From contig NZ_WTYV01000002.1 in assembly GCF_009827655.1 (NCBI RefSeq), positions 558,657 through 622,656 of the forward strand: DNA of 64,000 bases, read 5' to 3'. This DNA comes from Alteraurantiacibacter buctensis. GTDB taxonomy: Bacteria > Pseudomonadota > Alphaproteobacteria > Sphingomonadales > Sphingomonadaceae. The notes under the pieces were generated by a model, which was not told where the DNA came from, searched no databases, and was given only the letters and a program-made list of their open reading frames with translations. The stretch's first letter is position 1; each line of letters opens with the position of its first letter. The position numbers and the translations under genes were made by a program. Of the stretch, positions 1-64,000 are shown in pieces.

Positions 1-79
1 GGCGGGCCAGCGCGCGCACCTGCAGCGGGCGCATGCGCGGGCCGGGGGTGCGGGTGGCAGCGGCAAAGCGGATCGACAT
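1..79 (-). CDS. 5' end of an unidentified protein, cut by the window edge
   Basis: An open frame reads leftward off the window from an ATG at 77-79. It gives 26 codons beginning MSIRFAAATRTPG. An AGGAG-like ribosome site lies about 11 bases before the ATG, which supports this start. The fragment is Arg/Ala rich and matches no family I recognise. It is the same strand as the cell-wall hydrolase gene that begins upstream of it. Too little is visible to assign a role. Confidence 0.4.
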   Translation of the reverse strand, partial: MSIRFAAATRTPGPRMRPLQVRALAR

Positions 80-209
80 GGGGGTAAAGGCTCCTGCGGC
101 TGCCGGGGCGATGCCACCACGGCACCGCTGGGCCGTGCTCTAGCTGGCCCACGCTAAGCAGGAGTTTGGCAAAATGGTTTCCAGAACCTTTGCTGCCGCT
201 TGGCGCAGG

Positions 210-1334
210 CTAGGGCTGCGCCAGCCAGGTTCCGCTGCTCTCGTATTCCTTGCGCACCTGGCCCGATTGCGGGAACAGCTGGGTCTGCGGTGCCGCGCTG
301 GTGGCGGGAACCGGAGCGGGGGGCGTAAGGGCCGCACCGTCGCCGCTTCCGCCCGCAGTGCCGGCCACGATCACCGGCAGTGGCACGGCGGGCACGCCCA
401 GTTCGCCCGCCAGCGGCATGACCGCGCCCGAGGTGCTCCGCACCGGCAGCGGCTCCACCCCGGCATAGGCGGCGGTGAAGGCGCTGGCCCGTCCCGCCAT
501 GCCGCCGAAGCGGTAGAAGCGGTGCGCGCCGATGGTGCCCACCGGAGTCAGGCTGGGGGCCCAGTAGGGATAGATCGCGGTGGTGTGATAGTGCGTGGCC
601 AGTCCCACTGGCGCGAACACGAAGCCGCCCAGCGCGGCGCTGGCCACGCGGCGCGCCTTGTTCCACGCCGCCACGGACGGGCGGCGGGCCAGCGACCCAT
701 CGCAAGTGAAGCTGAACTGGCAGCCGGTGCTGCGCTGCGATCCCTGGAAGACCACGCCGCACACCGTGTTGGGATAGCTGGGGTGGCGCACGCGGTTCAT
801 CACCACCTGGGCCACGGCCTGCTGGCCTTCCAGGCTTTCGCTGGCGGCCTCGTAATAGATGGCCATGGTCAGGCATTCCTCGGCCCGCAGCTTGTCGGTG
901 AAGCTGCCGCCCATGGAGAAGGCGCGGGCAGCGGGGCCGCGTTGCGGCAGGGCGGGGGTGGTCAGCGAAGCCTCGTCCACCGCAGGGGTAAGGGCAGCGG
1001 CTTCCTCGCCGCTGGCCAGGGCCACGGCCGGCGCACCATCGGCGGGGCGCCAGGCGGCGAACTCGGGATCGAGCGGCTGGATCGCGGGTGCGGCGGTTGC
1101 AATGGTGGCGGGCTTTTCCGCAACATCGCCCACGCCGGGGGCGGCCATGGCGGGCACGGCCACGGCCAGCGCCAGCACGCCGATCCGGCGGCGCAGCAGG
1201 CGGCGGCTGGCCGGCCGGGTCAGGCCGTGGCTGCGGGCGCGCCGCGTCACCCGGGCGGAAAAGTCCCCCGGTTGCAGCTCGTCCATGTCATGCCAGTAGG
1301 CCAGCGTTCGATTCCCGCGTGCGACACCGGGCAA
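210..1334 (-). CDS. Cell wall hydrolase, SleB-like (Hydrolase_2 family)
   Basis: A 374-residue protein with one N-terminal hydrophobic segment (about residues 51-66, IGVLALAVAVPAMAAP) preceded by a cluster of arginines, so it is probably anchored in or exported across the inner membrane. The catalytic part (about 145-290) carries the family hallmark AIYYEAASESLEGQQAVAQV followed by VMNRVRHPSYP and HYHTTAIYP. Members related to spore-cortex enzyme SleB cleave peptidoglycan glycan strands; in alphaproteobacteria they are general cell-wall remodelling enzymes. The C-terminal 80 residues are low-complexity Pro/Ala/Gly. A second in-frame ATG (M17, 1286) is an equally possible start and would lose no domain. 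Function as a wall hydrolase is from the family; the substrate bond is inference. Confidence 0.85.
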   Translation of the reverse strand: MPGVARGNRTLAYWHDMDELQPGDFSARVTRRARSHGLTRPASRRLLRRRIGVLALAVAVPAMAAPGVGDVAEKPATIATAAPAIQPLDPEFAAWRPADGAPAVALASGEEAAALTPAVDEASLTTPALPQRGPAARAFSMGGSFTDKLRAEECLTMAIYYEAASESLEGQQAVAQVVMNRVRHPSYPNTVCGVVFQGSQRSTGCQFSFTCDGSLARRPSVAAWNKARRVASAALGGFVFAPVGLATHYHTTAIYPYWAPSLTPVGTIGAHRFYRFGGMAGRASAFTAAYAGVEPLPVRSTSGAVMPLAGELGVPAVPLPVIVAGTAGGSGDGAALTPPAPVPATSAAPQTQLFPQSGQVRKEYESSGTWLAQP

Positions 1335-1395
1335 TTCCGATGCGCCACAGGCGCCTAGCGCGAATTCCTTACCGATTCCGCACCAGCTAACGCCA

Positions 1396-1443
1396 CGTCC
1401 CGTAACGGGACGGTGCGGGCCGGGGGGTTAACGCCCCGGCCCG
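1396..1443 (-). terminator. Double hairpin between M3 peptidase and cell-wall hydrolase genes
   Basis: Two perfect hairpins lie just after the M3 peptidase stop codon: a 10-bp stem at 1416-1443 (CGGGCCGGGG with its complement, 8-base loop) and a 7-bp stem at 1396-1412 (CGTCCCG, loop TAA). No T-run follows on the minus strand, so it is not a classical intrinsic terminator. It may instead stabilise the 3' end or aid termination. Confidence 0.45.
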
Positions 1444-1450
1444 TCCGCAA

Positions 1451-3607
1451 TCAGTCCATCAGGCCGCGCGCGCGCAGCATCGGCTCCGCCCGCGGATCGT
1501 GGCCGGTGAAGTCACGATACATCTGCTCGTAGCTCTTCGAATGGCCCTGGCCCAGGAAGGTGGCGCGGATCCGGTCACCCATGGCCCGCGTCATGCCGCC
1601 GTTTGCCTCCACATAGGTGTAGGCATCGTGGTGAAGCATCTCGGTCCACTGGTAGGCATGGTAGCCCGACGAATAGCCGTTGGAGACGATGTGCCGGAAG
1701 TAGGGCGTACGATAGCGCGGCGGCACCAGCGCGGTGTTGAGGCCGGTGCGCGCCAGCGAGGCGTTCTCGAAAGCCACCACGTCAGCGGGGATCTGGCCCG
1801 GTTGCAGGCGGTGCCAGTCAAGGTCCACCAGCGAGGCCGAGATCAGCTCGCCAAAGGCATAGCCCTGATCGAACTTGCTGGCGCGCTCGATCGCCTCGAT
1901 CAGCTCGGCGGGGATCGTCTCGCCGGTCTGGTAGTGCTTGGCATAGTTGTTCAGCACGGCCGGGATGGTGGCGAAGTTCTCGTGAAACTGGCTGGGGAAT
2001 TCCACCCAGTCGCGCGCGGTGTTGGTGCCGCTGATGCTGGGATACTGCTGGCTGGCGAATAGGCCGTGCAGGGCATGGCCGAATTCGTGGAACATCGTGG
2101 TCACGTCGTCGAAGCTGGCCAGCGCCGGCTCGCCCGGGGCGGGCGGGGCGATGTTGAGCGTGTTCGACACCACCGGCTTGTTGCCCAGCAGGTAGCTCTG
2201 CTCCACGAAGTTGTTCATCCACGCGCCGCCGTTCTTGTTGCCGCGGGCGAAGGGATCGAAATAGAACAGGCCCATCTCGGTCCCGTCCTTGTCGATCACG
2301 GTATAGACGGTCATGTCCGGGTGATAGACGGGGATGTCGGTCCGCTTGCGGAAGGTCATCCCGTAAAGCTGCTCGGCCATGTAGAACACGCCGTTTTCAA
2401 GCACGTTGGTCACCTCGAAATACTGCCGGATGCGGCTTTCATCAAGGTTGTAGCGTTCGGCCCGCACCTTCTCGGCATAGAAGGCCCAGTCCCACGGCTG
2501 CACGGTGAAGTTGTGGCCGTCTGCCCGGATGCGCTCGTTCAGCACCTCGGCCTCGCGTGCCTGGGTGGCGGCGATGGCGGGCACCATGTCGCGCAGGAAC
2601 TGCTCGGCGCGGGCCGGGGTGGCGGCCATGCGGTCGTACATCTGCCAGGTGGCATAGTCCGGCGCGCCCATCAGTTGCGCCTTGCGGGCGCGCAGTTCCA
2701 TCACCTCGCGCACGATGCCGGTGGTGTCATACTCGCCGCCCGACGAGGTGCGGTTGATGCTGGCTTCGTAGAGGCGGCGGCGCGTCTCGCGGTTTTCCAG
2801 CGCGGCCAGCAGCGGCTGCTGGGTGGTGTTGATAAGCGCGAGCATGAACTTGCCGGGATGGCCGCGTTCGGTGGCAAGGCGGGCGGCGGCCTCGATCTGG
2901 CCTTCGGTAAGGCCCGCCAGTTCGGCGCGGGTCTCGACCAGCACGGCGGCGGCGGCGGTGCCCTGGGTCAGCTTCTGGCCGAACTCGCTCTCCAGGCTGG
3001 AGAGGCGGGTGTTGATCTGGCGCAGATCCGCCTTGGCATCGGCATCCAGCAGCGCGCCGCGATGGACGAACTCCTGATAATAGATGTCCAGCAGCATCGC
3101 GTCCTCGGCGGTCATGCTCATGGCGGCGCGGTTGTCGTACACCGCCTTCACCCGGGCGAAGAGCGCATCGTTGAGGTAGATCGCATCGTTCATGGCCGCC
3201 AGTTGCGGGGCCACGGCGCTGTCGATCGCGTCCAGCGTGTCGTTGGTGTTGGCGCCCTGCACCTGGTAGAAGGCGGCGGCGGCGCGGTTCAGCATCTGGC
3301 CGGTGCGCTCCATCGCCACGATGGTGTTCTGGAACGTGGGCGCTTCCGGATTGCGGGCGATGTGCTCGATCTCGGCCAGCTTGATGGCGATGCCCTGCTC
3401 GATCGCCGGCTGGTAGTCGCTGTCCTGGATGCGGCTGAAATCGGGCGCGCCGAAGGGCAGGGTGCTGGGAGCTGCGAAAATGCCGGTGCCCACGGGGATC
3501 GGGGGCAGGGCCTGCGCGGTGGCGGGAGCGGCGGCGCTGTCAGACATGGTGGTGCAGGCGCTGAGCAGGGCGGCGGCGGCAACCCCGGCGAGAAGGCGAA
3601 CGGACAT
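1451..3607 (-). CDS. M3 family zinc metallopeptidase (peptidyl-dipeptidase Dcp-like), lipoprotein
   Basis: A protein of 718 residues from the ATG at 3607, chosen because AGGAG lies five bases upstream and it opens with a lipoprotein signal (MSVRLLAGVAAAALLSAC, lipobox LSAC). The longer in-frame ATG at 3631 would bury this signal. The M3 active site FHEFGHALHGLF is present about two thirds along (HEXXH zinc ligands plus catalytic Glu), in a protein otherwise alpha-helical, as in thimet/Dcp peptidases. Such enzymes trim short peptides and, when lipid-anchored and exported, act in the periplasm. The length fits Dcp (about 680 residues plus signal). The exact cleavage preference (dipeptidyl carboxypeptidase or oligopeptidase) cannot be told from sequence alone. 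Confidence 0.93.
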   Translation of the reverse strand: MSVRLLAGVAAAALLSACTTMSDSAAAPATAQALPPIPVGTGIFAAPSTLPFGAPDFSRIQDSDYQPAIEQGIAIKLAEIEHIARNPEAPTFQNTIVAMERTGQMLNRAAAAFYQVQGANTNDTLDAIDSAVAPQLAAMNDAIYLNDALFARVKAVYDNRAAMSMTAEDAMLLDIYYQEFVHRGALLDADAKADLRQINTRLSSLESEFGQKLTQGTAAAAVLVETRAELAGLTEGQIEAAARLATERGHPGKFMLALINTTQQPLLAALENRETRRRLYEASINRTSSGGEYDTTGIVREVMELRARKAQLMGAPDYATWQMYDRMAATPARAEQFLRDMVPAIAATQAREAEVLNERIRADGHNFTVQPWDWAFYAEKVRAERYNLDESRIRQYFEVTNVLENGVFYMAEQLYGMTFRKRTDIPVYHPDMTVYTVIDKDGTEMGLFYFDPFARGNKNGGAWMNNFVEQSYLLGNKPVVSNTLNIAPPAPGEPALASFDDVTTMFHEFGHALHGLFASQQYPSISGTNTARDWVEFPSQFHENFATIPAVLNNYAKHYQTGETIPAELIEAIERASKFDQGYAFGELISASLVDLDWHRLQPGQIPADVVAFENASLARTGLNTALVPPRYRTPYFRHIVSNGYSSGYHAYQWTEMLHHDAYTYVEANGGMTRAMGDRIRATFLGQGHSKSYEQMYRDFTGHDPRAEPMLRARGLMD

Positions 3608-3723
3608 GGATTCTCCTGACAAGGCAGGCAAGCAGGCGCGACCCCGCGCGCCCGGTTACCATTGAAACGGAACTGCTCTCTAGTGAAACCATCATGGCAG
3701 GGCAATGAACAAAGCGGACGACC

Positions 3724-4257
3724 TCAGCCCACGGGAAATTGTTCGACCGGCGTATAATGCGATCCGACCGGCGACAAGGTGCTGGCGAACAGCGTGAAGC
3801 TGTCCACCGTGCAGGGCGGGGCGGCCAGAAGGGCATGGGCCGCCAGCCATTGGGGCACGCCGGGCACCTGGCCGCCGAGGCGGGCGAGGGTGACGTGCGG
3901 CAGGAAGCGCCGCGCTTCGGGCGGGAAGCCGGCCATGGCGCAGGCCTGGGCCACGCGCGCCTGCAGCGCATGCAACGGCTCGCTGGGGGCGACACCGGCC
4001 CACAGCGCCTTGGCGCGGCCCTTGTGTTCGAAGTGGCCCACGCCGGACAGGGTCAGGGTGAATGGCGTAACCGGCACACGGGACAGGGCCAGCACCAGAT
4101 CGTCCACCGCAGGCTGCGGCACGTCGCCCAGGAAGGTCAGCGTCAGGTGCAATTGTTCGGCATCCTGCCAGCGGGCATCGGCCAGGCCCTCCATCGTATC
4201 GAGCAGCAGGTCGCTGACCGGTTCCGGCAGGGTCAGGGCGGTGAACAGGCGGGGCAT
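3724..4257 (-). CDS. thpR: RNA 2',3'-cyclic phosphodiesterase (2H superfamily)
   Basis: A 177-residue 2H phosphoesterase. The two signature motifs are visible: HLTLTFLG (about residues 37-44) and HVTLARLG (about 121-128), the paired HxTx catalytic histidines. Length and motif spacing match ThpR/LigT. The family opens RNA 2',3'-cyclic phosphates to 2'-phosphates, and some members ligate tRNA halves in vitro. A GTG immediately precedes the ATG at 4257; either could serve as start. The gene follows the acyltransferase gene on the same strand after about 50 bases, so the two may be co-transcribed, though no functional link is evident. Confidence 0.92.
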   Translation of the reverse strand: MPRLFTALTLPEPVSDLLLDTMEGLADARWQDAEQLHLTLTFLGDVPQPAVDDLVLALSRVPVTPFTLTLSGVGHFEHKGRAKALWAGVAPSEPLHALQARVAQACAMAGFPPEARRFLPHVTLARLGGQVPGVPQWLAAHALLAAPPCTVDSFTLFASTLSPVGSHYTPVEQFPVG

Positions 4258-4311
4258 CACAAAACCTGTGCCACGTTTGCCGCCCCGTTGCGATGGCCTT
4301 GCGAACGCCCG

Positions 4312-6045
4312 TCAGGTGGCCCCGTAGGTTCGCAGGATCCGGCCATAGCGCAGCGCGGTCGCCTCGTTGAAGTGGACCCCGTCCGATGTATGGTCGGCCA
4401 GCACCGGTTGCGGGATCAGGCGACCCACGCCGTGGGCGGTAAGCTGGCGGATGCCCCGGTTGAGCGCGGCGATGGTGGCGGCATCGAAATCCGGCCCGGT
4501 GGGCATCTTTGCCTGCTCGGCGGGCCACACTTCGGACACCCATACCCGCTCCGGTCCGCAAGCGGCCACCATCCGGCGCAGGTTGGCCAGCGAGGCCGCG
4601 GGGCGGCGCATGTCCGGCTTGGCATCGTTGGTGCCCAGCGCAATCACGATCTCGGCATCGGACAGCAGGCACAGCGTGCGCGCCATGCGCGTCATGTCGC
4701 CGATGGTGGCGCCGGGATAGCCGGCAAACAGCACCCCCTGGCCCGATGGAATGCCGGTCAGCCGGCTGTCACCGATCACGATGCGGCTGGCCAGCGGGGC
4801 CTGCGCCAGGGTGCCCACGGTGCGTGGTGATACGGTCGGCTCCAAGGGGGTGGGGGCCACCAGCCAGCCGGCAAAGACATAGACCCCCAGCACGCCGATG
4901 CCGCCCCAGCGCAAGAGCCGGCGCAGCGGGCTTGCGACAGGTTGCGGCTGGCGGGAGGCGGAACGGGCGGCCCAGCGGTCCGCCAGCCAGCGGCGCACCT
5001 GCGGCCGGCGATGCTCGGTCAGCTTCGCCACCTGCCCCGCCAGCGCCACGATCAGTGCCAGCCCGGCGGCAAACAGCAGCAGGTTGTCGCCCGCGCTTAG
5101 GCCATAGCCGCGAGCTAAGGTCAGCAGGGGCCAATGAATCAGATAGAGCGTAAATGAACATTCCGCGAGCCACGAAATCTGCGGGTGAAATCTCTCCAGC
5201 AAGGCTGCGCGGGACTGTACCAGCGGCTTCATGCCCAGGAAGCACAGTGCTACACCCAGCCCGAACACGAAATCCGAAGCAGCAAGCTGGGCGAAGCCCA
5301 ATTCTGCAGGAGTCGTGTTCAGAGCACTGAACATCAACATGTTCAGCGTCGTTTCGAACTTCACGGACAGCAGGATTGTTGCCAGGCCAGACAAGATCGC
5401 AATAAAGCCTGTATCGGCCGGAAGGGTCTTCCCGGGGCCGAAGCGGGCCAGCGCTACACCCAGCAGCCAGATGGGGAGCAGCAACAGCACTGTGATGCCG
5501 GCGACCGCTGCGGCAAAAGCCAGCACTGCCATTCGTCGCCACCCCCGCAGGTAGAAGGCCGCGCCAAACAGGACATAGAACCAGACTTCCACGGCCAGAG
5601 ACCAGTAGGGGGGGTTCCATAGCGGACCCACCCCAAAGGACGTTTCGCTCAGGAAAAATGCCGGAAGCACCACTGCTGCCACGCTGGGTGTCGTGTAGGC
5701 ACGGCTCTGCTCGATAACGTCGATCTGGCCAATCTGCCCGATCGCCCAAGCCACCAGGCCAAGGCCGATCGCTACCGGAACCAGGGGGGCCACGCGGGCG
5801 AAGCGCGCAATCGCATAATGTGGCAGGCTGGACGGGCGGCACCAGGCAGAATTCGCAATGACCAGGCCAGAAAGGACGAAGAATACGATTACCGCATTGT
5901 GCTGAAGACTTGTGTCGAACCCGAAGGGTCCAGTGTAAAGTTCCTGCTGCACGGCATGGCCGACGAGCACCACCAGTGCTGCTCCGCCCCGGATTCCATC
6001 TAGCGCGATGGACATGGGGCGATCTAGGAATCTTTCGCGGACCAT
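4312..6045 (-). CDS. Acyltransferase 3 membrane protein with C-terminal SGNH hydrolase-like domain (OafA/OafB type)
   Basis: About 577 residues from the ATG at 6045 (a TTG six codons upstream is possible). The N-terminal ~350 residues form an acyltransferase-3 module: LDGIRGGAALVVLVGHA at the start (RG..A..V..GH), about ten membrane segments, and WSLAVEVWFY. After a cytoplasmic, Arg-rich stretch (RRPQVRRWLADRW) and one more membrane helix comes an exported SGNH/GDSL-like domain with block I VIGDSRLT, GTNDA, and a C-terminal SDGVHFN that supplies the Asp/His pair. Two-domain enzymes of this layout O-acetylate surface polysaccharides or lipopolysaccharide. No glycan-biosynthesis genes lie nearby, so the acceptor is unknown. 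Confidence 0.87.
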   Translation of the reverse strand: MVRERFLDRPMSIALDGIRGGAALVVLVGHAVQQELYTGPFGFDTSLQHNAVIVFFVLSGLVIANSAWCRPSSLPHYAIARFARVAPLVPVAIGLGLVAWAIGQIGQIDVIEQSRAYTTPSVAAVVLPAFFLSETSFGVGPLWNPPYWSLAVEVWFYVLFGAAFYLRGWRRMAVLAFAAAVAGITVLLLLPIWLLGVALARFGPGKTLPADTGFIAILSGLATILLSVKFETTLNMLMFSALNTTPAELGFAQLAASDFVFGLGVALCFLGMKPLVQSRAALLERFHPQISWLAECSFTLYLIHWPLLTLARGYGLSAGDNLLLFAAGLALIVALAGQVAKLTEHRRPQVRRWLADRWAARSASRQPQPVASPLRRLLRWGGIGVLGVYVFAGWLVAPTPLEPTVSPRTVGTLAQAPLASRIVIGDSRLTGIPSGQGVLFAGYPGATIGDMTRMARTLCLLSDAEIVIALGTNDAKPDMRRPAASLANLRRMVAACGPERVWVSEVWPAEQAKMPTGPDFDAATIAALNRGIRQLTAHGVGRLIPQPVLADHTSDGVHFNEATALRYGRILRTYGAT

Positions 6046-6167
6046 TTGAGCACCGTTAGGCAATCATCGCTAAACTCGGGTTAACGGCGTGCCCCCAGCT
6101 CGGCGGTCCCGTTCCTGAGGGGCTGGTTTAATCGCGGGACTCTGCTTGCCCGCCCCTTGACCCACGG

Positions 6168-6182
6168 GAACATTTGCGGAAC
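6168..6182 (+). promoter_or_regulatory. LexA (SOS) box upstream of uvrA
   Basis: The sequence GAAC-ATTTGCG-GAAC is an exact match, read on the other strand, to the alphaproteobacterial LexA site GTTC-N7-GTTC. It lies 68 bases before the uvrA start, in the divergent 200-base gap between the acyltransferase gene and uvrA. uvrA is a standard SOS gene, so LexA repression is the natural reading. An equivalent box precedes recA in this window. Confidence 0.85.
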
Positions 6183-6250
6183 ACAGGTTTCCGACGGGCT
6201 GGACCTTCGGCCCACTGGACTCTTATCCGCAAAGGCCCATATCGCCCGCC

Positions 6251-9155
<2,905 letters not shown>

Positions 9156-9157
<2 letters not shown>

Positions 9158-9302
9158 TCTGGGGCCGGGAGTCGAAGACGTGGCGCAGCCACAACGCGGC
9201 GTGCGGGGCGGGGAGATCATTGCTTCGGGTACCCCTGAGCAGGTGGTGAAGGAGGAGCGGTCTTATACGGGGCGGTATCTGGGGCCGTTGTTGGGGCGTT
9301 GA
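9156..9302 (+). pseudogene. Second, detached copy of the uvrA 3' end
   Basis: Reading from 9156, one base inside the uvrA stop codon and in the +1 frame, gives DLGP, a 9-residue unrelated stretch (VEDVAQPQR), then [31 protein letters not shown] and a stop at 9300-9302. The true uvrA end (residues 926-964) reads DLGP...[13 protein letters not shown]...ERSYTG...LAPLL. From the shared VRGG onward 27 of 33 residues agree although many codons differ. Removing 9026-9155 (130 bases) would join codon 925 to this copy in frame, giving an intact 973-residue UvrA. It therefore looks like the displaced original end, or a partial duplication. It has no start of its own. Confidence 0.8.
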
Positions 9303-9332
9303 CGGAGAAAGATGACCGGTTGCTGCGCCACG

Positions 9333-11858
9333 CTATCTCTCAAACTTTTCTACATCGTACGCTTCAGTCCGGCCATCTGGTTTATTTCGGACACTAAACT
9401 CGACGGCTCCTCCCTGAAGTAGCCAACCCCACACATCCGGCGTAACATTTTGTCTGGCAATGAAGAACTCTCTGCCATCTCGAACTTCCAAGAATCCAAA
9501 ATTCTCCTGTCTTCCCCTGAGTTTCAAACCACCGAAGAAGCGGCCATCCTCGAAACTATGCGGATTCTCGTGATAAATTTCGTTGTTAATCCATTCTTGA
9601 AGACGACGCGCGTTGACGGCGTCGATCCGACGATCCGAAATTAAAGCCTTCAAACAGGGGAGAACCTTAAGAACATGGTCGACGATGGTATCGTCAAATG
9701 CACGGGTTCCCTCGCTCTCCAAATAGCTCACAAAGTTACCACACTCATCTTCAGCTAAAGACAAAGCCTCATTTCCAACAAAAAAATCGATCTTTCTCTG
9801 ATAAAACTGAACCCAAAGATCTATAATCAGGGCCGTCTCTTTGAAGGTTGGACCACTTAGTGCATCTGCCCTCGTCAAATAACTCTTTGCAATGTCAAAT
9901 CTGCACTCACGCATCTCGGCTCTTGCGGCTTCACGAAGGACTGGTGCTGCATCTGGGTCGAGCGTCAGAGCTTCTGCAAATTGCAACGCGGCATCTGCTG
10001 CATAACCTGCTCGGAGAAGCATGCCGCCGAGAAAGAAGTGTAATTGCGGTTGCTTCGGCCCATATTCCAAAGCAGCTTCATAGGCCTCAATAGAGCGAGG
10101 CAAGTCGGACCAGACGTAGGCAGCATAGCCCTCAAATCTATAGACTTCAAAATATCCAGGTGCTGAAATTTTGAGTTCTTCGATCCCCTTCTCAACTTCC
10201 TCCGTTAAGCCACGCTGTAAAGATCGATGAAGATCGCGCAGTTTTGCTTCTGCGACAGCCTCGCCTTTCGTCCGAACGACATAATTTCGGATTTCATATC
10301 GATTAAAATCTTGATTAGCTCTTCGAATCTCAAAACGGCTTTGAATTTTTTGGAAACGGCGCTGATAGATTTCCATTTCATCCTTGGCGGGATTCGATAT
10401 TCTAACGATATACGACCGCACAGACGGACGAAGTCTAAAGGTTCGTTCTGAGTTGGGAAGATCAGAAAATTCAACAAGCGCGAACCGTGAGAGTTCCAAT
10501 AGTCCCGATTCGACCTCTACCGCGCTTAAACCAGAAATCTCTTCAACTACAGAAGCAGCGATGGACTCAGATACTGAGACTAGGCATTGCGCAACCTTGA
10601 TGGCCTGACCTTGTAATCGATCAAGGACATTTTCGAGGCAGAATCTGAGTGCATCTTTTGGGTCACTGACGATTCTTTCTGGTGACGCGCCACTTTTGAC
10701 AGCTAGTGCAAGCCATTTTATCAACAGCGGTTTAAAGCCAAGCCTGCGGCAATACTTCGTAAGCTCAGCGTCCGTCTTGTCATTTAAAGTCTTTATAGAA
10801 TCAGATTTAGAAAGTATTCGTAGATATTTTAGACTCTCAGACTCTGAAAATTGCGGAACAGAAATCGGTAAATCGCCACTAATAGGAACGCGAGAAGTAA
10901 GCAATACCTTGCTATCACCTGGCACGTCTTGAACTAAACGCTCAATGTAGGGTCCTGTTATAGTTTCAAGATTATCAATTACAAGAAGAACCTTGTTTTC
11001 TTCTAGCAATAATAAAAGACTCTCAAACGAATCTTTGCCCTCCCGCCCAAACGATGATGCATCTTCAATGATGCGCAACGAATCTGTATAGGATGATGAT
11101 ATATCCTTTATACCGCGTTCAGTGAGTGTAGCGGTCTTTGCAGAATACCATAATATTAAGTCGAAGTTGTGGTCATCTGAATCAATAAGATTCCACAGCG
11201 TATGCAATGTTAGTGCCGTTTTTCCATTACCTCCGTCCCCCAAAACGGTAATAACTGGGTAGCGACCGAGAATTTTCTTTTTTAATTCCGACTCAAGTTC
11301 TGGGCGTCGAAGAAACCCTGTGTCCTCGTAGTCAGGTATCGGTAGGTTATTCAATGCTCCAAAATCGGGTGGATTCTCAAGTACAGATATTGATCGGTTC
11401 GCTAGTCGCTCTGGATCTTTACTATACTCGGCATAGGTCCGCGCCAAATTTGGCCAGAAATTTGGCTTATTCAGCAGGTCTGATGCAAACGCAAAACCGA
11501 TAACGTATTCATCGACTGTGAGTGGTCGGCCGTGCATTACGGAATTGCGAACGCCTATAATTCGCCCCAATTTGCCAGATATATTTTTGATATAATTTAT
11601 AAACGATTCGGAAAAATACTCCTTATGTCGAAGTGTTATAGAAAATTTTTGACCTAAATCGAGTGCATGAACAAGATCAAAAGTGCTCTCCGCATCGAAG
11701 GTTTTTGCGCTGTTTTGTGACAAAATGAGACGAGATTTTGTTGTCTCGTCTTCTGTAAGCACTAAACTATCGTCTGGAATGCTCCTAATATAAGACGAGA
11801 GATCAGTTTCTAGTGCGTCAAACAGGATGAACAGCGCTATTCTTTGGATGCTTGCCAT
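9333..11858 (-). CDS. HEPN-like / STAND NTPase / TPR / cold-shock-like multidomain protein (candidate defence protein)
   Basis: An 841-residue protein; the start at 11858 is supported by AGAGGAG ten bases upstream. Regions in order: residues 1-135 alpha-helical with RNSVMH (R104, H109), the Rx4H motif of HEPN RNases; 170-480 a STAND/NB-ARC-like NTPase with Walker A GDGGNGKT (207-214), Walker B VLLVIDN (290-296), sensor VLLTSR (318-323) and a following winged-helix-like segment; about 565-665 TPR-like helical repeats; 780-840 a segment resembling a cold-shock domain, with ENFGFL in the place of RNP1 and REFFIA in the place of RNP2, ending in a beta-like GRTEAYDV. No signal or membrane segment. 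The gene is visibly AT-rich with rare codons (TTA, ATA, AGA) in a GC-rich chromosome, so it is probably acquired. The architecture suggests a switch that senses a ligand and activates an RNase. Domain calls are from motifs by eye; HEPN and cold-shock are the less certain ones. Confidence 0.8.
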   Translation of the reverse strand: MASIQRIALFILFDALETDLSSYIRSIPDDSLVLTEDETTKSRLILSQNSAKTFDAESTFDLVHALDLGQKFSITLRHKEYFSESFINYIKNISGKLGRIIGVRNSVMHGRPLTVDEYVIGFAFASDLLNKPNFWPNLARTYAEYSKDPERLANRSISVLENPPDFGALNNLPIPDYEDTGFLRRPELESELKKKILGRYPVITVLGDGGNGKTALTLHTLWNLIDSDDHNFDLILWYSAKTATLTERGIKDISSSYTDSLRIIEDASSFGREGKDSFESLLLLLEENKVLLVIDNLETITGPYIERLVQDVPGDSKVLLTSRVPISGDLPISVPQFSESESLKYLRILSKSDSIKTLNDKTDAELTKYCRRLGFKPLLIKWLALAVKSGASPERIVSDPKDALRFCLENVLDRLQGQAIKVAQCLVSVSESIAASVVEEISGLSAVEVESGLLELSRFALVEFSDLPNSERTFRLRPSVRSYIVRISNPAKDEMEIYQRRFQKIQSRFEIRRANQDFNRYEIRNYVVRTKGEAVAEAKLRDLHRSLQRGLTEEVEKGIEELKISAPGYFEVYRFEGYAAYVWSDLPRSIEAYEAALEYGPKQPQLHFFLGGMLLRAGYAADAALQFAEALTLDPDAAPVLREAARAEMRECRFDIAKSYLTRADALSGPTFKETALIIDLWVQFYQRKIDFFVGNEALSLAEDECGNFVSYLESEGTRAFDDTIVDHVLKVLPCLKALISDRRIDAVNARRLQEWINNEIYHENPHSFEDGRFFGGLKLRGRQENFGFLEVRDGREFFIARQNVTPDVWGWLLQGGAVEFSVRNKPDGRTEAYDVEKFER

Positions 11859-11986
11859 CTGCTTAAGGTCTCCTCTGCTTTCGGATATATTCGTTTCCGT
11901 CTACATTTCCACGATTTTTCTTTCCTACACACCCCAATCCATGCCTCAGTCCTCCCGGTAAACCCTGACCGGAAAGGACCAGTCCC

Positions 11987-12238
11987 ATGTCCCCCTATCC
12001 CTCGCGCCGCCCGGCGGCGGTGCCTGCCATCGACCGTCCGAGCAATCCTGCGGCGGAGGCGGCGTTTGTCGCTTCGTGGCTCGCGCATGTCGAAGCGGGC
12101 CGTATCGGTAACCGGACTCCCATGCCCCCCGAAGAACTCGCCGTGCAGCGCGCCAACGAGATGGCCGTGCTGGGGCGCACGCCCAGTTTCCTCGATCTGC
12201 CCGCGCCGCAGCCGCCGCGCCGCCGGTGGGGGCGCTGA
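11987..12238 (+). CDS. Small conserved-looking protein of unknown function
   Basis: An 83-residue protein (begins MSPYPSRRPAAVP) with AAAGGA about 8 bases before the ATG. The middle (residues 20-65) looks like an amphipathic helix pair with many Ala/Glu; the ends are Pro/Arg rich. No motif, signal or membrane segment seen. It ends two bases before the start of the HTH protein gene, so the two are almost certainly one operon. GC content and codon use return to the chromosomal norm here, marking the right edge of the AT-rich stretch. Function unknown. Confidence 0.6.
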   Translation: MSPYPSRRPAAVPAIDRPSNPAAEAAFVASWLAHVEAGRIGNRTPMPPEELAVQRANEMAVLGRTPSFLDLPAPQPPRRRWGR

Positions 12239-12240
12239 GC

Positions 12241-13356
12241 ATGGACCGCAACTGGCGCGACAGTCTCCCCGGCATCGAGCGGGTGGATTACGAGAGCGAA
12301 TACGGCCTCCTGGCCGACGATGCCGTGGCCGGGTGCCTGCTGGAGGCGGCGGAGTATTTCGGGCCGGGGCTGGACGAGGGGGAGGGGGGCGTTGCGCCTG
12401 CATTCGAGGGTGGTGGCGCCGCGCCCACCCCCGGCCCCTCCCGTTCACGGGAGGGGGGATCGTCGCGCGAAGTTGTCCCCCTCCCGCCTGCGGGAGGGGT
12501 TAGGGGTGGGGGCGGTGCCGCCGACTTCTCGCCGCAAACCCGCCCCCCAGCTCGCCCCGGCCCCGAACCCCTGCTCACCCGCCCTCTGCAGGCGGTGTTC
12601 TGCGAGCACCTGGCGCGGCATGGCAACGTGCGGCTCGCCTGCCGGGCGGCGCGGGTTTCCGCCCAGACGGCCTATCGCATGCGCCGCGCCTGCGGGCAGT
12701 TCCGCGCGCTATGGGATGCCGCGCTGGTGATCGCGCGGGACCAGGTGGAGGACGTGCTGGCCGATCGCGCGGTGCACGGCTGGGAAGAAGCGGTGTTCTA
12801 TCACGGCGAGGAGGTGGCGCGGCGGCGGCGCTATGACAGCCGCCTGCTGCTGGCCCACCTGGCGCGGCTGGACCGGCTGGCCGAGCGCGCCGCCGGGGGC
12901 GTGGTGGAGCGGTTTGACGCGGCGCTGGAAGCCCTCTCGGCCGACGAGGCGCTGGTGCTGGACCCGGCCGAGGCGGCGGTGGCGAGCGTCTCCGGCGTGG
13001 TGACTGGCGATGGCGAGACCCTTGCGCAGGCGGAGACGCCAGCCGCCGGGGATGGCGCGCCAGAACCCGGCGTGCCGCTGCTGGAAGCGCAGCTCTGCTG
13101 GCTGGAGGAGCACCACGGCGACCTGACCGAGGAGGAGGAGATTTTCCATCTCCTGCACACTGTTCCAGGTGTTCCAGGTTCGGCCCTGCGGCTGTTCGGC
13201 TGGACCGGCAGCGAGGCCGAACTGGCCGCCGACCGGGCGCGCTGGCAGGCACGGCGGGCAGCGTGGGAGGCGCAGCAGGGTGGGGGAGAGCCGGAAGCGC
13301 CTTCCGCCAAGGGCGCGGAAGGGGACGCGATCAGCCCTGGACCAGCTCGATGCTGA
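12241..13356 (+). CDS. HTH protein resembling phage terminase small subunit N-terminal domains; unknown function
   Basis: 371 residues from the ATG at 12241, two bases after the preceding stop. Residues about 120-150 form a helix-turn-helix (FCEHLARHGNVRLACRAARV, then SAQTAYRMRR), the DNA-binding type seen at the start of terminase small subunits and in related non-phage proteins; it is followed by WDAALVIARDQVEDVLADRA and an Arg-rich segment. The C-terminal third is acidic and Ala rich. Residues about 58-95 (Pro/Gly/Ser/Arg-rich) are encoded by an inserted palindromic repeat and are probably not native. The last 26 bases overlap the convergent RlpA-type gene. No terminase large subunit or other phage gene is nearby, so a phage role is not supported. 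Confidence 0.65.
   Translation: MDRNWRDSLPGIERVDYESEYGLLADDAVAGCLLEAAEYFGPGLDEGEGGVAPAFEGGGAAPTPGPSRSREGGSSREVVPLPPAGGVRGGGGAADFSPQTRPPARPGPEPLLTRPLQAVFCEHLARHGNVRLACRAARVSAQTAYRMRRACGQFRALWDAALVIARDQVEDVLADRAVHGWEEAVFYHGEEVARRRRYDSRLLLAHLARLDRLAERAAGGVVERFDAALEALSADEALVLDPAEAAVASVSGVVTGDGETLAQAETPAAGDGAPEPGVPLLEAQLCWLEEHHGDLTEEEEIFHLLHTVPGVPGSALRLFGWTGSEAELAADRARWQARRAAWEAQQGGGEPEAPSAKGAEGDAISPGPARC
12412..12522. repeat. Palindromic double-hairpin repeat inserted in frame in a coding sequence
   Basis: Two 32-base arms (12412-12443 and 12491-12522) are inverted copies matching at 26 of 32 positions. Inside them two separate hairpins form: CCCCTCCCG with its complement at 12435-12456 (loop TTCA) and at 12478-12499 (loop CCTG). 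The layout is that of REP-like palindromes normally found between genes in GC-rich bacteria. Here it lies within the HTH gene, keeps the frame open and adds a Gly/Pro/Ser/Arg-rich loop, much as Rickettsia palindromic elements do. Confidence 0.7.
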
Positions 13357-13870
13357 CAGGGGCGTGGCCGGTGCGGACCATGCCGATCTGCTGGGCCGCG
13401 GCGTGCGAGATGTCGAGCACCCGTCCGCGCGCATAGGGCCCGCGGTCGTTCACCCGCACGATCACGCTGAGGCCGGTGCGCTGGTTGGTGACGCGCAGGC
13501 GCGTGCCGAAGGGCAGAGTGCGGTGCGCGGCGGTCAGGTCGGTAGGGTCGAACGCCTCGCCGCTGGCGGTGCGGTTGCCGGCCAGCTCGCGCCCGTAGTA
13601 GCTGGCCATGCCGGTATCGAGCATGGTGGCGACCTGCGCGGAGAGGGGGGCCTCGGCGGGGATGGGGGCGGGGGCAACCTCGGTGACGTCGACCGCGTGG
13701 CCTTGGGCAAACGGCTCGGTCTGGGCGGGGCCAAGGTCGGCGAAGGCGGCGGCCACGGTGCTGGCGGCGGGCTGCTCCGCACGGCCCGCGGTGGCCGGCA
13801 GGGCCAGCAGCGCCAGGGTGGCAAGCGCGACCGCACGGGTGCGGCGGTATGGTGTCGGGAGGCCCGTCAT
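13331..13870 (-). CDS. RlpA-family septal-ring lytic transglycosylase-like protein
   Basis: 179 residues from the ATG at 13870 (an upstream ATG at 13909 adds 13 non-hydrophobic residues). A signal peptide (RRTRAVALATLALLALPATAG) is followed by a linker and a double-psi beta-barrel domain: GMASYYGRELAGNRTASGE, HRTLPFGTRLRVTN, VRVNDRGPYARGRVLDIS. These are the RlpA/expansin-like hallmarks, including the catalytic-site Asp in NDRGP. RlpA proteins cleave naked glycan at division septa or bind peptidoglycan. There is no lipobox and no SPOR domain, so septal targeting is not evident. The 3' end overlaps the convergent HTH gene by 26 bases. Confidence 0.88.
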   Translation of the reverse strand: MTGLPTPYRRTRAVALATLALLALPATAGRAEQPAASTVAAAFADLGPAQTEPFAQGHAVDVTEVAPAPIPAEAPLSAQVATMLDTGMASYYGRELAGNRTASGEAFDPTDLTAAHRTLPFGTRLRVTNQRTGLSVIVRVNDRGPYARGRVLDISHAAAQQIGMVRTGHAPVSIELVQG

Positions 13871-14384
13871 GGCGCGAGGCTCTAGGCCGGAAGGGGTTGC
13901 CAAGGCCATACCGGCAGGCTCCAGCCACCGTGTTGCAGGCGCAACTCACCGCATTGCGGAGCAGAAACGGGGCTTGCGCGGGGGTGGAACGGGTGCGGGA
14001 CGGGGGAGCGGGGGCAGCAACGGAAATGGGGCCGGCATCGCTGCCGACCCCACTCTCACCGACGTGTGGACCGATCCCCGGAGGGACTGGTGCTTGACGC
14101 CCGGCGCATCACCGCAGGCAGGCTGCGGCACGCTTCCCGGCGCTCGCGCCGGTGCCGGATCCGCCGGTTGGCCGGGTATGGTGCAGGCACCTGTCCCTTG
14201 CCGTCCGGCAGGTCCGCGACCGGGGCCTTGCGGTTCCCGCCACCTCGAGCGGCTCCGCCTGTGCCAGGGGGCATCGGCGTTGCCATCGGTGGCTGGACGC
14301 TTGGCGGTCCGGCCGTGTCGCTGGGGTGGTGCCCGATGGGATGCGCTGTGCTTCGTCGGGATCACACCTTGCGGATGCTACCCT

Positions 14385-14411
14385 CTGTCCTACAGGCGTC
14401 GCATTGTGCCA
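14385..14411 (+). repeat. Copy 1 of a dispersed 27-base motif beginning CTGTCCTACAGG
   Basis: This motif matches 22 of 27 positions with the intergenic stretch at 37692-37718. The first 12 bases are identical, include the short palindrome CTGTCCTACAG, and both end in GTGCCA. Both copies lie in gene-free DNA, which suggests a dispersed repeat family rather than chance. Confidence 0.5.
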
Positions 14412-14557
14412 CACCTTCGCTTCGACTCGCGTTCCGTGAGTGGTCCGTTGCCTTGGATCGCCAGGGCGGTCCTTCGCTTCGGTGTCGCTCGCTTCGTGCG
14501 TGTCGATAGGTGGAGAATGCGCGCCTGGACTGAGTCGGGCAAGACGGGCAGCGTGGC

Positions 14558-14604
14558 ACTTATCCACTTCTAGCGCAAAGGCCAGTGGACAAGGGTGGAT
14601 AAGT
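14558..14604. repeat. Inverted repeat downstream of argG with DnaA-box-like arms
   Basis: ACTTATCCAC (14558-14567) and its exact complement GTGGATAAGT (14595-14604) are separated by 27 bases. Each arm contains TTATCCAC, eight of nine bases of the DnaA-box consensus TTATCCACA. It starts about 60 bases past the argG stop and could fold in the argG mRNA tail, or bind DnaA. A replication origin is not supported: only two sites, no AT-rich unwinding stretch. Confidence 0.4.
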
Positions 14605-14661
14605 CCACGCTTCACCGCAAACCGCCAGGTTGCAGTGCATAAAGCCGGGTGTGCGGCCGGA

Positions 14662-15882
<1,221 letters not shown>

Positions 15883-15969
15883 GGAATCGCTCCCGCTGGA
15901 AGTGGCGCGCGCCTAACAGGCGGGGGGGATGTAGGCAACGGACAATGGGCCTGTGCCCGCACTTGCCCG

Positions 15970-16521
15970 TCATTCGAACTCGCGCCCGCCCACGTGCGGG
16001 TTCAGGCGCACAACCTGGTTGAGCCAGGTCCGTGGCCGCCGCACCAGGTCGTGTGGCACGTCGGCGCGCAGGCCCAGCAACTGCGCCAGGCGGGCGACGA
16101 AGTGGATGCAGTTGCACCGGTCCAGCTCGTGATAGCGGCTCGGCTGGTTGCGCCAGGTCTCCACCTCGGCCCGCAGGGTGCGGTACTGCGCATCGGTCAG
16201 CGGCATGCTGAAATGGCGGTTGGTGCGGGATACCTGGCGGGCCTCTTCCGAATAGATGACGTGTCGCGCCGGACCGCGGCTGGCGGCGGCAGTAACCGAG
16301 GCGGCGCCGAAGCCGAAGTTCTCGTCGATCCTCTCGCCGGTGGCCTCCAGCGTGCCTTCGAACACCACGAAGGTGTGCGGAAAGCGGCCGAACAGCACCG
16401 AACCGTTGAAGCTGTGGAAGTGGATCGTCACCTGCGCCAGCGCCGGGCTGGCAAGCAGCAGCAGCGCGCTGGCGAGTAGGCTGGCAAGTGCCCGCGCAAC
16501 GAATCCGGAGAGAGGAACCAT
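15970..16521 (-). CDS. Exported protein, possible permuted papain-like (NlpC/P60-type) hydrolase
   Basis: 183 residues from the ATG at 16521, which opens a signal peptide (MVPLSGFVARALASLLASAL then LLASPALA). The mature part has HTFVVFEG near its start and CNCIHFVARLAQLLG near its end, a His-then-Cys order as in circularly permuted papain-fold proteins such as YaeF/YiiX. Between them DAQYRTLRAEVETWR resembles the helix found in such domains. If this reading is right it would cleave amide bonds in peptidoglycan or lipids outside the cytoplasm. The match is by motif order only. The gene precedes argG by 87 bases on the same strand. Confidence 0.6.
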   Translation of the reverse strand: MVPLSGFVARALASLLASALLLLASPALAQVTIHFHSFNGSVLFGRFPHTFVVFEGTLEATGERIDENFGFGAASVTAAASRGPARHVIYSEEARQVSRTNRHFSMPLTDAQYRTLRAEVETWRNQPSRYHELDRCNCIHFVARLAQLLGLRADVPHDLVRRPRTWLNQVVRLNPHVGGREFE

Positions 16522-16578
16522 GCCGGTAATGGGGCCTCGCCCGGTGGCCAGGTCAAGCAACTTGCGGGGAACCGATGC

Positions 16579-17910
16579 TCAGCGCAGGCTCCGCACCAGC
16601 GTCGGCCAGTGCGCGCTCAGGGCCCCGGCGCGCAGCAGGTAGCTGGCGGCAAAGGCGCTCCACGCGCCAAGGTTGGCATAGGGTCGCAGCGCCAGGTCGA
16701 GCGCGAGATAGGCGAGGGTGGCCGCCACGGCGGCATTGCGCAGCGCGCGCCCCTGCGTGGCACCGATGAACACCCCGTCCAGCAGCCAGCTCGGCATCCC
16801 CAGCAAGGGCACGGCGGCGGCAAAGGGCAGCATCCGCGCGGCTTCCGCCCGCACGCCGGGATCGGTGGCGATCAGCGCCACCAGCGGCTGGCCCAGCGCG
16901 AGGAAGGCCAGTGCAAGCATCAGCCCCGCGACCGCCGAGAACTCTGCCGTCAGCCGCACGGCCCGGCGGAAGGCGGCGTGGTCGCGCGCACCCACGGCCT
17001 GGCCCACGTGGCTCTCTGCCGTGAAGGCGAAGGCATCCAGCACGAAGGCGGCCATGGCGATGAATTGCAGCAGCACATGGTTGGCCGCCAGCTCCACCGC
17101 CCCCAGCCGCGCCCCGGCATTGGTGAACCAGGTGAACATGGCCAGCAGGGCCAGGGTGCGGGCCATGATATCGGCATTGACCCGGATGATGCGGGCCAGG
17201 GCCGTGCGGTCGGTCAGGGTGCCAGGCGCCAGCCGCCGCCAGGTGGCCGGCAGGCTTTCGCCCAGCACATGACCCGCCAGCAGCAGGCCCACGCCCAGCG
17301 CCAGCCAGTCGGCGATCGCCGTGCCCAGCCCCGCCCCGAAGGGCCCCAGGCCGAGGCCCCAGACCAGCGCAATGCTGGCGGCGGCGTTCACCAGGTTCAG
17401 CACCAGTTGCAGGACCAGCGCCGGGCGGGTGCGGCCAAGGCCGATCAGCCAGCCGGTAAGGGCATAGGTGGCCAGCGCCGCTGGTGCGCCAAGGAAGCGG
17501 GCCGTGGCATAGTGGCCCGCCTGCCGCGTCACCTCGGGCTCACCCGCCAACAGCGCGAAGGCGGCCTGTTGCAGCGGCACGGACAAGGCCAGCAGCCCTC
17601 CGCCCAGGGCGAAGCCCAGCAATAGCCCCCGCAGCAGCAGGGCGCGGCTCTCGTCCCTGTCACCCCGGCCCAATGCCTGCGCCGCCATGCCGGACATGCC
17701 CATGCGCAGGAAGCCGAAGGCCCAGAACACCATGCTGATGACCGATGCCCCCAGCGCCACGCCAGCCAGGTCTGCCGCCGTGCCGGTGCGTCCGATCACT
17801 GCGGCATCGACCACACCGACCAGCGGGATCGCTGCCTGGCCCAGCATGATCGGCCAGGCCTGTGCCCAAACGGCCTTGCGCGTGAGAGGGGGCTGGGCCG
17901 CAGCGGTCAT
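16579..17910 (-). CDS. MATE family efflux transporter (DinF-like)
   Basis: 443 residues with twelve hydrophobic segments in two homologous halves. It begins AWPIMLGQAAIPLVGVVDAAVIGRTG, the typical first MATE helix with its conserved Pro and Asp, and repeats the pattern in the second half (TWFTNAGARLGAVELAANHVLLQ). MATE proteins export organic cations and drugs in exchange for Na+ or H+. The DinF subgroup is suggested by the N-terminal wording; no SOS box was seen near it. Substrate unknown. It sits between the exported hydrolase and the sugar dehydrogenase on the same strand. Confidence 0.9.
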   Translation of the reverse strand: MTAAAQPPLTRKAVWAQAWPIMLGQAAIPLVGVVDAAVIGRTGTAADLAGVALGASVISMVFWAFGFLRMGMSGMAAQALGRGDRDESRALLLRGLLLGFALGGGLLALSVPLQQAAFALLAGEPEVTRQAGHYATARFLGAPAALATYALTGWLIGLGRTRPALVLQLVLNLVNAAASIALVWGLGLGPFGAGLGTAIADWLALGVGLLLAGHVLGESLPATWRRLAPGTLTDRTALARIIRVNADIMARTLALLAMFTWFTNAGARLGAVELAANHVLLQFIAMAAFVLDAFAFTAESHVGQAVGARDHAAFRRAVRLTAEFSAVAGLMLALAFLALGQPLVALIATDPGVRAEAARMLPFAAAVPLLGMPSWLLDGVFIGATQGRALRNAAVAATLAYLALDLALRPYANLGAWSAFAASYLLRAGALSAHWPTLVRSLR

Positions 17911-17943
17911 GTCGCGGCGCTTAGCCGTGCGGCGGCCCCTGCG

Positions 17944-19170
17944 CTATGGCAGAGGTGCGGGAGAAAGGCGCAGCACGGCGGTATCCGGCCCGTCCAGCAG
18001 CACGTAGAGCAGGCCATCCGGCCCCTGCGCCACGTCACGCACGCGCTGGTTGAGGCCGGTCAGCAGCGTCTCGCGCCGCAGTTCGCCCCAATCGGCGTTG
18101 AATACCACGCGCTCCAGCCCGCCGGTGTTGGCGATGCTGCCGCGCCGCCCGCTGCCGATGAACACGTTGCCGAGCCAGGCGGGGAAGGCCTCCCCCGAAT
18201 AGACCACCATGCCCGATGGCGCAATGGAGGGGAGCCAGGCGACCAGCGGATCGGCCATGCCATCCACGTGGCGGCGGGCAGTGTCGATCCCGCTGCCATC
18301 ATAGTTGCGGCCCAGCGAAACCACGGGCCAGCCATAGTTGGCCCCGCGTTCGATGCGGTTGAGTTCGTCACCCCCGTTAGGCCCGTGCTCGGCGGTGAGG
18401 ATAGTGCCGTCAGGCAGCAGGGCGAGGGCGTGCTGGTCGCGGTGGCCCAGGCTCCACACGGCCGGGTGGGCACCCGGCTGGCCGGCAAACGGATTGTCCG
18501 CCGGGATAGAGCCATCGGCATTCAGCCGCAGCACCTTGCCATAGGGGCTGGCCGGGTCCTGTGCCTCGGCACCGAACGGGCTGCCGGTGGTCGCCCACAG
18601 GTGTCCGCTGGCATCCAGATCCACCCGCGCGCCGCCGGGATAGCCGGGCTGTTCGGCGGTGAAGACCGTTTCGATTTGCGTCAGCGCCGTGCCGGACAGG
18701 CGCGCACGCATAATGGTGAAGCGGCCGGTCTGCGGCGGCTGGTCGGGCTGGGCGGTATTGGGCTCCACCGTGTTCCATGTCCAGTAGACCAGGCCCGTGC
18801 CGGCGAAATCCGGGTCAACCGACACGTCGTTCAGGCCGAAACTGCGGTTGGTGGCCGATGGCAGCGGCATCCCTGCCACCGGCTGGGCCAGAAGTTCGGG
18901 CGACGGGCCGGTGGCCCCGCGCACCAGCCGCAGGTTGCCGCCCCGCTCTGCCACCAGCAGGTCGCCATCGGGCAGGAAGGCCAGGGCAAAGCTGCGCGGG
19001 AGGCCCCGCGCCACCACGGTTGCCGCCACGCCGTGCTGCTCGGCCGTGTCGAAAGTGTAGCTGTCGGCCAGTGGAGCCGGGGTTACGCCGGGCGGTCGGG
19101 CCTCCTGGGCAAGGGCGGGGGTGACCGCAAGCAGCGCCAGTGCAGCCGCGGCCACCCGCCGCCGGATCAC
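17944..19170 (-). CDS. PQQ-dependent soluble sugar (aldose/sorbosone) dehydrogenase-like protein
   Basis: 408 residues from a GTG at 19170, chosen because it begins a clear signal peptide (VIRRRVAAAALALLAVTPAL) and overlaps the cfa stop as GTGA, which implies translational coupling. The six-bladed propeller family motifs are present: GLPRSFALAFLPDGDLLVAER, GHRDQHALALLPDG, EHGPNGGDELNRIERGANYG. The catalytic-type His lies in GHRD. The family oxidises sugars in the periplasm with PQQ, but no PQQ-synthesis gene is seen here and many members are uncharacterised. A paralog lies at 23353-24606. Confidence 0.88.
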   Translation of the reverse strand: MIRRRVAAAALALLAVTPALAQEARPPGVTPAPLADSYTFDTAEQHGVAATVVARGLPRSFALAFLPDGDLLVAERGGNLRLVRGATGPSPELLAQPVAGMPLPSATNRSFGLNDVSVDPDFAGTGLVYWTWNTVEPNTAQPDQPPQTGRFTIMRARLSGTALTQIETVFTAEQPGYPGGARVDLDASGHLWATTGSPFGAEAQDPASPYGKVLRLNADGSIPADNPFAGQPGAHPAVWSLGHRDQHALALLPDGTILTAEHGPNGGDELNRIERGANYGWPVVSLGRNYDGSGIDTARRHVDGMADPLVAWLPSIAPSGMVVYSGEAFPAWLGNVFIGSGRRGSIANTGGLERVVFNADWGELRRETLLTGLNQRVRDVAQGPDGLLYVLLDGPDTAVLRLSPAPLP

Positions 19171-20504
19171 TCCGCCGCCACCTTCAGCGCCGGGTCCAGG
19201 TGCCATTGCGGCACCGTGTCCGCCGCGCGCAGGCGGGCGCTTTCCTCGAACACGTATTCGCCGGTCATCGGGATTGCGTCGCGCTGCTTCACGTACTGGA
19301 TCTGCCAGTTGACCAGGTTGCCGTGGCGGAAGCTCTGCTCCGCGCCGGCCAGGTAGAACAGCCACATGCGGTAGAACTGCTCGTCGTACATCTCGACGAT
19401 CTCGTCCTTGTGCATCACGGTGCGCTTGTACCATTCCTCCAGCGTGTAGCTGTAGTGGAAGCGCATCGCCTCCACGTCCATGATCTGGAAGCCGAACTTC
19501 TCGCTCTGCGTCACCAGTTCGGACAGGGCGGGGATATAGCCGCCGGGGAAGATGTACTTGCGCGTCCAGGCATCGGTGAAGCCGGGGCCGTTGGCGCGCC
19601 CGCAGCAGTGGCTGAACATCACCCCGTCATCGGCCAGCAGCTTGTGCGTGTGTTCATAGAACTGCGGGTAATGCGGCGTGCCGACATGCTCGAGCAGGCC
19701 GACCGAGCTGATCCGGTCGAACGTGCCCTCCACGTCGCGATAGTCCATCAGCTTGAACTTGACCTTGTCGTCCACGCCAAGCTGCTTTGCGCGCTCCTTG
19801 CAGAAGGCGATCTGGTCCGGCGCCAGGGCCACGCCCAGCACTTCGCAGCCATAATGCTTGTTGAGGTAGAGGGCGAAACCGCCCCAGCCGCAGCCGATAT
19901 CCAGCACACGCATGGGCCGGTCCATCTCCCGCGCCTTCTGCATGTACATCTTGGCCGCCATGTGGGCCTTCTTGTCCACCTGCGCCTGTTCCAGGCTGGT
20001 CTTGGTGGGATCCGCATCGCGGTAATAGGCCATGGTGTACTGACGGTCCTCGTCCAGGAACAGCTCGTACAGGCGGCGGGTGAGGTTGTAGGTGTGCTCG
20101 GCGTTCTTGCGCGCCTTGCCCTTCAGGTTGACGCTGTCGATCCGGGCGAGGGTCTTCTGCGCGAACTTGCGCCAGGGGCCCTTGGGCTTCAGGCTGGCGC
20201 TCTTGCGGCCCTTGGCGTTCATGGTGACGAACAGCACCATGTCGCGGATGTCATAGGGCTCGTCGACCTCAAGCCAGCCCCACATGTAGGCCTCGCCCGC
20301 GCCCACCTGCGGATAGCGGGCGATGTGCGCGCTGGCCTTGGGATTGGTGAGGCGGATGTGCATCGGCCCCTTGTCCATCGTTTCCGCGCCCGGACCGTAT
20401 TCGTAGACCTTGCCATCGTGGTCGTGCACCACGAGCTTGCCCACGGTGATTGCCTTGCCCAGAAACTTGTCCAACAGCCACATGCGGCTCTGCTCCCCAT
20501 TCAC
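19167..20504 (-). CDS. cfa: Cyclopropane-fatty-acyl-phospholipid synthase
   Basis: 445 residues. The enzyme methylenates unsaturated acyl chains of membrane phospholipids using S-adenosylmethionine. The N-terminal lipid-binding part (1-140) is followed by YYRDADPTKTSLEQAQ, the SAM site VLDIGCGWGGFALYL (about 200-214), SVGLLEHVG and FPGGYIPALSEL, all characteristic of the CFA family. Its stop overlaps the GTG of the sugar dehydrogenase gene. A divergent DUF1801 gene starts 68 bases upstream, so both promoters must lie in that short gap. Confidence 0.94.
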   Translation of the reverse strand: MNGEQSRMWLLDKFLGKAITVGKLVVHDHDGKVYEYGPGAETMDKGPMHIRLTNPKASAHIARYPQVGAGEAYMWGWLEVDEPYDIRDMVLFVTMNAKGRKSASLKPKGPWRKFAQKTLARIDSVNLKGKARKNAEHTYNLTRRLYELFLDEDRQYTMAYYRDADPTKTSLEQAQVDKKAHMAAKMYMQKAREMDRPMRVLDIGCGWGGFALYLNKHYGCEVLGVALAPDQIAFCKERAKQLGVDDKVKFKLMDYRDVEGTFDRISSVGLLEHVGTPHYPQFYEHTHKLLADDGVMFSHCCGRANGPGFTDAWTRKYIFPGGYIPALSELVTQSEKFGFQIMDVEAMRFHYSYTLEEWYKRTVMHKDEIVEMYDEQFYRMWLFYLAGAEQSFRHGNLVNWQIQYVKQRDAIPMTGEYVFEESARLRAADTVPQWHLDPALKVAAE

Positions 20505-20572
20505 CCAATATCGAGGCGGGAGTTTGAACGGCAGGCTTGCCGCGTGTCAATCTTTGGCTGACATTGCGGGGC

Positions 20573-21007
20573 ATGGCACAGAGCAAGACCAGGCCCACGC
20601 CCGTGACGGCTGCGCAGTTCATCGCCGCCGTGGACCACCCCGGCAAGCGCGCCGATGCGGCGGTACTGGATGCGCTGTTCCGCCGCCTGACCGGGCAGCC
20701 GCCGGTAATGTGGGGGCCCAGCATCGTGGGTTATGGCCAATACCACTACCGCTACGAGAGCGGCCACGAAGGGGACATGTGCCGGGTGGGCTTCTCGCCG
20801 CGATCCGCCAGGCATTCGTTTTATGTGATGGCCTGCGGGGACGAGAGCGAGGAGGCCGCCTTTGCCCCGCTGCTGGCGCGCCTTGGCAAGCATTCGCGGG
20901 GCAAGGCCTGCCTCTACGTCAACAAGCTGGCCGATGTGGACCTGGCCGTGCTGGAGGAGATGGTGGCGCTTGGCTGGCACCGCTCGTTCGAGAAGTGGCC
21001 GGATTAG
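20573..21007 (+). CDS. DUF1801 domain-containing protein
   Basis: 144 residues from the ATG at 20573; the frame is open further upstream but the domain begins here (MAQSKTRPTPVTAAQFIAAV). Motifs typical of DUF1801 are present: PPVMWGPSIVGYGQYHYRYESG, FSPRSARHSFYVM and the C-terminal GKACLYVNKLADVDLAVLEE. The domain is a small cytoplasmic alpha/beta fold of unknown role related to iron-chaperone frataxin-like YdhG proteins. No partner is evident. It is divergent from cfa and convergent with the molybdopterin oxidoreductase gene. Confidence 0.88.
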   Translation: MAQSKTRPTPVTAAQFIAAVDHPGKRADAAVLDALFRRLTGQPPVMWGPSIVGYGQYHYRYESGHEGDMCRVGFSPRSARHSFYVMACGDESEEAAFAPLLARLGKHSRGKACLYVNKLADVDLAVLEEMVALGWHRSFEKWPD

Positions 21008-21011
21008 GCCG

Positions 21012-21755
21012 TCAGATCCCCGCGTACCACTGGTAGCCCACGTGGTCTTCCCAGTAGCCGCCCTGGCCAAGGCCGATATCGTCGAGGCTGGTGACGAGTT
21101 CGATCCCGGTCAGGTACTTGGCGTGCTTGTAGCCCAGTTGCCGCTCGATCCGCAGGCGCAGCGGGGCGCCGTTGAGTTCCGGCAGGTCGGCCCCGTTCAT
21201 CGTGTGGGCCAGGATCGTCTGCGGGTGCAGGGCATCGTCCATGTCGCAGCTTTCGTAGTACGGTCCCTGCCGGAAGCTGTCGGCGCAGCGGAACACGACA
21301 TAGCGGGCACCCGGCTGCACACCGGCGAGCGCGAGGATTTCCGACAGTTGCGGGCCGGTCCACTCGGCAATCGCGCTCCACCCTTCCACGCAATCGTGCC
21401 GGGTCACCTGGGTGCGCTGGCGCAGGGCCTTCATCTCGGCCAGCGACAGGGCCAGCGGGTTGTCGACAAGGCCGGTGACGGTAAAGCGCCAGTCTGTAAA
21501 GCCGTTGGCCAGGTGCGCGCGGTAATCGTCTGAATCGACTTCGGTATTGCCGTTACCGCGGAAGAACGGGCTTACCTCGCTGCGGTCGAATTCCGGCGCC
21601 ATCTGGATGCGGCCGAAGCCCAGGCCCCGGTGCAGGCCGCGGTGCCAGCTTTCCGCCCCATCGACCAGCGCGCCAAACCAGGCGCTCTCCCCGATCTTGC
21701 TGCAGCCGGTGAGGAAAGCCGCGGCCATGGCGGCCAGCAGGTTACGCCGCTGCAT
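21012..21755 (-). CDS. Molybdopterin-dependent oxidoreductase, MsrP/YedY-like, probable Tat lipoprotein
   Basis: 247 residues. The N-terminus has twin arginines (MQRRNLLAAMAAAFLTGC) and a lipobox LTGC at C18, so it may be Tat-exported and then lipid-anchored. The catalytic domain matches the sulfite-oxidase/YedY fold: HDCVEGWSAIAEWTG with the molybdenum-ligand Cys (C122), CADSFRQGPYYESCD, and LRLRIERQLGYKHAKY. MsrP repairs oxidised methionine in periplasmic proteins with electrons from a membrane haem protein. Here a cytochrome-b gene overlaps it by 14 bases and is the likely electron donor. Substrate is inferred, not seen. Confidence 0.87.
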   Translation of the reverse strand: MQRRNLLAAMAAAFLTGCSKIGESAWFGALVDGAESWHRGLHRGLGFGRIQMAPEFDRSEVSPFFRGNGNTEVDSDDYRAHLANGFTDWRFTVTGLVDNPLALSLAEMKALRQRTQVTRHDCVEGWSAIAEWTGPQLSEILALAGVQPGARYVVFRCADSFRQGPYYESCDMDDALHPQTILAHTMNGADLPELNGAPLRLRIERQLGYKHAKYLTGIELVTSLDDIGLGQGGYWEDHVGYQWYAGI

Positions 21756-22431
21756 CGTCGGCCCCTCCGGTAATCATCGCGCGCATCTGCTTCAGCGGGC
21801 CGGACAGCAGCACCAGCAGAACATGGCCGATCATGAAGATGACCAGCGCCCAGGCACACAGGAAATGGATGGAGCGCGCAGACTGCCGCCCGCCCAGCAG
21901 GTCAAGCAGCCAGGGGAACGCCGCGTTCATTCCGGGGCTGATCGCCATGCCGGTGAAGATCATCAGCGGCAGCAGGATGAAGATCACCTTGGCGTAGGCG
22001 ACCTTCTGCAGGAAATTGAACTTCGATCCGGCGTGTTCGAACTTCAGCTTCAGGTGCGCGCGGATATCGGCCCAGACGTGGGCAGGGCGGTAATCCGCCA
22101 GCCGCGTTGTCAGGTCACGCCGGAAGTGGCCGTTCAGCACCGATGCCAGCATGAAGGCGGCCAGCGAAAAGGCGAAGACCAGCGCGAACAGTACGTGCCA
22201 GTCCCGCGACTGGGCCAGGCTGTAGGTGCTGGGTATGGTCATCCAGCCGGGAAAGAACGGCACGTGCAGCCAGGCATCCGCCTTGTCGAACCCCCAGTCC
22301 CCCCAATAGAGCCGCCGGTGGGCGTTGGAGATGCCCAGGCCGCTCATGAACAGGATCACCAGCGAGACGAGGTTGATCCAGTGCCACATCCGGGTGCTGA
22401 GGGCGTGACGTTTTCGCTGTGTGGCCATCAA
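21742..22431 (-). CDS. Cytochrome b/b561-type membrane haem protein
   Basis: 229 residues with four membrane helices. Candidate haem-ligand histidines lie in RMWHWINLVSLVILF (about residue 17), RDWHVLFALVFAF (about 78), SIHFLCAWALVIFMIGHVLL (two, about 189 and 203). The build is that of the Ni/Fe-hydrogenase b-subunit / cytochrome b561 family that passes quinol electrons to a partner enzyme. Its gene overlaps the SDR gene upstream (ATGA) and the molybdopterin oxidoreductase downstream (14 bases), so it probably feeds the latter, doing the job MsrQ does elsewhere though it is not MsrQ by sequence. Confidence 0.88.
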   Translation of the reverse strand: MMATQRKRHALSTRMWHWINLVSLVILFMSGLGISNAHRRLYWGDWGFDKADAWLHVPFFPGWMTIPSTYSLAQSRDWHVLFALVFAFSLAAFMLASVLNGHFRRDLTTRLADYRPAHVWADIRAHLKLKFEHAGSKFNFLQKVAYAKVIFILLPLMIFTGMAISPGMNAAFPWLLDLLGGRQSARSIHFLCAWALVIFMIGHVLLVLLSGPLKQMRAMITGGADDAAA

Positions 22432-23201
22432 CCGGCGGTCTCCTCCCGCGCCAGATACAGCACATCGCGCCGCTGGGCCACCAGATGCTGGCCGGAATCG
22501 ACGAACAGGTGCTGGCCGCTTGCCACCGGGCCGGTGGCCAGGAACAGCGCCCCTTGCGCGATTTCCTCCGCCCCCGTGCGCCGCTGCAGCAGGTTCATGC
22601 GGTGCGAGATTTCCGCCTCCTCGGCCGTCTGGTCATGACTGGGCAGGATCGCGCCGGGGGCCAGCCGCAGCACCTTGTCGCCTCCAGTGCAGTCCATCGC
22701 CAGCAGGGCCATGGCCGCGTCCACCGCGTGCTTGCTGATGGTGTAGCTGTAGAAATCGGGATTGGGGTTGGCCAGCTTCTGGTCGGTCACCTGGATGAAG
22801 CGGCGGCCTGCGGCAGAGCGGGCGTGCGACAGGAAGCTGCGGGCCATGCGCGCCGGGGTGGCGGCGTTGATCGCCATCGACCGGGCGAAGACCGCCGGAT
22901 CGGGCGCGCGGGTGGTATCCTCCACGAAGATCGAGGCATTGCTGACCAGCACCCGCCAGTCCGGCAGGCGGGCCGCCAGCGCGCGCACCATGGCTTCTGC
23001 CGCATCGGCATCGGCCAGGTCGCACTGCACGGTTTCGGCCGCGGGCAATTCAGCCGCCAGTGCATCAGCCGCCTCGCCCGAGGTGCCGTAGTGGATCACT
23101 ACATGCCAGCCAGCCTTGGCAAAGGCGCGCGCCATTGCCGCGCCGAGGCGATGGGCGGCCCCGGTGATGAGGACGGATGGTCGGGCGTGCTCCTGCGGCA
23201 T
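22428..23201 (-). CDS. SDR family oxidoreductase, FolM-like
   Basis: 257 residues with the Rossmann start VLITGAAHRLGAAMARAFAK (TGxxxRLG as in FolM dihydromonapterin reductases), NAS in LVSNASIF, and the catalytic YTISK. FolM reduces dihydromonapterin/dihydrofolate with NADPH. The gene is first in a three-gene overlapping operon with the cytochrome b and the molybdopterin oxidoreductase. Since molybdopterin and folate/monapterin are all pterins, a cofactor link is possible but only inferred. Generic SDR function is secure. Confidence 0.85.
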   Translation of the reverse strand: MPQEHARPSVLITGAAHRLGAAMARAFAKAGWHVVIHYGTSGEAADALAAELPAAETVQCDLADADAAEAMVRALAARLPDWRVLVSNASIFVEDTTRAPDPAVFARSMAINAATPARMARSFLSHARSAAGRRFIQVTDQKLANPNPDFYSYTISKHAVDAAMALLAMDCTGGDKVLRLAPGAILPSHDQTAEEAEISHRMNLLQRRTGAEEIAQGALFLATGPVASGQHLFVDSGQHLVAQRRDVLYLAREETAG

Positions 23202-23352
23202 GAACCGGCGATACTAGGCCACGGGCCCGGCGATGGCGAGGCCGACCAAAGTAACCCCGAAATCAACCTCAAGAATCTCGGACAGAGTCATTGTGCGCCG
23301 GAAAAATCGGCAATAGGGAAGGACAAAATCAAATGGGCGTGGGGATTCTGCA

Positions 23353-24606
23353 ATGATCGGCAACAAGGTTCTGGCTGTGGCTTCGGCATGGGCGCTGGCG
23401 GCTGCCCTGCCAGCGGTGGCGCTGGCACAGGCCGCGCCGCCGCCTGCTGCCGCACCCGCCCGGCCCGCGCCGCCGCCCGCCCTGGGCGCCGGACCGTGGA
23501 CCTACCAGACGCACGCTGGCCCGGTGCGCGCGGAAATCGTGGTGCGCGGGCTGGACCATCCGTGGGGCATGGCTTTTGCCCCGGACGGCGCGATCCTGGT
23601 GACCGAGCGACTTGGCCGCGTGCGGGTGATCCGCAACGGCGTGCTCGATCCCGCGCCGCTCGCCGGCTTTCCGGACATTTTCAACACCGGCATCGCGGGG
23701 CTTAACGACATTGTCCTGCATCCCGATTTTGCCCGCAACCGGCTGGTCTATTTCGCCTATTCGGCCAACAACCCGGACAATGCAGAGCAGCAGGCGCTGC
23801 AGGTCGCCCGCGCCCGCTGGGATGGCGGCGGGGCGCTGACCAACTGGGAGGTCATCTTCACCGCCAGCCCCTGGTACGGCGCCAACGATGCGCCCACGCG
23901 GTGCTGCGGGCAGGGCCCGGCCTTCGGCAGCTTTGGCGGGCGCATCCTGTTCGATCCGGACGGCTACCTCTACGTCACCAGCGGCGATCGCAACTATGGC
24001 GAACTGGTGGCCGATCCCGGCAACCACATCGGCAAGATCCTGCGCCTCAACGCCGATGGCAGCGTGCCCGCCGGCAACCCGTGGGTGGGCATGGCAGGCC
24101 ACGCGCCAGAGGTGTGGTCCACCGGCCACCGCAACCCACTTGGCCTCACCTATAACACCCTCACCGGCCAGCTCTGGGAAAGCGAGTTCGGCCCGCGCGG
24201 GGGTGACGAGGTGAACCGCATCCAGCGCGGCGGGGACTATGGCTGGATGAGCGTGACGCAGGGCTTCCACTACAACGGCGCGCAGCAGGAATTCGTGCGC
24301 AACCGCCCCGGCAAGATCGATCCGGTGCTGGCCTTCGGCCCGCCGTCGCTCAACCCGGGTAACCTGGCCTTCTACGATGGCGCGCTGTTCCCGCAATGGC
24401 GGGGTGACTTGTTCCTGGCCAGCTTCACGCAGGGGCTGCTGCGCTATGACACGGATGTCAGCGGCACGCCGGTGGGCGAGCCGGAACACATGCTGCATGA
24501 CCTGGGCCAGCGCTGGCGCGACGTGCGCACCGGACCGGATGGCGCGCTCTACCTGATAAGCGACATGGCCGACGGGGTGCTGCTGAAGATCACGCCGGGA
24601 GAATAA
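23353..24606 (+). CDS. PQQ-dependent soluble sugar dehydrogenase (second paralog)
   Basis: 417 residues with a signal peptide (about 1-25, ending ALA), a Pro/Ala linker, and a beta-propeller: GLDHPWGMAFAPDGAILVTER, LNDIVLHPDFARNRLVYFAY, GDRNYGELVADPGNHIGKIL, GHRNPLGLTYN, SEFGPRGGDEVNRI. The catalytic-type His lies in GHRNP and the calcium/PQQ region in the following blades. It is closer to the classical aldose sugar dehydrogenase (Asd) pattern than the paralog at 17944-19170. The start is preceded by GGGGA. It reads away from the FolM-like gene. Confidence 0.9.
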   Translation: MIGNKVLAVASAWALAAALPAVALAQAAPPPAAAPARPAPPPALGAGPWTYQTHAGPVRAEIVVRGLDHPWGMAFAPDGAILVTERLGRVRVIRNGVLDPAPLAGFPDIFNTGIAGLNDIVLHPDFARNRLVYFAYSANNPDNAEQQALQVARARWDGGGALTNWEVIFTASPWYGANDAPTRCCGQGPAFGSFGGRILFDPDGYLYVTSGDRNYGELVADPGNHIGKILRLNADGSVPAGNPWVGMAGHAPEVWSTGHRNPLGLTYNTLTGQLWESEFGPRGGDEVNRIQRGGDYGWMSVTQGFHYNGAQQEFVRNRPGKIDPVLAFGPPSLNPGNLAFYDGALFPQWRGDLFLASFTQGLLRYDTDVSGTPVGEPEHMLHDLGQRWRDVRTGPDGALYLISDMADGVLLKITPGE

Positions 24607-24636
24607 GGCCGCACCGGGCCTTGCAATCGCCCCATA

Positions 24637-24653
24637 ATGTAACAATGTTACAT
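24637..24653. promoter_or_regulatory. Perfect palindrome upstream of methyltransferase gene, operator-like
   Basis: ATGTAAC-AAT-GTTACAT has 7-base arms that are exact complements, 16 bases before the methyltransferase ATG and partly next to its ribosome site (GAAGGAGA). TGTAAC..GTTACA palindromes are typical TetR-family operators. No TetR gene lies next door, so the regulator would be encoded elsewhere. Confidence 0.6.
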
Positions 24654-24669
24654 AGCGAAGGAGATTGCT

Positions 24670-25425
24670 ATGGCCAATGCCAATACCCCCACGCCGCGCC
24701 TGCTTGACGAGGCTGACATCCGCCCCGGTATGCGGATCCTTGATGTGGGATGCGCCATGGGGCTGCTGACGCGCGAGCTGGCCGTGCGAGCAGGTCCTTC
24801 CGGCGAGGTTGTCGGGATAGACATGGACGCGGCCCGGCTGGAGCAGGCGCGGGCAGAGGAGCCAGGCGAAAGCGCGGCACCGATCACCTACCGGCAAGCA
24901 GACCTTGGCGAGGACCTGCCGGACCTTGGCCTGTTTGACGTGATCGTGGGCCGCAGGGTGCTGATGTATCTGCCTGACCCCGCTGCGGTGCTGGCGAAAC
25001 TGGCCCGGCTGCTGCGGCCCGGCGGGACCATGGCCTGGCACGAGCATTGCGGCGCGAGCCAGCCGTTCTCGACGGTCCCTCTGCCGCAGCATGCCCGCCT
25101 GGCCGACCTGATCTGGCAGACCATCGCGCTGGAAGGCGGCCGGCCCGGCACCGCGCTGTGCCTGCCGGCGATGCTGCGCGACTGCGGTCTTGTGCCTGGC
25201 CCCCTGCGGGTGGAAGCCATCGTCATCGAGCCCGATGCTCCGGGCGGCGCGGCGGCGATGGCGCGGATGATGTTGCCGCGCATGGTGGCGGCTGGCCTGA
25301 TCGCGCAGGACACGTTCGATGGCGAGGGCTTCGTCACCGCGCTGGAAGCCGAGCGGGCACAGGCTGCCGCGCCGATCATCTGGGATCACGCCTATCTGGT
25401 GATTGCTCGCAAGCCCGCCGCCTGA
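24670..25425 (+). CDS. Class I SAM-dependent methyltransferase
   Basis: 251 residues. SAM-binding motif I MRILDVGCAMGLLTREL lies at about residues 21-37, the acidic end of strand 2 at VVGIDMDAARLEQAR, and motif IV/V around LFDVIVGRRVLMYLPDP; then LLRPGGTMAWHEH. This is the UbiE/Methyltransf_11 type that methylates small molecules. Acceptor unknown. A perfect TetR-type palindrome just upstream suggests it is ligand-induced, perhaps in detoxification. Strong GAAGGAGA ribosome site. No partner gene on this strand. Confidence 0.88.
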   Translation: MANANTPTPRLLDEADIRPGMRILDVGCAMGLLTRELAVRAGPSGEVVGIDMDAARLEQARAEEPGESAAPITYRQADLGEDLPDLGLFDVIVGRRVLMYLPDPAAVLAKLARLLRPGGTMAWHEHCGASQPFSTVPLPQHARLADLIWQTIALEGGRPGTALCLPAMLRDCGLVPGPLRVEAIVIEPDAPGGAAAMARMMLPRMVAAGLIAQDTFDGEGFVTALEAERAQAAAPIIWDHAYLVIARKPAA

Positions 25426-25441
25426 CCGGGCCGGCCACGCC

Positions 25442-26146
25442 TCACTGCGCGCTGGCCGCCACGTTGTAGCGCTGCACCTCGTCCTGCGTCAGGCAATAGC
25501 GGGTGCTGGGATCGTCCACGTTGCCCACGGACTGCTGGCGGTACATCACCTCGGTCAGCAGGCGGCGGCTGATGCCCATGCGGATCAGGAAATCGTTGTC
25601 CTCGCTGGCCAGCAGGGCGCTCGACTGTTCGATGCTGACGATCAGTTCGGTGGTCGCCTGGGTTCCGTCCAGCACGCTTTCGCTGATCACCGTGCGGTCA
25701 TTGGTGTGGGTGAACATGTGCACCATGAACAGGCCGCCCGGTTCCACCACCCGCGGACGGCCGCCCATGAACACGAAGTTGCAGGCGGAAAAGCAGGTCC
25801 AGCCCGCGGGGATGCGGGTGAGCAGGCCGGGGTAGGAACGGATCACCCGGCCCGCTGCATTGCCCGCCGTGGCATCGCCGCCCTGCGATTTCAGCCACAC
25901 CTCGGCAATCTGCTCGTCCGCATCGATCGCCGCGCGCAGGCGATCGGGCAGGGTGGCATCGATGATCCCTTCAGCCACCAGCACGCGCATCCCGCCCACG
26001 TCGCGCGGGGTCAGCGTCATGCGGGTGCTGGGGCCCCAGTCGATGGTGGCGGGGCAGGTGGGATTGGCCGGGTCCATCGGCGGCGCGCTCTGGGCAGAGA
26101 GCGCCAGCGCGCAGGTGACGGCGGCAAAGGCCCGGGCAGCGCGCAT
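25442..26146 (-). CDS. Exported ClpP/crotonase-like protein (COG3904 type)
   Basis: 234 residues from the ATG at 26146, which opens a signal peptide (MRAARAFAAVTCALALSAQS). The rest follows a Clp-protease-like fold: VLVAEGIIDATLPDRLRAAI, SQGGDATAGNAAGRVIRSY (G-G-x oxyanion loop), then CFSACNFVFMGGRPRVVEPG, where a Ser takes the place of the ClpP nucleophile, and a following FMVHMF histidine. Several Cys suggest disulfides. This is the pattern of the periplasmic COG3904 family; peptidase activity is not proven. It follows the 193-residue gene by 8 bases on the same strand. Confidence 0.75.
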   Translation of the reverse strand: MRAARAFAAVTCALALSAQSAPPMDPANPTCPATIDWGPSTRMTLTPRDVGGMRVLVAEGIIDATLPDRLRAAIDADEQIAEVWLKSQGGDATAGNAAGRVIRSYPGLLTRIPAGWTCFSACNFVFMGGRPRVVEPGGLFMVHMFTHTNDRTVISESVLDGTQATTELIVSIEQSSALLASEDNDFLIRMGISRRLLTEVMYRQQSVGNVDDPSTRYCLTQDEVQRYNVAASAQ

Positions 26147-26154
26147 CGACACCC

Positions 26155-26736
26155 TCAGGCGACGATGGCGTAGCGCACGGCGGGCGGCAGGCGGCACATG
26201 CGCTTGTCGGCGCGGGTTTCCTCGCCATCCACGATGATCACGTCGGTCACCGTAATGCAGTCACGCCCGTCGTTGCCCGGCTGTTCCACCCCGCTGACGG
26301 TGGAGGTGCCGGACACGTCGCGCCGGGTATCGCTGGTCCAGGCCGCCATCTGGCCCACTTCGGGCCGGCCGGCCTCATCCCCGTCGGCGCTGCGGACGGC
26401 TGCCAGCGTGGCATCGGCGGCCTTCTTCTGCTCCTCCGGATCGAGCTTGCAGGCGATGCTGGCATCGAGCTGGTCGGCAAATTCGGCCGAGGGCACCCAG
26501 GACGATACGCCCGAGCGGCTGGCCGCATCGTTGGCCAGACCACTGAAGATATTGCCCAGCGCCCGGCTGCCCGCATTGCTGGAACTGCCGGTGGCGCAGC
26601 CATCGCTGGAGGCGGCGGCATTGGTGGCCCCGCGCGCCCGGCGCAGGATGCCGCCGAACTGGGCATGGGCCACCATCGGGGCCATCAGGCCGGCGACGAG
26701 GGCGCTGCTGACGAGCACGCGAGCTGACTTGTTCAT
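26155..26736 (-). CDS. Exported protein of unknown function
   Basis: 193 residues from the ATG at 26736, which starts a signal peptide (MNKSARVLVSSALVAGLMAP, ending AHA). The mature part has a low-complexity N-terminus, a helical centre (EEQKKAADATLAAVRSADG), and a short C-terminal beta-rich domain with CITVTDVIIVDGEE...RMCRLPP, where two Cys could bond. An in-frame upstream extension lacks protein character and is excluded. It lies in an operon with the COG3904-type protein 8 bases downstream. Family not recognised. Confidence 0.7.
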   Translation of the reverse strand: MNKSARVLVSSALVAGLMAPMVAHAQFGGILRRARGATNAAASSDGCATGSSSNAGSRALGNIFSGLANDAASRSGVSSWVPSAEFADQLDASIACKLDPEEQKKAADATLAAVRSADGDEAGRPEVGQMAAWTSDTRRDVSGTSTVSGVEQPGNDGRDCITVTDVIIVDGEETRADKRMCRLPPAVRYAIVA

Positions 26737-26821
26737 GGCCAAAAATCCTTGCCGCTGCCCCGGTTTCACAGGCCCTCCAGATACTCCACTGCAACCCGCA
26801 GCGCAATCAGGGTGGCGGCAA

Positions 26822-29143
26822 TCAGAGCGGCGGCAGGGCGGCCTGCAACTCGTCCAGCCACAGGTCGGCCACGGCATCGCTGGGGGCGCGCCAGTCGCCG
26901 CGCGGGGACAGGGCGCCGCCGCTGGACACCTTGGGGCCGTTGGGCAGGGCGCTGCGCTTGAACTGGCTGAACTGGAAGAAGCGCCGCAGGAAATTCTCCA
27001 GCCACTTGGCGATGGTCGCCAGGTCATAGCGGTTGCGCGCGTTTTGTGCGAAGAACGGCGGCCAGTTGCCAGCCGCCGCGTCGCGCCAGGCATGCCAGGC
27101 CAGGAAGGCTACGTGCGATGGGGCCAGGCCATAGCGGGCGGTATAGTGCAGGAAGAAGTCATTCAGCTCGTAAGGCCCGACCGCGGCTTCCGTGCTCTGC
27201 ACAGCGCCATCGGCCCCTACCGGCACCAGTTCCGGGCTTATCTCGGTGTCGAGGATTGCCTGGAGCACGGCGTCGGTATCGTGGCTGAACTGCTCGCTGC
27301 GGATCGTCCAGCGGATCAGGTGCTGGATCAGCGTCTTGGGCACGCCGGAGTTGACGCCATAGTGGCTCATGTGGTCGCCCACGCCATAGGTGCACCAGCC
27401 CAGCGCCAGTTCTGACAGGTCGCCCGTGCCGACCACGAAGCCCTTGTGCTGCCCGGCCAGCCGGAACAGGTAATCGGTGCGCAGGCCCGCCTGCACGTTC
27501 TCGAACACCACATCGTACACCGGCTCGCCATTGGCGAAGGCGTGGCCGATGTTGTGCAGCATGGTGGTGGCCGTGGGGCGGATGTCGATTTCCTCCGCCG
27601 TGATGCCGAAGGCCTCCATCAGCTTCCAGGCATTGCCCCTGGTATGCTCGGTGGTGCCGAAACCGGGCATGGTATAGCCGCGGATCATGGAGCGCGGCAG
27701 GCCCAGCCGGTCGCAGCACTTGGCCGCCACGATCAGGGCATGGGTGGAATCGAGGCCGCCGGAAATGCCGATTACCAGCGCTTGCGAGCGGGTTGATTCC
27801 AGCCGACGCATCAGCCCGTCCACCTGGATGTTGAACGCCTCGTAGCAGTCCTCGTCCAGCTTGTGCGGGCGATCGGGCACAAAGGGGAAGCGGGCGACGG
27901 GGCGGATCAGGCCAAGGTCGCCCTGCTGCGGGCGGTGCGGCATGGCCACGCGGCGGAACTGCTGGGCCGGGCGTCCTGCGGCGGTGACGCCGTCGTCGAA
28001 GGTCTTGTTGCGCAGGCGATCCCCGGCCAGCCGGGCGCAGTCGATATCGGCAATGGCCAGCTCGGCATCGCGGGAAAAGCGCTCGCTCTCCACCAGCAGG
28101 TCACCCTGTTCGTAGATGAAGCCCTGGCCGTCCCACGCATGGTCGGTGGTGCTCTCGCCATGCCCGGCGGCGGAGTAGATATAGGCGGTGCCGGTGCGGG
28201 CCGAATGGCTGCGGGCCAGCAGGTGGCGCTCGTCGCTCTTGCCGATCACGATGTTGCTGGCGGACAGGTTGGCGCACACCGTGGCCCCGGCCAGCGCCCC
28301 GGCAATGGCGGGCGGGACGGGGCTCCACATGTCCTCGCAGATTTCCACGTGCAGCACGAAATGCGGGTTCACCGTGCTGGCGAAGACCAGGTCCACGCCG
28401 AACGGCACATCGCTGCCGGCCACGCGGATCGTTTCGCCGCGCACGTCTCGCCCGTGGGCGAACCAGCGCTTTTCGTAGAACTCGCGATAGTTGGGCAGGT
28501 AGCTCTTGGGTACGGCGCCCAGCAGGCGGCCATCGGCGATCACCAGCGCGCAGTTGAACAACTGGTGGTTGTGCCGCAGCGGAGCGCCGATCACCAGGAT
28601 GGGCGACAGGCCCGCACTGGCCAGGACGATGGCGGCCAGTTCCGCCTCCACTCGCCGCAACAGGGCATCCTGCATCACCAGGTCGTCGAGCATGTAGCTG
28701 GACAGGCTGAGTTCGGGATAGACCAGCAGGTCCACCCCGGCATCGTGCGCGCGGCGCGCCTCGGCCAGGATGCCGGCGGCGTTATAGGCCACGTCTGCCG
28801 TGCGCACCTGCGGGGTGGAGGCGGCGGCGCGGATGAAGTGGTGGGTGTGCAGGTCGAAGAAGGGGTGCATGGCGGCGGCAGGGGCTTTCCGGGGGGATGT
28901 GGTGTCAACGGCTGGGGGCGTGATCGGCTCCAGCCAATCCTGTGGGCCACAGATGCCCAGTTCCGCCAGCCGTTTCTGCACCGGGGGGCGGGGGATCTTG
29001 CCTTTCGCCTCCCAGCCATAGACGGTGCGGCTGGGCCAGGCTTCGGGCGCGCCATACAGGCGGCCGAACTCCCCGGCGGAAAGGGGTGGCTGGTGGCTGT
29101 CGCGCCACCGGCGGATCATCTGGCCTGCGCGGTGCATGGCCAA
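26822..29143 (-). CDS. nadE: Glutamine-dependent NAD(+) synthetase with an N-terminal helix-turn-helix extension
   Basis: Up to 773 residues. From M92 it is a normal glutamine-hydrolysing NadE: nitrilase-type amidase with triad E144 (VYPELSLSSY), K213 (PKSYLPNY), C269 (HVEICEDMW), then the synthetase with PP-loop GISGGLDST (459-467) and DLSELALGWCTYGVGDHMSHY. It amidates nicotinate adenine dinucleotide to NAD. Residues 1-91 are extra: an XRE-like HTH (MIRRWRDSHQPPLSAGEFGR ... RTVYGWEAKGKIP) and a Pro/Ser linker, in one unbroken frame. No good ribosome site precedes M92 (28870), which favours the fusion; the site before M1 is also weak. A palindrome lies six bases upstream of M1. Starts at M3 or M9 are possible. 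Confidence 0.9.
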   Translation of the reverse strand: MAMHRAGQMIRRWRDSHQPPLSAGEFGRLYGAPEAWPSRTVYGWEAKGKIPRPPVQKRLAELGICGPQDWLEPITPPAVDTTSPRKAPAAAMHPFFDLHTHHFIRAAASTPQVRTADVAYNAAGILAEARRAHDAGVDLLVYPELSLSSYMLDDLVMQDALLRRVEAELAAIVLASAGLSPILVIGAPLRHNHQLFNCALVIADGRLLGAVPKSYLPNYREFYEKRWFAHGRDVRGETIRVAGSDVPFGVDLVFASTVNPHFVLHVEICEDMWSPVPPAIAGALAGATVCANLSASNIVIGKSDERHLLARSHSARTGTAYIYSAAGHGESTTDHAWDGQGFIYEQGDLLVESERFSRDAELAIADIDCARLAGDRLRNKTFDDGVTAAGRPAQQFRRVAMPHRPQQGDLGLIRPVARFPFVPDRPHKLDEDCYEAFNIQVDGLMRRLESTRSQALVIGISGGLDSTHALIVAAKCCDRLGLPRSMIRGYTMPGFGTTEHTRGNAWKLMEAFGITAEEIDIRPTATTMLHNIGHAFANGEPVYDVVFENVQAGLRTDYLFRLAGQHKGFVVGTGDLSELALGWCTYGVGDHMSHYGVNSGVPKTLIQHLIRWTIRSEQFSHDTDAVLQAILDTEISPELVPVGADGAVQSTEAAVGPYELNDFFLHYTARYGLAPSHVAFLAWHAWRDAAAGNWPPFFAQNARNRYDLATIAKWLENFLRRFFQFSQFKRSALPNGPKVSSGGALSPRGDWRAPSDAVADLWLDELQAALPPL

Positions 29144-29148
29144 AGGTG

Positions 29149-29165
29149 GTATCCGAAAAGGATAC
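29149..29165. promoter_or_regulatory. Perfect palindrome at the start of the HTH-nadE gene
   Basis: GTATCC-GAAAA-GGATAC has exact 6-base complementary arms. It is 6 bases before the longest nadE start and 61 bases before the divergent MFS transporter start, so a protein bound here would cover the nadE ribosome site and could affect both promoters. The HTH domain fused to this very NadE is an obvious candidate binder (inference). Confidence 0.6.
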
Positions 29166-29226
29166 TTGCTGCAAGCAGCATTGCCGCTTGCGACGGCGAT
29201 CGGGCGGGCGCTAGAGGCATTTTGAC

Positions 29227-30432
29227 ATGCTCAACACCGCTACTTTCGGCCCGCTGCGGCACCGGTCCTTCGCTATCGTGGTTTTCGCCAGCCTGCTGGC
29301 CAACCTGGGCAATACCATCCAGTCGGTTGGCGCTAGCTGGCACCTGACCGAGCTGGGCTATCCGGCGGACGTGGTGGCGCTGGTGCAGACGTTCTACAAC
29401 CTGCCCATCATGCTGCTGGGCCTGCCCGCAGGGGCCTGGTCCGACATGGTCGACAAGCGCAGGATGCTGCTGCTGGCGCTGGCAGGGATGCTGGCGGTGT
29501 CCGTGCTGCTGGCAGGGCTGGTGCAGGCGGGCGCGGCAGGGCCGGTGGTGGTGCTTGGCCTCACGGCGGCACTGGCCTGCGGGGTGGGTTGCGTGATCCC
29601 GGCGGCTGCATCGTCGGTCAATTTCTCGGTCCCGCGCAGCGAGCTGGCGGCGGCCGTGGCGCTGAACATCCTGGGCTTCAACGTGGCGCGCAGCTTCGGG
29701 CCGGCGCTGGGCGGGGGGATCACCTCGCTTGCTGGGGCCAGCGGGGCCTTCACCGTCAGCGCGCTGGCCTATGCGCTGGTCATTGCCCTGCTGTGGCGCT
29801 GGCGCGTGCCGTTCGCGCAGAACCTGACGCGGCGTCCGATCATGCCGATGATGGCAGAGGGCCTGCGCTTTGCCTTCCACTCGCCGCAACTGCGCACGAT
29901 CATGATCCGCGCGGTCACCTTCACCATCGCCGGGGCGGCGGCCTGGGCGGTGATGCCGCTGTTCGCCGCCGAGGTGCTGGAGGCGGGGCCTGCTGTCTAT
30001 GGACTGCTGCTGGCCGCGCTGGGGGTGGGCGCGGTGATCGGCGCAGGCACCGCCACCTGGTTCCGCAGCCGCTATTCGTCAGAGGCGATCATCCGTGCGG
30101 CGGGGCTGATCTATGGCGCGGGCGTGTTGCTGGTGGCGCTGCAACCGGGCCTTCCCGCGACCCTGGTGCTGCTGGTGTTCGCGGGGGCGGGCTGGGTGCA
30201 GGCCCTCAGCGGCTTCGCCGTGGCCGGCCAGTTGTGGGCCACGCAAGACGTGGTGGGGCGGGTGTCCTCGATGATCAGCGGCGTGACCTTCGGGGGCATC
30301 GCCATCGGTTCGTGGCTGTGGGGCCACGCGGGGGAGAGCTTCGGCATAACCACGGCCTTTATGGCCAGCGGTGCGGCCATGTTGGTGTTACCGCTACTGG
30401 GGCTGGTGCTGCCGATGCCGGCGCACAGATAG
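29227..30432 (+). CDS. MFS transporter (MFS_3/EntS-like)
   Basis: 401 residues with about twelve membrane helices. It opens FGPLRHRSFAIVVFASLLANLGNTIQSVG, the standard MFS_3 start, with the A-loop motif GLPAGAWSDMVDKRRML between helices 2 and 3. Members of this group export siderophores, drugs or other small molecules; the substrate is not visible. The gene diverges from nadE, with the palindrome at 29149 in the shared control region. A small lipoprotein gene follows after 9 bases and is probably co-transcribed. Confidence 0.9.
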   Translation: MLNTATFGPLRHRSFAIVVFASLLANLGNTIQSVGASWHLTELGYPADVVALVQTFYNLPIMLLGLPAGAWSDMVDKRRMLLLALAGMLAVSVLLAGLVQAGAAGPVVVLGLTAALACGVGCVIPAAASSVNFSVPRSELAAAVALNILGFNVARSFGPALGGGITSLAGASGAFTVSALAYALVIALLWRWRVPFAQNLTRRPIMPMMAEGLRFAFHSPQLRTIMIRAVTFTIAGAAAWAVMPLFAAEVLEAGPAVYGLLLAALGVGAVIGAGTATWFRSRYSSEAIIRAAGLIYGAGVLLVALQPGLPATLVLLVFAGAGWVQALSGFAVAGQLWATQDVVGRVSSMISGVTFGGIAIGSWLWGHAGESFGITTAFMASGAAMLVLPLLGLVLPMPAHR

Positions 30433-30441
30433 GGGGTGCCA

Positions 30442-31011
30442 ATGCGACAGTTCGGAGTTTTTGCGCTGCTGCTGCTGGGAGCTGGCTGCGCGCCGACCCC
30501 CGATGGCGGTGTTCGTGTCGAGCGATCCCTGGTTGGTTGCGGGCCGACAGCGGCCTTGCGCATCGGTGTCCGGGACGAATACCGCGAATATCCGCCGGCC
30601 TGTGCCCTGCCCACGTCAGATGAACTCGCGCGCGGCTGTGCCGTAGCAGATGCCTTACGGGATCCTGCCTACCGCTGGCCCGAACGCGATGAAGCCGGCA
30701 TTCCAATGGGTGGCGATCCGCTGCCGCAATACACGGTCGATCAGGTCGATTGCACCTACACCAACCGCCACCACAACAGCGCTCGGTGCCGCTTTGCGCT
30801 TGTCAAACCGGGGACGGACGCACCGGTACTTGTCAGCGCCAGCTTAAGGCACACGTTTCACGCTGACCACGGCCCCGCGCACCATATCTACTCGACGTTC
30901 TGGTCGGTTGACGGGGGGTGCGAGCCAGACAGCCAGGCTCACGCTGCCGCGCGGTTGGCCCCCATCGGGATGCGCGCCTTCACCGTCGCCTTGGCCAGGT
31001 CCAGCCCGTAG
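30442..31011 (+). CDS. Small lipoprotein of unknown function
   Basis: 189 residues from the ATG at 30442, beginning MRQFGVFALLLLGAGC with a clear lipobox (GAGC). The mature protein is Cys-rich (at least seven further Cys) and has a short beta-rich part around VDQVDCTYTNRHHNSARCRF and FHADHGPAHHIYSTFW. It follows the MFS gene by 9 bases. Its last 73 bases overlap the end of the convergent amidohydrolase gene, an unusually long tail-to-tail overlap; the C-terminal ~24 residues could be less constrained. Family not recognised. Confidence 0.6.
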   Translation: MRQFGVFALLLLGAGCAPTPDGGVRVERSLVGCGPTAALRIGVRDEYREYPPACALPTSDELARGCAVADALRDPAYRWPERDEAGIPMGGDPLPQYTVDQVDCTYTNRHHNSARCRFALVKPGTDAPVLVSASLRHTFHADHGPAHHIYSTFWSVDGGCEPDSQAHAAARLAPIGMRAFTVALARSSP

Positions 31012-32141
31012 AGCTTGGCCGCGTTGCCGCCCACGATGCCGCGCACCTGTTCGGGCGGCATGTGGCCCATGTATTCGGCAATCTTGTTCACCGAATGGGG
31101 CCAGATCGAATCGGGGTGCGGATAGTCGCTGGCCCACAGCAGGTTATCCGGCCCCCAGAATTCGGTCAGCGCCATGGTGGTCGGGCTTTGCTGGAAGGTG
31201 CCGTAAATCTGCCGCTTGAACAGCTCGCTGGGCTTCATCTTGTGCGGGATGCCGCCCTTGTCGTCCCAGTAATCGCCGCATTCGTGCAGGCGATAGTGGC
31301 GATAGTCCAGCTCTTCCACCACCCACGGCACCCAGCCGGCGCCGCATTCGGCAATCACCAGCTTCAGGCCCGGATGGCGCTCCAGGATGCCCCAGGCGAA
31401 CAGGTCCACGAAGGGATCGAGGAACTGCTCGATGAACATCTTGGCGTGCAGGAACGTGGCGCCGGGGCTGCCCTTGTACTTGTCGAACGCCTTCGACACG
31501 CCCGGGAACACGGTGACGTGGAACGACAGCACGATGCCGCTTTCCTCCAGCAGCTTCCACAGCGGGTTCCAGCGCGGATCCTCCAGGCGCGGTTCGGCCA
31601 CAGCGATCTGCAGGTTGGCCTGGCGGCAGCGGCCCCCCTTGGCCAGGCGCTGCAGTTCCTCGTAAGCCGCTTCGGGATGCGGCGGCAGCATGGCCACGCC
31701 GATCAGCCGCTCGGGCGCGGCCACGCAGAAATCCTCGTACAGCCAGTCGTTATAGGCGGCATAGCAGGCCTTCATGAAGGCATGGTCGTCGGTGCGGATC
31801 GAGGTGACGGGGCCGAAGATCACGTGGCCCCACACGTGGTCACGGTCCATGTCCTCCAGGCGCAGCGCAGGATTGGAGGCGCGCAACGTGGTCAGGTCCT
31901 CCACCCCGCCGCGGTCGAACGCGGTGTGCAGCGGCTTGGGGCCGGAAAAGCCGGACGGGCGCCCGTGCCACAGGCCCCAGCTCTGGCCGTCCGCCAGCCA
32001 CAGGGCGGACCCGTTGGCCTGCTCCACCGGGCGCGGCGTGCGATCACCCCAGGTGCTGGCCAGCCGGGCGGTCCACACGTCTGCGGGGAGCATGTTCAGG
32101 TCAAGGTGGTCATCCCCCGACACCAGGGCGGCTTCGATCAT
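30939..32141 (-). CDS. Amidohydrolase family (ACMSD-like) metal-dependent hydrolase
   Basis: 400 residues from the ATG at 32141 (an upstream open extension is not protein-like). TIM-barrel amidohydrolase-2 motifs are present: an N-terminal VSGDDHLDL strand in place of the usual HxH, DHAFMKACYAAYNDWLYEDF, GIVLSFHVTVFPG, ERHPGLKLVIAECGAGWVPW, and the C-terminal LLWASDYPHPDSIWPHS with the metal-binding Asp. Relatives of 2-amino-3-carboxymuconate-semialdehyde decarboxylase remove carboxyl groups from or hydrolyse aromatic intermediates. No aromatic-degradation cluster is adjacent. Its 3' end overlaps the convergent lipoprotein gene. Confidence 0.86.
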   Translation of the reverse strand: MIEAALVSGDDHLDLNMLPADVWTARLASTWGDRTPRPVEQANGSALWLADGQSWGLWHGRPSGFSGPKPLHTAFDRGGVEDLTTLRASNPALRLEDMDRDHVWGHVIFGPVTSIRTDDHAFMKACYAAYNDWLYEDFCVAAPERLIGVAMLPPHPEAAYEELQRLAKGGRCRQANLQIAVAEPRLEDPRWNPLWKLLEESGIVLSFHVTVFPGVSKAFDKYKGSPGATFLHAKMFIEQFLDPFVDLFAWGILERHPGLKLVIAECGAGWVPWVVEELDYRHYRLHECGDYWDDKGGIPHKMKPSELFKRQIYGTFQQSPTTMALTEFWGPDNLLWASDYPHPDSIWPHSVNKIAEYMGHMPPEQVRGIVGGNAAKLYGLDLAKATVKARIPMGANRAAA

Positions 32142-32306
32142 GGCAATCCGATCCTCAGGCTTGTTTGACTTTGTCCGTAATGGATTGCGGAGGGTTTGGC
32201 CACCACCACTTTTGGTCCCGTCCGGATGTGGCAATGCCGCCCACCCGCAAGGGCAGACGGCATTGTCTTTGTCCCGCCCGAAGGGGGGAAGGCGGGACCG
32301 GATCGG

Positions 32307-32729
32307 CTAGCGGCAGCGGGCCCCGCCACGGTCGATTTCGCGACCCAGCAGGCCGCCGATGGCCGCGCCCAGCACGGTGCCGACGGTGCGGCTGCCCTGG
32401 CTGTCCACCTCGCGGCCGATCAGCGCACCGCCGGCAGCGCCGATGATCAGGCCCGTGGTGCCGTTGTCGCGACGGCAGTAATAGCGACCATCGTCACCGC
32501 GCCATACCTGGTCGCGGCGGGTCACGCGGCGCGGCTCGTAATAGCGGCCCCGGTCGTCATAGACGCGGCGTTCGCGATAATTGCGGCGGTCCGAGACGCG
32601 CTCGTAATAGCCGTTGTCGCTGTGGGCACGATGGCCGTGGGCCGGTGCCCAGCGGGGCGGATCAGCGGCGGCCGGCACGGCGGTAACAGCAATGCCCGCG
32701 GCGATGATCGAAAGGATGGTCTTGCGCAT
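32307..32729 (-). CDS. Glycine-zipper 2TM domain protein, exported
   Basis: 140 residues with a signal peptide (MRKTILSIIAAGIAVTAVPA, ending AAA), a Tyr/Arg-rich central stretch (DRRNYRERRVYDDRGRYYEP), and a C-terminal glycine-zipper GLIIGAAGGALIG...GTVLGAAIGGLLG that can form a helical hairpin in the envelope. Such proteins (RcnB-/17-kDa-antigen-like pieces) are common envelope proteins in sphingomonads. A final C near the C-terminus pairs with one at YYCRRDN. No operon partner. The role is structural by inference. Confidence 0.85.
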   Translation of the reverse strand: MRKTILSIIAAGIAVTAVPAAADPPRWAPAHGHRAHSDNGYYERVSDRRNYRERRVYDDRGRYYEPRRVTRRDQVWRGDDGRYYCRRDNGTTGLIIGAAGGALIGREVDSQGSRTVGTVLGAAIGGLLGREIDRGGARCR

Positions 32730-32894
32730 TGGTCTGCTCCTTGATCCAGTAAGCGTTGCGAGTGGATAACGGGCAGAATTGTTCAGCGATCCCCAACCTC
32801 AGATGAACGGCTCGTTGGAATCCGTAAGGTGCGACGAGTTGTGCGACGGAAGCGCCGAATTGACGTTTTGCATTTGGTAGCCATGATACCGAGA

Positions 32895-33743
32895 ATGACC
32901 ATGTACCTCGACCTGGTGGACGTGTTCGGCTCCGGCCCGCTCAGCGGCAATCCGCTGGCCGTGGTGCATGGCGGCGAGGGGCTGGACGAGGGCCAGATGC
33001 TGCGGCTGACCCGGTGGCTGGGCTTTTCCGAGACCACTTTCCTGCTGCCGCCCACCGATCCCGCCGCGGATTACCGGGTGCGGATATTCTATCCGGCGGG
33101 CGAATTGCCCTTTGCCGGGCACCCGACGCTGGGTTCGGCCTTTGCATGGCTCGCCTCCGGAGGAGTGCCACGGCAGGCGGGCGTGGTGGTGCAGGAATGC
33201 GCGGTTGGGTTGATCCCGGTGAAGGCGGCCGGTGACCGGCTGGCCTTCGCTGCCCCGCCGCTGACCCGCAGCGGGCCCCTGGACGCGGCCGAGCTGGCCG
33301 AGGCGGTGCGCGTGGCGGGGGTCGATCCCGCCGACGTGGTTGAGGCGGTGCACATTGCCAACGGGCCGCAATGGCAATTGCTGCGGCTGGCCAGCGCAAG
33401 TGCGGTGCTGGCGGCCAGGCCTGCGCCGGAAGCGCCAATCGGCACCGATGTGGGCGTGGCCGCGCCGGCCGATCCCGCCAGCGGGGCAGACTGGGAACTG
33501 CGCGCCTTCTTCGCCAACCAGCACGGCAAGGTGACCGAGGATCCCGTTACCGGCAGCTTCAACGCCGGGCTGGCCATGCACCTGTTCGCCAGCGGCCTGG
33601 CCAAAGGATTCTATCGCGCGGCGCAAGGGCGCAGGACCGGGGCGGACGGGCTGGTGGAGCTGACGCGGGATGCCAATGGCACGGTGTGGGTCGGCGGGCG
33701 CTGCGCCATGGTTTCGCAGGGCGGGCAGGTGGACGCAGTCTAG
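32895..33743 (+). CDS. PhzF family isomerase
   Basis: 282 residues from the ATG at 32895 (another Met is two codons later; an in-frame extension upstream is Arg-rich and unlikely). PhzF hallmarks: DVFGSGPLSGNPLAVV at the start, GFSETTFLLPP with the catalytic-type Glu, FYPAGELPFAGHPTLGSA, and near the C-terminus EDPVTGSFNAGLAMHL. The diaminopimelate-epimerase-like fold isomerises small acids; in phenazine producers PhzF acts on DHHA, but no phenazine genes are here, so its substrate is unknown. Confidence 0.92.
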   Translation: MTMYLDLVDVFGSGPLSGNPLAVVHGGEGLDEGQMLRLTRWLGFSETTFLLPPTDPAADYRVRIFYPAGELPFAGHPTLGSAFAWLASGGVPRQAGVVVQECAVGLIPVKAAGDRLAFAAPPLTRSGPLDAAELAEAVRVAGVDPADVVEAVHIANGPQWQLLRLASASAVLAARPAPEAPIGTDVGVAAPADPASGADWELRAFFANQHGKVTEDPVTGSFNAGLAMHLFASGLAKGFYRAAQGRRTGADGLVELTRDANGTVWVGGRCAMVSQGGQVDAV

Positions 33744-34381
33744 AGCCGCGCGGCAATCTGCGCGCGCAGGCCGTGGGCGAGCGGGGCCAGCAGGACCAGT
33801 TGGCGCAAGGCCTTCTCGCGATCTTCGAATGCCGGGTTCCACAAGGCGGCAAAGGTCCGTGCTACCGTCCATGCACTGCCTGACCGCTCGACCGGTTCCA
33901 GCGCGTCACCCGCTTCGGCGCTGCCTTCCTCCAGCACGCGGAAATACCACCCGGCGCGCCCGGACTGGAGGATGGTCTTGACCATGCCCTTGTGGCCGAA
34001 GCGGTGCTCGATCTTCCAGCATGGCTGGCGCGGGCGGGAAACTTCCAGCAGCGCAGTGCCCAGCCGGAAGCGGTCGCCGATGGCAAGGTCTGCTTCGCTG
34101 ATGCCGCCGATGGCCAGGTTGCTGCCGAAAGCGCCGGGATCGTCAAGCAGCGGATGGTCGCCCAGTTCGCCGCGCCAGAATTCGTGATGATCCAGCGGAT
34201 AAAGGTGCACCGCCATGTCCGGCCCGCCGTGGTGAACCCGGTCGGCCTGTTCGTCACCCGCCAGCCCCAGACGGGTGATGCGCACGGGGCCGGGCAGCGG
34301 CTGCTTGGCGATCGCGCTGGGCTCGCTGTCGCGGAACGGTCGGGGCTGTCCGCCCAGAAGGGCCGCAACCCGCCAGCTCAT
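33740..34381 (-). CDS. MOSC domain protein (YiiM-like)
   Basis: 213 residues from the ATG at 34381, which overlaps the rlmN stop as ATGA. MOSC motifs: [48 protein letters not shown], and [14 protein letters not shown] with the conserved Cys. YiiM-type proteins reduce N-hydroxylated compounds with molybdenum cofactor; the reaction here is inferred. Translational coupling to rlmN suggests co-expression only. The gene meets the PhzF gene tail to tail with a 4-base overlap. Confidence 0.9.
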
Positions 34382-35646
34382 TCGGTCTCCAGCGCAGCCT
34401 GCTTTTCCGCGTAGAGCCGGTCCAGTTCGGCCCGGCTCTTCTTCTCCGCCGCTGTCTTCAACTGGCCGCAGGCGGCATCGATGTCGCGGCCGCGCGGCGT
34501 GCGGACGGGGGCGGAGATGCCGGCTTCGAACACGATGTTGGAGAAGGCCCTGATCCGTTCCGGCGTGGAGCACTCGTAAGGCGCGCCCGGCCACGGGTTG
34601 AACGGGATCAGGTTGACCTTGGCGGGCAGGTTGTACTTGCGGATCAGCCGCACCAGCTCGCGCGCGTCCTCGTCGCTGTCGTTCTTGTCCTTCAGCATCA
34701 CGTATTCAAAGGTGATGCGCCGCGCGTTCGAGGCACCGGGATAGTCGGCGCAGGCCTGCAACAGGTCCTCGATGCCGTACTTGCGGTTGATCGGCACGAT
34801 TTCGTCGCGCACCTCCTTGGTCACCGCGTGGAGGCTGACGGCCAGGTTCACGCCGATCTCCTCGCCGCAGCGGTCCATCATCGGCACCACGCCGCTGGTG
34901 GAGAGCGTGATGCGCCGCTTGGACAGGGCCAGCCCGTCACCGTCCATCACCAGTTGCAGCGCGCCCTTCACGTTGTCGAAGTTGTACAGCGGCTCGCCCA
35001 TGCCCATCATCACGATGTTGGTCAGCAGCCGACCATCGGATGAATAGCCACCCTCGTCATCCACCAGGTCATCGCCCAGGGCAGACAGGTCGGCCTGGCC
35101 GCTCTTGGGCCATTCGCCCAGCGTGTCGCGCGCCAGCATCACCTGGCCCACGATTTCGCCGGGAGTGAGGTTGCGCACCAGCCGCATGGTGCCCGTGTGG
35201 CAGAAGCGGCAGTTGAGCGTGCAGCCCACCTGGCTAGAAACGCACAGCGTACCGCGATCGGCATCGGGGATGAAGACCATCTCGAAATCGTGGCCATCGT
35301 CGGTCCGCAGCAGCCACTTGCGGGTGCCATCGGTGCTGTGCTGCGCCTCCACCACCTGCGGGCGGCCGATCACGAAGCGTTCCGCCAGCCACGGGCGCAT
35401 GGTCTTGGCGATGTCGGTCATCGCGTCGAAATCGGTGACGCCGCGATGATACAGCCAGTGGAACACCTGCTTGGCGCGCAGCTTGGCGGCCTTGGCATCC
35501 AGCCCGGCGGCTTCGAACAGTTCGGCAATGCGCCTTTTCGGCAGCCCGATCAGGTCCACCCGCCCATCGGCGCGCGGCGTGATGTCACGCGCAACGGGAA
35601 CCGGATCGATCTGTCCGGGGATGGGCATCAGGGCTGTATCGGGCAT
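34378..35646 (-). CDS. rlmN: 23S rRNA (adenine-2503-C2)-methyltransferase
   Basis: 422 residues from the ATG at 35646; the frame is open to an ATG at 35715. RlmN is a radical-SAM enzyme that methylates A2503 of 23S rRNA and A37 of some tRNAs. Seen: radical-SAM cysteines CTLNCRFC, the methyl-carrier Cys region near the C-terminus ([10 protein letters not shown]), MGMGEPLYN, and [11 protein letters not shown]. An acidic insert of about 25 residues ([20 protein letters not shown]) sits between the radical-SAM cluster and MGMGEP, a feature of some alphaproteobacterial forms. Coupled to the MOSC gene downstream. Confidence 0.95.
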
Positions 35647-35917
35647 GGCGGGCACATAGGGGATCGAGGGCAATTTGGCCAGTGGGAGCGTCTGCCCGAT
35701 CAGCTTCGCGCGCACGCCACGCCGGAACGGGCGACACGTTCCTGCGGTTCATCGCAACAAACCAGCATCTGGTCGATAACAATGTTGCGCAAATACCACG
35801 CTTTTTCCGTTGTGTGAGGTTCAGGAAACTGCCCGCCTTTCTGCCCATTCCCCCTTTCCCGGCAGCGGCCAGATACCAAGCAGGTACGCCCCGGGGAGTT
35901 AGTGAATGGAGATTACA

Positions 35918-36580
35918 ATGACCAAGGGTATCGCACTCATCCTCGCCACCGTCTCGGCGGCGGCCATGGCCACCCCGGCCTTTGCCCAGTCGGATTCGAA
36001 CTTCGACGGCCTGCGCGTGGAAGCCCTGGCCGGCTACGACATCATGCGCCCCGGCAGCACCACCGACATCGACAACAACGACGATGTGGACCAGACCATC
36101 GACGATATCGCCTATGGTGCCGGCATCGGCTTCGATGCCGACCTGGGCAGCGTGGTTGTGGGTGCCGAGGCGCAGTACATCCGCTCCGAAGCCAGCACCG
36201 AATATGACACCACCGGTTTCACCGGCTTCGGCGTCTCGAATGTTGACGTGGGCCGTGACCTCTATTTCGGGGCCCGCGTGGGCGTGCCGATGGGCGAGCA
36301 GACCCTGATCTACGGCAAGGGCGGCTATACCAACACCCGCCTGAACGTGATCAGCACCGACAACACCACCGACACCGGCACCAACGTCGACCTCGACGGC
36401 TGGCGCGTGGGCGCCGGTGTGGAGCAGGCCATCAGCCCCGGCCTGTTTGCCAAGGTGGAATACGGCTACTCGAACTACGAGGAAGGCGAATTCGAAGCCC
36501 CCAGCGGCCTGGAAAGCGACCGGTTCGGCGTGGACCTCGACCGTCACCAGGTGATGGTGGGCGTGGGCGCGCGCTTCTAA
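35918..36580 (+). CDS. Outer-membrane beta-barrel protein (porin-family, OmpX/Omp25-like)
   Basis: 220 residues from the ATG at 35918; GGAG stands 7 bases before it, while the in-frame ATG at 35906 lies within that ribosome site. Signal peptide MTKGIALILATVSAAAMATP ending AFAQ. The mature part shows eight alternating beta strands (for example FDGLRVEALAGYDI, YGAGIGFDADLG, DLYFGARVGVPMG) and the C-terminal strand ends in Phe (VMVGVGARF), the outer-membrane insertion signal. Loops are rich in Asp/Asn/Thr. Probably a structural or adhesion-type porin. A strong hairpin follows the gene. Confidence 0.9.
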   Translation: MTKGIALILATVSAAAMATPAFAQSDSNFDGLRVEALAGYDIMRPGSTTDIDNNDDVDQTIDDIAYGAGIGFDADLGSVVVGAEAQYIRSEASTEYDTTGFTGFGVSNVDVGRDLYFGARVGVPMGEQTLIYGKGGYTNTRLNVISTDNTTDTGTNVDLDGWRVGAGVEQAISPGLFAKVEYGYSNYEEGEFEAPSGLESDRFGVDLDRHQVMVGVGARF

Positions 36581-36601
36581 GCGGCGCGATTTCGCAGCGG
36601 G

Positions 36602-36635
36602 ACGGGCCGGCGGGAGCAATCCTGCCGGCCCGTTT
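36602..36635 (+). terminator. Terminator after the outer-membrane protein gene
   Basis: ACGGGCCGGC (36602-36611) pairs perfectly with GCCGGCCCGT (36624-36633) around a 12-base loop, followed by a short TT(C). It begins 22 bases after the stop codon. The stem is strong; the T-run is weak. Confidence 0.7.
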
Positions 36636-36654
36636 CGCTATCCGGACCGCGCCC

Positions 36655-37140
36655 CTATCCCGTGCTGCGGCACCCGATATCCGCCGCATCGACGGCGGTG
36701 GCCACCCCGGCCAGCGGGTAACTGTCGGTGAATACCCGCCCGTCGCGGTCCCGGGCGCGTACCTGCATCACGCTGGCCCCGCGCATGGCGGCGATGATCG
36801 CCGCATCCCCCGCCGCATCGGTGGCCCAGGCGTTGCGCGCCGAAGCGGTCAGCGTAAAGCGTTCCCTGCCGATCGCCACGCTTACCGCCGATCCCGGGGC
36901 AATTGCCCGCGAGAGGCGGAAATGCACCTGCCCGCGCACCCGCCGGGCGGGCCAGGTGGCCACGCTGGCCGATCCTTCCGATGCCCGTTCCTGCGCCGCC
37001 GCGATGGCATAGCAGCGCGGCACCTGCGGATCGCGGAACGCGGCCCAGCGCTCGAACACGCCCAGGCTGTCGCGCGCCATTGCCGGCACGGCGATCAGCG
37101 CCAGCGAACACAGCAGAAGGAGAGCAGGGCGGCGCATCAT
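36655..37140 (-). CDS. Exported protein of unknown function (IalB-like pattern possible)
   Basis: 161 residues with a signal peptide (MMRRPALLLLCSLALIAVPA, ending AMA). The mature start SLGVFERWAAFRDPQVPRCYAIA resembles a group of sphingomonad periplasmic proteins and, loosely, the invasion-associated locus B fold (short Trp/Cys-bearing N-terminal strand, beta-rich body, second Cys near the end at DIGCRSTG, so a disulfide is likely). Function not known; the IalB comparison is a guess from the two-Cys beta pattern. It is convergent with the outer-membrane protein gene. Confidence 0.65.
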   Translation of the reverse strand: MMRRPALLLLCSLALIAVPAMARDSLGVFERWAAFRDPQVPRCYAIAAAQERASEGSASVATWPARRVRGQVHFRLSRAIAPGSAVSVAIGRERFTLTASARNAWATDAAGDAAIIAAMRGASVMQVRARDRDGRVFTDSYPLAGVATAVDAADIGCRSTG

Positions 37141-37255
37141 GGCCCCTGCATAGCGCCGGAAGTGGGCAGGACAAGGATCGGCAGCACCGTGTGCGGACCT
37201 GTCCCCACGGGTGAGGGGGATGACGCCGGCGCCAGGCCAGTGCAGGAGTCAGGCC

Positions 37256-37675
37256 ATGGTGCGCCGTGCCCTGCCTGCCGAGTGGCGTGAACTGGCCACT
37301 GTGCTGGCAACGGCGATCGATCGCCTGGCTGCGGACGATCCGCCCGTGGAAGCTGGCGCTGCCCTGCTGCTGGCGGTGGACCCTGAGCTGGATTGCATCC
37401 GCGTGCGGCCAAAGGGCTCGGCGGCCGCCGGCGTATGCGTGGCCCTCGGGCCCTTGCCCAGGGCAACTGACAGGCCCAGAGATGACGGGGCGCTGGTGCC
37501 GTGCGGATCGATCGACCGCGCGGCGAGCAAGGTGGCGGCGGACATGCTCGGCTGGCACAAGGATCCGCAGACGTGCGAGGTGGTCGAGACGCAGCGTTTC
37601 TGGCTCTACCTGCAGTGGCCCGGTGAATCTCCGGCGGCGATTTACGAATGGGCCTATGGCCTGTGGGATGAATAG
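37256..37675 (+). CDS. Small cytoplasmic protein of unknown function
   Basis: 139 residues from the ATG at 37256, chosen for its AGGAG eight bases upstream. It reads as a compact alpha/beta protein: helix EWRELATVLATAIDRLA, strand LLLAVDPELDCIRVRP, helix IDRAASKVAADMLGW and an aromatic C-terminus RFWLYLQWPGE...YEWAYGLWDE. No signal, membrane segment or known motif. It is alone on its strand between two divergent/convergent neighbours. Not recognised. Confidence 0.6.
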   Translation: MVRRALPAEWRELATVLATAIDRLAADDPPVEAGAALLLAVDPELDCIRVRPKGSAAAGVCVALGPLPRATDRPRDDGALVPCGSIDRAASKVAADMLGWHKDPQTCEVVETQRFWLYLQWPGESPAAIYEWAYGLWDE

Positions 37676-37691
37676 GGGCGGGATTTTCGCG

Positions 37692-37718
37692 CTGTCCTAC
37701 AGGGGCGGGATCGTGCCA
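37692..37718 (+). repeat. Copy 2 of the dispersed 27-base motif beginning CTGTCCTACAGG
   Basis: Matches 22 of 27 bases with 14385-14411 and starts 17 bases after the preceding stop codon. Its position right after a gene and the short palindrome CTGTCCTACAG at its head suggest a dispersed intergenic element or part of a longer mRNA-tail structure. Confidence 0.5.
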
Positions 37719-37823
37719 GCCTGCACCGGCTCCTTGAACCCGTCGATTCGCCCCTTTTGGCCTGCCAGGCCGAACCGCTTAAGGGACTTGCACAAGCGGT
37801 GCCTGCCGCATGTACTTCATCAA

Positions 37824-38036
37824 CTAAACTCCCGCGTCGTCAACCAGATCCAGCCAGGCCACCACGTCGTTGTCGGTGGCAATGAACAGGCCGGCCTGCA
37901 CCTCCTCAGGCTGCTGCCCGGCCAACCGCATGGCTTCGGACAGCGGCCCGTAGAACACCGTTTCCGCCGCGCCGCCTTCGGCCTCATGGTCCAGGAAATA
38001 GAGCCGCACCGACGCCTCGCCGAATGTGCTGCGCAT
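37824..38036 (-). CDS. Small protein of unknown function in the slt-greB-DUF4169 cluster
   Basis: 70 residues from the ATG at 38036, which shares a base with the DUF4169 stop (TGATG), so translation is coupled. The sequence (VRLYFLDHEAEGGAAETVFY, LSEAMRLAGQQPEEVQ, GLFIATDNDVVAWLDL) looks like a single compact beta-alpha-beta unit and is acidic. No motif known to me. It is the last gene of a four-gene coupled cluster. Confidence 0.65.
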   Translation of the reverse strand: MRSTFGEASVRLYFLDHEAEGGAAETVFYGPLSEAMRLAGQQPEEVQAGLFIATDNDVVAWLDLVDDAGV

Positions 38037-38215
38037 CAGTCCGGCTCCCGCTTGTGACCGTCGATCTGGCGGCCGGTGCGCTCCGCTTCTGCCTTGCGGG
38101 CGGCCTTCGCGGCCTTGCTTTCGCCGAAAGCCGCGCGATTGGCCGCGGCCTGGCTGGCCTTCTCGGCTCGGGCCTTTGCCTTGCGCGCCAGCCGCAGGTT
38201 GACCACCTCGGCCAT
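38036..38215 (-). CDS. DUF4169 family small protein
   Basis: 59 residues: MAEVVNLRLARKAKARAEK at the start, then alternating Ala/Lys/Arg (ANRAAFGESKAAKAARKAEA) and RTGRQIDGHKREPD at the end. This is the DUF4169 pattern, a very basic Ala/Lys-rich single helix found in alphaproteobacteria; it could bind nucleic acid, but no role is known. Start and stop each share a base with the neighbouring genes (TGATG at both ends), so it is co-translated with greB upstream and the 70-residue protein downstream. Confidence 0.85.
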   Translation of the reverse strand: MAEVVNLRLARKAKARAEKASQAAANRAAFGESKAAKAARKAEAERTGRQIDGHKREPD

Positions 38216-38727
38216 CAGGCGCCGGTCCTTTCAGGCGCCTTCTCGGGATAGGTGATGGCCAGCAATTCCCATTCCCGCTCGCCGCCGGGCAGGCGAACGG
38301 TGCGCAGGTCGCCGACGGCAGCGCCGCGCAGGGCCCGGGCGATGGGCGCGCTCCAGCCGATGAGGCCGCGGGACGGGTCCTGCTCGTCATCGCCCACCAG
38401 GGTTACGGTGGTTTCGCGGTCATCCTCGTCCACCATCAGGATCGTGGCGCCGAACCAGGCGCGGGTGCGGTCGGGCTGGTCGGCCGGTTCGATCACCTTG
38501 GCAGCCTTCATCCGGCGGGCCAGGTGCGCCAGTTCCCGGTCGATCTCCCGCATCCGCTTGCGGCCGTAGAGATAGTCGCCGTTCTCGCTGCGGTCGCCGT
38601 TGCCGGCCGCCCAGCTCACGATCTCGACGATCGCCGGCCTTTCGGTGCCCAGCAGGTGGTCATAGCGGGCCCGCAGCGCCGCCAGCCCAGCCGGGGTGAT
38701 CGGATTGCTCGGCGGCTTGCCGGACAT
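38215..38727 (-). CDS. greB: Transcription elongation factor GreB
   Basis: 170 residues from the ATG at 38727, one base after the lytic transglycosylase stop. The N-terminal coiled coil shows the GreA/B tip signature GNGDRSENGDYLYGRKRMREIDRE, where the acidic tip enters the RNA polymerase channel and stimulates cleavage of backtracked RNA. The DYLYGRK wording and C-terminal FKBP-like domain (GLIGWSAPIARALRGAAVGD, then VRLPGGEREWELL) point to GreB rather than GreA. Part of a tightly coupled four-gene cluster. Confidence 0.92.
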   Translation of the reverse strand: MSGKPPSNPITPAGLAALRARYDHLLGTERPAIVEIVSWAAGNGDRSENGDYLYGRKRMREIDRELAHLARRMKAAKVIEPADQPDRTRAWFGATILMVDEDDRETTVTLVGDDEQDPSRGLIGWSAPIARALRGAAVGDLRTVRLPGGEREWELLAITYPEKAPERTGA

Positions 38728-38728
38728 G

Positions 38729-40663
38729 TCAGCGCAGGAAGTGGCGCAGGTGGCGGCTCTGCCCGGCTTCGTCCGGATAGAGGTGCTCGTAGACCACCGC
38801 GTTTTCCAGCACGCGTTGGACATAGTTCTTGGTTTCCGAGAAGCTGATCTTCTCGATCCAGTCCACCCAGCTGATCGCCCCGGTGCGGGGATCGCCATTC
38901 TCGCGCAGCCAGCGGTTCACGTTGCCCGGCCCGGCGTTGTAGGCCGCCACGGCCAGCGGGAACGAGCCGTTGTAGGTCCGCAACAGCCGCTCGATGTGAT
39001 TGGAGCCAAGCTGCATCGAATAGGCCGGGTCATCGATCAGCCGGCTGGGGGAATAGGACATGTTGGCCCGCCGGGATTCTTCCTGCGCGGTGGCCGGCAT
39101 GAACTGCATCAGCCCGCGTGCCCCGGCGTGGCTGACGGCGTTCTGGGCAAACTGGCTTTCCTGCCGGGCCAGGGCATGGATCATCGTCCAGTTCGTCCCC
39201 GGCGGCGTGGAGAGGCGCGGATAGCCGATGCGGGTGAAGCCGTCGAACCCGTCCGAACCCGCGGCATCGGCCAGGTTCACCGCCAGGTCGCGTCGGCCGA
39301 TCTGGCGGGCGAGCTCTGCTACCAGCAGGTGGTCTTCCACCGTCTGCGCCTGGGCGGCGATCTCGCGGTAGAAGCGGATGCCCACGGCCCAGGGGGCATC
39401 GCGGGCCACTTCCGAGACCGCCTGGGTCAGCGGCTGGTTGAGGAAGGCGGCGCGCGCCTCCGTCGAGGGTTCGACCTGCGGGGTGGCGGCAAAGGCCGGC
39501 AGTTCGCGACCCAGGGCATCGAGCGCCATCTGCCCGTAGAACCGGTCAGGATAGGCGGCGGCCATCTCGTAATAGCGGTTGGCTTCCGCCGTATTGCCGG
39601 CGCGCTGCGAGGCAAGACCCGCCCAGTAGAAGCCCTTGGAGCGGGTCTGCGGGGTGCGCGCCGCAGCGCCATACTGGTAGAACAGCGGCGCGGCGGCAGC
39701 GCCGTCGCCAAGGTCCCACAGCGCGCGGGTGCCGCCCAGCCACATCAGCGAGGTGTAGTCATCCCGCAGCTTGAACTCGCGCTGCGAGATGTCCTCGCCC
39801 GGCGCAAAGGCGTCGAGAGCAGCGGCGGCGATGCGCTGGGCACCGCGGGCATCCGCTAGGCGCGCGGTGGTGAGCAGTTCGGCCACCCAGGCGGTGGCAT
39901 CGCGCGGGCGTTCGGCAAGGGGCGGGCGCTGGCCCAGCAGTGCGACCGCCTCACCCGCGCGGCCTTCCTGCCGCAGTTCGCGCGAGCGGTTGTAGAGGTA
40001 GCCCGGATCTGTCCGCGCTGCCGGGTCGCTGCTCGCTCCGTCGCCGCCCTGCAGGATGGCGAGGCGCGTAGTGAACAGGCCACGGCGGGCAAGGGAAGTG
40101 CGCCCCATCTGGCGGGCGGCGGCCTCGGCCTCGCGCTGCCAGAGGAGGGCATCCATCCGTGCGTCGTGGTCATCCGGGGTCAGTTTGTCGGCGAACATGG
40201 TGGCGATCGAGGCTTCGGATACCTCGCTCATGTCGCCCCCGCGCCAGGCTGCCAGTGCGGTGCTTTCAGCGCGAGCAGGATCGGTGGCCACCAATGCCAT
40301 CGCATAGTGCGCACGGGCGAAGTTGGTAACCGGTGGGAAGCGGTCGAAGAAGGCCAGCAAGGTTTCGTTGGGCACGAATTCGCGGCGCAGGCGCTCCTCC
40401 GCCCGAGAACGCAGCGCGGCCTCGTCCGGAAAGCCGGGGTTGCTGACCAGGAAGGTGGCATAGCTGGCAAATGGCTGCTGGCCGCTGCGATCTTCGTACA
40501 GGCGCTGCCAGGTGGCAATTTCGCGTGCCATCGGCCCCGGGCCCTGCGCCACCAGTTGTGCCCGCGCGGTTTCCCACTCGCCAGCCTCCTGCGCATAGGC
40601 GGGGGCGACAAGAGTGGAGCCAAACAGCACGGCAAGGGCAATCGAACGAACCATGCTGGACAT
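38729..40663 (-). CDS. Soluble-type lytic murein transglycosylase, exported
   Basis: 644 residues from the ATG at 40663 (AAGGAGAG upstream); a longer in-frame extension overlaps dapA and is rejected. Signal peptide MSSMVRSIALAVLFGSTLVA ending AYA. The N-terminal ~450 residues are alpha-helical superhelix (Slt-like doughnut); the C-terminal catalytic domain has ALARQESQFAQNAVSHAGA with the catalytic Glu, GLMQFMPATAQEESRR, and AVAAYNAGPGNVNRWL. It cleaves glycan strands to 1,6-anhydro muropeptides in the periplasm. It heads the coupled cluster with greB and DUF4169. Confidence 0.93.
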   Translation of the reverse strand: MSSMVRSIALAVLFGSTLVAPAYAQEAGEWETARAQLVAQGPGPMAREIATWQRLYEDRSGQQPFASYATFLVSNPGFPDEAALRSRAEERLRREFVPNETLLAFFDRFPPVTNFARAHYAMALVATDPARAESTALAAWRGGDMSEVSEASIATMFADKLTPDDHDARMDALLWQREAEAAARQMGRTSLARRGLFTTRLAILQGGDGASSDPAARTDPGYLYNRSRELRQEGRAGEAVALLGQRPPLAERPRDATAWVAELLTTARLADARGAQRIAAAALDAFAPGEDISQREFKLRDDYTSLMWLGGTRALWDLGDGAAAAPLFYQYGAAARTPQTRSKGFYWAGLASQRAGNTAEANRYYEMAAAYPDRFYGQMALDALGRELPAFAATPQVEPSTEARAAFLNQPLTQAVSEVARDAPWAVGIRFYREIAAQAQTVEDHLLVAELARQIGRRDLAVNLADAAGSDGFDGFTRIGYPRLSTPPGTNWTMIHALARQESQFAQNAVSHAGARGLMQFMPATAQEESRRANMSYSPSRLIDDPAYSMQLGSNHIERLLRTYNGSFPLAVAAYNAGPGNVNRWLRENGDPRTGAISWVDWIEKISFSETKNYVQRVLENAVVYEHLYPDEAGQSRHLRHFLR

Positions 40664-40753
40664 TGTGGCGGGGCTCTCCTTATCAGGCGCTGAACGGTGG
40701 CGGGATGGCGCCATGAGTCCCTGATTTGGCGGGACAGTGCAAGGGGTGACACA

Positions 40754-41635
40754 ATGTTTTCTGGCTCGATTCCCGCTCTGGCGACTCCTTTTCGCGATGG
40801 GGCGTTCGACGAGGCTGCCTTCCGGCGCTTTGTCGACTGGCAGATCGACAACGGCTCGTCGGGCCTCGTCCCCTGCGGCACAACGGGCGAAAGCGCCACG
40901 CTGGATAACGACGAGCACCACCGCATCATCCGGGCCTGCGCCGAGCAGGCGGCGGGCCGCGTTCCGGTGATCGCGGGTGCCGGCAGCAACGATACGCAGA
41001 CCGCGCTGTGGCACATCAAGGAGGCGCAAGTGGCCGGGGCCGATGCCGTGCTGCTGGTGGCCCCCTACTACAACCGCCCCAGCCAGGCGGGGCTGCTGGC
41101 GCACTACAGCTATCTGGCCGAGCGCAGCGAACTGCCGATCATGCTCTACAACGTGCCCGGCCGCACGGTGACAGATATCCTGCCGGAGACGGTGATTGAG
41201 CTGCACCGCCGCTTTCCGGGCAAGATCGTGTCCATCAAGGACGCCAGCGGCGACCTGAGCCGCGTTGTCACCCACCGCATGGGTGCGGGGCCGGACTTCA
41301 ACCAGATCAGCGGTGACGATCCGCTGGCGCTGGCCGGCTACATCCTGGGCCAGCGTGGCTGCATCTCCGTTACCGCCAACGTGGCCCCCAAGCTGTGCGC
41401 CGAGTTCCACGCAGCCGCGCTGGCGGGCGCCTGGGACACGGCCCGCGCGCTGAACGAGAAGCTCTACCCCCTGCACCGCTCCATGTTCGCCGATGCCAGT
41501 CCGGCGCCGGCCAAGTACGCCTTGAGCCGCCTGCACGACTGGTTCGGCCCCGACGTGCGCCTGCCGCTGGTCAACTGTTCCGAAGCAGCCAAGGCCGCCG
41601 TGGACGCCGCGCTGGAGGGGCTGGGGCTGGTCTGA
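40754..41635 (+). CDS. dapA: 4-hydroxy-tetrahydrodipicolinate synthase
   Basis: 293 residues from the ATG at 40754, preceded by AAGGGGTGA. DapA condenses pyruvate and aspartate semialdehyde in lysine/diaminopimelate synthesis. Motifs: PCGTTGESATLDNDEH, APYYNRPSQAGLLAHY, MLYNVPGRT with the proton-relay Tyr, and VSIKDASGDL with the Schiff-base Lys. Diverges from the lytic transglycosylase gene over a 90-base gap, so a peptidoglycan-precursor gene and a peptidoglycan-cleaving gene share the control region. Convergent with the S9 peptidase gene. Confidence 0.96.
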   Translation: MFSGSIPALATPFRDGAFDEAAFRRFVDWQIDNGSSGLVPCGTTGESATLDNDEHHRIIRACAEQAAGRVPVIAGAGSNDTQTALWHIKEAQVAGADAVLLVAPYYNRPSQAGLLAHYSYLAERSELPIMLYNVPGRTVTDILPETVIELHRRFPGKIVSIKDASGDLSRVVTHRMGAGPDFNQISGDDPLALAGYILGQRGCISVTANVAPKLCAEFHAAALAGAWDTARALNEKLYPLHRSMFADASPAPAKYALSRLHDWFGPDVRLPLVNCSEAAKAAVDAALEGLGLV

Positions 41636-41652
41636 GCTAGCCGGCTTGCGGT

Positions 41653-43632
41653 TCAATCCGGCGGATTGTGCTGCAGTACGAAGTCCATCGTGGCCTGCAG
41701 CATCTGTTGGCGGGTCTCCGAGCGCGAGAGCCAGTGATCCTCGCCCTCCAGCTCCACCAGTTGCACGCTCTTGCCGGCATCGCGCAGGGCATCCGCCATG
41801 GCGGTGGAGTGGCTGTAGGGTACCACGGTGTCGTCCCGCCCGTGGACCAGCAGCACCGGCGCATCGGCGCGTGAGGCCAGGCGGCGCGGGCTCACTGCCG
41901 CCCAGGTCTCACGTGGGCCCAACTGGTCAAGCAGCGATGCGCGCACGGTGCGCATGCGGCCCGTCTCGCGGTATTCCGCCGCGTACATGGCCGCGATGTC
42001 GCTGACCCCGGCCACTGCGGCAGCGCAGCGATAGAGGCCCTGCTGGACGGTGACGCCGGCCAGCGCTGCATAGCCGCCATAGCTGGCCCCGACGATGCAG
42101 GCGCGCGCCGGGTCCACCGTGCCCTGCGCGGCGAGGTGGGCCAGTCCATCGCTGATGTCGGTCTGCATCAAGCGCCCCCACTGGCCGAAACCGGCACGGA
42201 TGAAGGCATCGCCGCGCCCGCTGGAACCGCGGAAGTTGGGCTGGAACACGGCATAACCGCGCGCGGCAAAAGCCTGGGCCCACCAGTCGAAGCCCGGTTC
42301 GTCATGGCCGATTGGCCCGCCGTGCGGCATCATGATCACCGGCAGGTTGCGCGGCTCGCGGCCCGGCGGCAGGGTCAGCACCCCGTCGAGTTCCAGGCCG
42401 TCTGCGGCGGCGTAGTTGACGACCGATACCGGGCCGACGCTGGCCGGGGCGATGCGCGGTCGGTCATAGCCGATCTCGCGTGCCGACCGCCCGGCCAGGT
42501 CCATGAAGATCCAGGTCCCGCTGTCGGACGAGCCGCTGGTATGCATCAGCACCCGGTTGAAATCGCTGGCCCAGCCGGCCAGTTCGCCGTTGCGCTCGGT
42601 CAGCGAGCGCACGGCCAGTCTTGCGCGGCCCTGGATTTCGCGATCGTACAGCACGGGGCGGCTGTCCTCCTCGCTATCCGGAATATAGCCCAGCAACCGG
42701 CCGTTGAGCGGGTTCCACAGCAGGCGGTCAACGTCCACGTCGGGCAGGAAGGGCATGCTGGCGCCACCGGCCAGCGGCACCTCGAACCATTCGGGCGATT
42801 CGGTGGCGGGATCGATGGCGAAGTAGATGACACTCTGGCCGTCTGCACCAAGACCCATCACGCCGGCGCGGCCGCTGGGGTTGCTGCCGCTGGCGATCAC
42901 GCGGCCCGCCACGTTCTCGATCGTCCAGGCACCGGTTTCGGTATGCACGTCGAAGGCAGCCACCACCTGGCCCGCCTCATCGAGCAGCCAGTCCAGCTCG
43001 TGGTTCTCGCGCGCGGATTCGGCCACCCGGCGAATTTCCATCGTGGCGAGATCGACCTCGTATAGGGCAGGGCGGCCGTGGTCGAAGCGATAAGCGCCGA
43101 AGGATGTGCGGCCGAATTCCACGGCCCCGAAATAGCCGCGCCAGCCGGCCGGCGTCTCGCGCACGCCGTGCATGCCGAAGATGCCGTTGACGATGCCGCG
43201 ATCGTCGGCAAACACGCGGTGGGCCGGCTGCGTGGGGTCCACGGGAATGACCACGGCTTGCCAGAGTTCGAACTGGTCGACCGTGAAGTCGATCAGGTCC
43301 ACGGTCGTGCTGTAGGCGAAAAGGATCGCGCGATCGCCGACGAATGACAGGCGGCGGAACTTCTCGGTGGTCAGCTCGATCCGGTTGACGAGGGCAAAGT
43401 CCCGGTCAAACACCATGATCTGGCGCTGGCCGTCCATCGTCAGCAGGACCGCCAGCGAATTGCCGGACGGCGATATGGCCATCGCCTCGACCCCCGGCAG
43501 CTCTCCGTAGGCTGACAGAGGCGGCATGGCCGGCGTTTGGGCCGAAGCCTGCGCCTGGACCTCTCCCGGCATGACAGGCACACAAACGGCCAGCACGGCA
43601 GCAACGGCAACCTGCCGGATCGACTTGAGCAT
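41653..43632 (-). CDS. S9 family (prolyl oligopeptidase-like) exported peptidase
   Basis: 659 residues with a signal peptide (about 1-28, ending VQA). The first ~400 residues form a beta-propeller; the C-terminal alpha/beta hydrolase domain has VIMMPHGGPIGHD, the nucleophile GASYGGYAALAG, the Asp in HGRDDTVVPY, and the His in EGEDHWLS, giving the Ser-Asp-His triad. It should degrade short, proline-containing or acylated peptides in the periplasm or outside. Typical length for S9C-type acylaminoacyl peptidases of this order. No operon partner. Confidence 0.93.
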   Translation of the reverse strand: MLKSIRQVAVAAVLAVCVPVMPGEVQAQASAQTPAMPPLSAYGELPGVEAMAISPSGNSLAVLLTMDGQRQIMVFDRDFALVNRIELTTEKFRRLSFVGDRAILFAYSTTVDLIDFTVDQFELWQAVVIPVDPTQPAHRVFADDRGIVNGIFGMHGVRETPAGWRGYFGAVEFGRTSFGAYRFDHGRPALYEVDLATMEIRRVAESARENHELDWLLDEAGQVVAAFDVHTETGAWTIENVAGRVIASGSNPSGRAGVMGLGADGQSVIYFAIDPATESPEWFEVPLAGGASMPFLPDVDVDRLLWNPLNGRLLGYIPDSEEDSRPVLYDREIQGRARLAVRSLTERNGELAGWASDFNRVLMHTSGSSDSGTWIFMDLAGRSAREIGYDRPRIAPASVGPVSVVNYAAADGLELDGVLTLPPGREPRNLPVIMMPHGGPIGHDEPGFDWWAQAFAARGYAVFQPNFRGSSGRGDAFIRAGFGQWGRLMQTDISDGLAHLAAQGTVDPARACIVGASYGGYAALAGVTVQQGLYRCAAAVAGVSDIAAMYAAEYRETGRMRTVRASLLDQLGPRETWAAVSPRRLASRADAPVLLVHGRDDTVVPYSHSTAMADALRDAGKSVQLVELEGEDHWLSRSETRQQMLQATMDFVLQHNPPD

Positions 43633-43815
43633 TGCGGCTTCGCCCCCTGTTCGTCACACGCCCCGCCAGCACTGTTGCCCAGCCTTGGGAACGATGCAAG
43701 CGGCTGAATTGCGTATGGAATAGGCAGGCGTGTCAGCCGGCATTGCGCCGCATGTTCCCGCAGTTCATCGCGGCCCTTTCGCTTGTGGCCGCAAGTGCCT
43801 ACATGGCGCTCCATC

Positions 43816-44298
43816 ATGGCCCGACCCAAACCCGCCACTTTCGACAAGCAGAAGATCGTCGCCGAAAACCGCAAGGCGCGGTTCGACTATGCCGTGGAGG
43901 AGAAGTTCGAGGCCGGGCTGGCGCTCAGCGGCACCGAGGTAAAGAGCCTGCGCTTCGGCGAGGGCAGCATTGCCGAAAGCTATGCCGAGGTGCGCGACGG
44001 GCAAGTGTGGCTGGTCAACGCCAACATTCCCGAATTCAGCCACGGCAACCGCTTCAACCATGAGCCGAAGCGCCCCAGGAAGCTGCTGCTGCACGCGCGC
44101 GAGATCGACAAGTTCGTCGGTGCGGTGGAGCGCAAGGGGATGACTCTGATCCCGCTGACGATCTATTTCAATGCGAAGGGGCGGGCAAAAGTGGAACTGG
44201 CGCTGGCCAAGGGCCGGCAGAGCCACGACAAGCGCCAGCACCTGAAGGAACAGGACTGGAAGCGCGATAAGGCACGCATCATGCGCGACAAGGGCTGA
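43816..44298 (+). CDS. smpB: SsrA-binding protein
   Basis: 160 residues from the ATG at 43816, the start of the conserved MARPK...[17 protein letters not shown]. SmpB carries tmRNA to stalled ribosomes for trans-translation. The OB-fold motifs [33 protein letters not shown] and the basic C-terminal tail [20 protein letters not shown], which enters the mRNA channel, are all present. The tmRNA gene is not in this window. It is followed by a DUF2062 gene and cckA on the same strand. Confidence 0.95.
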
Positions 44299-44411
44299 AC
44301 CGAAGCAATCCTGCAACAGGTCTTTCCAAGCTGTCGCCGTTAAGCCGCTGTTCGTCGAATCGAACCTATCTGTCACTTCAACGCAATGCGGAAAGGTGTA
44401 TTGACGCGGCC

Positions 44412-44987
44412 ATGGCGAAGGGCGGAATCATCGGGTGGCTGAAGCGGCAATGGCCGACCATGCCGACCCGTGAGGAAATGGAGCAGAACAAGTATCTTGC
44501 TCCCATCGCCCATCGTTTCGGCCGGTCGGAGCTTTGGCGCTTCACCCGCCGGTCTGTTCCGCGCGGGGTGGCCTTGGGCCTGTTCGCGGGCTTCATCATT
44601 CCCGTCGGACAGATCTTCCTGGCTGCCTTCCTGGCCCTGCCGCTGCGGGCCAACGTGCCGGTGGCGGCGCTCCTGACATTTCTGACCAACCCTTTCACGT
44701 TGCCTTTCTGGCTCTTGCTTGCCAACCGGCTGGGCGCCTTCGTGCTGCGGGTGGATTCTGCCACCACGGGCTTTGCCAACGAACAGCTTGCCAGTGGGCG
44801 CTGGGCGGAATTCGGCTGGTTCCAGTTGCTGGAAGGGGTGGGGGTGACCGCTTTCGGCTTCATCGTCCTGGCGCTGCTGTCTGCGGCGATCGGCTATTTC
44901 CTGTCGGGACTGGTATGGCGCCTTCTGGTCGGCCGCAAATGGACCAGGCGACCTGCGCGAAGGAAAGTGCTACGCCACCCTGCATGA
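44412..44987 (+). CDS. DUF2062 domain membrane protein
   Basis: 191 residues. The DUF2062 core runs from RRSVPRGVALGLFAGFIIPV through FLTNPFTLPFWLLLANRLGA to a C-terminal membrane helix (AFGFIVLALLSAAIGYFLSG); four hydrophobic segments in all, with basic ends (RKWTRRPARRKVLRH). The family is a small integral inner-membrane protein without assigned role. It directly precedes cckA in the same direction, an arrangement that suggests co-transcription and perhaps a link to envelope or cell-cycle signalling. Confidence 0.9.
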   Translation: MAKGGIIGWLKRQWPTMPTREEMEQNKYLAPIAHRFGRSELWRFTRRSVPRGVALGLFAGFIIPVGQIFLAAFLALPLRANVPVAALLTFLTNPFTLPFWLLLANRLGAFVLRVDSATTGFANEQLASGRWAEFGWFQLLEGVGVTAFGFIVLALLSAAIGYFLSGLVWRLLVGRKWTRRPARRKVLRHPA

Positions 44988-45012
44988 GGCGTTTCGGCAG
45001 GATTTCAGCGCA

Positions 45013-47475
45013 GTGAGCGGGCAGCCATTGCAACAATCGCGGCATATGGTGGACACGCTGGCGGTGGTCGCTGCCGTGCTCGCCAGCGTGGCGCTGGTGC
45101 AATATGCCACCGGCAATGCCACGGTGACGCTGGCCTATGCCGGCGGTCTGACCGTGCTGGGCCTGCTCTCTTTCGTTGCCGCCCGCTATTCCTCGCGCAC
45201 GCCGGCCGATGTGGAAGCGGCCACACCCGACTGGTCGGTGACGGTGGCGGCAATCGAACATCCTGGCGAAGCGGTAGCCATTACCGACCGAGCCAACCGC
45301 CTGGTCTGCGCCAATGCCGCCTACGAGCTGTGGTTCGGCTCCAGCCATGCTCCGCCCCGCCTGCCAGTGGACGGCATCAGTGCCGAAGTGCTCGCCCGCG
45401 TGGCGCGCACCGCCTGGCGCGACGGCAACGGCGGCGAGGTGGTGACGATAAGTGACGAGGAGCACAACTGGACGGCCGAAGCGCAGGTGGCGGGCCGCTC
45501 CGACGAATACCTTGTCTGGCGCTTCACCCCGATCCTGAAGAACGAGCCGGTGCAGGCAGTGGCCCGTGCCATGGCGGGGCCGCTGGGCCGGATGATCGAC
45601 GCGGCGGGCCTCGCCGTGGCGCTGGTGGGGCCGGATGGGGCAATCCGCGCGGTCAATCCCGGCCTGGCGCGCCGTGCGGCGGGGGACGAGCATGCCAGCA
45701 TGGTGGGCATGGATTTCACCAGCCTGCTGCGCACCGACGAGCGTGATCGCATATTCTTTGCCCGCGAAGGCAAGCAGGGCAGCCCGCAGACGCTGGTCAG
45801 CATTCCGCTGCTCGACCCTGCCGACCACGCCGGCCCTGCCGCCAGCGCCGAAGCTCCTGCGCTTATGCTGCTGCTCGACACGGCGGTTGGCCTGGGCGGC
45901 TGGGGCGCCGAGGCGCGCGGGCAGACCCCGCAACTGGAAGCCCTGTTGGAGCAATTGCCGCTGGGCCTGGCGATGACCGATCGCGACGGGCATTTCCTGT
46001 TCGCCAACCCTGCCTTCCGCCGCGCCGCCGGGATCGAGGGGCCCGACCTGCCGCCCTATCCGTCGGACTTGGTCATCGCGCGCGACAAGACTGCCATGTC
46101 CGATGCCGTGCGCCGCTTCGGGCAGGGCCCAGCCAACAGCGGCGACATTGCCGTGCGCCTGCGCGGCGATCCGGAGGAGCCGGTCAGCCTGGGCCTGGCC
46201 GGCGTGCGCGGGCTGGGGGAGGCGGCAGTGCTGCTCTCGCTTGCCGACACCACCGAGGAGACCCGCCTGAAGCGCCAGGTGGCGCAGGCCACCAAGATGC
46301 AGGCCGTGGGCCAGCTCGCCGGCGGCGTGGCGCACGATTTCAACAACGTGCTGACCGCCATCATCGGCTATTGCGACCTGATGCTGCTGCGCCATACGCC
46401 GGGTGACAGCGACTATGACGATATCCAGCAGATCAAGGCCAACTCCAACCGCGCCGCCAGCCTGACGCGGCAACTACTTGCCTTCAGCCGCCAGCAGACG
46501 CTCCAGCCCGAAGTGATCCAGTTGCCGGATATCATTTCGGAAGTCAGTCAGCTCATGAAGCGGCTGCTGGGGGCAAAGATCACCCTGCGCACCCATCACG
46601 ACCGTGACCTGGGCCCGGTGCGCGCGGACCCCGCCCAGCTGGAGCAGGTGATCATCAACCTGGCAGTGAACGCCCGTGATGCCATCCAGGCGCGGGGCGG
46701 GGAGGGGGCAACCGGCACGCTCAGCTTCGTCACCCGGCGCGTGCAGGCGCAGGACATCCGCCGGATGGGCTCTGAAATCATTCCGGCGGGCGATTACACC
46801 GTGCTGATCGCCGAGGATACCGGCGGCGGCATTCCGGCCGAAATCCTGCCCAAGATCTTCGAGCCCTTCTTCACCACCAAGGAGATGGGCAAGGGCACTG
46901 GCCTGGGCCTCAGCACCGTTTACGGCATCGTCAAGCAATCGGGCGGCTTCATCTTTGCCAGCAATGCCAAGTCGGCTGACGGCAGGACGCGCGGCGCACG
47001 CTTTACCATCTACCTGCCGGTGCACACCGCGACAGAGGAGGAGCTGGCGCGCGCCGAGGCGGAGGAGAAGCAGCAGGCCGCAGCGCAAAGCTGGTCTGGC
47101 GGCGGGCGCATCCTGCTGGTGGAGGACGAGGACATGGTCCGCGCCGTGGCCGAACGCGCCCTTTCGCGCGCCGGTTATGAAGTTGTCACCGCCAGCGACG
47201 GCGACGAGGGGCTGGAACGCGTGCGCGAGGGCGGCAAGTTCGACCTTGTCGTCAGCGACGTGGTCATGCCCAGCATGGATGGCCCGGCGATGGCCCGCGA
47301 AATCCGCAAGCTGGCTCCGCGCCTGCCGGTGCTGTTCATGTCCGGCTATGCTGAAGAACAGCTCCGCAAGGATATCGACATCGAAGGCATGCATTTCATC
47401 GCCAAGCCGTTCAGCGTACAGCAGATTGCCGACAAGGTGGCGGGTGTGCTGGCGGGCAAGGCGCGGGCTGGCTGA
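45013..47475 (+). CDS. cckA: Cell-cycle hybrid histidine kinase CckA
   Basis: 820 residues from a GTG at 45013; the ATG at 45046 is an alternative. Two membrane helices (about 15-33 and 38-57), PAS-like domains (about 78-180, 195-290 and 308-415), dimerisation/phosphoacceptor [14 protein letters not shown] with H441, ATPase with N553 ([10 protein letters not shown]), EDTGGGIP and [13 protein letters not shown], then a receiver with D749 (VVSDVVMP). CckA is the bifunctional kinase/phosphatase that, through ChpT, controls CtrA and CpdR. CpdR is encoded in this window at 61928-62302; ctrA and chpT are not. Confidence 0.93.
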
Positions 47476-47522
47476 TTGTGGAACACGGGGGCTGTCCAGC
47501 CGTTCAGCCCGCATACAGGCAA

Positions 47523-47537
47523 TGTGACACTATCACA
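47523..47537. promoter_or_regulatory. TGTGA-N5-TCACA palindrome upstream of the first DUF4139 gene
   Basis: TGTGA-CACTA-TCACA is an exact 5-base inverted repeat 35 bases before the DUF4139 ATG. It resembles a CRP/FNR-type site but the spacer is one base short (consensus N6), so it may be another regulator's operator or chance. Confidence 0.4.
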
Positions 47538-47571
47538 CGCCCACGAACCGTTCCGTGGGGGAGACCAACCG

Positions 47572-49083
47572 ATGACCTGCACCCGTCCGCTTGCCGCTGC
47601 CCTGCTGGCTTGCGCTGCCTTGCTTCCTCTGGCTGCCAGCGCACAGGACTCCAGTGACCCGACGGGGGCGAGCGCCCAGGGTGACCTTTCGGTGACGATC
47701 TACAACAGCGGCCAGAGCCTGATCCAGGACGTGCGCCAGCTCAATATCCGCCAGGGCCGCACCACGATCACCTTTCCCGACGTATCGGCCATGATCCGGC
47801 CCGAAACGCTCAGCTTCAATGCTGCCGGCACCAGCATCATCGAACAGAATTTCGATTTTGACCTGCTGACCCCGCAGAAGCTGATGGAAAAGGCCGTGGG
47901 GCAGACCGTCACCCTGATCCGCACCAATCCCGCCACCGGCGCCGAGACGACCCAGCGGGCGGAGGTCCTCTCAACCTTCGGCGGCGTGGTGATCCGCGTG
48001 GGCGACCATATCGAGGTGCTGCGCGACGATGGCCTGCCCGTGCGGGTGATCTTCGACGAAGTGCCGCCCGGCCTGCGTGCGCGGCCCACGCTTTCGGTCA
48101 CGCTGGACAGCACCCAGAACGGCGCGCGCCCCGCTTCGATCCGCTACCTCACCCCGGGCCTTGGCTGGTCGGCGGACTATGTTGCCCTGTTCGACGAGCA
48201 GCGCGGCACGGTGGACATGCAGGGCTGGGTCACGCTGACCAATACCACCGGCACCACGTTCAACCAGGCCAGCACGCTGCTGGTGGCGGGCACCGTGGGC
48301 GGGGGCGGCTACAACGCCTATGCCCCGCCTCCACCGCGCGGCGGAGGCCTGGTGCGCCCCGGCACCGAGACCGCCGACCGCGAGCGGCTGGGGGATTTCT
48401 ACCTCTACCCGATCAGCGGGCGCACGACGATCTCCAACAACCAGACCAAGCAGGTTAGTTTTCTCGATGTGCAGGGAGTGCCATCCTCCCGCGTCTACTC
48501 GCGCGAAGTCGGCTGGCTGCAAAGCGACGACCGGCCGATGAACGTCTCCAGCGCCATTGCCTTTTCCTCCAGCCGCGAAGGCGGACTGGGCGATGCCATG
48601 CCGGCCGGCACGGTGCGGTTCTACCAGCGTGATGCCCAAGGCACACCGCAGTTCATCGGCGAGAACCAGATCGGCCATACCCCGATGGGCAGTGCCATCT
48701 CGCTGCGTACCGGCGATGCCTTCGACGTGTTCGTGCAGGCCGAAGTGGAAAGCCGCGCCACCATTACTTCGGCCGAATACGAACGCTCGGTCCGCTATCG
48801 CGTGCTCGTGGACGGCGAGGTGAAGCAGACCGTGGAGGTGGAACGACCGGTCGAATACTATCGCACCGTCATGCGCTACACCTTCACCAACGCCAAGCCG
48901 GAAGCCGTGACCGTGGACCTGACCCAGGGCGGACTCGACTATGGCTGGTGGGGCCGCGACTTCCGCGTCACCAGCGAAGACGTACCGGGCGAACAGCTCA
49001 ACGCCGGCAACCGTCGCTACCGCGTGGAGGTGCCCGCCAACGGAACCCGCGTGGTGCGCGTAACCTATGAGACGCGGTACTGA
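47572..49083 (+). CDS. DUF4139 domain protein, exported (paralog 1)
   Basis: 503 residues from the ATG at 47572 with a GGGGGAG ribosome site. Signal peptide MTCTRPLAAALLACAALLPL ending ASA. The DUF4139 pattern is present: VTIYNSGQSLIQDVRQL at the start, LSVTLDSTQNGARPASIRYLTPGLGWSADYVALFD, then LGDFYLYPISGRTTISNNQTKQVSFL, and a C-terminal beta domain VRYRVLVDGEVKQTVEVERP. Beta-rich, probably surface or periplasmic; family function unknown. Eleven bases separate it from a second family member, so the pair is an operon formed by an old duplication. Confidence 0.88.
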   Translation: MTCTRPLAAALLACAALLPLAASAQDSSDPTGASAQGDLSVTIYNSGQSLIQDVRQLNIRQGRTTITFPDVSAMIRPETLSFNAAGTSIIEQNFDFDLLTPQKLMEKAVGQTVTLIRTNPATGAETTQRAEVLSTFGGVVIRVGDHIEVLRDDGLPVRVIFDEVPPGLRARPTLSVTLDSTQNGARPASIRYLTPGLGWSADYVALFDEQRGTVDMQGWVTLTNTTGTTFNQASTLLVAGTVGGGGYNAYAPPPPRGGGLVRPGTETADRERLGDFYLYPISGRTTISNNQTKQVSFLDVQGVPSSRVYSREVGWLQSDDRPMNVSSAIAFSSSREGGLGDAMPAGTVRFYQRDAQGTPQFIGENQIGHTPMGSAISLRTGDAFDVFVQAEVESRATITSAEYERSVRYRVLVDGEVKQTVEVERPVEYYRTVMRYTFTNAKPEAVTVDLTQGGLDYGWWGRDFRVTSEDVPGEQLNAGNRRYRVEVPANGTRVVRVTYETRY

Positions 49084-49094
49084 GGAGGCGGGCG

Positions 49095-50750
49095 ATGCCC
49101 TTGCGCCTAACTCCGCTGCTTGCCGTGCCGCTGCTGCTGGCAGCCTTGCCGGCATTGGCGCAGGAGCGGGCAACGGTGGATGCCAGCGAGCCAACCGGCC
49201 TGGCAGTCACCGTCTATCGCGATCCCAACCGGGGCGAGGGCGGGCAGATGGACCGCAACTGGCCGCGCGGCTTCGCGATGATCTCGGAGACGCGCCAGGT
49301 GACGCTGCCGCCCGGCGAATCGACGATCCGCTTCGAGGGCGTGGCCGAAGGGATGGTGGCCGTGTCCGCCATCGTCACCGGCCTGCCGGGCGGCACGATC
49401 GAGAAGAACCGCAACGCCGACCTGCTCAGTCCCGCCGCACTGGTCGATGGCACGCTGGGCAACCGCGTCACCGTGCGCAGGACGAATCCGGCCACTGGCG
49501 CGCAGGAGGTGCAATCCGCCATAGTCCGCACCCGCGCCGATGGCGGGCTGGTGTTGCAGACCGACCAGGGCTTCGAGGCAGTCCGCTGCGCCGGCGTGCC
49601 GGAGCGGCTGGAATTCACCCGCGTGCCGGAGGGCCTGTCTGCCCAGCCAGTCTATTCCATCAATACGCGCGATGATCGCGGGGGGATCTACACCGTCACC
49701 CTGACCTATCTCGCCTGGGGGTTCGACTGGCAGGCCAATTATGTCGCCACGCTGGCCGATGGGGGCACGGGCGATGAGGTTTCGCTGCGGCTGCTGAGCT
49801 GGCTTACCATCCTCAACGACAACAACCAGGCGTTCCCTGATGCCGAACTGATGGCCGTGGCCGGAACACTTGAAGTGGTCAGCGATTTTCAGGGGCTGGC
49901 CGATCCGCCCGATGCCCGGCCGCTGCAACTCACCTGCTATCCGCTGGGCAGCACGGCGACGGGATCGCCGGTTCCGGACTTTTCGGGCGGGCTTGCCGAC
50001 GCGCTTGGTTATGGCCGCTACCCGGGCGCTCCGCCGCCGCCGCCTCCACCTGCCCCGATGATGATGCGGATGGCCTCTGAGGAGTCCGCCATCGTAGTCA
50101 CCGGCGCGCGCGTGGCCGAACAGGAGCAATTGGGTGACCTGAAGCTCTATCGTTTCCCCGAGGCCGTGACGGTGAGTGCCAAGGGCCTGAAGCAAGTGGC
50201 TTTCCTCGATCAGCAGGAGGTGCGCGGGAGGTTCGTCTATCGCGCCCGCTGCACGGGCGGCTACGACGACTATACCGAAGTCTACGACGGGGATGAACCG
50301 CAGCCACGCCAGACCGAGCTGTTCCTCGCCACCCGCAATGATGAGGAGCATGGCCTGGGAATGCCGCTGCCATCCGGCAGCCTCGCGGTGTTCGAGCCGA
50401 GCTCGGCGGGCGAACTGCTGGTGGCAGCGCCATCCATGCGCGATCATGCCGAAGGGCAGGAAGTGGAGCTGGCGCTTGGCTACAGCCCGCAGGTGCTTGC
50501 CGCCTGCGAACTGACCTCCCGCAACGATCCGAATGACGGACCCTGGGCCCAGATGCGCGCTACGCTTACCAACGCCAATGATGCGCCGATCACCGCCCGT
50601 ATCCTCATGGGCTCCCCGGCCGAGTGGGACATCCGTGGCCAGCGCACCACGGTGAAGGACGGGCAGCGAATCGCCGAAGTGACTGTTCCCGTCAATGGCC
50701 GGCGCGTCATAACCTGGCAGGTCCGGCAGGCTGGGCAGGGCGGCCGATAG
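49095..50750 (+). CDS. DUF4139 domain protein, exported (paralog 2), with a TonB-receptor-like motif
   Basis: 551 residues with a signal peptide (MPLRLTPLLAVPLLLAALPA ending ALAQ). Same layout as its upstream neighbour: VTVYRDPNRGEGGQMDRNWP, YTVTLTYLAWGFDWQANYVATL, and the LGDLKLYRFPEAVTVSAKGLKQ segment. Between the first and second halves is a poly-Pro/Met linker followed by IVVTGARV (from residue 333), the wording seen at the plug start of TonB-dependent receptors in sphingomonads. No receptor barrel is present. Role unknown; the motif may be a docking peptide or an annotation curiosity. Confidence 0.87.
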   Translation: MPLRLTPLLAVPLLLAALPALAQERATVDASEPTGLAVTVYRDPNRGEGGQMDRNWPRGFAMISETRQVTLPPGESTIRFEGVAEGMVAVSAIVTGLPGGTIEKNRNADLLSPAALVDGTLGNRVTVRRTNPATGAQEVQSAIVRTRADGGLVLQTDQGFEAVRCAGVPERLEFTRVPEGLSAQPVYSINTRDDRGGIYTVTLTYLAWGFDWQANYVATLADGGTGDEVSLRLLSWLTILNDNNQAFPDAELMAVAGTLEVVSDFQGLADPPDARPLQLTCYPLGSTATGSPVPDFSGGLADALGYGRYPGAPPPPPPPAPMMMRMASEESAIVVTGARVAEQEQLGDLKLYRFPEAVTVSAKGLKQVAFLDQQEVRGRFVYRARCTGGYDDYTEVYDGDEPQPRQTELFLATRNDEEHGLGMPLPSGSLAVFEPSSAGELLVAAPSMRDHAEGQEVELALGYSPQVLAACELTSRNDPNDGPWAQMRATLTNANDAPITARILMGSPAEWDIRGQRTTVKDGQRIAEVTVPVNGRRVITWQVRQAGQGGR

Positions 50751-50802
50751 TCCGGGAAAAGAGCAGAAATCTGTCCGTTTCCGCCCTGTTGCAGAAAATC
50801 CT

Positions 50803-50817
50803 GTTCCACTCTTGTTC
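50803..50817 (+). promoter_or_regulatory. LexA (SOS) box upstream of recA
   Basis: GTTC-CACTCTT-GTTC matches the alphaproteobacterial LexA consensus GTTC-N7-GTTC exactly. It lies 77 bases before the recA ATG. The second half-site also forms a short inverted repeat GTTC-TACGT-GAAC (50814-50826) with sequence further downstream. LexA repression of recA is established for this class. Confidence 0.88.
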
Positions 50818-50894
50818 TACGTGAACAAACGCGGTACAAGCTGTTCCAGTTGATGAATTGACCACAACTCTTGGAACGTGGGGAGCACCGTGTC

Positions 50895-51959
<1,065 letters not shown>

Positions 51960-52019
51960 TCCTCAAGAAGCGCAGCCACGGCTCCCAATCCCGACCGGAG
52001 CCGGCGCTTGACGACAAGG

Positions 52020-52061
52020 ACCGGCGTCCTGCCCTGTGCGGCAGGGCGCCGGTTTCGTTTT
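52020..52061 (+). terminator. Intrinsic terminator after recA
   Basis: ACCGGCGTCCTGCC pairs with GGCAGGGCGCCGGT (one T-G pair) around a 6-base loop, followed by TTTCGTTTT. It begins about 60 bases past the recA stop and is a classical Rho-independent structure (position may be off by one base). Confidence 0.8.
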
Positions 52062-52137
52062 GCGGATAGTCTTCCGCGAGACTTGCGTGACCGCCGGTCG
52101 CTGCTGATAAGGTTCACCGGACAAGGGAGTATCGTGC

Positions 52138-52962
52138 GTGGACAAGAGCGAATGGGAAGGCCCCTCGGGCAATAGCTGGGCCGCCGAATGGCGCCGGACC
52201 GATCGCAGCTTTGCGGTGCTGACGGAACGCCTGCTGTCGCGCCTGCGCGGGCAGCGGTTCACCCAGGCGATCGACATCGGTTGCGGTGCGGGCGAACTGT
52301 CACTGGCCATTGCCCGGGGCAGGCCGGATGCGCGGGTGGTCGGGGTCGACGTGTCGCCAGCACTGGTCAATGCAGCCCGTGGTCGCGCCAGCAATCTTCC
52401 CAATGTGGCATTCGACCTCGCCGATGCCGCCGCCTGGCAGCCGCCGGCCGGCATTGCCCCGCAAATGCTCGTTTCGCGCCACGGGGTGATGTTCTTTGCC
52501 GACCCCACGGCAGCTTTCCGCCATCTGGCCGACATTGCCGATAGCGGTGCCCAGCTGCTCTTCTCTTGTTTCCGCGACCCGCTCGACAATCCCTTCTTCA
52601 CCGAGGTGGGGCGCTTGCTGCCCCAGGTCCCTCCGCCACCGCCAGCCGACGCACCAGGCCCCTTCGGTTTTGCCCGCCGCGAGCGCATAGCCCAGATCCT
52701 GGAAGGTGCCGGCTGGGAAGCGGTCGCCATCGACGCCTTCGATTTCCCCATGGTTGCCGGGGCCGGAGATGACGCGGTGGATGAGGCAATGGCCTATTTC
52801 ACCTCTATCGGCCCCGCTGCCCGCGTCGCGAAGGAACTCGAAGCTGATGCAAGGGACCCCTTTTTCGAGCGCCTCCGCCGATTGTGCGAGGATAACCTGC
52901 GCGATGGTGTCGTGTCGCTTGCTGCTGCGGCCTGGATCGTCAGTGCGCGCAAGGCAGGCTGA
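52138..52962 (+). CDS. Class I SAM-dependent methyltransferase
   Basis: 274 residues from a GTG at 52138 (AGGGAG upstream). SAM motif I AIDIGCGAGELSLAIA (about 44-59), VVGVDVSPALVNAAR, and the post-motif region MLVSRHGVMFFADPTAAFRHLAD are typical of the trans-aconitate/UbiE-type small-molecule methyltransferases. No substrate clue. It lies between recA (own terminator) and alaS in the same direction, with no motif linking it to either. Start choice has no effect on the domain. Confidence 0.88.
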   Translation: MDKSEWEGPSGNSWAAEWRRTDRSFAVLTERLLSRLRGQRFTQAIDIGCGAGELSLAIARGRPDARVVGVDVSPALVNAARGRASNLPNVAFDLADAAAWQPPAGIAPQMLVSRHGVMFFADPTAAFRHLADIADSGAQLLFSCFRDPLDNPFFTEVGRLLPQVPPPPPADAPGPFGFARRERIAQILEGAGWEAVAIDAFDFPMVAGAGDDAVDEAMAYFTSIGPAARVAKELEADARDPFFERLRRLCEDNLRDGVVSLAAAAWIVSARKAG

Positions 52963-53046
52963 TCGGCCGGTTCCGAGCGGGTCGTGGCGCCCCATTTTCG
53001 CCTTTATCCGCTTGTCGCGGCCCTTCGCAGGAACTAACTGCCTCCC

Positions 53047-55701
53047 ATGCACTCGACCAACGACATCCGCCGGGCCTTCCTCGATTATTTCGCGGCCAAC
53101 GATCACCAGGTGATGCCCTCCGCGCCCCTGGTGCCGTACAACGATCCGACGCTGATGTTCGTCAATGCGGGCATGGTGCCGTTCAAGAACGTGTTCACCG
53201 GCCTGGAAACGCCGCCCGCCCCGCGGGCCGCAAGCAGCCAGAAGTGCGTGCGCGCCGGGGGCAAGCACAACGACCTGGATAATGTTGGCTACACCGCACG
53301 CCACCTGACGCTGTTCGAGATGCTCGGCAACTTCAGTTTCGGTGATTATTTCAAGGAACGCGCGATCGAGCTGGCTTGGGGCATGGTCACCAAGGAGCTG
53401 GGCCTCGCGGCAGACCGGCTGTGCGTGACCGTCTATCACACCGATGACGAGGCGGCCGGGTTCTGGAAGAAAATCGCCGGGCTGCCGGAAGATCGCATCA
53501 TCCGCATCGCCACCAAGGACAACTTCTGGGCGATGGGCGCGGATGGTCCGTGCGGCCCGTGTTCCGAAATCTTCTGGGACCACGGTCCGTCGATTGCCGG
53601 TGGCCCTCCCGGTTCGCCAGACGAGGATGGCGACCGCTTCGTGGAAGTGTGGAACCTTGTGTTCATGCAGCACGTGCAGGAAGCCGACAAGATCGTGGGC
53701 AACCTGCCGCGCCCCAGCATCGATACGGGCATGGGCCTGGAGCGCATCTCCACCGTGCTGCAGGGCGTCCACTCGGTGTTCGAGACCGACACCTTCCGCG
53801 CGCTGATCGAGGCCAGCGAGGACAAGGTGGGCGCGAAGGCGACCGATGAGACCGCTGCCAGCCATCGCGTGATCGCCGATCACCTGCGTTCTACCAGCTT
53901 CCTGATTGCCGATGGCGTGCTGCCCAGCAACGAAGGCCGCGGGTACGTCCTGCGCCGGATCATGCGCCGCGCCATGCGCCATGCCCACCTGCTGGGTGCG
54001 AAGGAGCCGCTGATGCACCGGCTGGTGCCCGCGCTGGTGCAGGAAATGGGCCAGGCTTATCCCGAACTCCCGCGCGCCGATGCCCTGATCCGCGAAGTGC
54101 TGGAGCGCGAGGAAACCCGCTTCCGGCAGACGCTGGACAAGGGGCTGAAGCTGCTGGACGAGGAAACCGCCGGCATGGGCGAGGGGGCCAGCCTGCCGGG
54201 TGAAACCGCGTTCAGGCTCTACGACACCTACGGCTTCCCCTATGACCTGACCGAGGATGCCCTGCGCACCCGGGGCATCGGGGTTGACCGAGCCGGGTTC
54301 GATACCGCGATGGCCCAGCAGAAGGCTGCCGCCCGCGCTGCCTGGAAAGGCAGCGGTGCGTCGGCCGACGGTGAACTGTGGTTCGACATCGCCGAACGCG
54401 AGGGTGCAACCGAGTTCACCGGCTATGCCAGCACCGAGGGCGAAGGCCGGGTGGTGGCGCTGGTGGTGGATGGCAAGGAAGTGACCCGCGCCGAAAGCGG
54501 CCAGCAGGTGACGCTGATCGCCAACCAGACCCCTTTCTACGGCGAAAGTGGCGGCCAGACCGGTGACGCCGGCAGCATCACGGGTGACCGGCGGCTGCAA
54601 ATGGTGGTCAGCGATACCTCCAAGCCGCTGGGCCGCCTGCACGCCCACCAGGGCACGATCACGCACGGCTCGGTTGAGGTTGGCGATACCGTCCACCTCA
54701 AGATCGATGCCGCGCGCCGTGACGCGATCCGCGCCAACCACTCGGCAACGCACCTCCTGCACGCGGCGCTGCGCAACCGCCTGGGTGACCATGTGACTCA
54801 GAAGGGCAGCCTGGTTGCCGCTGATCGCCTGCGGTTTGACTTCTCGCACCCCAAGCCGCTGTCTGCCGATGACATTGCAGCAATCGAGGCGGAGGTGAAT
54901 GCCGAGATCCGCCACAATGCTGCTGTCTCGACCCGGCTGATGAGCCCCGACGACGCCATTGCCGCCGGTGCCATGGCGCTGTTCGGTGAGAAGTACGGCG
55001 AGGAGGTGCGCGTCCTCAGCATGGGCCGCACCGGTGCCGGCGGGCGCAACTATTCGGTGGAGCTATGCGGCGGCACTCACGTCAACGCCACCGGCGACAT
55101 CGGGGTATTCCGCATCGTTTCGGAAAGCGCCGTTTCCAGCGGCGTCCGGCGGATCGAGGCGCTGACCGGCGAAGGCGCGCGCCAGTGGCTGGTCGCACGC
55201 GAGGAGGCACTGAAGGCGGTTGCCGCCACCCTCCGCACTGCGCCCGACGAGGTGCTGGAGCGGGTCGCTGCGCTGGTCGACGAGCGGCGCGGGCTGGAAC
55301 GCGAACTGGCAGAAGCCAAGAAGCAGCTTGCGCTCTCGGGCGGCGGCAGCGGCGCTGCCCCGGCAGCTGACGAAGACGTTGGCGGGGTCATGTTCTCCGG
55401 CCAGGTGCTTCACGGCCTTGATCCCAAGGATCTGCGCGGCCTGCTGGACGATGCCAAGAAGCGCATGGGCAGCGGCGTGGCTGCGATCTGCGCGGTCAAC
55501 GATGGCAAGGCGGCCTTTGCCGCCGCCGTCACCGATGACCTTACCAGCCGCTTCTCTGCCGTGGACCTGGTCCGCGCAGGCGTAGAAGCGCTTGGCGGCA
55601 AGGGTGGTGGTGGCCGTCCCGACATGGCGCAGGGCGGCGGCCCGGATGGCGACAAGGCCGAAATGGCCATTGCCGCCGTGCGCGCGCTGATCGCCGGCTG
55701 A
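53047..55701 (+). CDS. alaS: Alanyl-tRNA synthetase
   Basis: 884 residues, full length. Catalytic core at the N-terminus ([55 protein letters not shown]), the tRNA-binding middle, the editing domain with zinc-type motif [12 protein letters not shown] (about residue 563) and [13 protein letters not shown], and the C-terminal oligomerisation domain. It charges tRNA-Ala and clears mis-acylated Ser/Gly. The order recA then alaS is common in alphaproteobacteria. It ends with the convergent antiporter gene 10 bases away. Confidence 0.98.
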
Positions 55702-55711
55702 TTACGGGGCT

Positions 55712-57475
55712 TCAGCTTTCAGCCGTACTGGTGCGCAGCTTGGGTTTCTCGTCCAGGGCGGCGTCCTGCTGGATGCGTTCGCGGAATTCGTCGCGCTTCT
55801 CGTGGATGCTGGCAATCACCGGCCCCATGGCTACGCCCAGCTCCACCAATGCTGCTTCCGACAATTGCAGGCTGCTTTCCAACGTCTCCGGCACGGCCAC
55901 GGTTGCACCAGCTTTGTAGAGTTCAGTCGCGTGGAATGTATCGCGGGCGCGGGCGATGATCGGCAGATCCGGATAGGCAGCGCGCAGTTTCCTGACCAGT
56001 TGCTGGGCCAGCACATGCTCGTCCATCGTCAGGATCACCGCCGGGCATTCTGCCATGCCCAGTTTGTCGAGCAGGTCACCGCGTGCGGCGTTGCCATAGA
56101 GCGCCTTGAAACCGGCGTTGCGCGCGTGGTCGATGATGTCTGAATCAGAATCGATGCCGACGTAAGGTTTGCCGTGGCGGTCCAGCATTTCCGCCACCAG
56201 CCGGCCCACTCGGCCAAGGCCGATCACGATCACCCGCGGCGTCGCATCGCGATGGTCGGCATCGTCTAGGCTTGGGGCCGGTTCGACCCTGCGGCCCGCC
56301 ACCCTGCCAAGGCGCGCCAGCAGCGGAGTGACGGTAAGTCCCAGCGCGATCACCACCTGCCAGAATTGCGCAGTTGCCGCGCTAACGATGCTGGCCTGTG
56401 CGGCGGCGGCAAGCACGATCAGGGAGGTTTCGGAAGGGCTGGCCATCAGGATACCGGTCTCGGTCGCGGTTCCGGCACGCGCACCCATCAGGCGCAATAG
56501 CACGCCGGTCACCACCGCCTTCAGCGCCAGCACGCCCACTACGGCCCCGGCAATGGCCCACAGGTTGCTCCACAGCATGGTGACGTCGATCGCCATGCCC
56601 ACGGTGATCAGGAAGATGCCCAGGGCCAGGCCCTTGAACGGATCAATGATTGCCTCGACCTCGGAATGATACTCGGTCTCGGCGATCAGCAGGCCGGCGA
56701 TCAGGGCACCCACGATGGGCGACAGGCCGACGAGCTGGGTCGCAAGGGCCGAGGTGAGCACCACCAGCAGGCTGGCGGCCATGAACAATTCGCTGCTCTT
56801 GGCCCGCGCGGCGGAGGCGAACAGGCGTGGCAGGAAAAACCGTCCTGCCACCATCATTACCAGCACCACCAGCGCGCCCTGCCACAGGGTGGTGAGCAAG
56901 CCGGAAAAACCTTCGGCATCGGCATAGGGAGCAAGCGCGCCGAGGATGAAGATGATCGGCACGATCATAATATCCTCGAACAGCAGCATCGACAGCGCCG
57001 CCCGGCCCACCGGGGTGCGGGTGCCGGAAATGGGCAGCACCAGCGCGGTGGAGGAGAAGGCCAGGGCAAAGCCCAAGGCAGCAGCGGCCACCAGCGGCTG
57101 GCCGTTGGCAAAGAAAGCCAGCGCCAGCAGCGAACCGATTATCAGCAATTCGAGAGCGCCGAGGCCGAAGACCAGCTTCCTGAGCTGCCATAACCGGTTG
57201 AAGGATAATTCCAGACCGATCGTGAACAGCAACAGGATGATGCCGAATTCGGCAAACGGGGCCAGGCTCTCGGTGCTGCTGATTGTCACCCAGTAAAGCC
57301 AGGGCATCTCCGGCACCAGGCGACCCAGGCCGAAGGGCCCCACAAGCACGCCTACCAGGATGAACCCAATGATCGGCGTGATGCGGAAGCGGGCGAACAG
57401 CGGGATGACAATCCCCGCCGCGCCCAGGATCACCAGCGCGTCGGACATCAGCGGGGATATGGTATCGGCGTGCAT
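55712..57475 (-). CDS. Monovalent cation:proton antiporter (CPA2, KefB/YbaL-like) with RCK domain
   Basis: 587 residues from the ATG at 57475 (an upstream ATG at 57514 adds 13 polar residues). Twelve to thirteen membrane helices (first: ALVILGAAGIVIPLFARFRI), antiporter core FAEFGIILLLFTIGLELSF and ALAFSSTALVLPI, then a cytoplasmic TrkA-N/RCK domain with the Rossmann GLGRVGRLVAEML and GIDSDSDIIDHARN. Such proteins export K+ or Na+ in exchange for protons, gated by NAD(H) or glutathione conjugates; which one is not visible. Convergent with alaS. Confidence 0.92.
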   Translation of the reverse strand: MHADTISPLMSDALVILGAAGIVIPLFARFRITPIIGFILVGVLVGPFGLGRLVPEMPWLYWVTISSTESLAPFAEFGIILLLFTIGLELSFNRLWQLRKLVFGLGALELLIIGSLLALAFFANGQPLVAAAALGFALAFSSTALVLPISGTRTPVGRAALSMLLFEDIMIVPIIFILGALAPYADAEGFSGLLTTLWQGALVVLVMMVAGRFFLPRLFASAARAKSSELFMAASLLVVLTSALATQLVGLSPIVGALIAGLLIAETEYHSEVEAIIDPFKGLALGIFLITVGMAIDVTMLWSNLWAIAGAVVGVLALKAVVTGVLLRLMGARAGTATETGILMASPSETSLIVLAAAAQASIVSAATAQFWQVVIALGLTVTPLLARLGRVAGRRVEPAPSLDDADHRDATPRVIVIGLGRVGRLVAEMLDRHGKPYVGIDSDSDIIDHARNAGFKALYGNAARGDLLDKLGMAECPAVILTMDEHVLAQQLVRKLRAAYPDLPIIARARDTFHATELYKAGATVAVPETLESSLQLSEAALVELGVAMGPVIASIHEKRDEFRERIQQDAALDEKPKLRTSTAES

Positions 57476-57528
57476 CGCTCGCCGACTATGGCAGGGACCA
57501 ACCGCTTGCCGCAATGCACAAATGAACA

Positions 57529-57557
57529 GGGCGGAAGCTGATCAACAGCTCCCGCCC
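57529..57557 (-). terminator. Hairpin after icd, possible terminator
   Basis: GGGCGG..AGCTG (57529-57540) pairs with CAGCT..CCGCCC (57546-57557) with one internal mismatch and a 5-base loop, 33 bases past the icd stop. The following T-run on the minus strand is poor, so it may act weakly. Confidence 0.5.
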
Positions 57558-57589
57558 CGAATGTTAGTCTGCCGGTTGGCGGGCCGGAA

Positions 57590-58819
57590 TCAGCCCAGGC
57601 CCTGGGCCTTCATTTCCTCTTCCAGGGCAACGCGGATTGCCTCGAAGAACTGCTCCGTGGTCATCCAGGCCTGGTCCGGGCCGATCAGCAGGGCCAGGTC
57701 CTTGGTCATCTTGCCGTCTTCCACGCACTGGATGCAGACCCGCTCCAGCGTTTCGGCAAAGGCCACCACATCCGGCGTGTTGTCGAACCGGCCACGATAG
57801 ATCAGGCCGCGGGTCCAGGCGAAGATGCTGGCGATCGGGTTGGTGCTGGTCGCCTTGCCCTGCTGGTGCTGGCGATAGTGGCGGGTAACGGTGCCGTGGG
57901 CGGCCTCGGCTTCCACGGTCTTGCCGTCCGGGGTCATCAGCACGCTGGTCATCAGGCCCAGCGAACCGAAGCCCTGCGCCACGACGTCGCTCTGCACGTC
58001 ACCGTCGTAGTTCTTGCAGGCCCAGACGAACTTGCCGCTCCACTTCAGGGCACTGGCGACCATGTCGTCGATCAGGCGGTGTTCGTATATGATGCCCAAT
58101 TCCTCGAACTTCTCCTTGAAGCCCTCGGTGTTGAACACTTCCTCGAACAGGTCCTTGAAGCGGCCATCGTACTTCTTGATGATGGTGTTCTTGGTGCTGA
58201 GGTACACCGGCCAATTGCGGTCGATGCCATAGTTGAAGCTGGCGCGGGCGAAATCCCGGATCGAATCGTCGAGGTTGTACATCGACATGGCCACGCCGGG
58301 GGCCTTGAACTGGTAGACTTCGCGGTCGATAACTTCGCCGTTGTCGCCTTCCCACACCAGGCGCAGCTTGCCGGGGCTAGGGACCAGGAAGTCGGTGGCG
58401 CGGTACTGGTCGCCGAAGGCATGGCGGCCAACCACGATGGGATCGGTCCAGCCCGGCACCAGGCGAGGCACGTTGGAAATCACGATCGGTTCGCGGAAGA
58501 TGGTGCCGCCCAGGATGTTGCGGATGGTGCCGTTGGGAGACTTGTACATCTCCTTCAGGTTGAATTCCTTCACGCGGGCTTCGTCCGGCGTGATGGTGGC
58601 GCACTTCACGCCCACGCCGTACTGCTTGATGGCATTGGCGGCATCGATGGTGATCTGGTCGTCCGTCTCGTCACGCTTCTGGACGGACAGGTCGTAATAC
58701 TTCAGCTCAACGTCCAGGTATGGGAGGATCAGCCGTTCGCGGATCCACTCCCAGATGATGCGGGTCATTTCGTCGCCGTCGAGTTCGACGATCGGGGTCT
58801 GGACTTTGATCTTGGCCAT
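57590..58819 (-). CDS. icd: NADP-dependent isocitrate dehydrogenase
   Basis: 409 residues, the homodimeric eukaryote-like (type II) form rather than the E. coli type. It decarboxylates isocitrate to 2-oxoglutarate in the TCA cycle. Motifs: [15 protein letters not shown] at the start, [20 protein letters not shown] for isocitrate binding, [20 protein letters not shown], and [20 protein letters not shown] with the NADP-selecting Arg/His. Located between the antiporter gene and the polyketide cluster on the same strand. Start supported by the conserved MAKIKV N-terminus. Confidence 0.97.
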
Positions 58820-58879
58820 GCGCGGGTCCTTGGCTGAAAGAGGCTGAACAGGTGTGGCCGCCTCTTAGCAGGGGCACCG

Positions 58880-59980
58880 TCAGGCGCAAGAGAGGTGGGG
58901 AAGCGCGATCCGCGTGCGGGCCATCAGCAGTTCGGCCAGGCCGGGCACGATGTGTACGGCGGCGAGCGCCAGCGGCTGGACCAACGGATTTTCAGCCAGT
59001 GCCCGGGCGGCGGCAGCCACTGCCAGCGGCGGGCATGCGGCGCGGGCGAGGGCGGTCTGGTAGGCCGGGGCAGCCGCAGCGCCTCCGCCCAGCAAGTGCT
59101 GCGCCGCAAGCTGGCCGCTGGCGAGAGCAATGCCCATGCCTTCCCCTGCCAGCGAGGGGATGACCGCCGCCTGGTCCCCCAGCCGGAACAGACCGGGGAC
59201 CGTCTCGCGCGCGATGAAGCGGTAGGGTACGCTCCCCACGCTGTCCAAGGGCGCTGCCTGCCAGCCCGCCTCCAGTCGATCGCCGAAGTTGCGGTGCTGT
59301 CTGGCGAGTTGCTCAAGCAGCCTTGCCGGCGATCCGCCGGCGCCTGCCAGCAGCGATTTCCTGACGGCCAGGCAAATGTTTGCAGTGCCATCCTCCTGCA
59401 GGACGATCCCGGCATAGCCGCCCTTGAACAGATGCAACTCGATCATGCCGGTCAGTTCGCGGGACAGCGTGGCCGAGGGGGACAGTCGCAGGCGCAGGCC
59501 CAGCGCCGGATCGCTGGCCGTGCGCGGACGGGGCAGGCCGCGCACGTCATGCTTCCCGGTGGCCAACAACAGGGCGGAGCCCTGCCAGTCCCGGCGGCCC
59601 CGGGCCATCAGTCTCTCCACCTCGCGCACGTGCTCCACCGCCAGGTCTGCCCCGGCAGCCAGGGCACGCTGCCGCAGGGCATTGTCCAGCGCGTACCGCG
59701 AAAGCCCCCAGGCCGGAGCGGGTAGCGGGGCGTCGGCCCGGCGCCTGCCGGCAAACAGGCGCAGGCGCGTGACCCGATGGGCCCCCAGTGCCTCGGGCGA
59801 CAGGTCAAGCGCCTGCAATTGCCTGGCGCTGCGCCATGACAGGAAGCCGCCGCACAGGGCATCGCCAGCGTCGGCGTGACGGTCGAGCAGCAGCGGTCGC
59901 GCCCCAGCGCGTGCCAAGACGATGGCACAGGCGCAACCCGCCGGGCCTGCGCCCAGGATCAGCGGACCTTGGTGACGCAT
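58880..59980 (-). CDS. FAD-dependent oxidoreductase (geranylgeranyl-reductase/halogenase-like) of the type III PKS cluster
   Basis: 366 residues. N-terminal FAD motif LILGAGPAGCACAIVLARAG (GxGxxG), a second FAD site GLFRLGDQAAVIPSLAGEGMGIAL (GD motif), and overall layout of class A flavoprotein oxidoreductases/geranylgeranyl reductases. Its start overlaps the methyltransferase gene by 22 bases. In this context it probably oxidises or reduces the polyketide made by the adjacent type III synthase. There is no signal peptide. Product unknown. Confidence 0.85.
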   Translation of the reverse strand: MRHQGPLILGAGPAGCACAIVLARAGARPLLLDRHADAGDALCGGFLSWRSARQLQALDLSPEALGAHRVTRLRLFAGRRRADAPLPAPAWGLSRYALDNALRQRALAAGADLAVEHVREVERLMARGRRDWQGSALLLATGKHDVRGLPRPRTASDPALGLRLRLSPSATLSRELTGMIELHLFKGGYAGIVLQEDGTANICLAVRKSLLAGAGGSPARLLEQLARQHRNFGDRLEAGWQAAPLDSVGSVPYRFIARETVPGLFRLGDQAAVIPSLAGEGMGIALASGQLAAQHLLGGGAAAAPAYQTALARAACPPLAVAAAARALAENPLVQPLALAAVHIVPGLAELLMARTRIALPHLSCA

Positions 59981-60645
59981 AGCCGGAAAGGAAAGACGCG
60001 CTTGATGCTGGCACCGGCAACCCCGGCTTCAGCCAGGATCGGGGGCCACTCGTCGGGCCGGTAGGAACGGGCGATCGAGGTCTGGCCATCCTGCCGCACG
60101 ATCGGGTGGCAGGCCATCAGCCGGGCCAGCACGGGATAGCCGTAATAGGCGAGGACGTGCCGGTGCAGGTCGTTGACCAGCCAGCCAGCCCGGGCCTCGG
60201 CTTCCATGAAGCGCAGGAAGGCCACCAGCTGCTCGTGCGTCATATGATGGGCGACCAGGCTTGAGACGATGCAATCCCAGCCCTGGCCGGCCAGTTCGGC
60301 ATAGTCGCCGGTGACAAAGGTTATGGGCGACCACGAATTGGTTGCGGCACGGGCGGCATCCTCGCTGCGGGGGTTGAGGTCCACCCCGACGAGTCGCATG
60401 GACTTGCCCTTGCGTCGGCCCCATTCGGCGATGCGGCGCAACATGTCGCCATGACCGAACCCGACATCGAGCAGGGAAAAGTCATTCCGGTGCGCAAGGG
60501 CACGCTCGAGGAATGCAAAGGTCGGGCGTGCGGCCATGGTTATCGTGTTGACCCTGGCCAGGCTTCTCAGCACGGCATCGTATGTGGCAGGCGGCAGGTC
60601 CGCTGCGTCCATCAATTCATTGGTCTGCCGGCGCTCAGCCAGCAT
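59959..60645 (-). CDS. SAM-dependent methyltransferase of the type III PKS cluster
   Basis: 228 residues from the ATG at 60645, which overlaps the polyketide synthase stop by 11 bases; a TTG at 60678 would overlap by 44. SAM motif DFSLLDVGFGHGDMLRRIAE (about 56-75), VGVDLNPRSEDAAR, and SSLVAHHMTHEQLVAFLRF. It is the type found with bacterial type III polyketide synthases, where it methylates a hydroxyl or ring carbon of the product. Sandwiched in overlap between the synthase and the FAD enzyme, so one operon. Confidence 0.85.
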   Translation of the reverse strand: MLAERRQTNELMDAADLPPATYDAVLRSLARVNTITMAARPTFAFLERALAHRNDFSLLDVGFGHGDMLRRIAEWGRRKGKSMRLVGVDLNPRSEDAARAATNSWSPITFVTGDYAELAGQGWDCIVSSLVAHHMTHEQLVAFLRFMEAEARAGWLVNDLHRHVLAYYGYPVLARLMACHPIVRQDGQTSIARSYRPDEWPPILAEAGVAGASIKRVFPFRLCVTKVR

Positions 60646-61696
60646 TTGCTGCGTTCCAGCCAAACCGAACCCCCTCAAGCGCCAGACCGGGCCCGAACGC
60701 GATTGCCACGCCGTCCGGCGGCTGCTGGTCCCACATGTCTTGCAGGACGAACATCACACTGGCCGACGACATGTTGCCATAGCGCTCGAGAACGCTGCGT
60801 GACACGATCAGCGAATCTGCTTCCAGGCGCAAGCCGCGTTCGACCGCATCGAGGATCGAGCGGCCCCCGGGGTGGACGGCAAAGCTGGTCACTCCATCAG
60901 GGGCCAGAATTGGCGCAAGGTTGGCATCGTCCAGCGCATTGGCGAGCAGGGCAGGGACGGCGCCCGACAAGTGCATGGCGAAGCCGGTGTCGCCCAGGGT
61001 CCAGGTGATCAGGTCGGCGCTGTCCTCCAGCACCCGGCTGATGCCGGCACCAAGGCCCAGGCCAGGCCCCTCGGCACAGACCAGCGCTGCAGCCGCCCCG
61101 TCAGCAAATTGGCGCATGGCCAGCAGGCCTTCAAGACTGTCGGTCTGTTGCAGGTGCAGGGTGCACAGTTCCACGGCCACCACCAGCACGCGAGCCTGCC
61201 GCTGGGAGCGGACAATGTGCCCCGCCGTGCGCAGCGCGGTGATCCCGGCATAGCAACCCATGAAGCCGATCGAGACGCGCTCCACGTCTGGCGCAAGGCC
61301 AAGCCGCCGGGCAATCACTTGGTCTAGACCGGGGGCCATGAAGCCGGTGCAGCTGGCCACCACCAGATGGGTGATTCCCCCCAGATCGCCCAGGCCCTCG
61401 ATGGCATCCAAGGCCAGCCGAGGTGCCTCGGTGGCAAATACGGCCATCCGCGTTGCCGTGGTGGGGAAATGGTCGGAAGCGTAAAAGTCTGCCGCTGTGG
61501 GGCGGCCTTCCCTTCCGTCCAGGACGCTGAAACGATGGGAAATGCCAGCCCTGTCAGCCATGCGGGCAAAAATTGTCCGCTGCCGGCCATCGCCGATCTG
61601 CCCTGCAGCCCAATCGTGAAACACGCTTTCGATTTGCCCGGCGGGAACGGCGCTGGCCAGCGCGGTTATCCGCGGTTTTGGGGGGTGCGACACCAT
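60635..61696 (-). CDS. Type III polyketide synthase (chalcone/stilbene synthase family)
   Basis: 353 residues with the thiolase fold of type III PKSs. Catalytic triad: C116 in VVASCTGFMAPG, H275 in FAVHPGGRSILDAV, N308 in RYGNMSSASVMFVL. It extends a starter acyl-CoA with malonyl-CoA and cyclises to alkylpyrone, resorcinol or naphthol products. First gene of a three-gene overlapping operon with a methyltransferase and a FAD oxidoreductase. An intrinsic terminator and tRNA-Val lie upstream, so it must have its own promoter in the short gap. Product type is inference. Confidence 0.94.
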   Translation of the reverse strand: MVSHPPKPRITALASAVPAGQIESVFHDWAAGQIGDGRQRTIFARMADRAGISHRFSVLDGREGRPTAADFYASDHFPTTATRMAVFATEAPRLALDAIEGLGDLGGITHLVVASCTGFMAPGLDQVIARRLGLAPDVERVSIGFMGCYAGITALRTAGHIVRSQRQARVLVVAVELCTLHLQQTDSLEGLLAMRQFADGAAAALVCAEGPGLGLGAGISRVLEDSADLITWTLGDTGFAMHLSGAVPALLANALDDANLAPILAPDGVTSFAVHPGGRSILDAVERGLRLEADSLIVSRSVLERYGNMSSASVMFVLQDMWDQQPPDGVAIAFGPGLALEGVRFGWNAANAG

Positions 61697-61747
61697 GGCT
61701 CTTGATAGGGAACCGGTGACCGGTGGAAAAGGTCCATGAAGGCCAAC

Positions 61748-61776
61748 AAAAAACCCGCCGGAGAAGGCGGGCTTTT
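61748..61776 (-). terminator. Intrinsic terminator after tRNA-Val
   Basis: CCCGCC-GGAGAA-GGCGGG (61754-61771) is a perfect 6-bp stem. On the minus strand it is followed by six T, on the plus strand by CTTTT, so it can work both ways. It ends the tRNA-Val transcript before the polyketide operon. Confidence 0.88.
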
Positions 61777-61789
61777 AGCGTTCAGCGAA

Positions 61790-61864
61790 TGGTGGGCGTA
61801 GCAAGGATTGAACTTGCGACCCCTACGATGTCAACATAGTGCTCTACCACTGAGCTATACGCCC
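61790..61864 (-). tRNA. tRNA-Val (GAC)
   Basis: A 75-base cloverleaf on the minus strand: acceptor GGGCGTA pairing with TACGCCC, D-arm AGCTCAGTGGTAGAGC, anticodon arm CTATG-TTGACAT-CGTAG with anticodon GAC, T-arm GCAAG-TTCAATC-CTTGC, and an encoded CCA end. Valine codon GUC is read. All arms pair. It stands alone, followed by an intrinsic terminator. No integrase or att repeat was seen beside it. Confidence 0.96.
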
Positions 61865-61927
61865 GCACCATTCGAGAGGCGGGCCATTAGCGCCGCCTGC
61901 CGCAGCTTTCAAGGGGTTTACGCGCGC

Positions 61928-62302
61928 TCAGACGCGCATCGGCACAGCATCCGCGAACATCCGCTCCACTTCAAGCACCAGATCGCGCAGGTGGAACGGC
62001 TTGGACAGCATCTTGGCGTGCGGGGCATCGCGGCTGGCCCGCAGGGTAACCGCCGCGAAGCCGGTGATGAACATCACCTTGGTGGTGGGGCTGATTTCAT
62101 TGCAGTATTGTGCAAGCTCGATGCCATCCATTTCCGGCATCACGATGTCGGACAGCAGCAGGTCGAAGATCTCGGTCTTCAGGTGGGGCAGCGCGGCCGT
62201 GCCACTGCCGACCGCCACCACGGAATAGCCCGCATTTTCCAGTGCGCGGCAGATGTAGCCGCGCATGGCTGCATCGTCTTCTGCCAGCAGGATCCGGATC
62301 AT
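61928..62302 (-). CDS. cpdR: Response regulator CpdR
   Basis: 124 residues, a stand-alone receiver. Acidic pair at residues 8-10 (AEDD), phosphoacceptor D52 in LLLSDIVMPEMDG, MFITGFAA, and the conserved Lys in MLSKPFHLRDL. Length, N-terminus MIRILLAEDDAAMRGYI and lack of an output domain match CpdR, which when unphosphorylated primes ClpXP to degrade PdeA, CtrA and others; it is phosphorylated through ChpT by CckA, whose gene is in this window. A few motif-alike receivers exist, so the symbol is likely, not certain. Confidence 0.88.
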   Translation of the reverse strand: MIRILLAEDDAAMRGYICRALENAGYSVVAVGSGTAALPHLKTEIFDLLLSDIVMPEMDGIELAQYCNEISPTTKVMFITGFAAVTLRASRDAPHAKMLSKPFHLRDLVLEVERMFADAVPMRV

Positions 62303-62440
62303 CGCGTGTTTCCCCCTCTCGGTGTTGCGTGACAGCGACCTAATTCACTTTCTGTTTCCCGCCACGCGTGATTTTCCGGGTGACCAGCTTTGGAACACCA
62401 GCCTTTGACTTGGTGGATGATTGGCTGCAGCACCGGGGCG

Positions 62441-63379
62441 ATGGTCAGGAAAGCGGCAGGATCACCCGATTCGTCAGGCATTCCCGGCGGCGTGCTGCCG
62501 GATGGGGGAGGCCTGCCCGCCTTTACGCTCAGCCCGCCACGCGCGGCGACAATTCCCGTGCTGATCGCGGTGCCCCATGCCGGCAGGGCCTATCCCGCGC
62601 CGCTGCTGGCCGCGATGCGGCATCCGCAACAGGCTCCACTGCGGCTGGAAGACCGGCTGGCCGACCTGCTGGCCGCACGGGTTGCGCAGGCCAGCGGGGC
62701 GGCACTGCTGGCGGCCCATGCACCGCGTGCCCTGATCGATCTCAACCGCGCGCCGGAAGACATGGACTGGGAGATGGTCGCGGGCGCGCCCCCTGCGGGC
62801 ACCCCGCGCCTTGCCGCCGGACGGCGCGCGCGCAGCGGGCTGGGGTTGGTTCCGCGCCGTCTGCAGGGGCTGGGGGAATTGTGGCGCGCGCAGTTGCCGG
62901 CTGCGGAACTGGAGGCCAGGATCGACCTGGTCCACCGTCCCTATCATCGCGCACTGGGCCAGGCGCTGGAAGAGCTGCGCGACCGCTGGGGTGCGGCCCT
63001 GCTGCTGGACCTGCATTCCATGCCGCCGCTGGGACCGAAGACCGGGCGCGATCCGGCACCCGATTTCGTCACCGGAGACCGCTATGGCTCTTCCTGTGCC
63101 GCAGGGTTGACGCTGGCGGCGGGTGATCACTTTGCCCGCAACGGCTGGCGGGCGGCGCACAACCGGCCCTATGCGGGCGGCTACGTGCTCGATCGCCATG
63201 GCGCGCCGCAGCGGCGGATCCATGCCCTGCAGGTGGAAGTATGCCGCGCCGCCTATCTCGACCCCGCGCTGAGCCAGCCGGGCGACGGGCTGGAGGCGGT
63301 GGTGGACGTGCTCACCGGGCTGGTGCGGCGGCTGGTGGACGAGCTTGCCGGTCCGGCCCAGGCCCTGGCGGCCGAATAG
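62441..63379 (+). CDS. N-formylglutamate amidohydrolase family protein
   Basis: 312 residues from the ATG at 62441; an earlier in-frame ATG at 62390 adds 17 residues and cannot be excluded. Family motifs: VLIAVPHAGRAYPAPLL, HAPRALIDLNRAPEDMDW, ALLLDLHSMPPLG with metal-binding residues, and AHNRPYAGGYVL...LQVEVCRAAYLD. The enzyme releases formate (or another acyl) from N-acyl glutamate-like substrates, as HutG does in histidine degradation; no hut genes are nearby, so the substrate is uncertain. Diverges from cpdR. Confidence 0.87.
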   Translation: MVRKAAGSPDSSGIPGGVLPDGGGLPAFTLSPPRAATIPVLIAVPHAGRAYPAPLLAAMRHPQQAPLRLEDRLADLLAARVAQASGAALLAAHAPRALIDLNRAPEDMDWEMVAGAPPAGTPRLAAGRRARSGLGLVPRRLQGLGELWRAQLPAAELEARIDLVHRPYHRALGQALEELRDRWGAALLLDLHSMPPLGPKTGRDPAPDFVTGDRYGSSCAAGLTLAAGDHFARNGWRAAHNRPYAGGYVLDRHGAPQRRIHALQVEVCRAAYLDPALSQPGDGLEAVVDVLTGLVRRLVDELAGPAQALAAE

Positions 63380-63388
63380 CGCGGACAT

Positions 63389-63424
63389 AAAAAAGCCGCC
63401 TCGCGCTTGTGGGCACGAGGCGGC
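63389..63424 (-). terminator. Strong intrinsic terminator, minus strand
   Basis: GCCGCCTCG (63395-63403) pairs perfectly with CGAGGCGGC (63416-63424); on the minus strand six T follow. No protein gene ends just upstream on this strand, because the next minus-strand gene has its own terminator at 63549-63579. So this one should end a separate short transcript. Confidence 0.8.
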
Positions 63425-63540
63425 CAAGGTTCAGGGAGGAATGCACTGGGTGCATCCGTCACCACCGACCATGAGGGGAGCCGGGGGACGCACCTGACGT
63501 AATCGTCCTTCATTGCAAATCAAGGGCAGAATTGTCGCGC
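63389..63540 (-). ncRNA. Candidate small RNA between two terminators
   Basis: The 125 bases between the two minus-strand terminators contain no convincing protein. On the minus strand they include a hairpin GGATGCAC-CCA-GTGCATTCC directly followed by TCCCT, a CCTCC-type anti-ribosome-binding-site motif, and then the strong terminator. This is the layout of alphaproteobacterial trans-acting small RNAs. The 5' end is a guess, since no clear promoter was identified. It might instead be an untranslated leader or a tiny gene. Confidence 0.4.
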
Positions 63541-63548
63541 ACAGATAC

Positions 63549-63579
63549 AAAAAGGGCGGCACCCTGCGATGCCGCCCTT
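63549..63579 (-). terminator. Intrinsic terminator of the SapC-family gene
   Basis: AAGGGCGGCA (63552-63561) pairs perfectly with TGCCGCCCTT (63570-63579) and five T follow on the minus strand. It begins 32 bases after the SapC-family stop codon. Confidence 0.88.
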
Positions 63580-63610
63580 CCGGTTAATCTGTCCGCAATC
63601 TGCGGGTTGA

Positions 63611-64000
63611 TCAGGCCAGCGCCGGGCCGGTACCCTGGTCGGTCGCGCGGGCGAAAACCACGCGCAGAAGGTCCAGCGACATCAGGTGGGCGTAGATCAG
63701 GCCCAGCATGCCGCTCTCGTTCATCTTGCGCAGTTGGTCACCGCGCAGTTCACGCAGCTTGTTCTCGTCGACCATCTTGAAGCCGCGGTAGATGAAGGGC
63801 TGGCCGGTGCCGTCGGCGCGGTTGATGGCCACTTCGCCTTCCATCAGCAGCTCCAGTGCGTTGAGCTCGTCCACGAAGGCCTTGGTGCGCAGGCCCGCTT
63901 CCTCGAACTTCTGGCAGAAGTTGAGCAGTTCCTGGGTGTGGGCGGTGGGGGTGGCATCGTCATTGAACAGCGCCGAACCGTCGTCGAACGCACCCAGCAG
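63611..64000 (-). CDS. SapC-family protein, C-terminal part (runs off the window)
   Basis: 130 codons of the C-terminus are visible; the frame is open to the window end, so the start lies beyond. The wording LFNDDATPTAHTQELLNFCQ, AFVDELNALELLMEGEV, MVDENKLRELRGDQLRKM and GMLGLIYAHLMSLDLLRVVF is typical of SapC-family proteins of sphingomonads, small cytoplasmic alpha/beta proteins named after a Campylobacter S-layer-linked protein, often next to TonB-receptor or tryptophan halogenase genes. Role not established. Terminator at 63549-63579. Confidence 0.85.
   Translation of the reverse strand: MLGAFDDGSALFNDDATPTAHTQELLNFCQKFEEAGLRTKAFVDELNALELLMEGEVAINRADGTGQPFIYRGFKMVDENKLRELRGDQLRKMNESGMLGLIYAHLMSLDLLRVVFARATDQGTGPALA

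Follow-up and report, generated by a model that had tools for sequence, protein, structure and literature searches.

Precedents for the architecture

Proteins that join a HEPN domain to a STAND ATPase have been listed before. The relevant sections of Anantharaman et al. 2013 (PMC3710099) include HEPN–STAND–TPR–S1 fusions, predicted to be active, and HEPN–STAND proteins with C-terminal cold-shock-like OB folds; the N-terminal HEPN of these fusions is assigned to the Swt1-like group. The protein described here is 841 residues long and is encoded in a 64,000-nucleotide stretch of Alteraurantiacibacter buctensis DNA that was analysed as a whole and that we refer to as the window. Its domains follow one another in the same order as in those fusions (HEPN, STAND, TPR, OB fold), and it has the parts given in that account: an N-terminal Swt1-like HEPN, a STAND ATPase, TPR repeats and a C-terminal S1 or cold-shock-like OB fold. 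Npun_F6454, MED222_16016 and Desac_1927 are proteins named there. The likeness is one of domain description, and the architecture is presented in those sections of PMC3710099 as a prediction. An earlier reading made from the sequence alone had proposed this domain order, correctly, and had suggested that the combination might be new; the latter does not hold, since HEPN–STAND–TPR–OB fusions were predicted in 2013 (PMC3710099). A search of the open-access literature found no experimental test of the architecture. Validated HEPN and P-loop systems are reported in the available part of PMC13092281, and one of these could have it. We regard the protein as a further case of the architecture predicted in 2013, one apparently without experimental test so far.

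Several known systems resemble the protein in part. AbiF (Abi_2), a HEPN RNase, heads the structural comparison for residues 1–154 (PDB 8vz6), and an RNxxxH motif is common to both; AbiF, however, is a separate protein under the control of a non-coding RNA, whereas control in the 841-residue protein is probably exerted by the fused NTPase. Membership of an AbiF system was rejected: no Rfam family, abiF RNA included, matches at E≤1 between positions 9100 and 12400. Avs (AVAST) and other bacterial NLR-like STAND proteins have in common with the protein an N-terminal effector, a STAND NTPase and C-terminal repeats, and it probably works as they do, although the HEPN effector and the cold-shock C-terminus set it apart from Avs. 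Membership of Avs was rejected as well, as no PADLOC Avs model matches at E≤1 and the sole PADLOC match is CSD_V. The C-terminal domain is weakly similar to the retron Se72 effector and to PADLOC CSD_V, but neither a reverse transcriptase nor a retron adjoins the gene and Rfam gives no match at E≤1, so membership of a type V (Se72) retron was likewise discarded. The plant resistosomes NRC4 and ZAR1, together with CED-4 and Apaf-1, share the fold of the NB-ARC module (Z about 16); their effector and sensor domains are unlike those of the 841-residue protein, and membership by sequence is limited to NB-ARC.

An intact, AT-rich gene

The gene (9333..11858, minus strand) is intact: it begins with ATG, contains zero internal stops and is preceded by the sequence AGAGGAG. 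Its GC content is 0.44, against 0.71 for the stretch to its right and mostly 0.61–0.74 for other stretches of the window, in agreement with the foreign composition first noted for it. Apart from the gene itself, the stretch from uvrA to the ORF at 12226 contains no gene-like ORF of note, and the description of the gene as standing alone is thus accurate. Scans for promoters and terminators returned no excess over shuffled sequence. The motifs picked out in the sequence-only reading all lie where they were placed: R104, N105 and H109, GDGGNGKT (207–214), VLLVIDN (290–296), TSR (321–323), and, towards the C-terminus, ENFGFL (785–790) and REFFIA (796–801). Given their conservation across related loci, these motifs exceed chance. 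The full-length model (mean pLDDT 87.0, pTM 0.66) supports the overall arrangement of HEPN-like, NB-ARC (STAND), TPR and cold-shock-like parts.

Relatives and the conserved residues

A single-sequence query returned no relatives of the protein in genome contigs. A search of plasmids gave matches in 12 of 72,556 records, three of which, from Rhizobium, cover at least 80% of the protein at 37–38% identity. A viral origin of the gene is unsupported: there is no relative among 50,697 phage records, and none was returned from viral contigs by two pattern-limited scans, the reach of which is decided by their short patterns.

An alignment of the protein with four plasmid homologues was used as the family query, with NTPase patterns for finding loci, and yielded 62 related loci with these patterns in many phyla. 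The nearest relative is a protein of Erythrobacter litoralis, 56% identical across its full length. RNxxxH is present in the N-terminal region of all 35 loci (35/35) whose tblastn match spans residues 60–110, a result that is not built in, because the loci were found by NTPase patterns.

A 41-row alignment was assembled in which 38 rows come from the 62 loci, picked as complete ORFs carrying RNxxxH; the other 24 loci were partial, cut off or lacked the motif in the part read. E17, K213, D295 and F789 are invariant in this alignment. R104, N105 and H109 are invariant too, partly by choice of rows: because 38 of the 41 were picked for the motif, 35/35 is the fair count for these three residues.

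The HEPN-like domain

Residues 1–154 (11397..11858, minus strand) are predicted to form a HEPN-like effector domain. Modelled alone they give a pLDDT of 93.6 and a pTM of 0.86. Foldseek returned nothing significant for this model (best E 0.67). A second look with VIA-align, run over Foldseek's own candidates, placed AbiF bound to RNA first (PDB 8vz6; Z 7.5, 144 residues aligned, 4.9 Å) and Csm6′ second (Z 7.1, 99 aligned, 3.1 Å), followed by 1wty (Z 5.5), which we take to be a HEPN structure, the HEPN toxin 7ae8 (4.6) and Csm6 (6tug, 4.5); clearly unrelated structures begin at Z 4.3 and continue downwards, and all rows lie below Z 8, where scores can reflect a common helical arrangement.

No Pfam HEPN model matches the 841-residue protein itself at E≤1. 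Among the 41 relatives, Pfam HEPN_Swt1 matches three at E≤0.01 (best 0.0023), and the PADLOC phage-defence-candidate model PDC-M34B matches nine (best 5.6e-10), its match covering the N-terminal domain in the proteins inspected (three of ten: L027, L028 and L034). The sequence RNSVMH at residues 104–109 (11532..11549, minus strand) is the predicted HEPN Rx4H catalytic motif, and the polar residue that follows R in the Rx4–6H motif is here N105, directly after R104. The corresponding motif of AbiF is RNQCAH, and motif mutants lose toxicity, according to the available text of PMC12373285. On the motif, the conservation of its residues and the VIA-align second look, in which AbiF and Csm6′ come first, HEPN appears to be the best assignment for residues 1–154, as had been proposed; residues 1–135 do not take on a clear non-HEPN fold in this model.

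The NB-ARC and TPR modules

Residues 171–503 (10350..11348, minus strand) make up the NB-ARC (STAND) NTPase module. Pfam NB-ARC scores 23.6 bits on the protein, just over the gathering score of 23.5, and matches 37 of the 41 relatives. Residues of Walker A (GDGGNGKT, residues 207–214, 11217–11240, minus strand; G209, G210, G212 and K213), of Walker B (D295), of the TSR motif (T321 and R323) and of the P-L pair (P377 and L378) are invariant in 41 of 41. Structural comparison with VIA-align matches this part to NRC4 (Z 16.6 over 303 residues) and CED-4 (Z 16.0 over 310).

The TPR-type helical repeats occupy residues 530–767 (9558..10271, minus strand). Pfam TPR_16 finds them with E 5.7e-6, below its cut-off, and other TPR models likewise fall below theirs; VIA-align gives Z of about 18 to TPR proteins. 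Both modules had been named from the sequence, and both assignments stand. A Foldseek search with the full model places highest 6mfv (a STAND protein with a TPR sensor), NRC2, CED-4 and Apaf-1, with low whole-chain TM-scores.

The cold-shock-like C-terminus

The last domain comprises residues 774–838 (9345..9539, minus strand). Pfam CSD gives no match to the 841-residue protein itself at E≤1; the domain is assigned as cold-shock-like because of matches to PADLOC CSD_V (E 0.0011), to the NCBIfam model of the retron Se72 effector (E 0.0031, far below cut-off) and to PDB 2mqh (E 3.4e-4), and because 15 of the 41 relatives match Pfam CSD (best 5.6e-14). CSD_V matches 11 of the relatives. The residues at 787, 789 and 799, which we take to be RNP1/RNP2-like aromatics, are aromatic in 39, 41 and 40 of the 41. 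The claim of a cold-shock-like C-terminus is upheld by these matches. As to the OB or cold-shock fold claimed for residues 775–841, residues 774–838 form five predicted strands compatible with it, as read off the full-length model. A second cold-shock repeat is apparent in three relatives (L027–L029).

A proposed mode of action

The protein is likely to be a single-gene, NLR-like abortive-infection protein directed against phage, with a HEPN RNase as its output. At rest, the NB-ARC NTPase would keep the protein inactive. The TPR repeats and the cold-shock-like domain at the C-terminus would recognise some trigger associated with phage, and nucleotide exchange and oligomerisation would follow; in the oligomer the N-terminal HEPN domains would meet as dimers, and the R104/H109 site so formed would cut RNA and arrest the infected cell. 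The gene, its conserved motifs and the variable site are observed, and the domains are seen by sequence or model; switching, oligomerisation, RNA cutting and the phage trigger are steps that we infer from known STAND and HEPN proteins (general background and sections of PMC3710099). Within this NLR-like scheme the cold-shock domain may be a nucleic-acid sensor, a role we consider plausible though somewhat doubtful; a role mainly as substrate binder is given less credit. Were the proposed working true, a single bacterial protein would connect an NLR switch of the kind found in animals and plants with the cutting of RNA as its output.

A different division of labour can be envisaged for the same NLR-like defence protein, in which the cold-shock-like domain would bind the RNA that HEPN is to cut and hand it over, or would anchor the protein on RNA or ribosomes, and the TPR repeats alone would sense a phage protein. 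STAND proteins usually sense through C-terminal TPR repeats, and the conserved cold-shock aromatics, together with the apparent second repeat, speak for such a division; the C-terminal place beside the repeats, however, fits a sensor as well, and on the whole we think this arrangement unlikely.

Distribution and neighbours of homologues

The family is sparse. Counting the genome of the window itself in each case, it is present in one of 40 genomes of the genus, in two of 385 of the class (one being a partial NTPase match) and, by the HEPN model, in two of 398 of the phylum. Such a distribution bears on whether the protein might be a transcription-type STAND regulator, or a housekeeping protein of RNA metabolism that is AT-rich by chance. 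Cold-shock domains do occur in ordinary RNA chaperones, and some relatives lie in housekeeping-looking loci; but presence in only one of the 40 genomes, the finding of no DNA-binding domain at the N-terminus and the retention of the HEPN residues in distant relatives make either role very improbable.

The neighbourhoods of homologues were compared with other parts of the same contigs at 19 of 20 loci (L050 was left out), using ORFs of at least 480 bases (119 of 161 neighbours and 129 of 152 controls). The 119 neighbour ORFs match 263 PADLOC families at E≤1e-10, against 18 for the 129 control ORFs; the 263 are redundant models, not proteins (the 25 listed for the neighbours all represent methylases or a type I restriction enzyme, with two proteins apiece), and the contrast, though real, therefore comes from a small number of proteins. 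In Rhizobium sp. BG4 a type I restriction locus adjoins the homologue, and the same holds, by similarity, for a Hyphomonas locus (L019). Elsewhere the R. etli homologue lies among ABC transporters, two others (L026 and L042) are found among housekeeping-looking genes, and one plasmid homologue shares a small plasmid with an adjacent RelE-type pair. A link of the homologues to mobile DNA and defence, as the sequence-only reading would have it, is thus seen for some, which sit beside restriction-modification genes or on plasmids, and not for those in housekeeping-looking loci.

The plasmid homologues, and the one beside the RelE-type pair in particular, are what would be expected were the protein a switch for plasmid or locus maintenance, or for stress: a toxin-like HEPN restrained within one polypeptide and not primarily directed against phage. 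HEPN domains are also found in toxin–antitoxin systems, as stated in the available parts of PMC3710099 and PMC12373285. Against such a switch, the interval in the window holds no antitoxin-like partner gene, neither abiF RNA nor any other Rfam family matches at E≤1, and restriction and defence families accompany the variable site described below; we judge it improbable.

A variable site beside uvrA

To the left of the gene lies uvrA (6251..9157, plus strand), which anchors the variable interval on that side. To the right lie a conserved ORF (12226..13356, plus strand), found beside rlpA in most same-genus loci and forming the interval's right edge, and then the two right-hand anchors, an RlpA-like gene (13331..13909, minus strand) and argG (14662..15882, minus strand); the names uvrA, argG and rlpA were assigned by eye, without family search. 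The Erythrobacter litoralis homologue occupies the same place, convergent with uvrA and with the same ORF, RlpA-like gene and argG opposite. Identity between the two genomes is 92% for the ArgG protein, 56% for the HEPN protein and 42% for the RlpA-like protein.

We compared the stretch beyond uvrA at 82 loci: the window, L016, 31 from the same genus, 40 from other genera of the family, these mostly picked for the most similar uvrA and so no random draw, and nine from outside the family but within the order. The argG anchor is present in 59 (the window, L016, 29 same-genus loci and 28 loci from 24 other genera) and in none of the nine from other families of the order. The interval between uvrA and rlpA/argG in these 59 loci has a median length of 2,678 bases (quartiles 2,340 and 2,982) and ranges from 225 to 4,460 bases, so a few loci are nearly empty. 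Median GC is 0.526 within the interval against 0.650 beyond it, and lower within in 57 of the 59 loci.

What the interval contains differs from locus to locus. Only 12 of its 84 ORFs of at least 200 residues have a relative at another locus (E≤1e-10), compared with 148 of 174 control ORFs to its right; genes were called by a simple ORF script, and some are therefore spurious. The related cargo amounts to six pairs, one of them made up of the proteins of the window and L016. No report of a uvrA hotspot was found in the open-access literature, and the conserved position beside uvrA is apparently new.

Cargo of the site

A Pfam scan covered 30 proteins of the cargo, picked for length and low GC and by eye. 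They come from 25 of the 31 same-genus loci, all but L081, L082, L086, L090, L091 and L106. Twenty-one have a Pfam family at E≤0.001 and nine have no match at that threshold. The families include GmrSD (L084, L100 and L104), FRG (L084), AAA_15/AAA_21 ATPases (L083, L093, L098 and L101), RloB (L093), NACHT (L089), a CAP12-type TIR (L099), KAP (L103), DUF4435 (L101), MT-A70 (L085), a DNA methylase (L108), HATPase (L092), DUF3037 (L105), a Tle1-like protein with LysM plus a SocA-type antitoxin (L109) and, below cut-off, DndB (L110). Roles in phage defence are known for many of these families. Some cargo has no clear defence character, for example the HTH with M78 peptidase found in L102.

The variable site, its defence-like cargo and the PADLOC contrast at homologue loci (263 families for neighbours against 18 for controls) make defence, the role first suggested for the protein, the likeliest reading. 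The gene sits in an unexpectedly informative place, and the site adjoining uvrA may matter more than the gene itself: if its cargo is largely defence, many unannotated occupants in related species are candidate defence systems.

Extra uvrA 3′ ends

The uvrA end beside the gene had been described as scarred, and the scar is real: after the stop at 9157 there follows, at about 9189–9299 (plus strand), a second, diverged uvrA 3′ end identified by sequence comparison. This recombination scar marks a variable chromosomal site that holds differing, often defence-like genes in related bacteria. The best match to the second tail among the fetched loci is 75% over 100 bases, and therefore no donor is named.

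Extra uvrA 3′ ends, which we read as traces of cargo that arrived with a piece of the donor's uvrA, are not confined to the window. It is conceivable, though we offer this only tentatively, that the site is a family-wide, one-slot defence site at which cargo is swapped by recombination, with no integrase involved and with extra uvrA 3′ ends left behind, and that in the present occupant nucleic acid of phage, or damaged nucleic acid, is sensed directly by the C-terminal cold-shock domain, the NB-ARC switch then releasing the HEPN RNase; receptor for nucleic acid and RNase would in effect be combined in one protein. At E≤1e-4 extra ends are found in six of the 82 loci: the window, L089, L147 (which has two), L157, L166 and L170. 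Weaker ones are seen in L101 and L149 and, by blastn or by eye, in L080 and L094.

Variable interval between uvrA and rlpA/argG

The interval bounded by uvrA on the left and rlpA/argG on the right is variable family-wide, as seen in the window (9158-12225), in the Erythrobacter litoralis locus (L016), in loci of the same genus (L080-L110) and in loci from other genera (L141-L173). The genes carried in the interval are mostly of low GC and unrelated to one another, and no integrase was noticed among them; defence-like families are numerous in the cargo. Of the 82 loci, at least 6 have additional uvrA 3′ ends. The window's own genome holds a further UvrA-like match at G000:C17:43036-43830, with 51% identity.

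At the right edge of the interval lies a conserved ORF (window 12226-13356), present in most same-genus loci, the core of which displays, by eye, a repeated HTH-like pattern.

Cargo recurring at the site

One cargo gene is common to two genomes of a single genus (L159, 291-2678; L169, 262-2655; 82% identical) and is an example of stable cargo; its GC (0.57-0.58) is less extreme. The NTPase carried by L089 (6800-8635), of NACHT type according to Pfam, has a 35% identical counterpart that occupies this site in a different genus (L141).

Relatives of the 841-aa protein

The C-termini of three relatives (L027, L028 and L029) carry an apparent tandem pair of cold-shock repeats. Six records of small plasmids from Acinetobacter baumannii carry a distant homologue (L013, 4001-6673), which adjoins a RelE-type pair.
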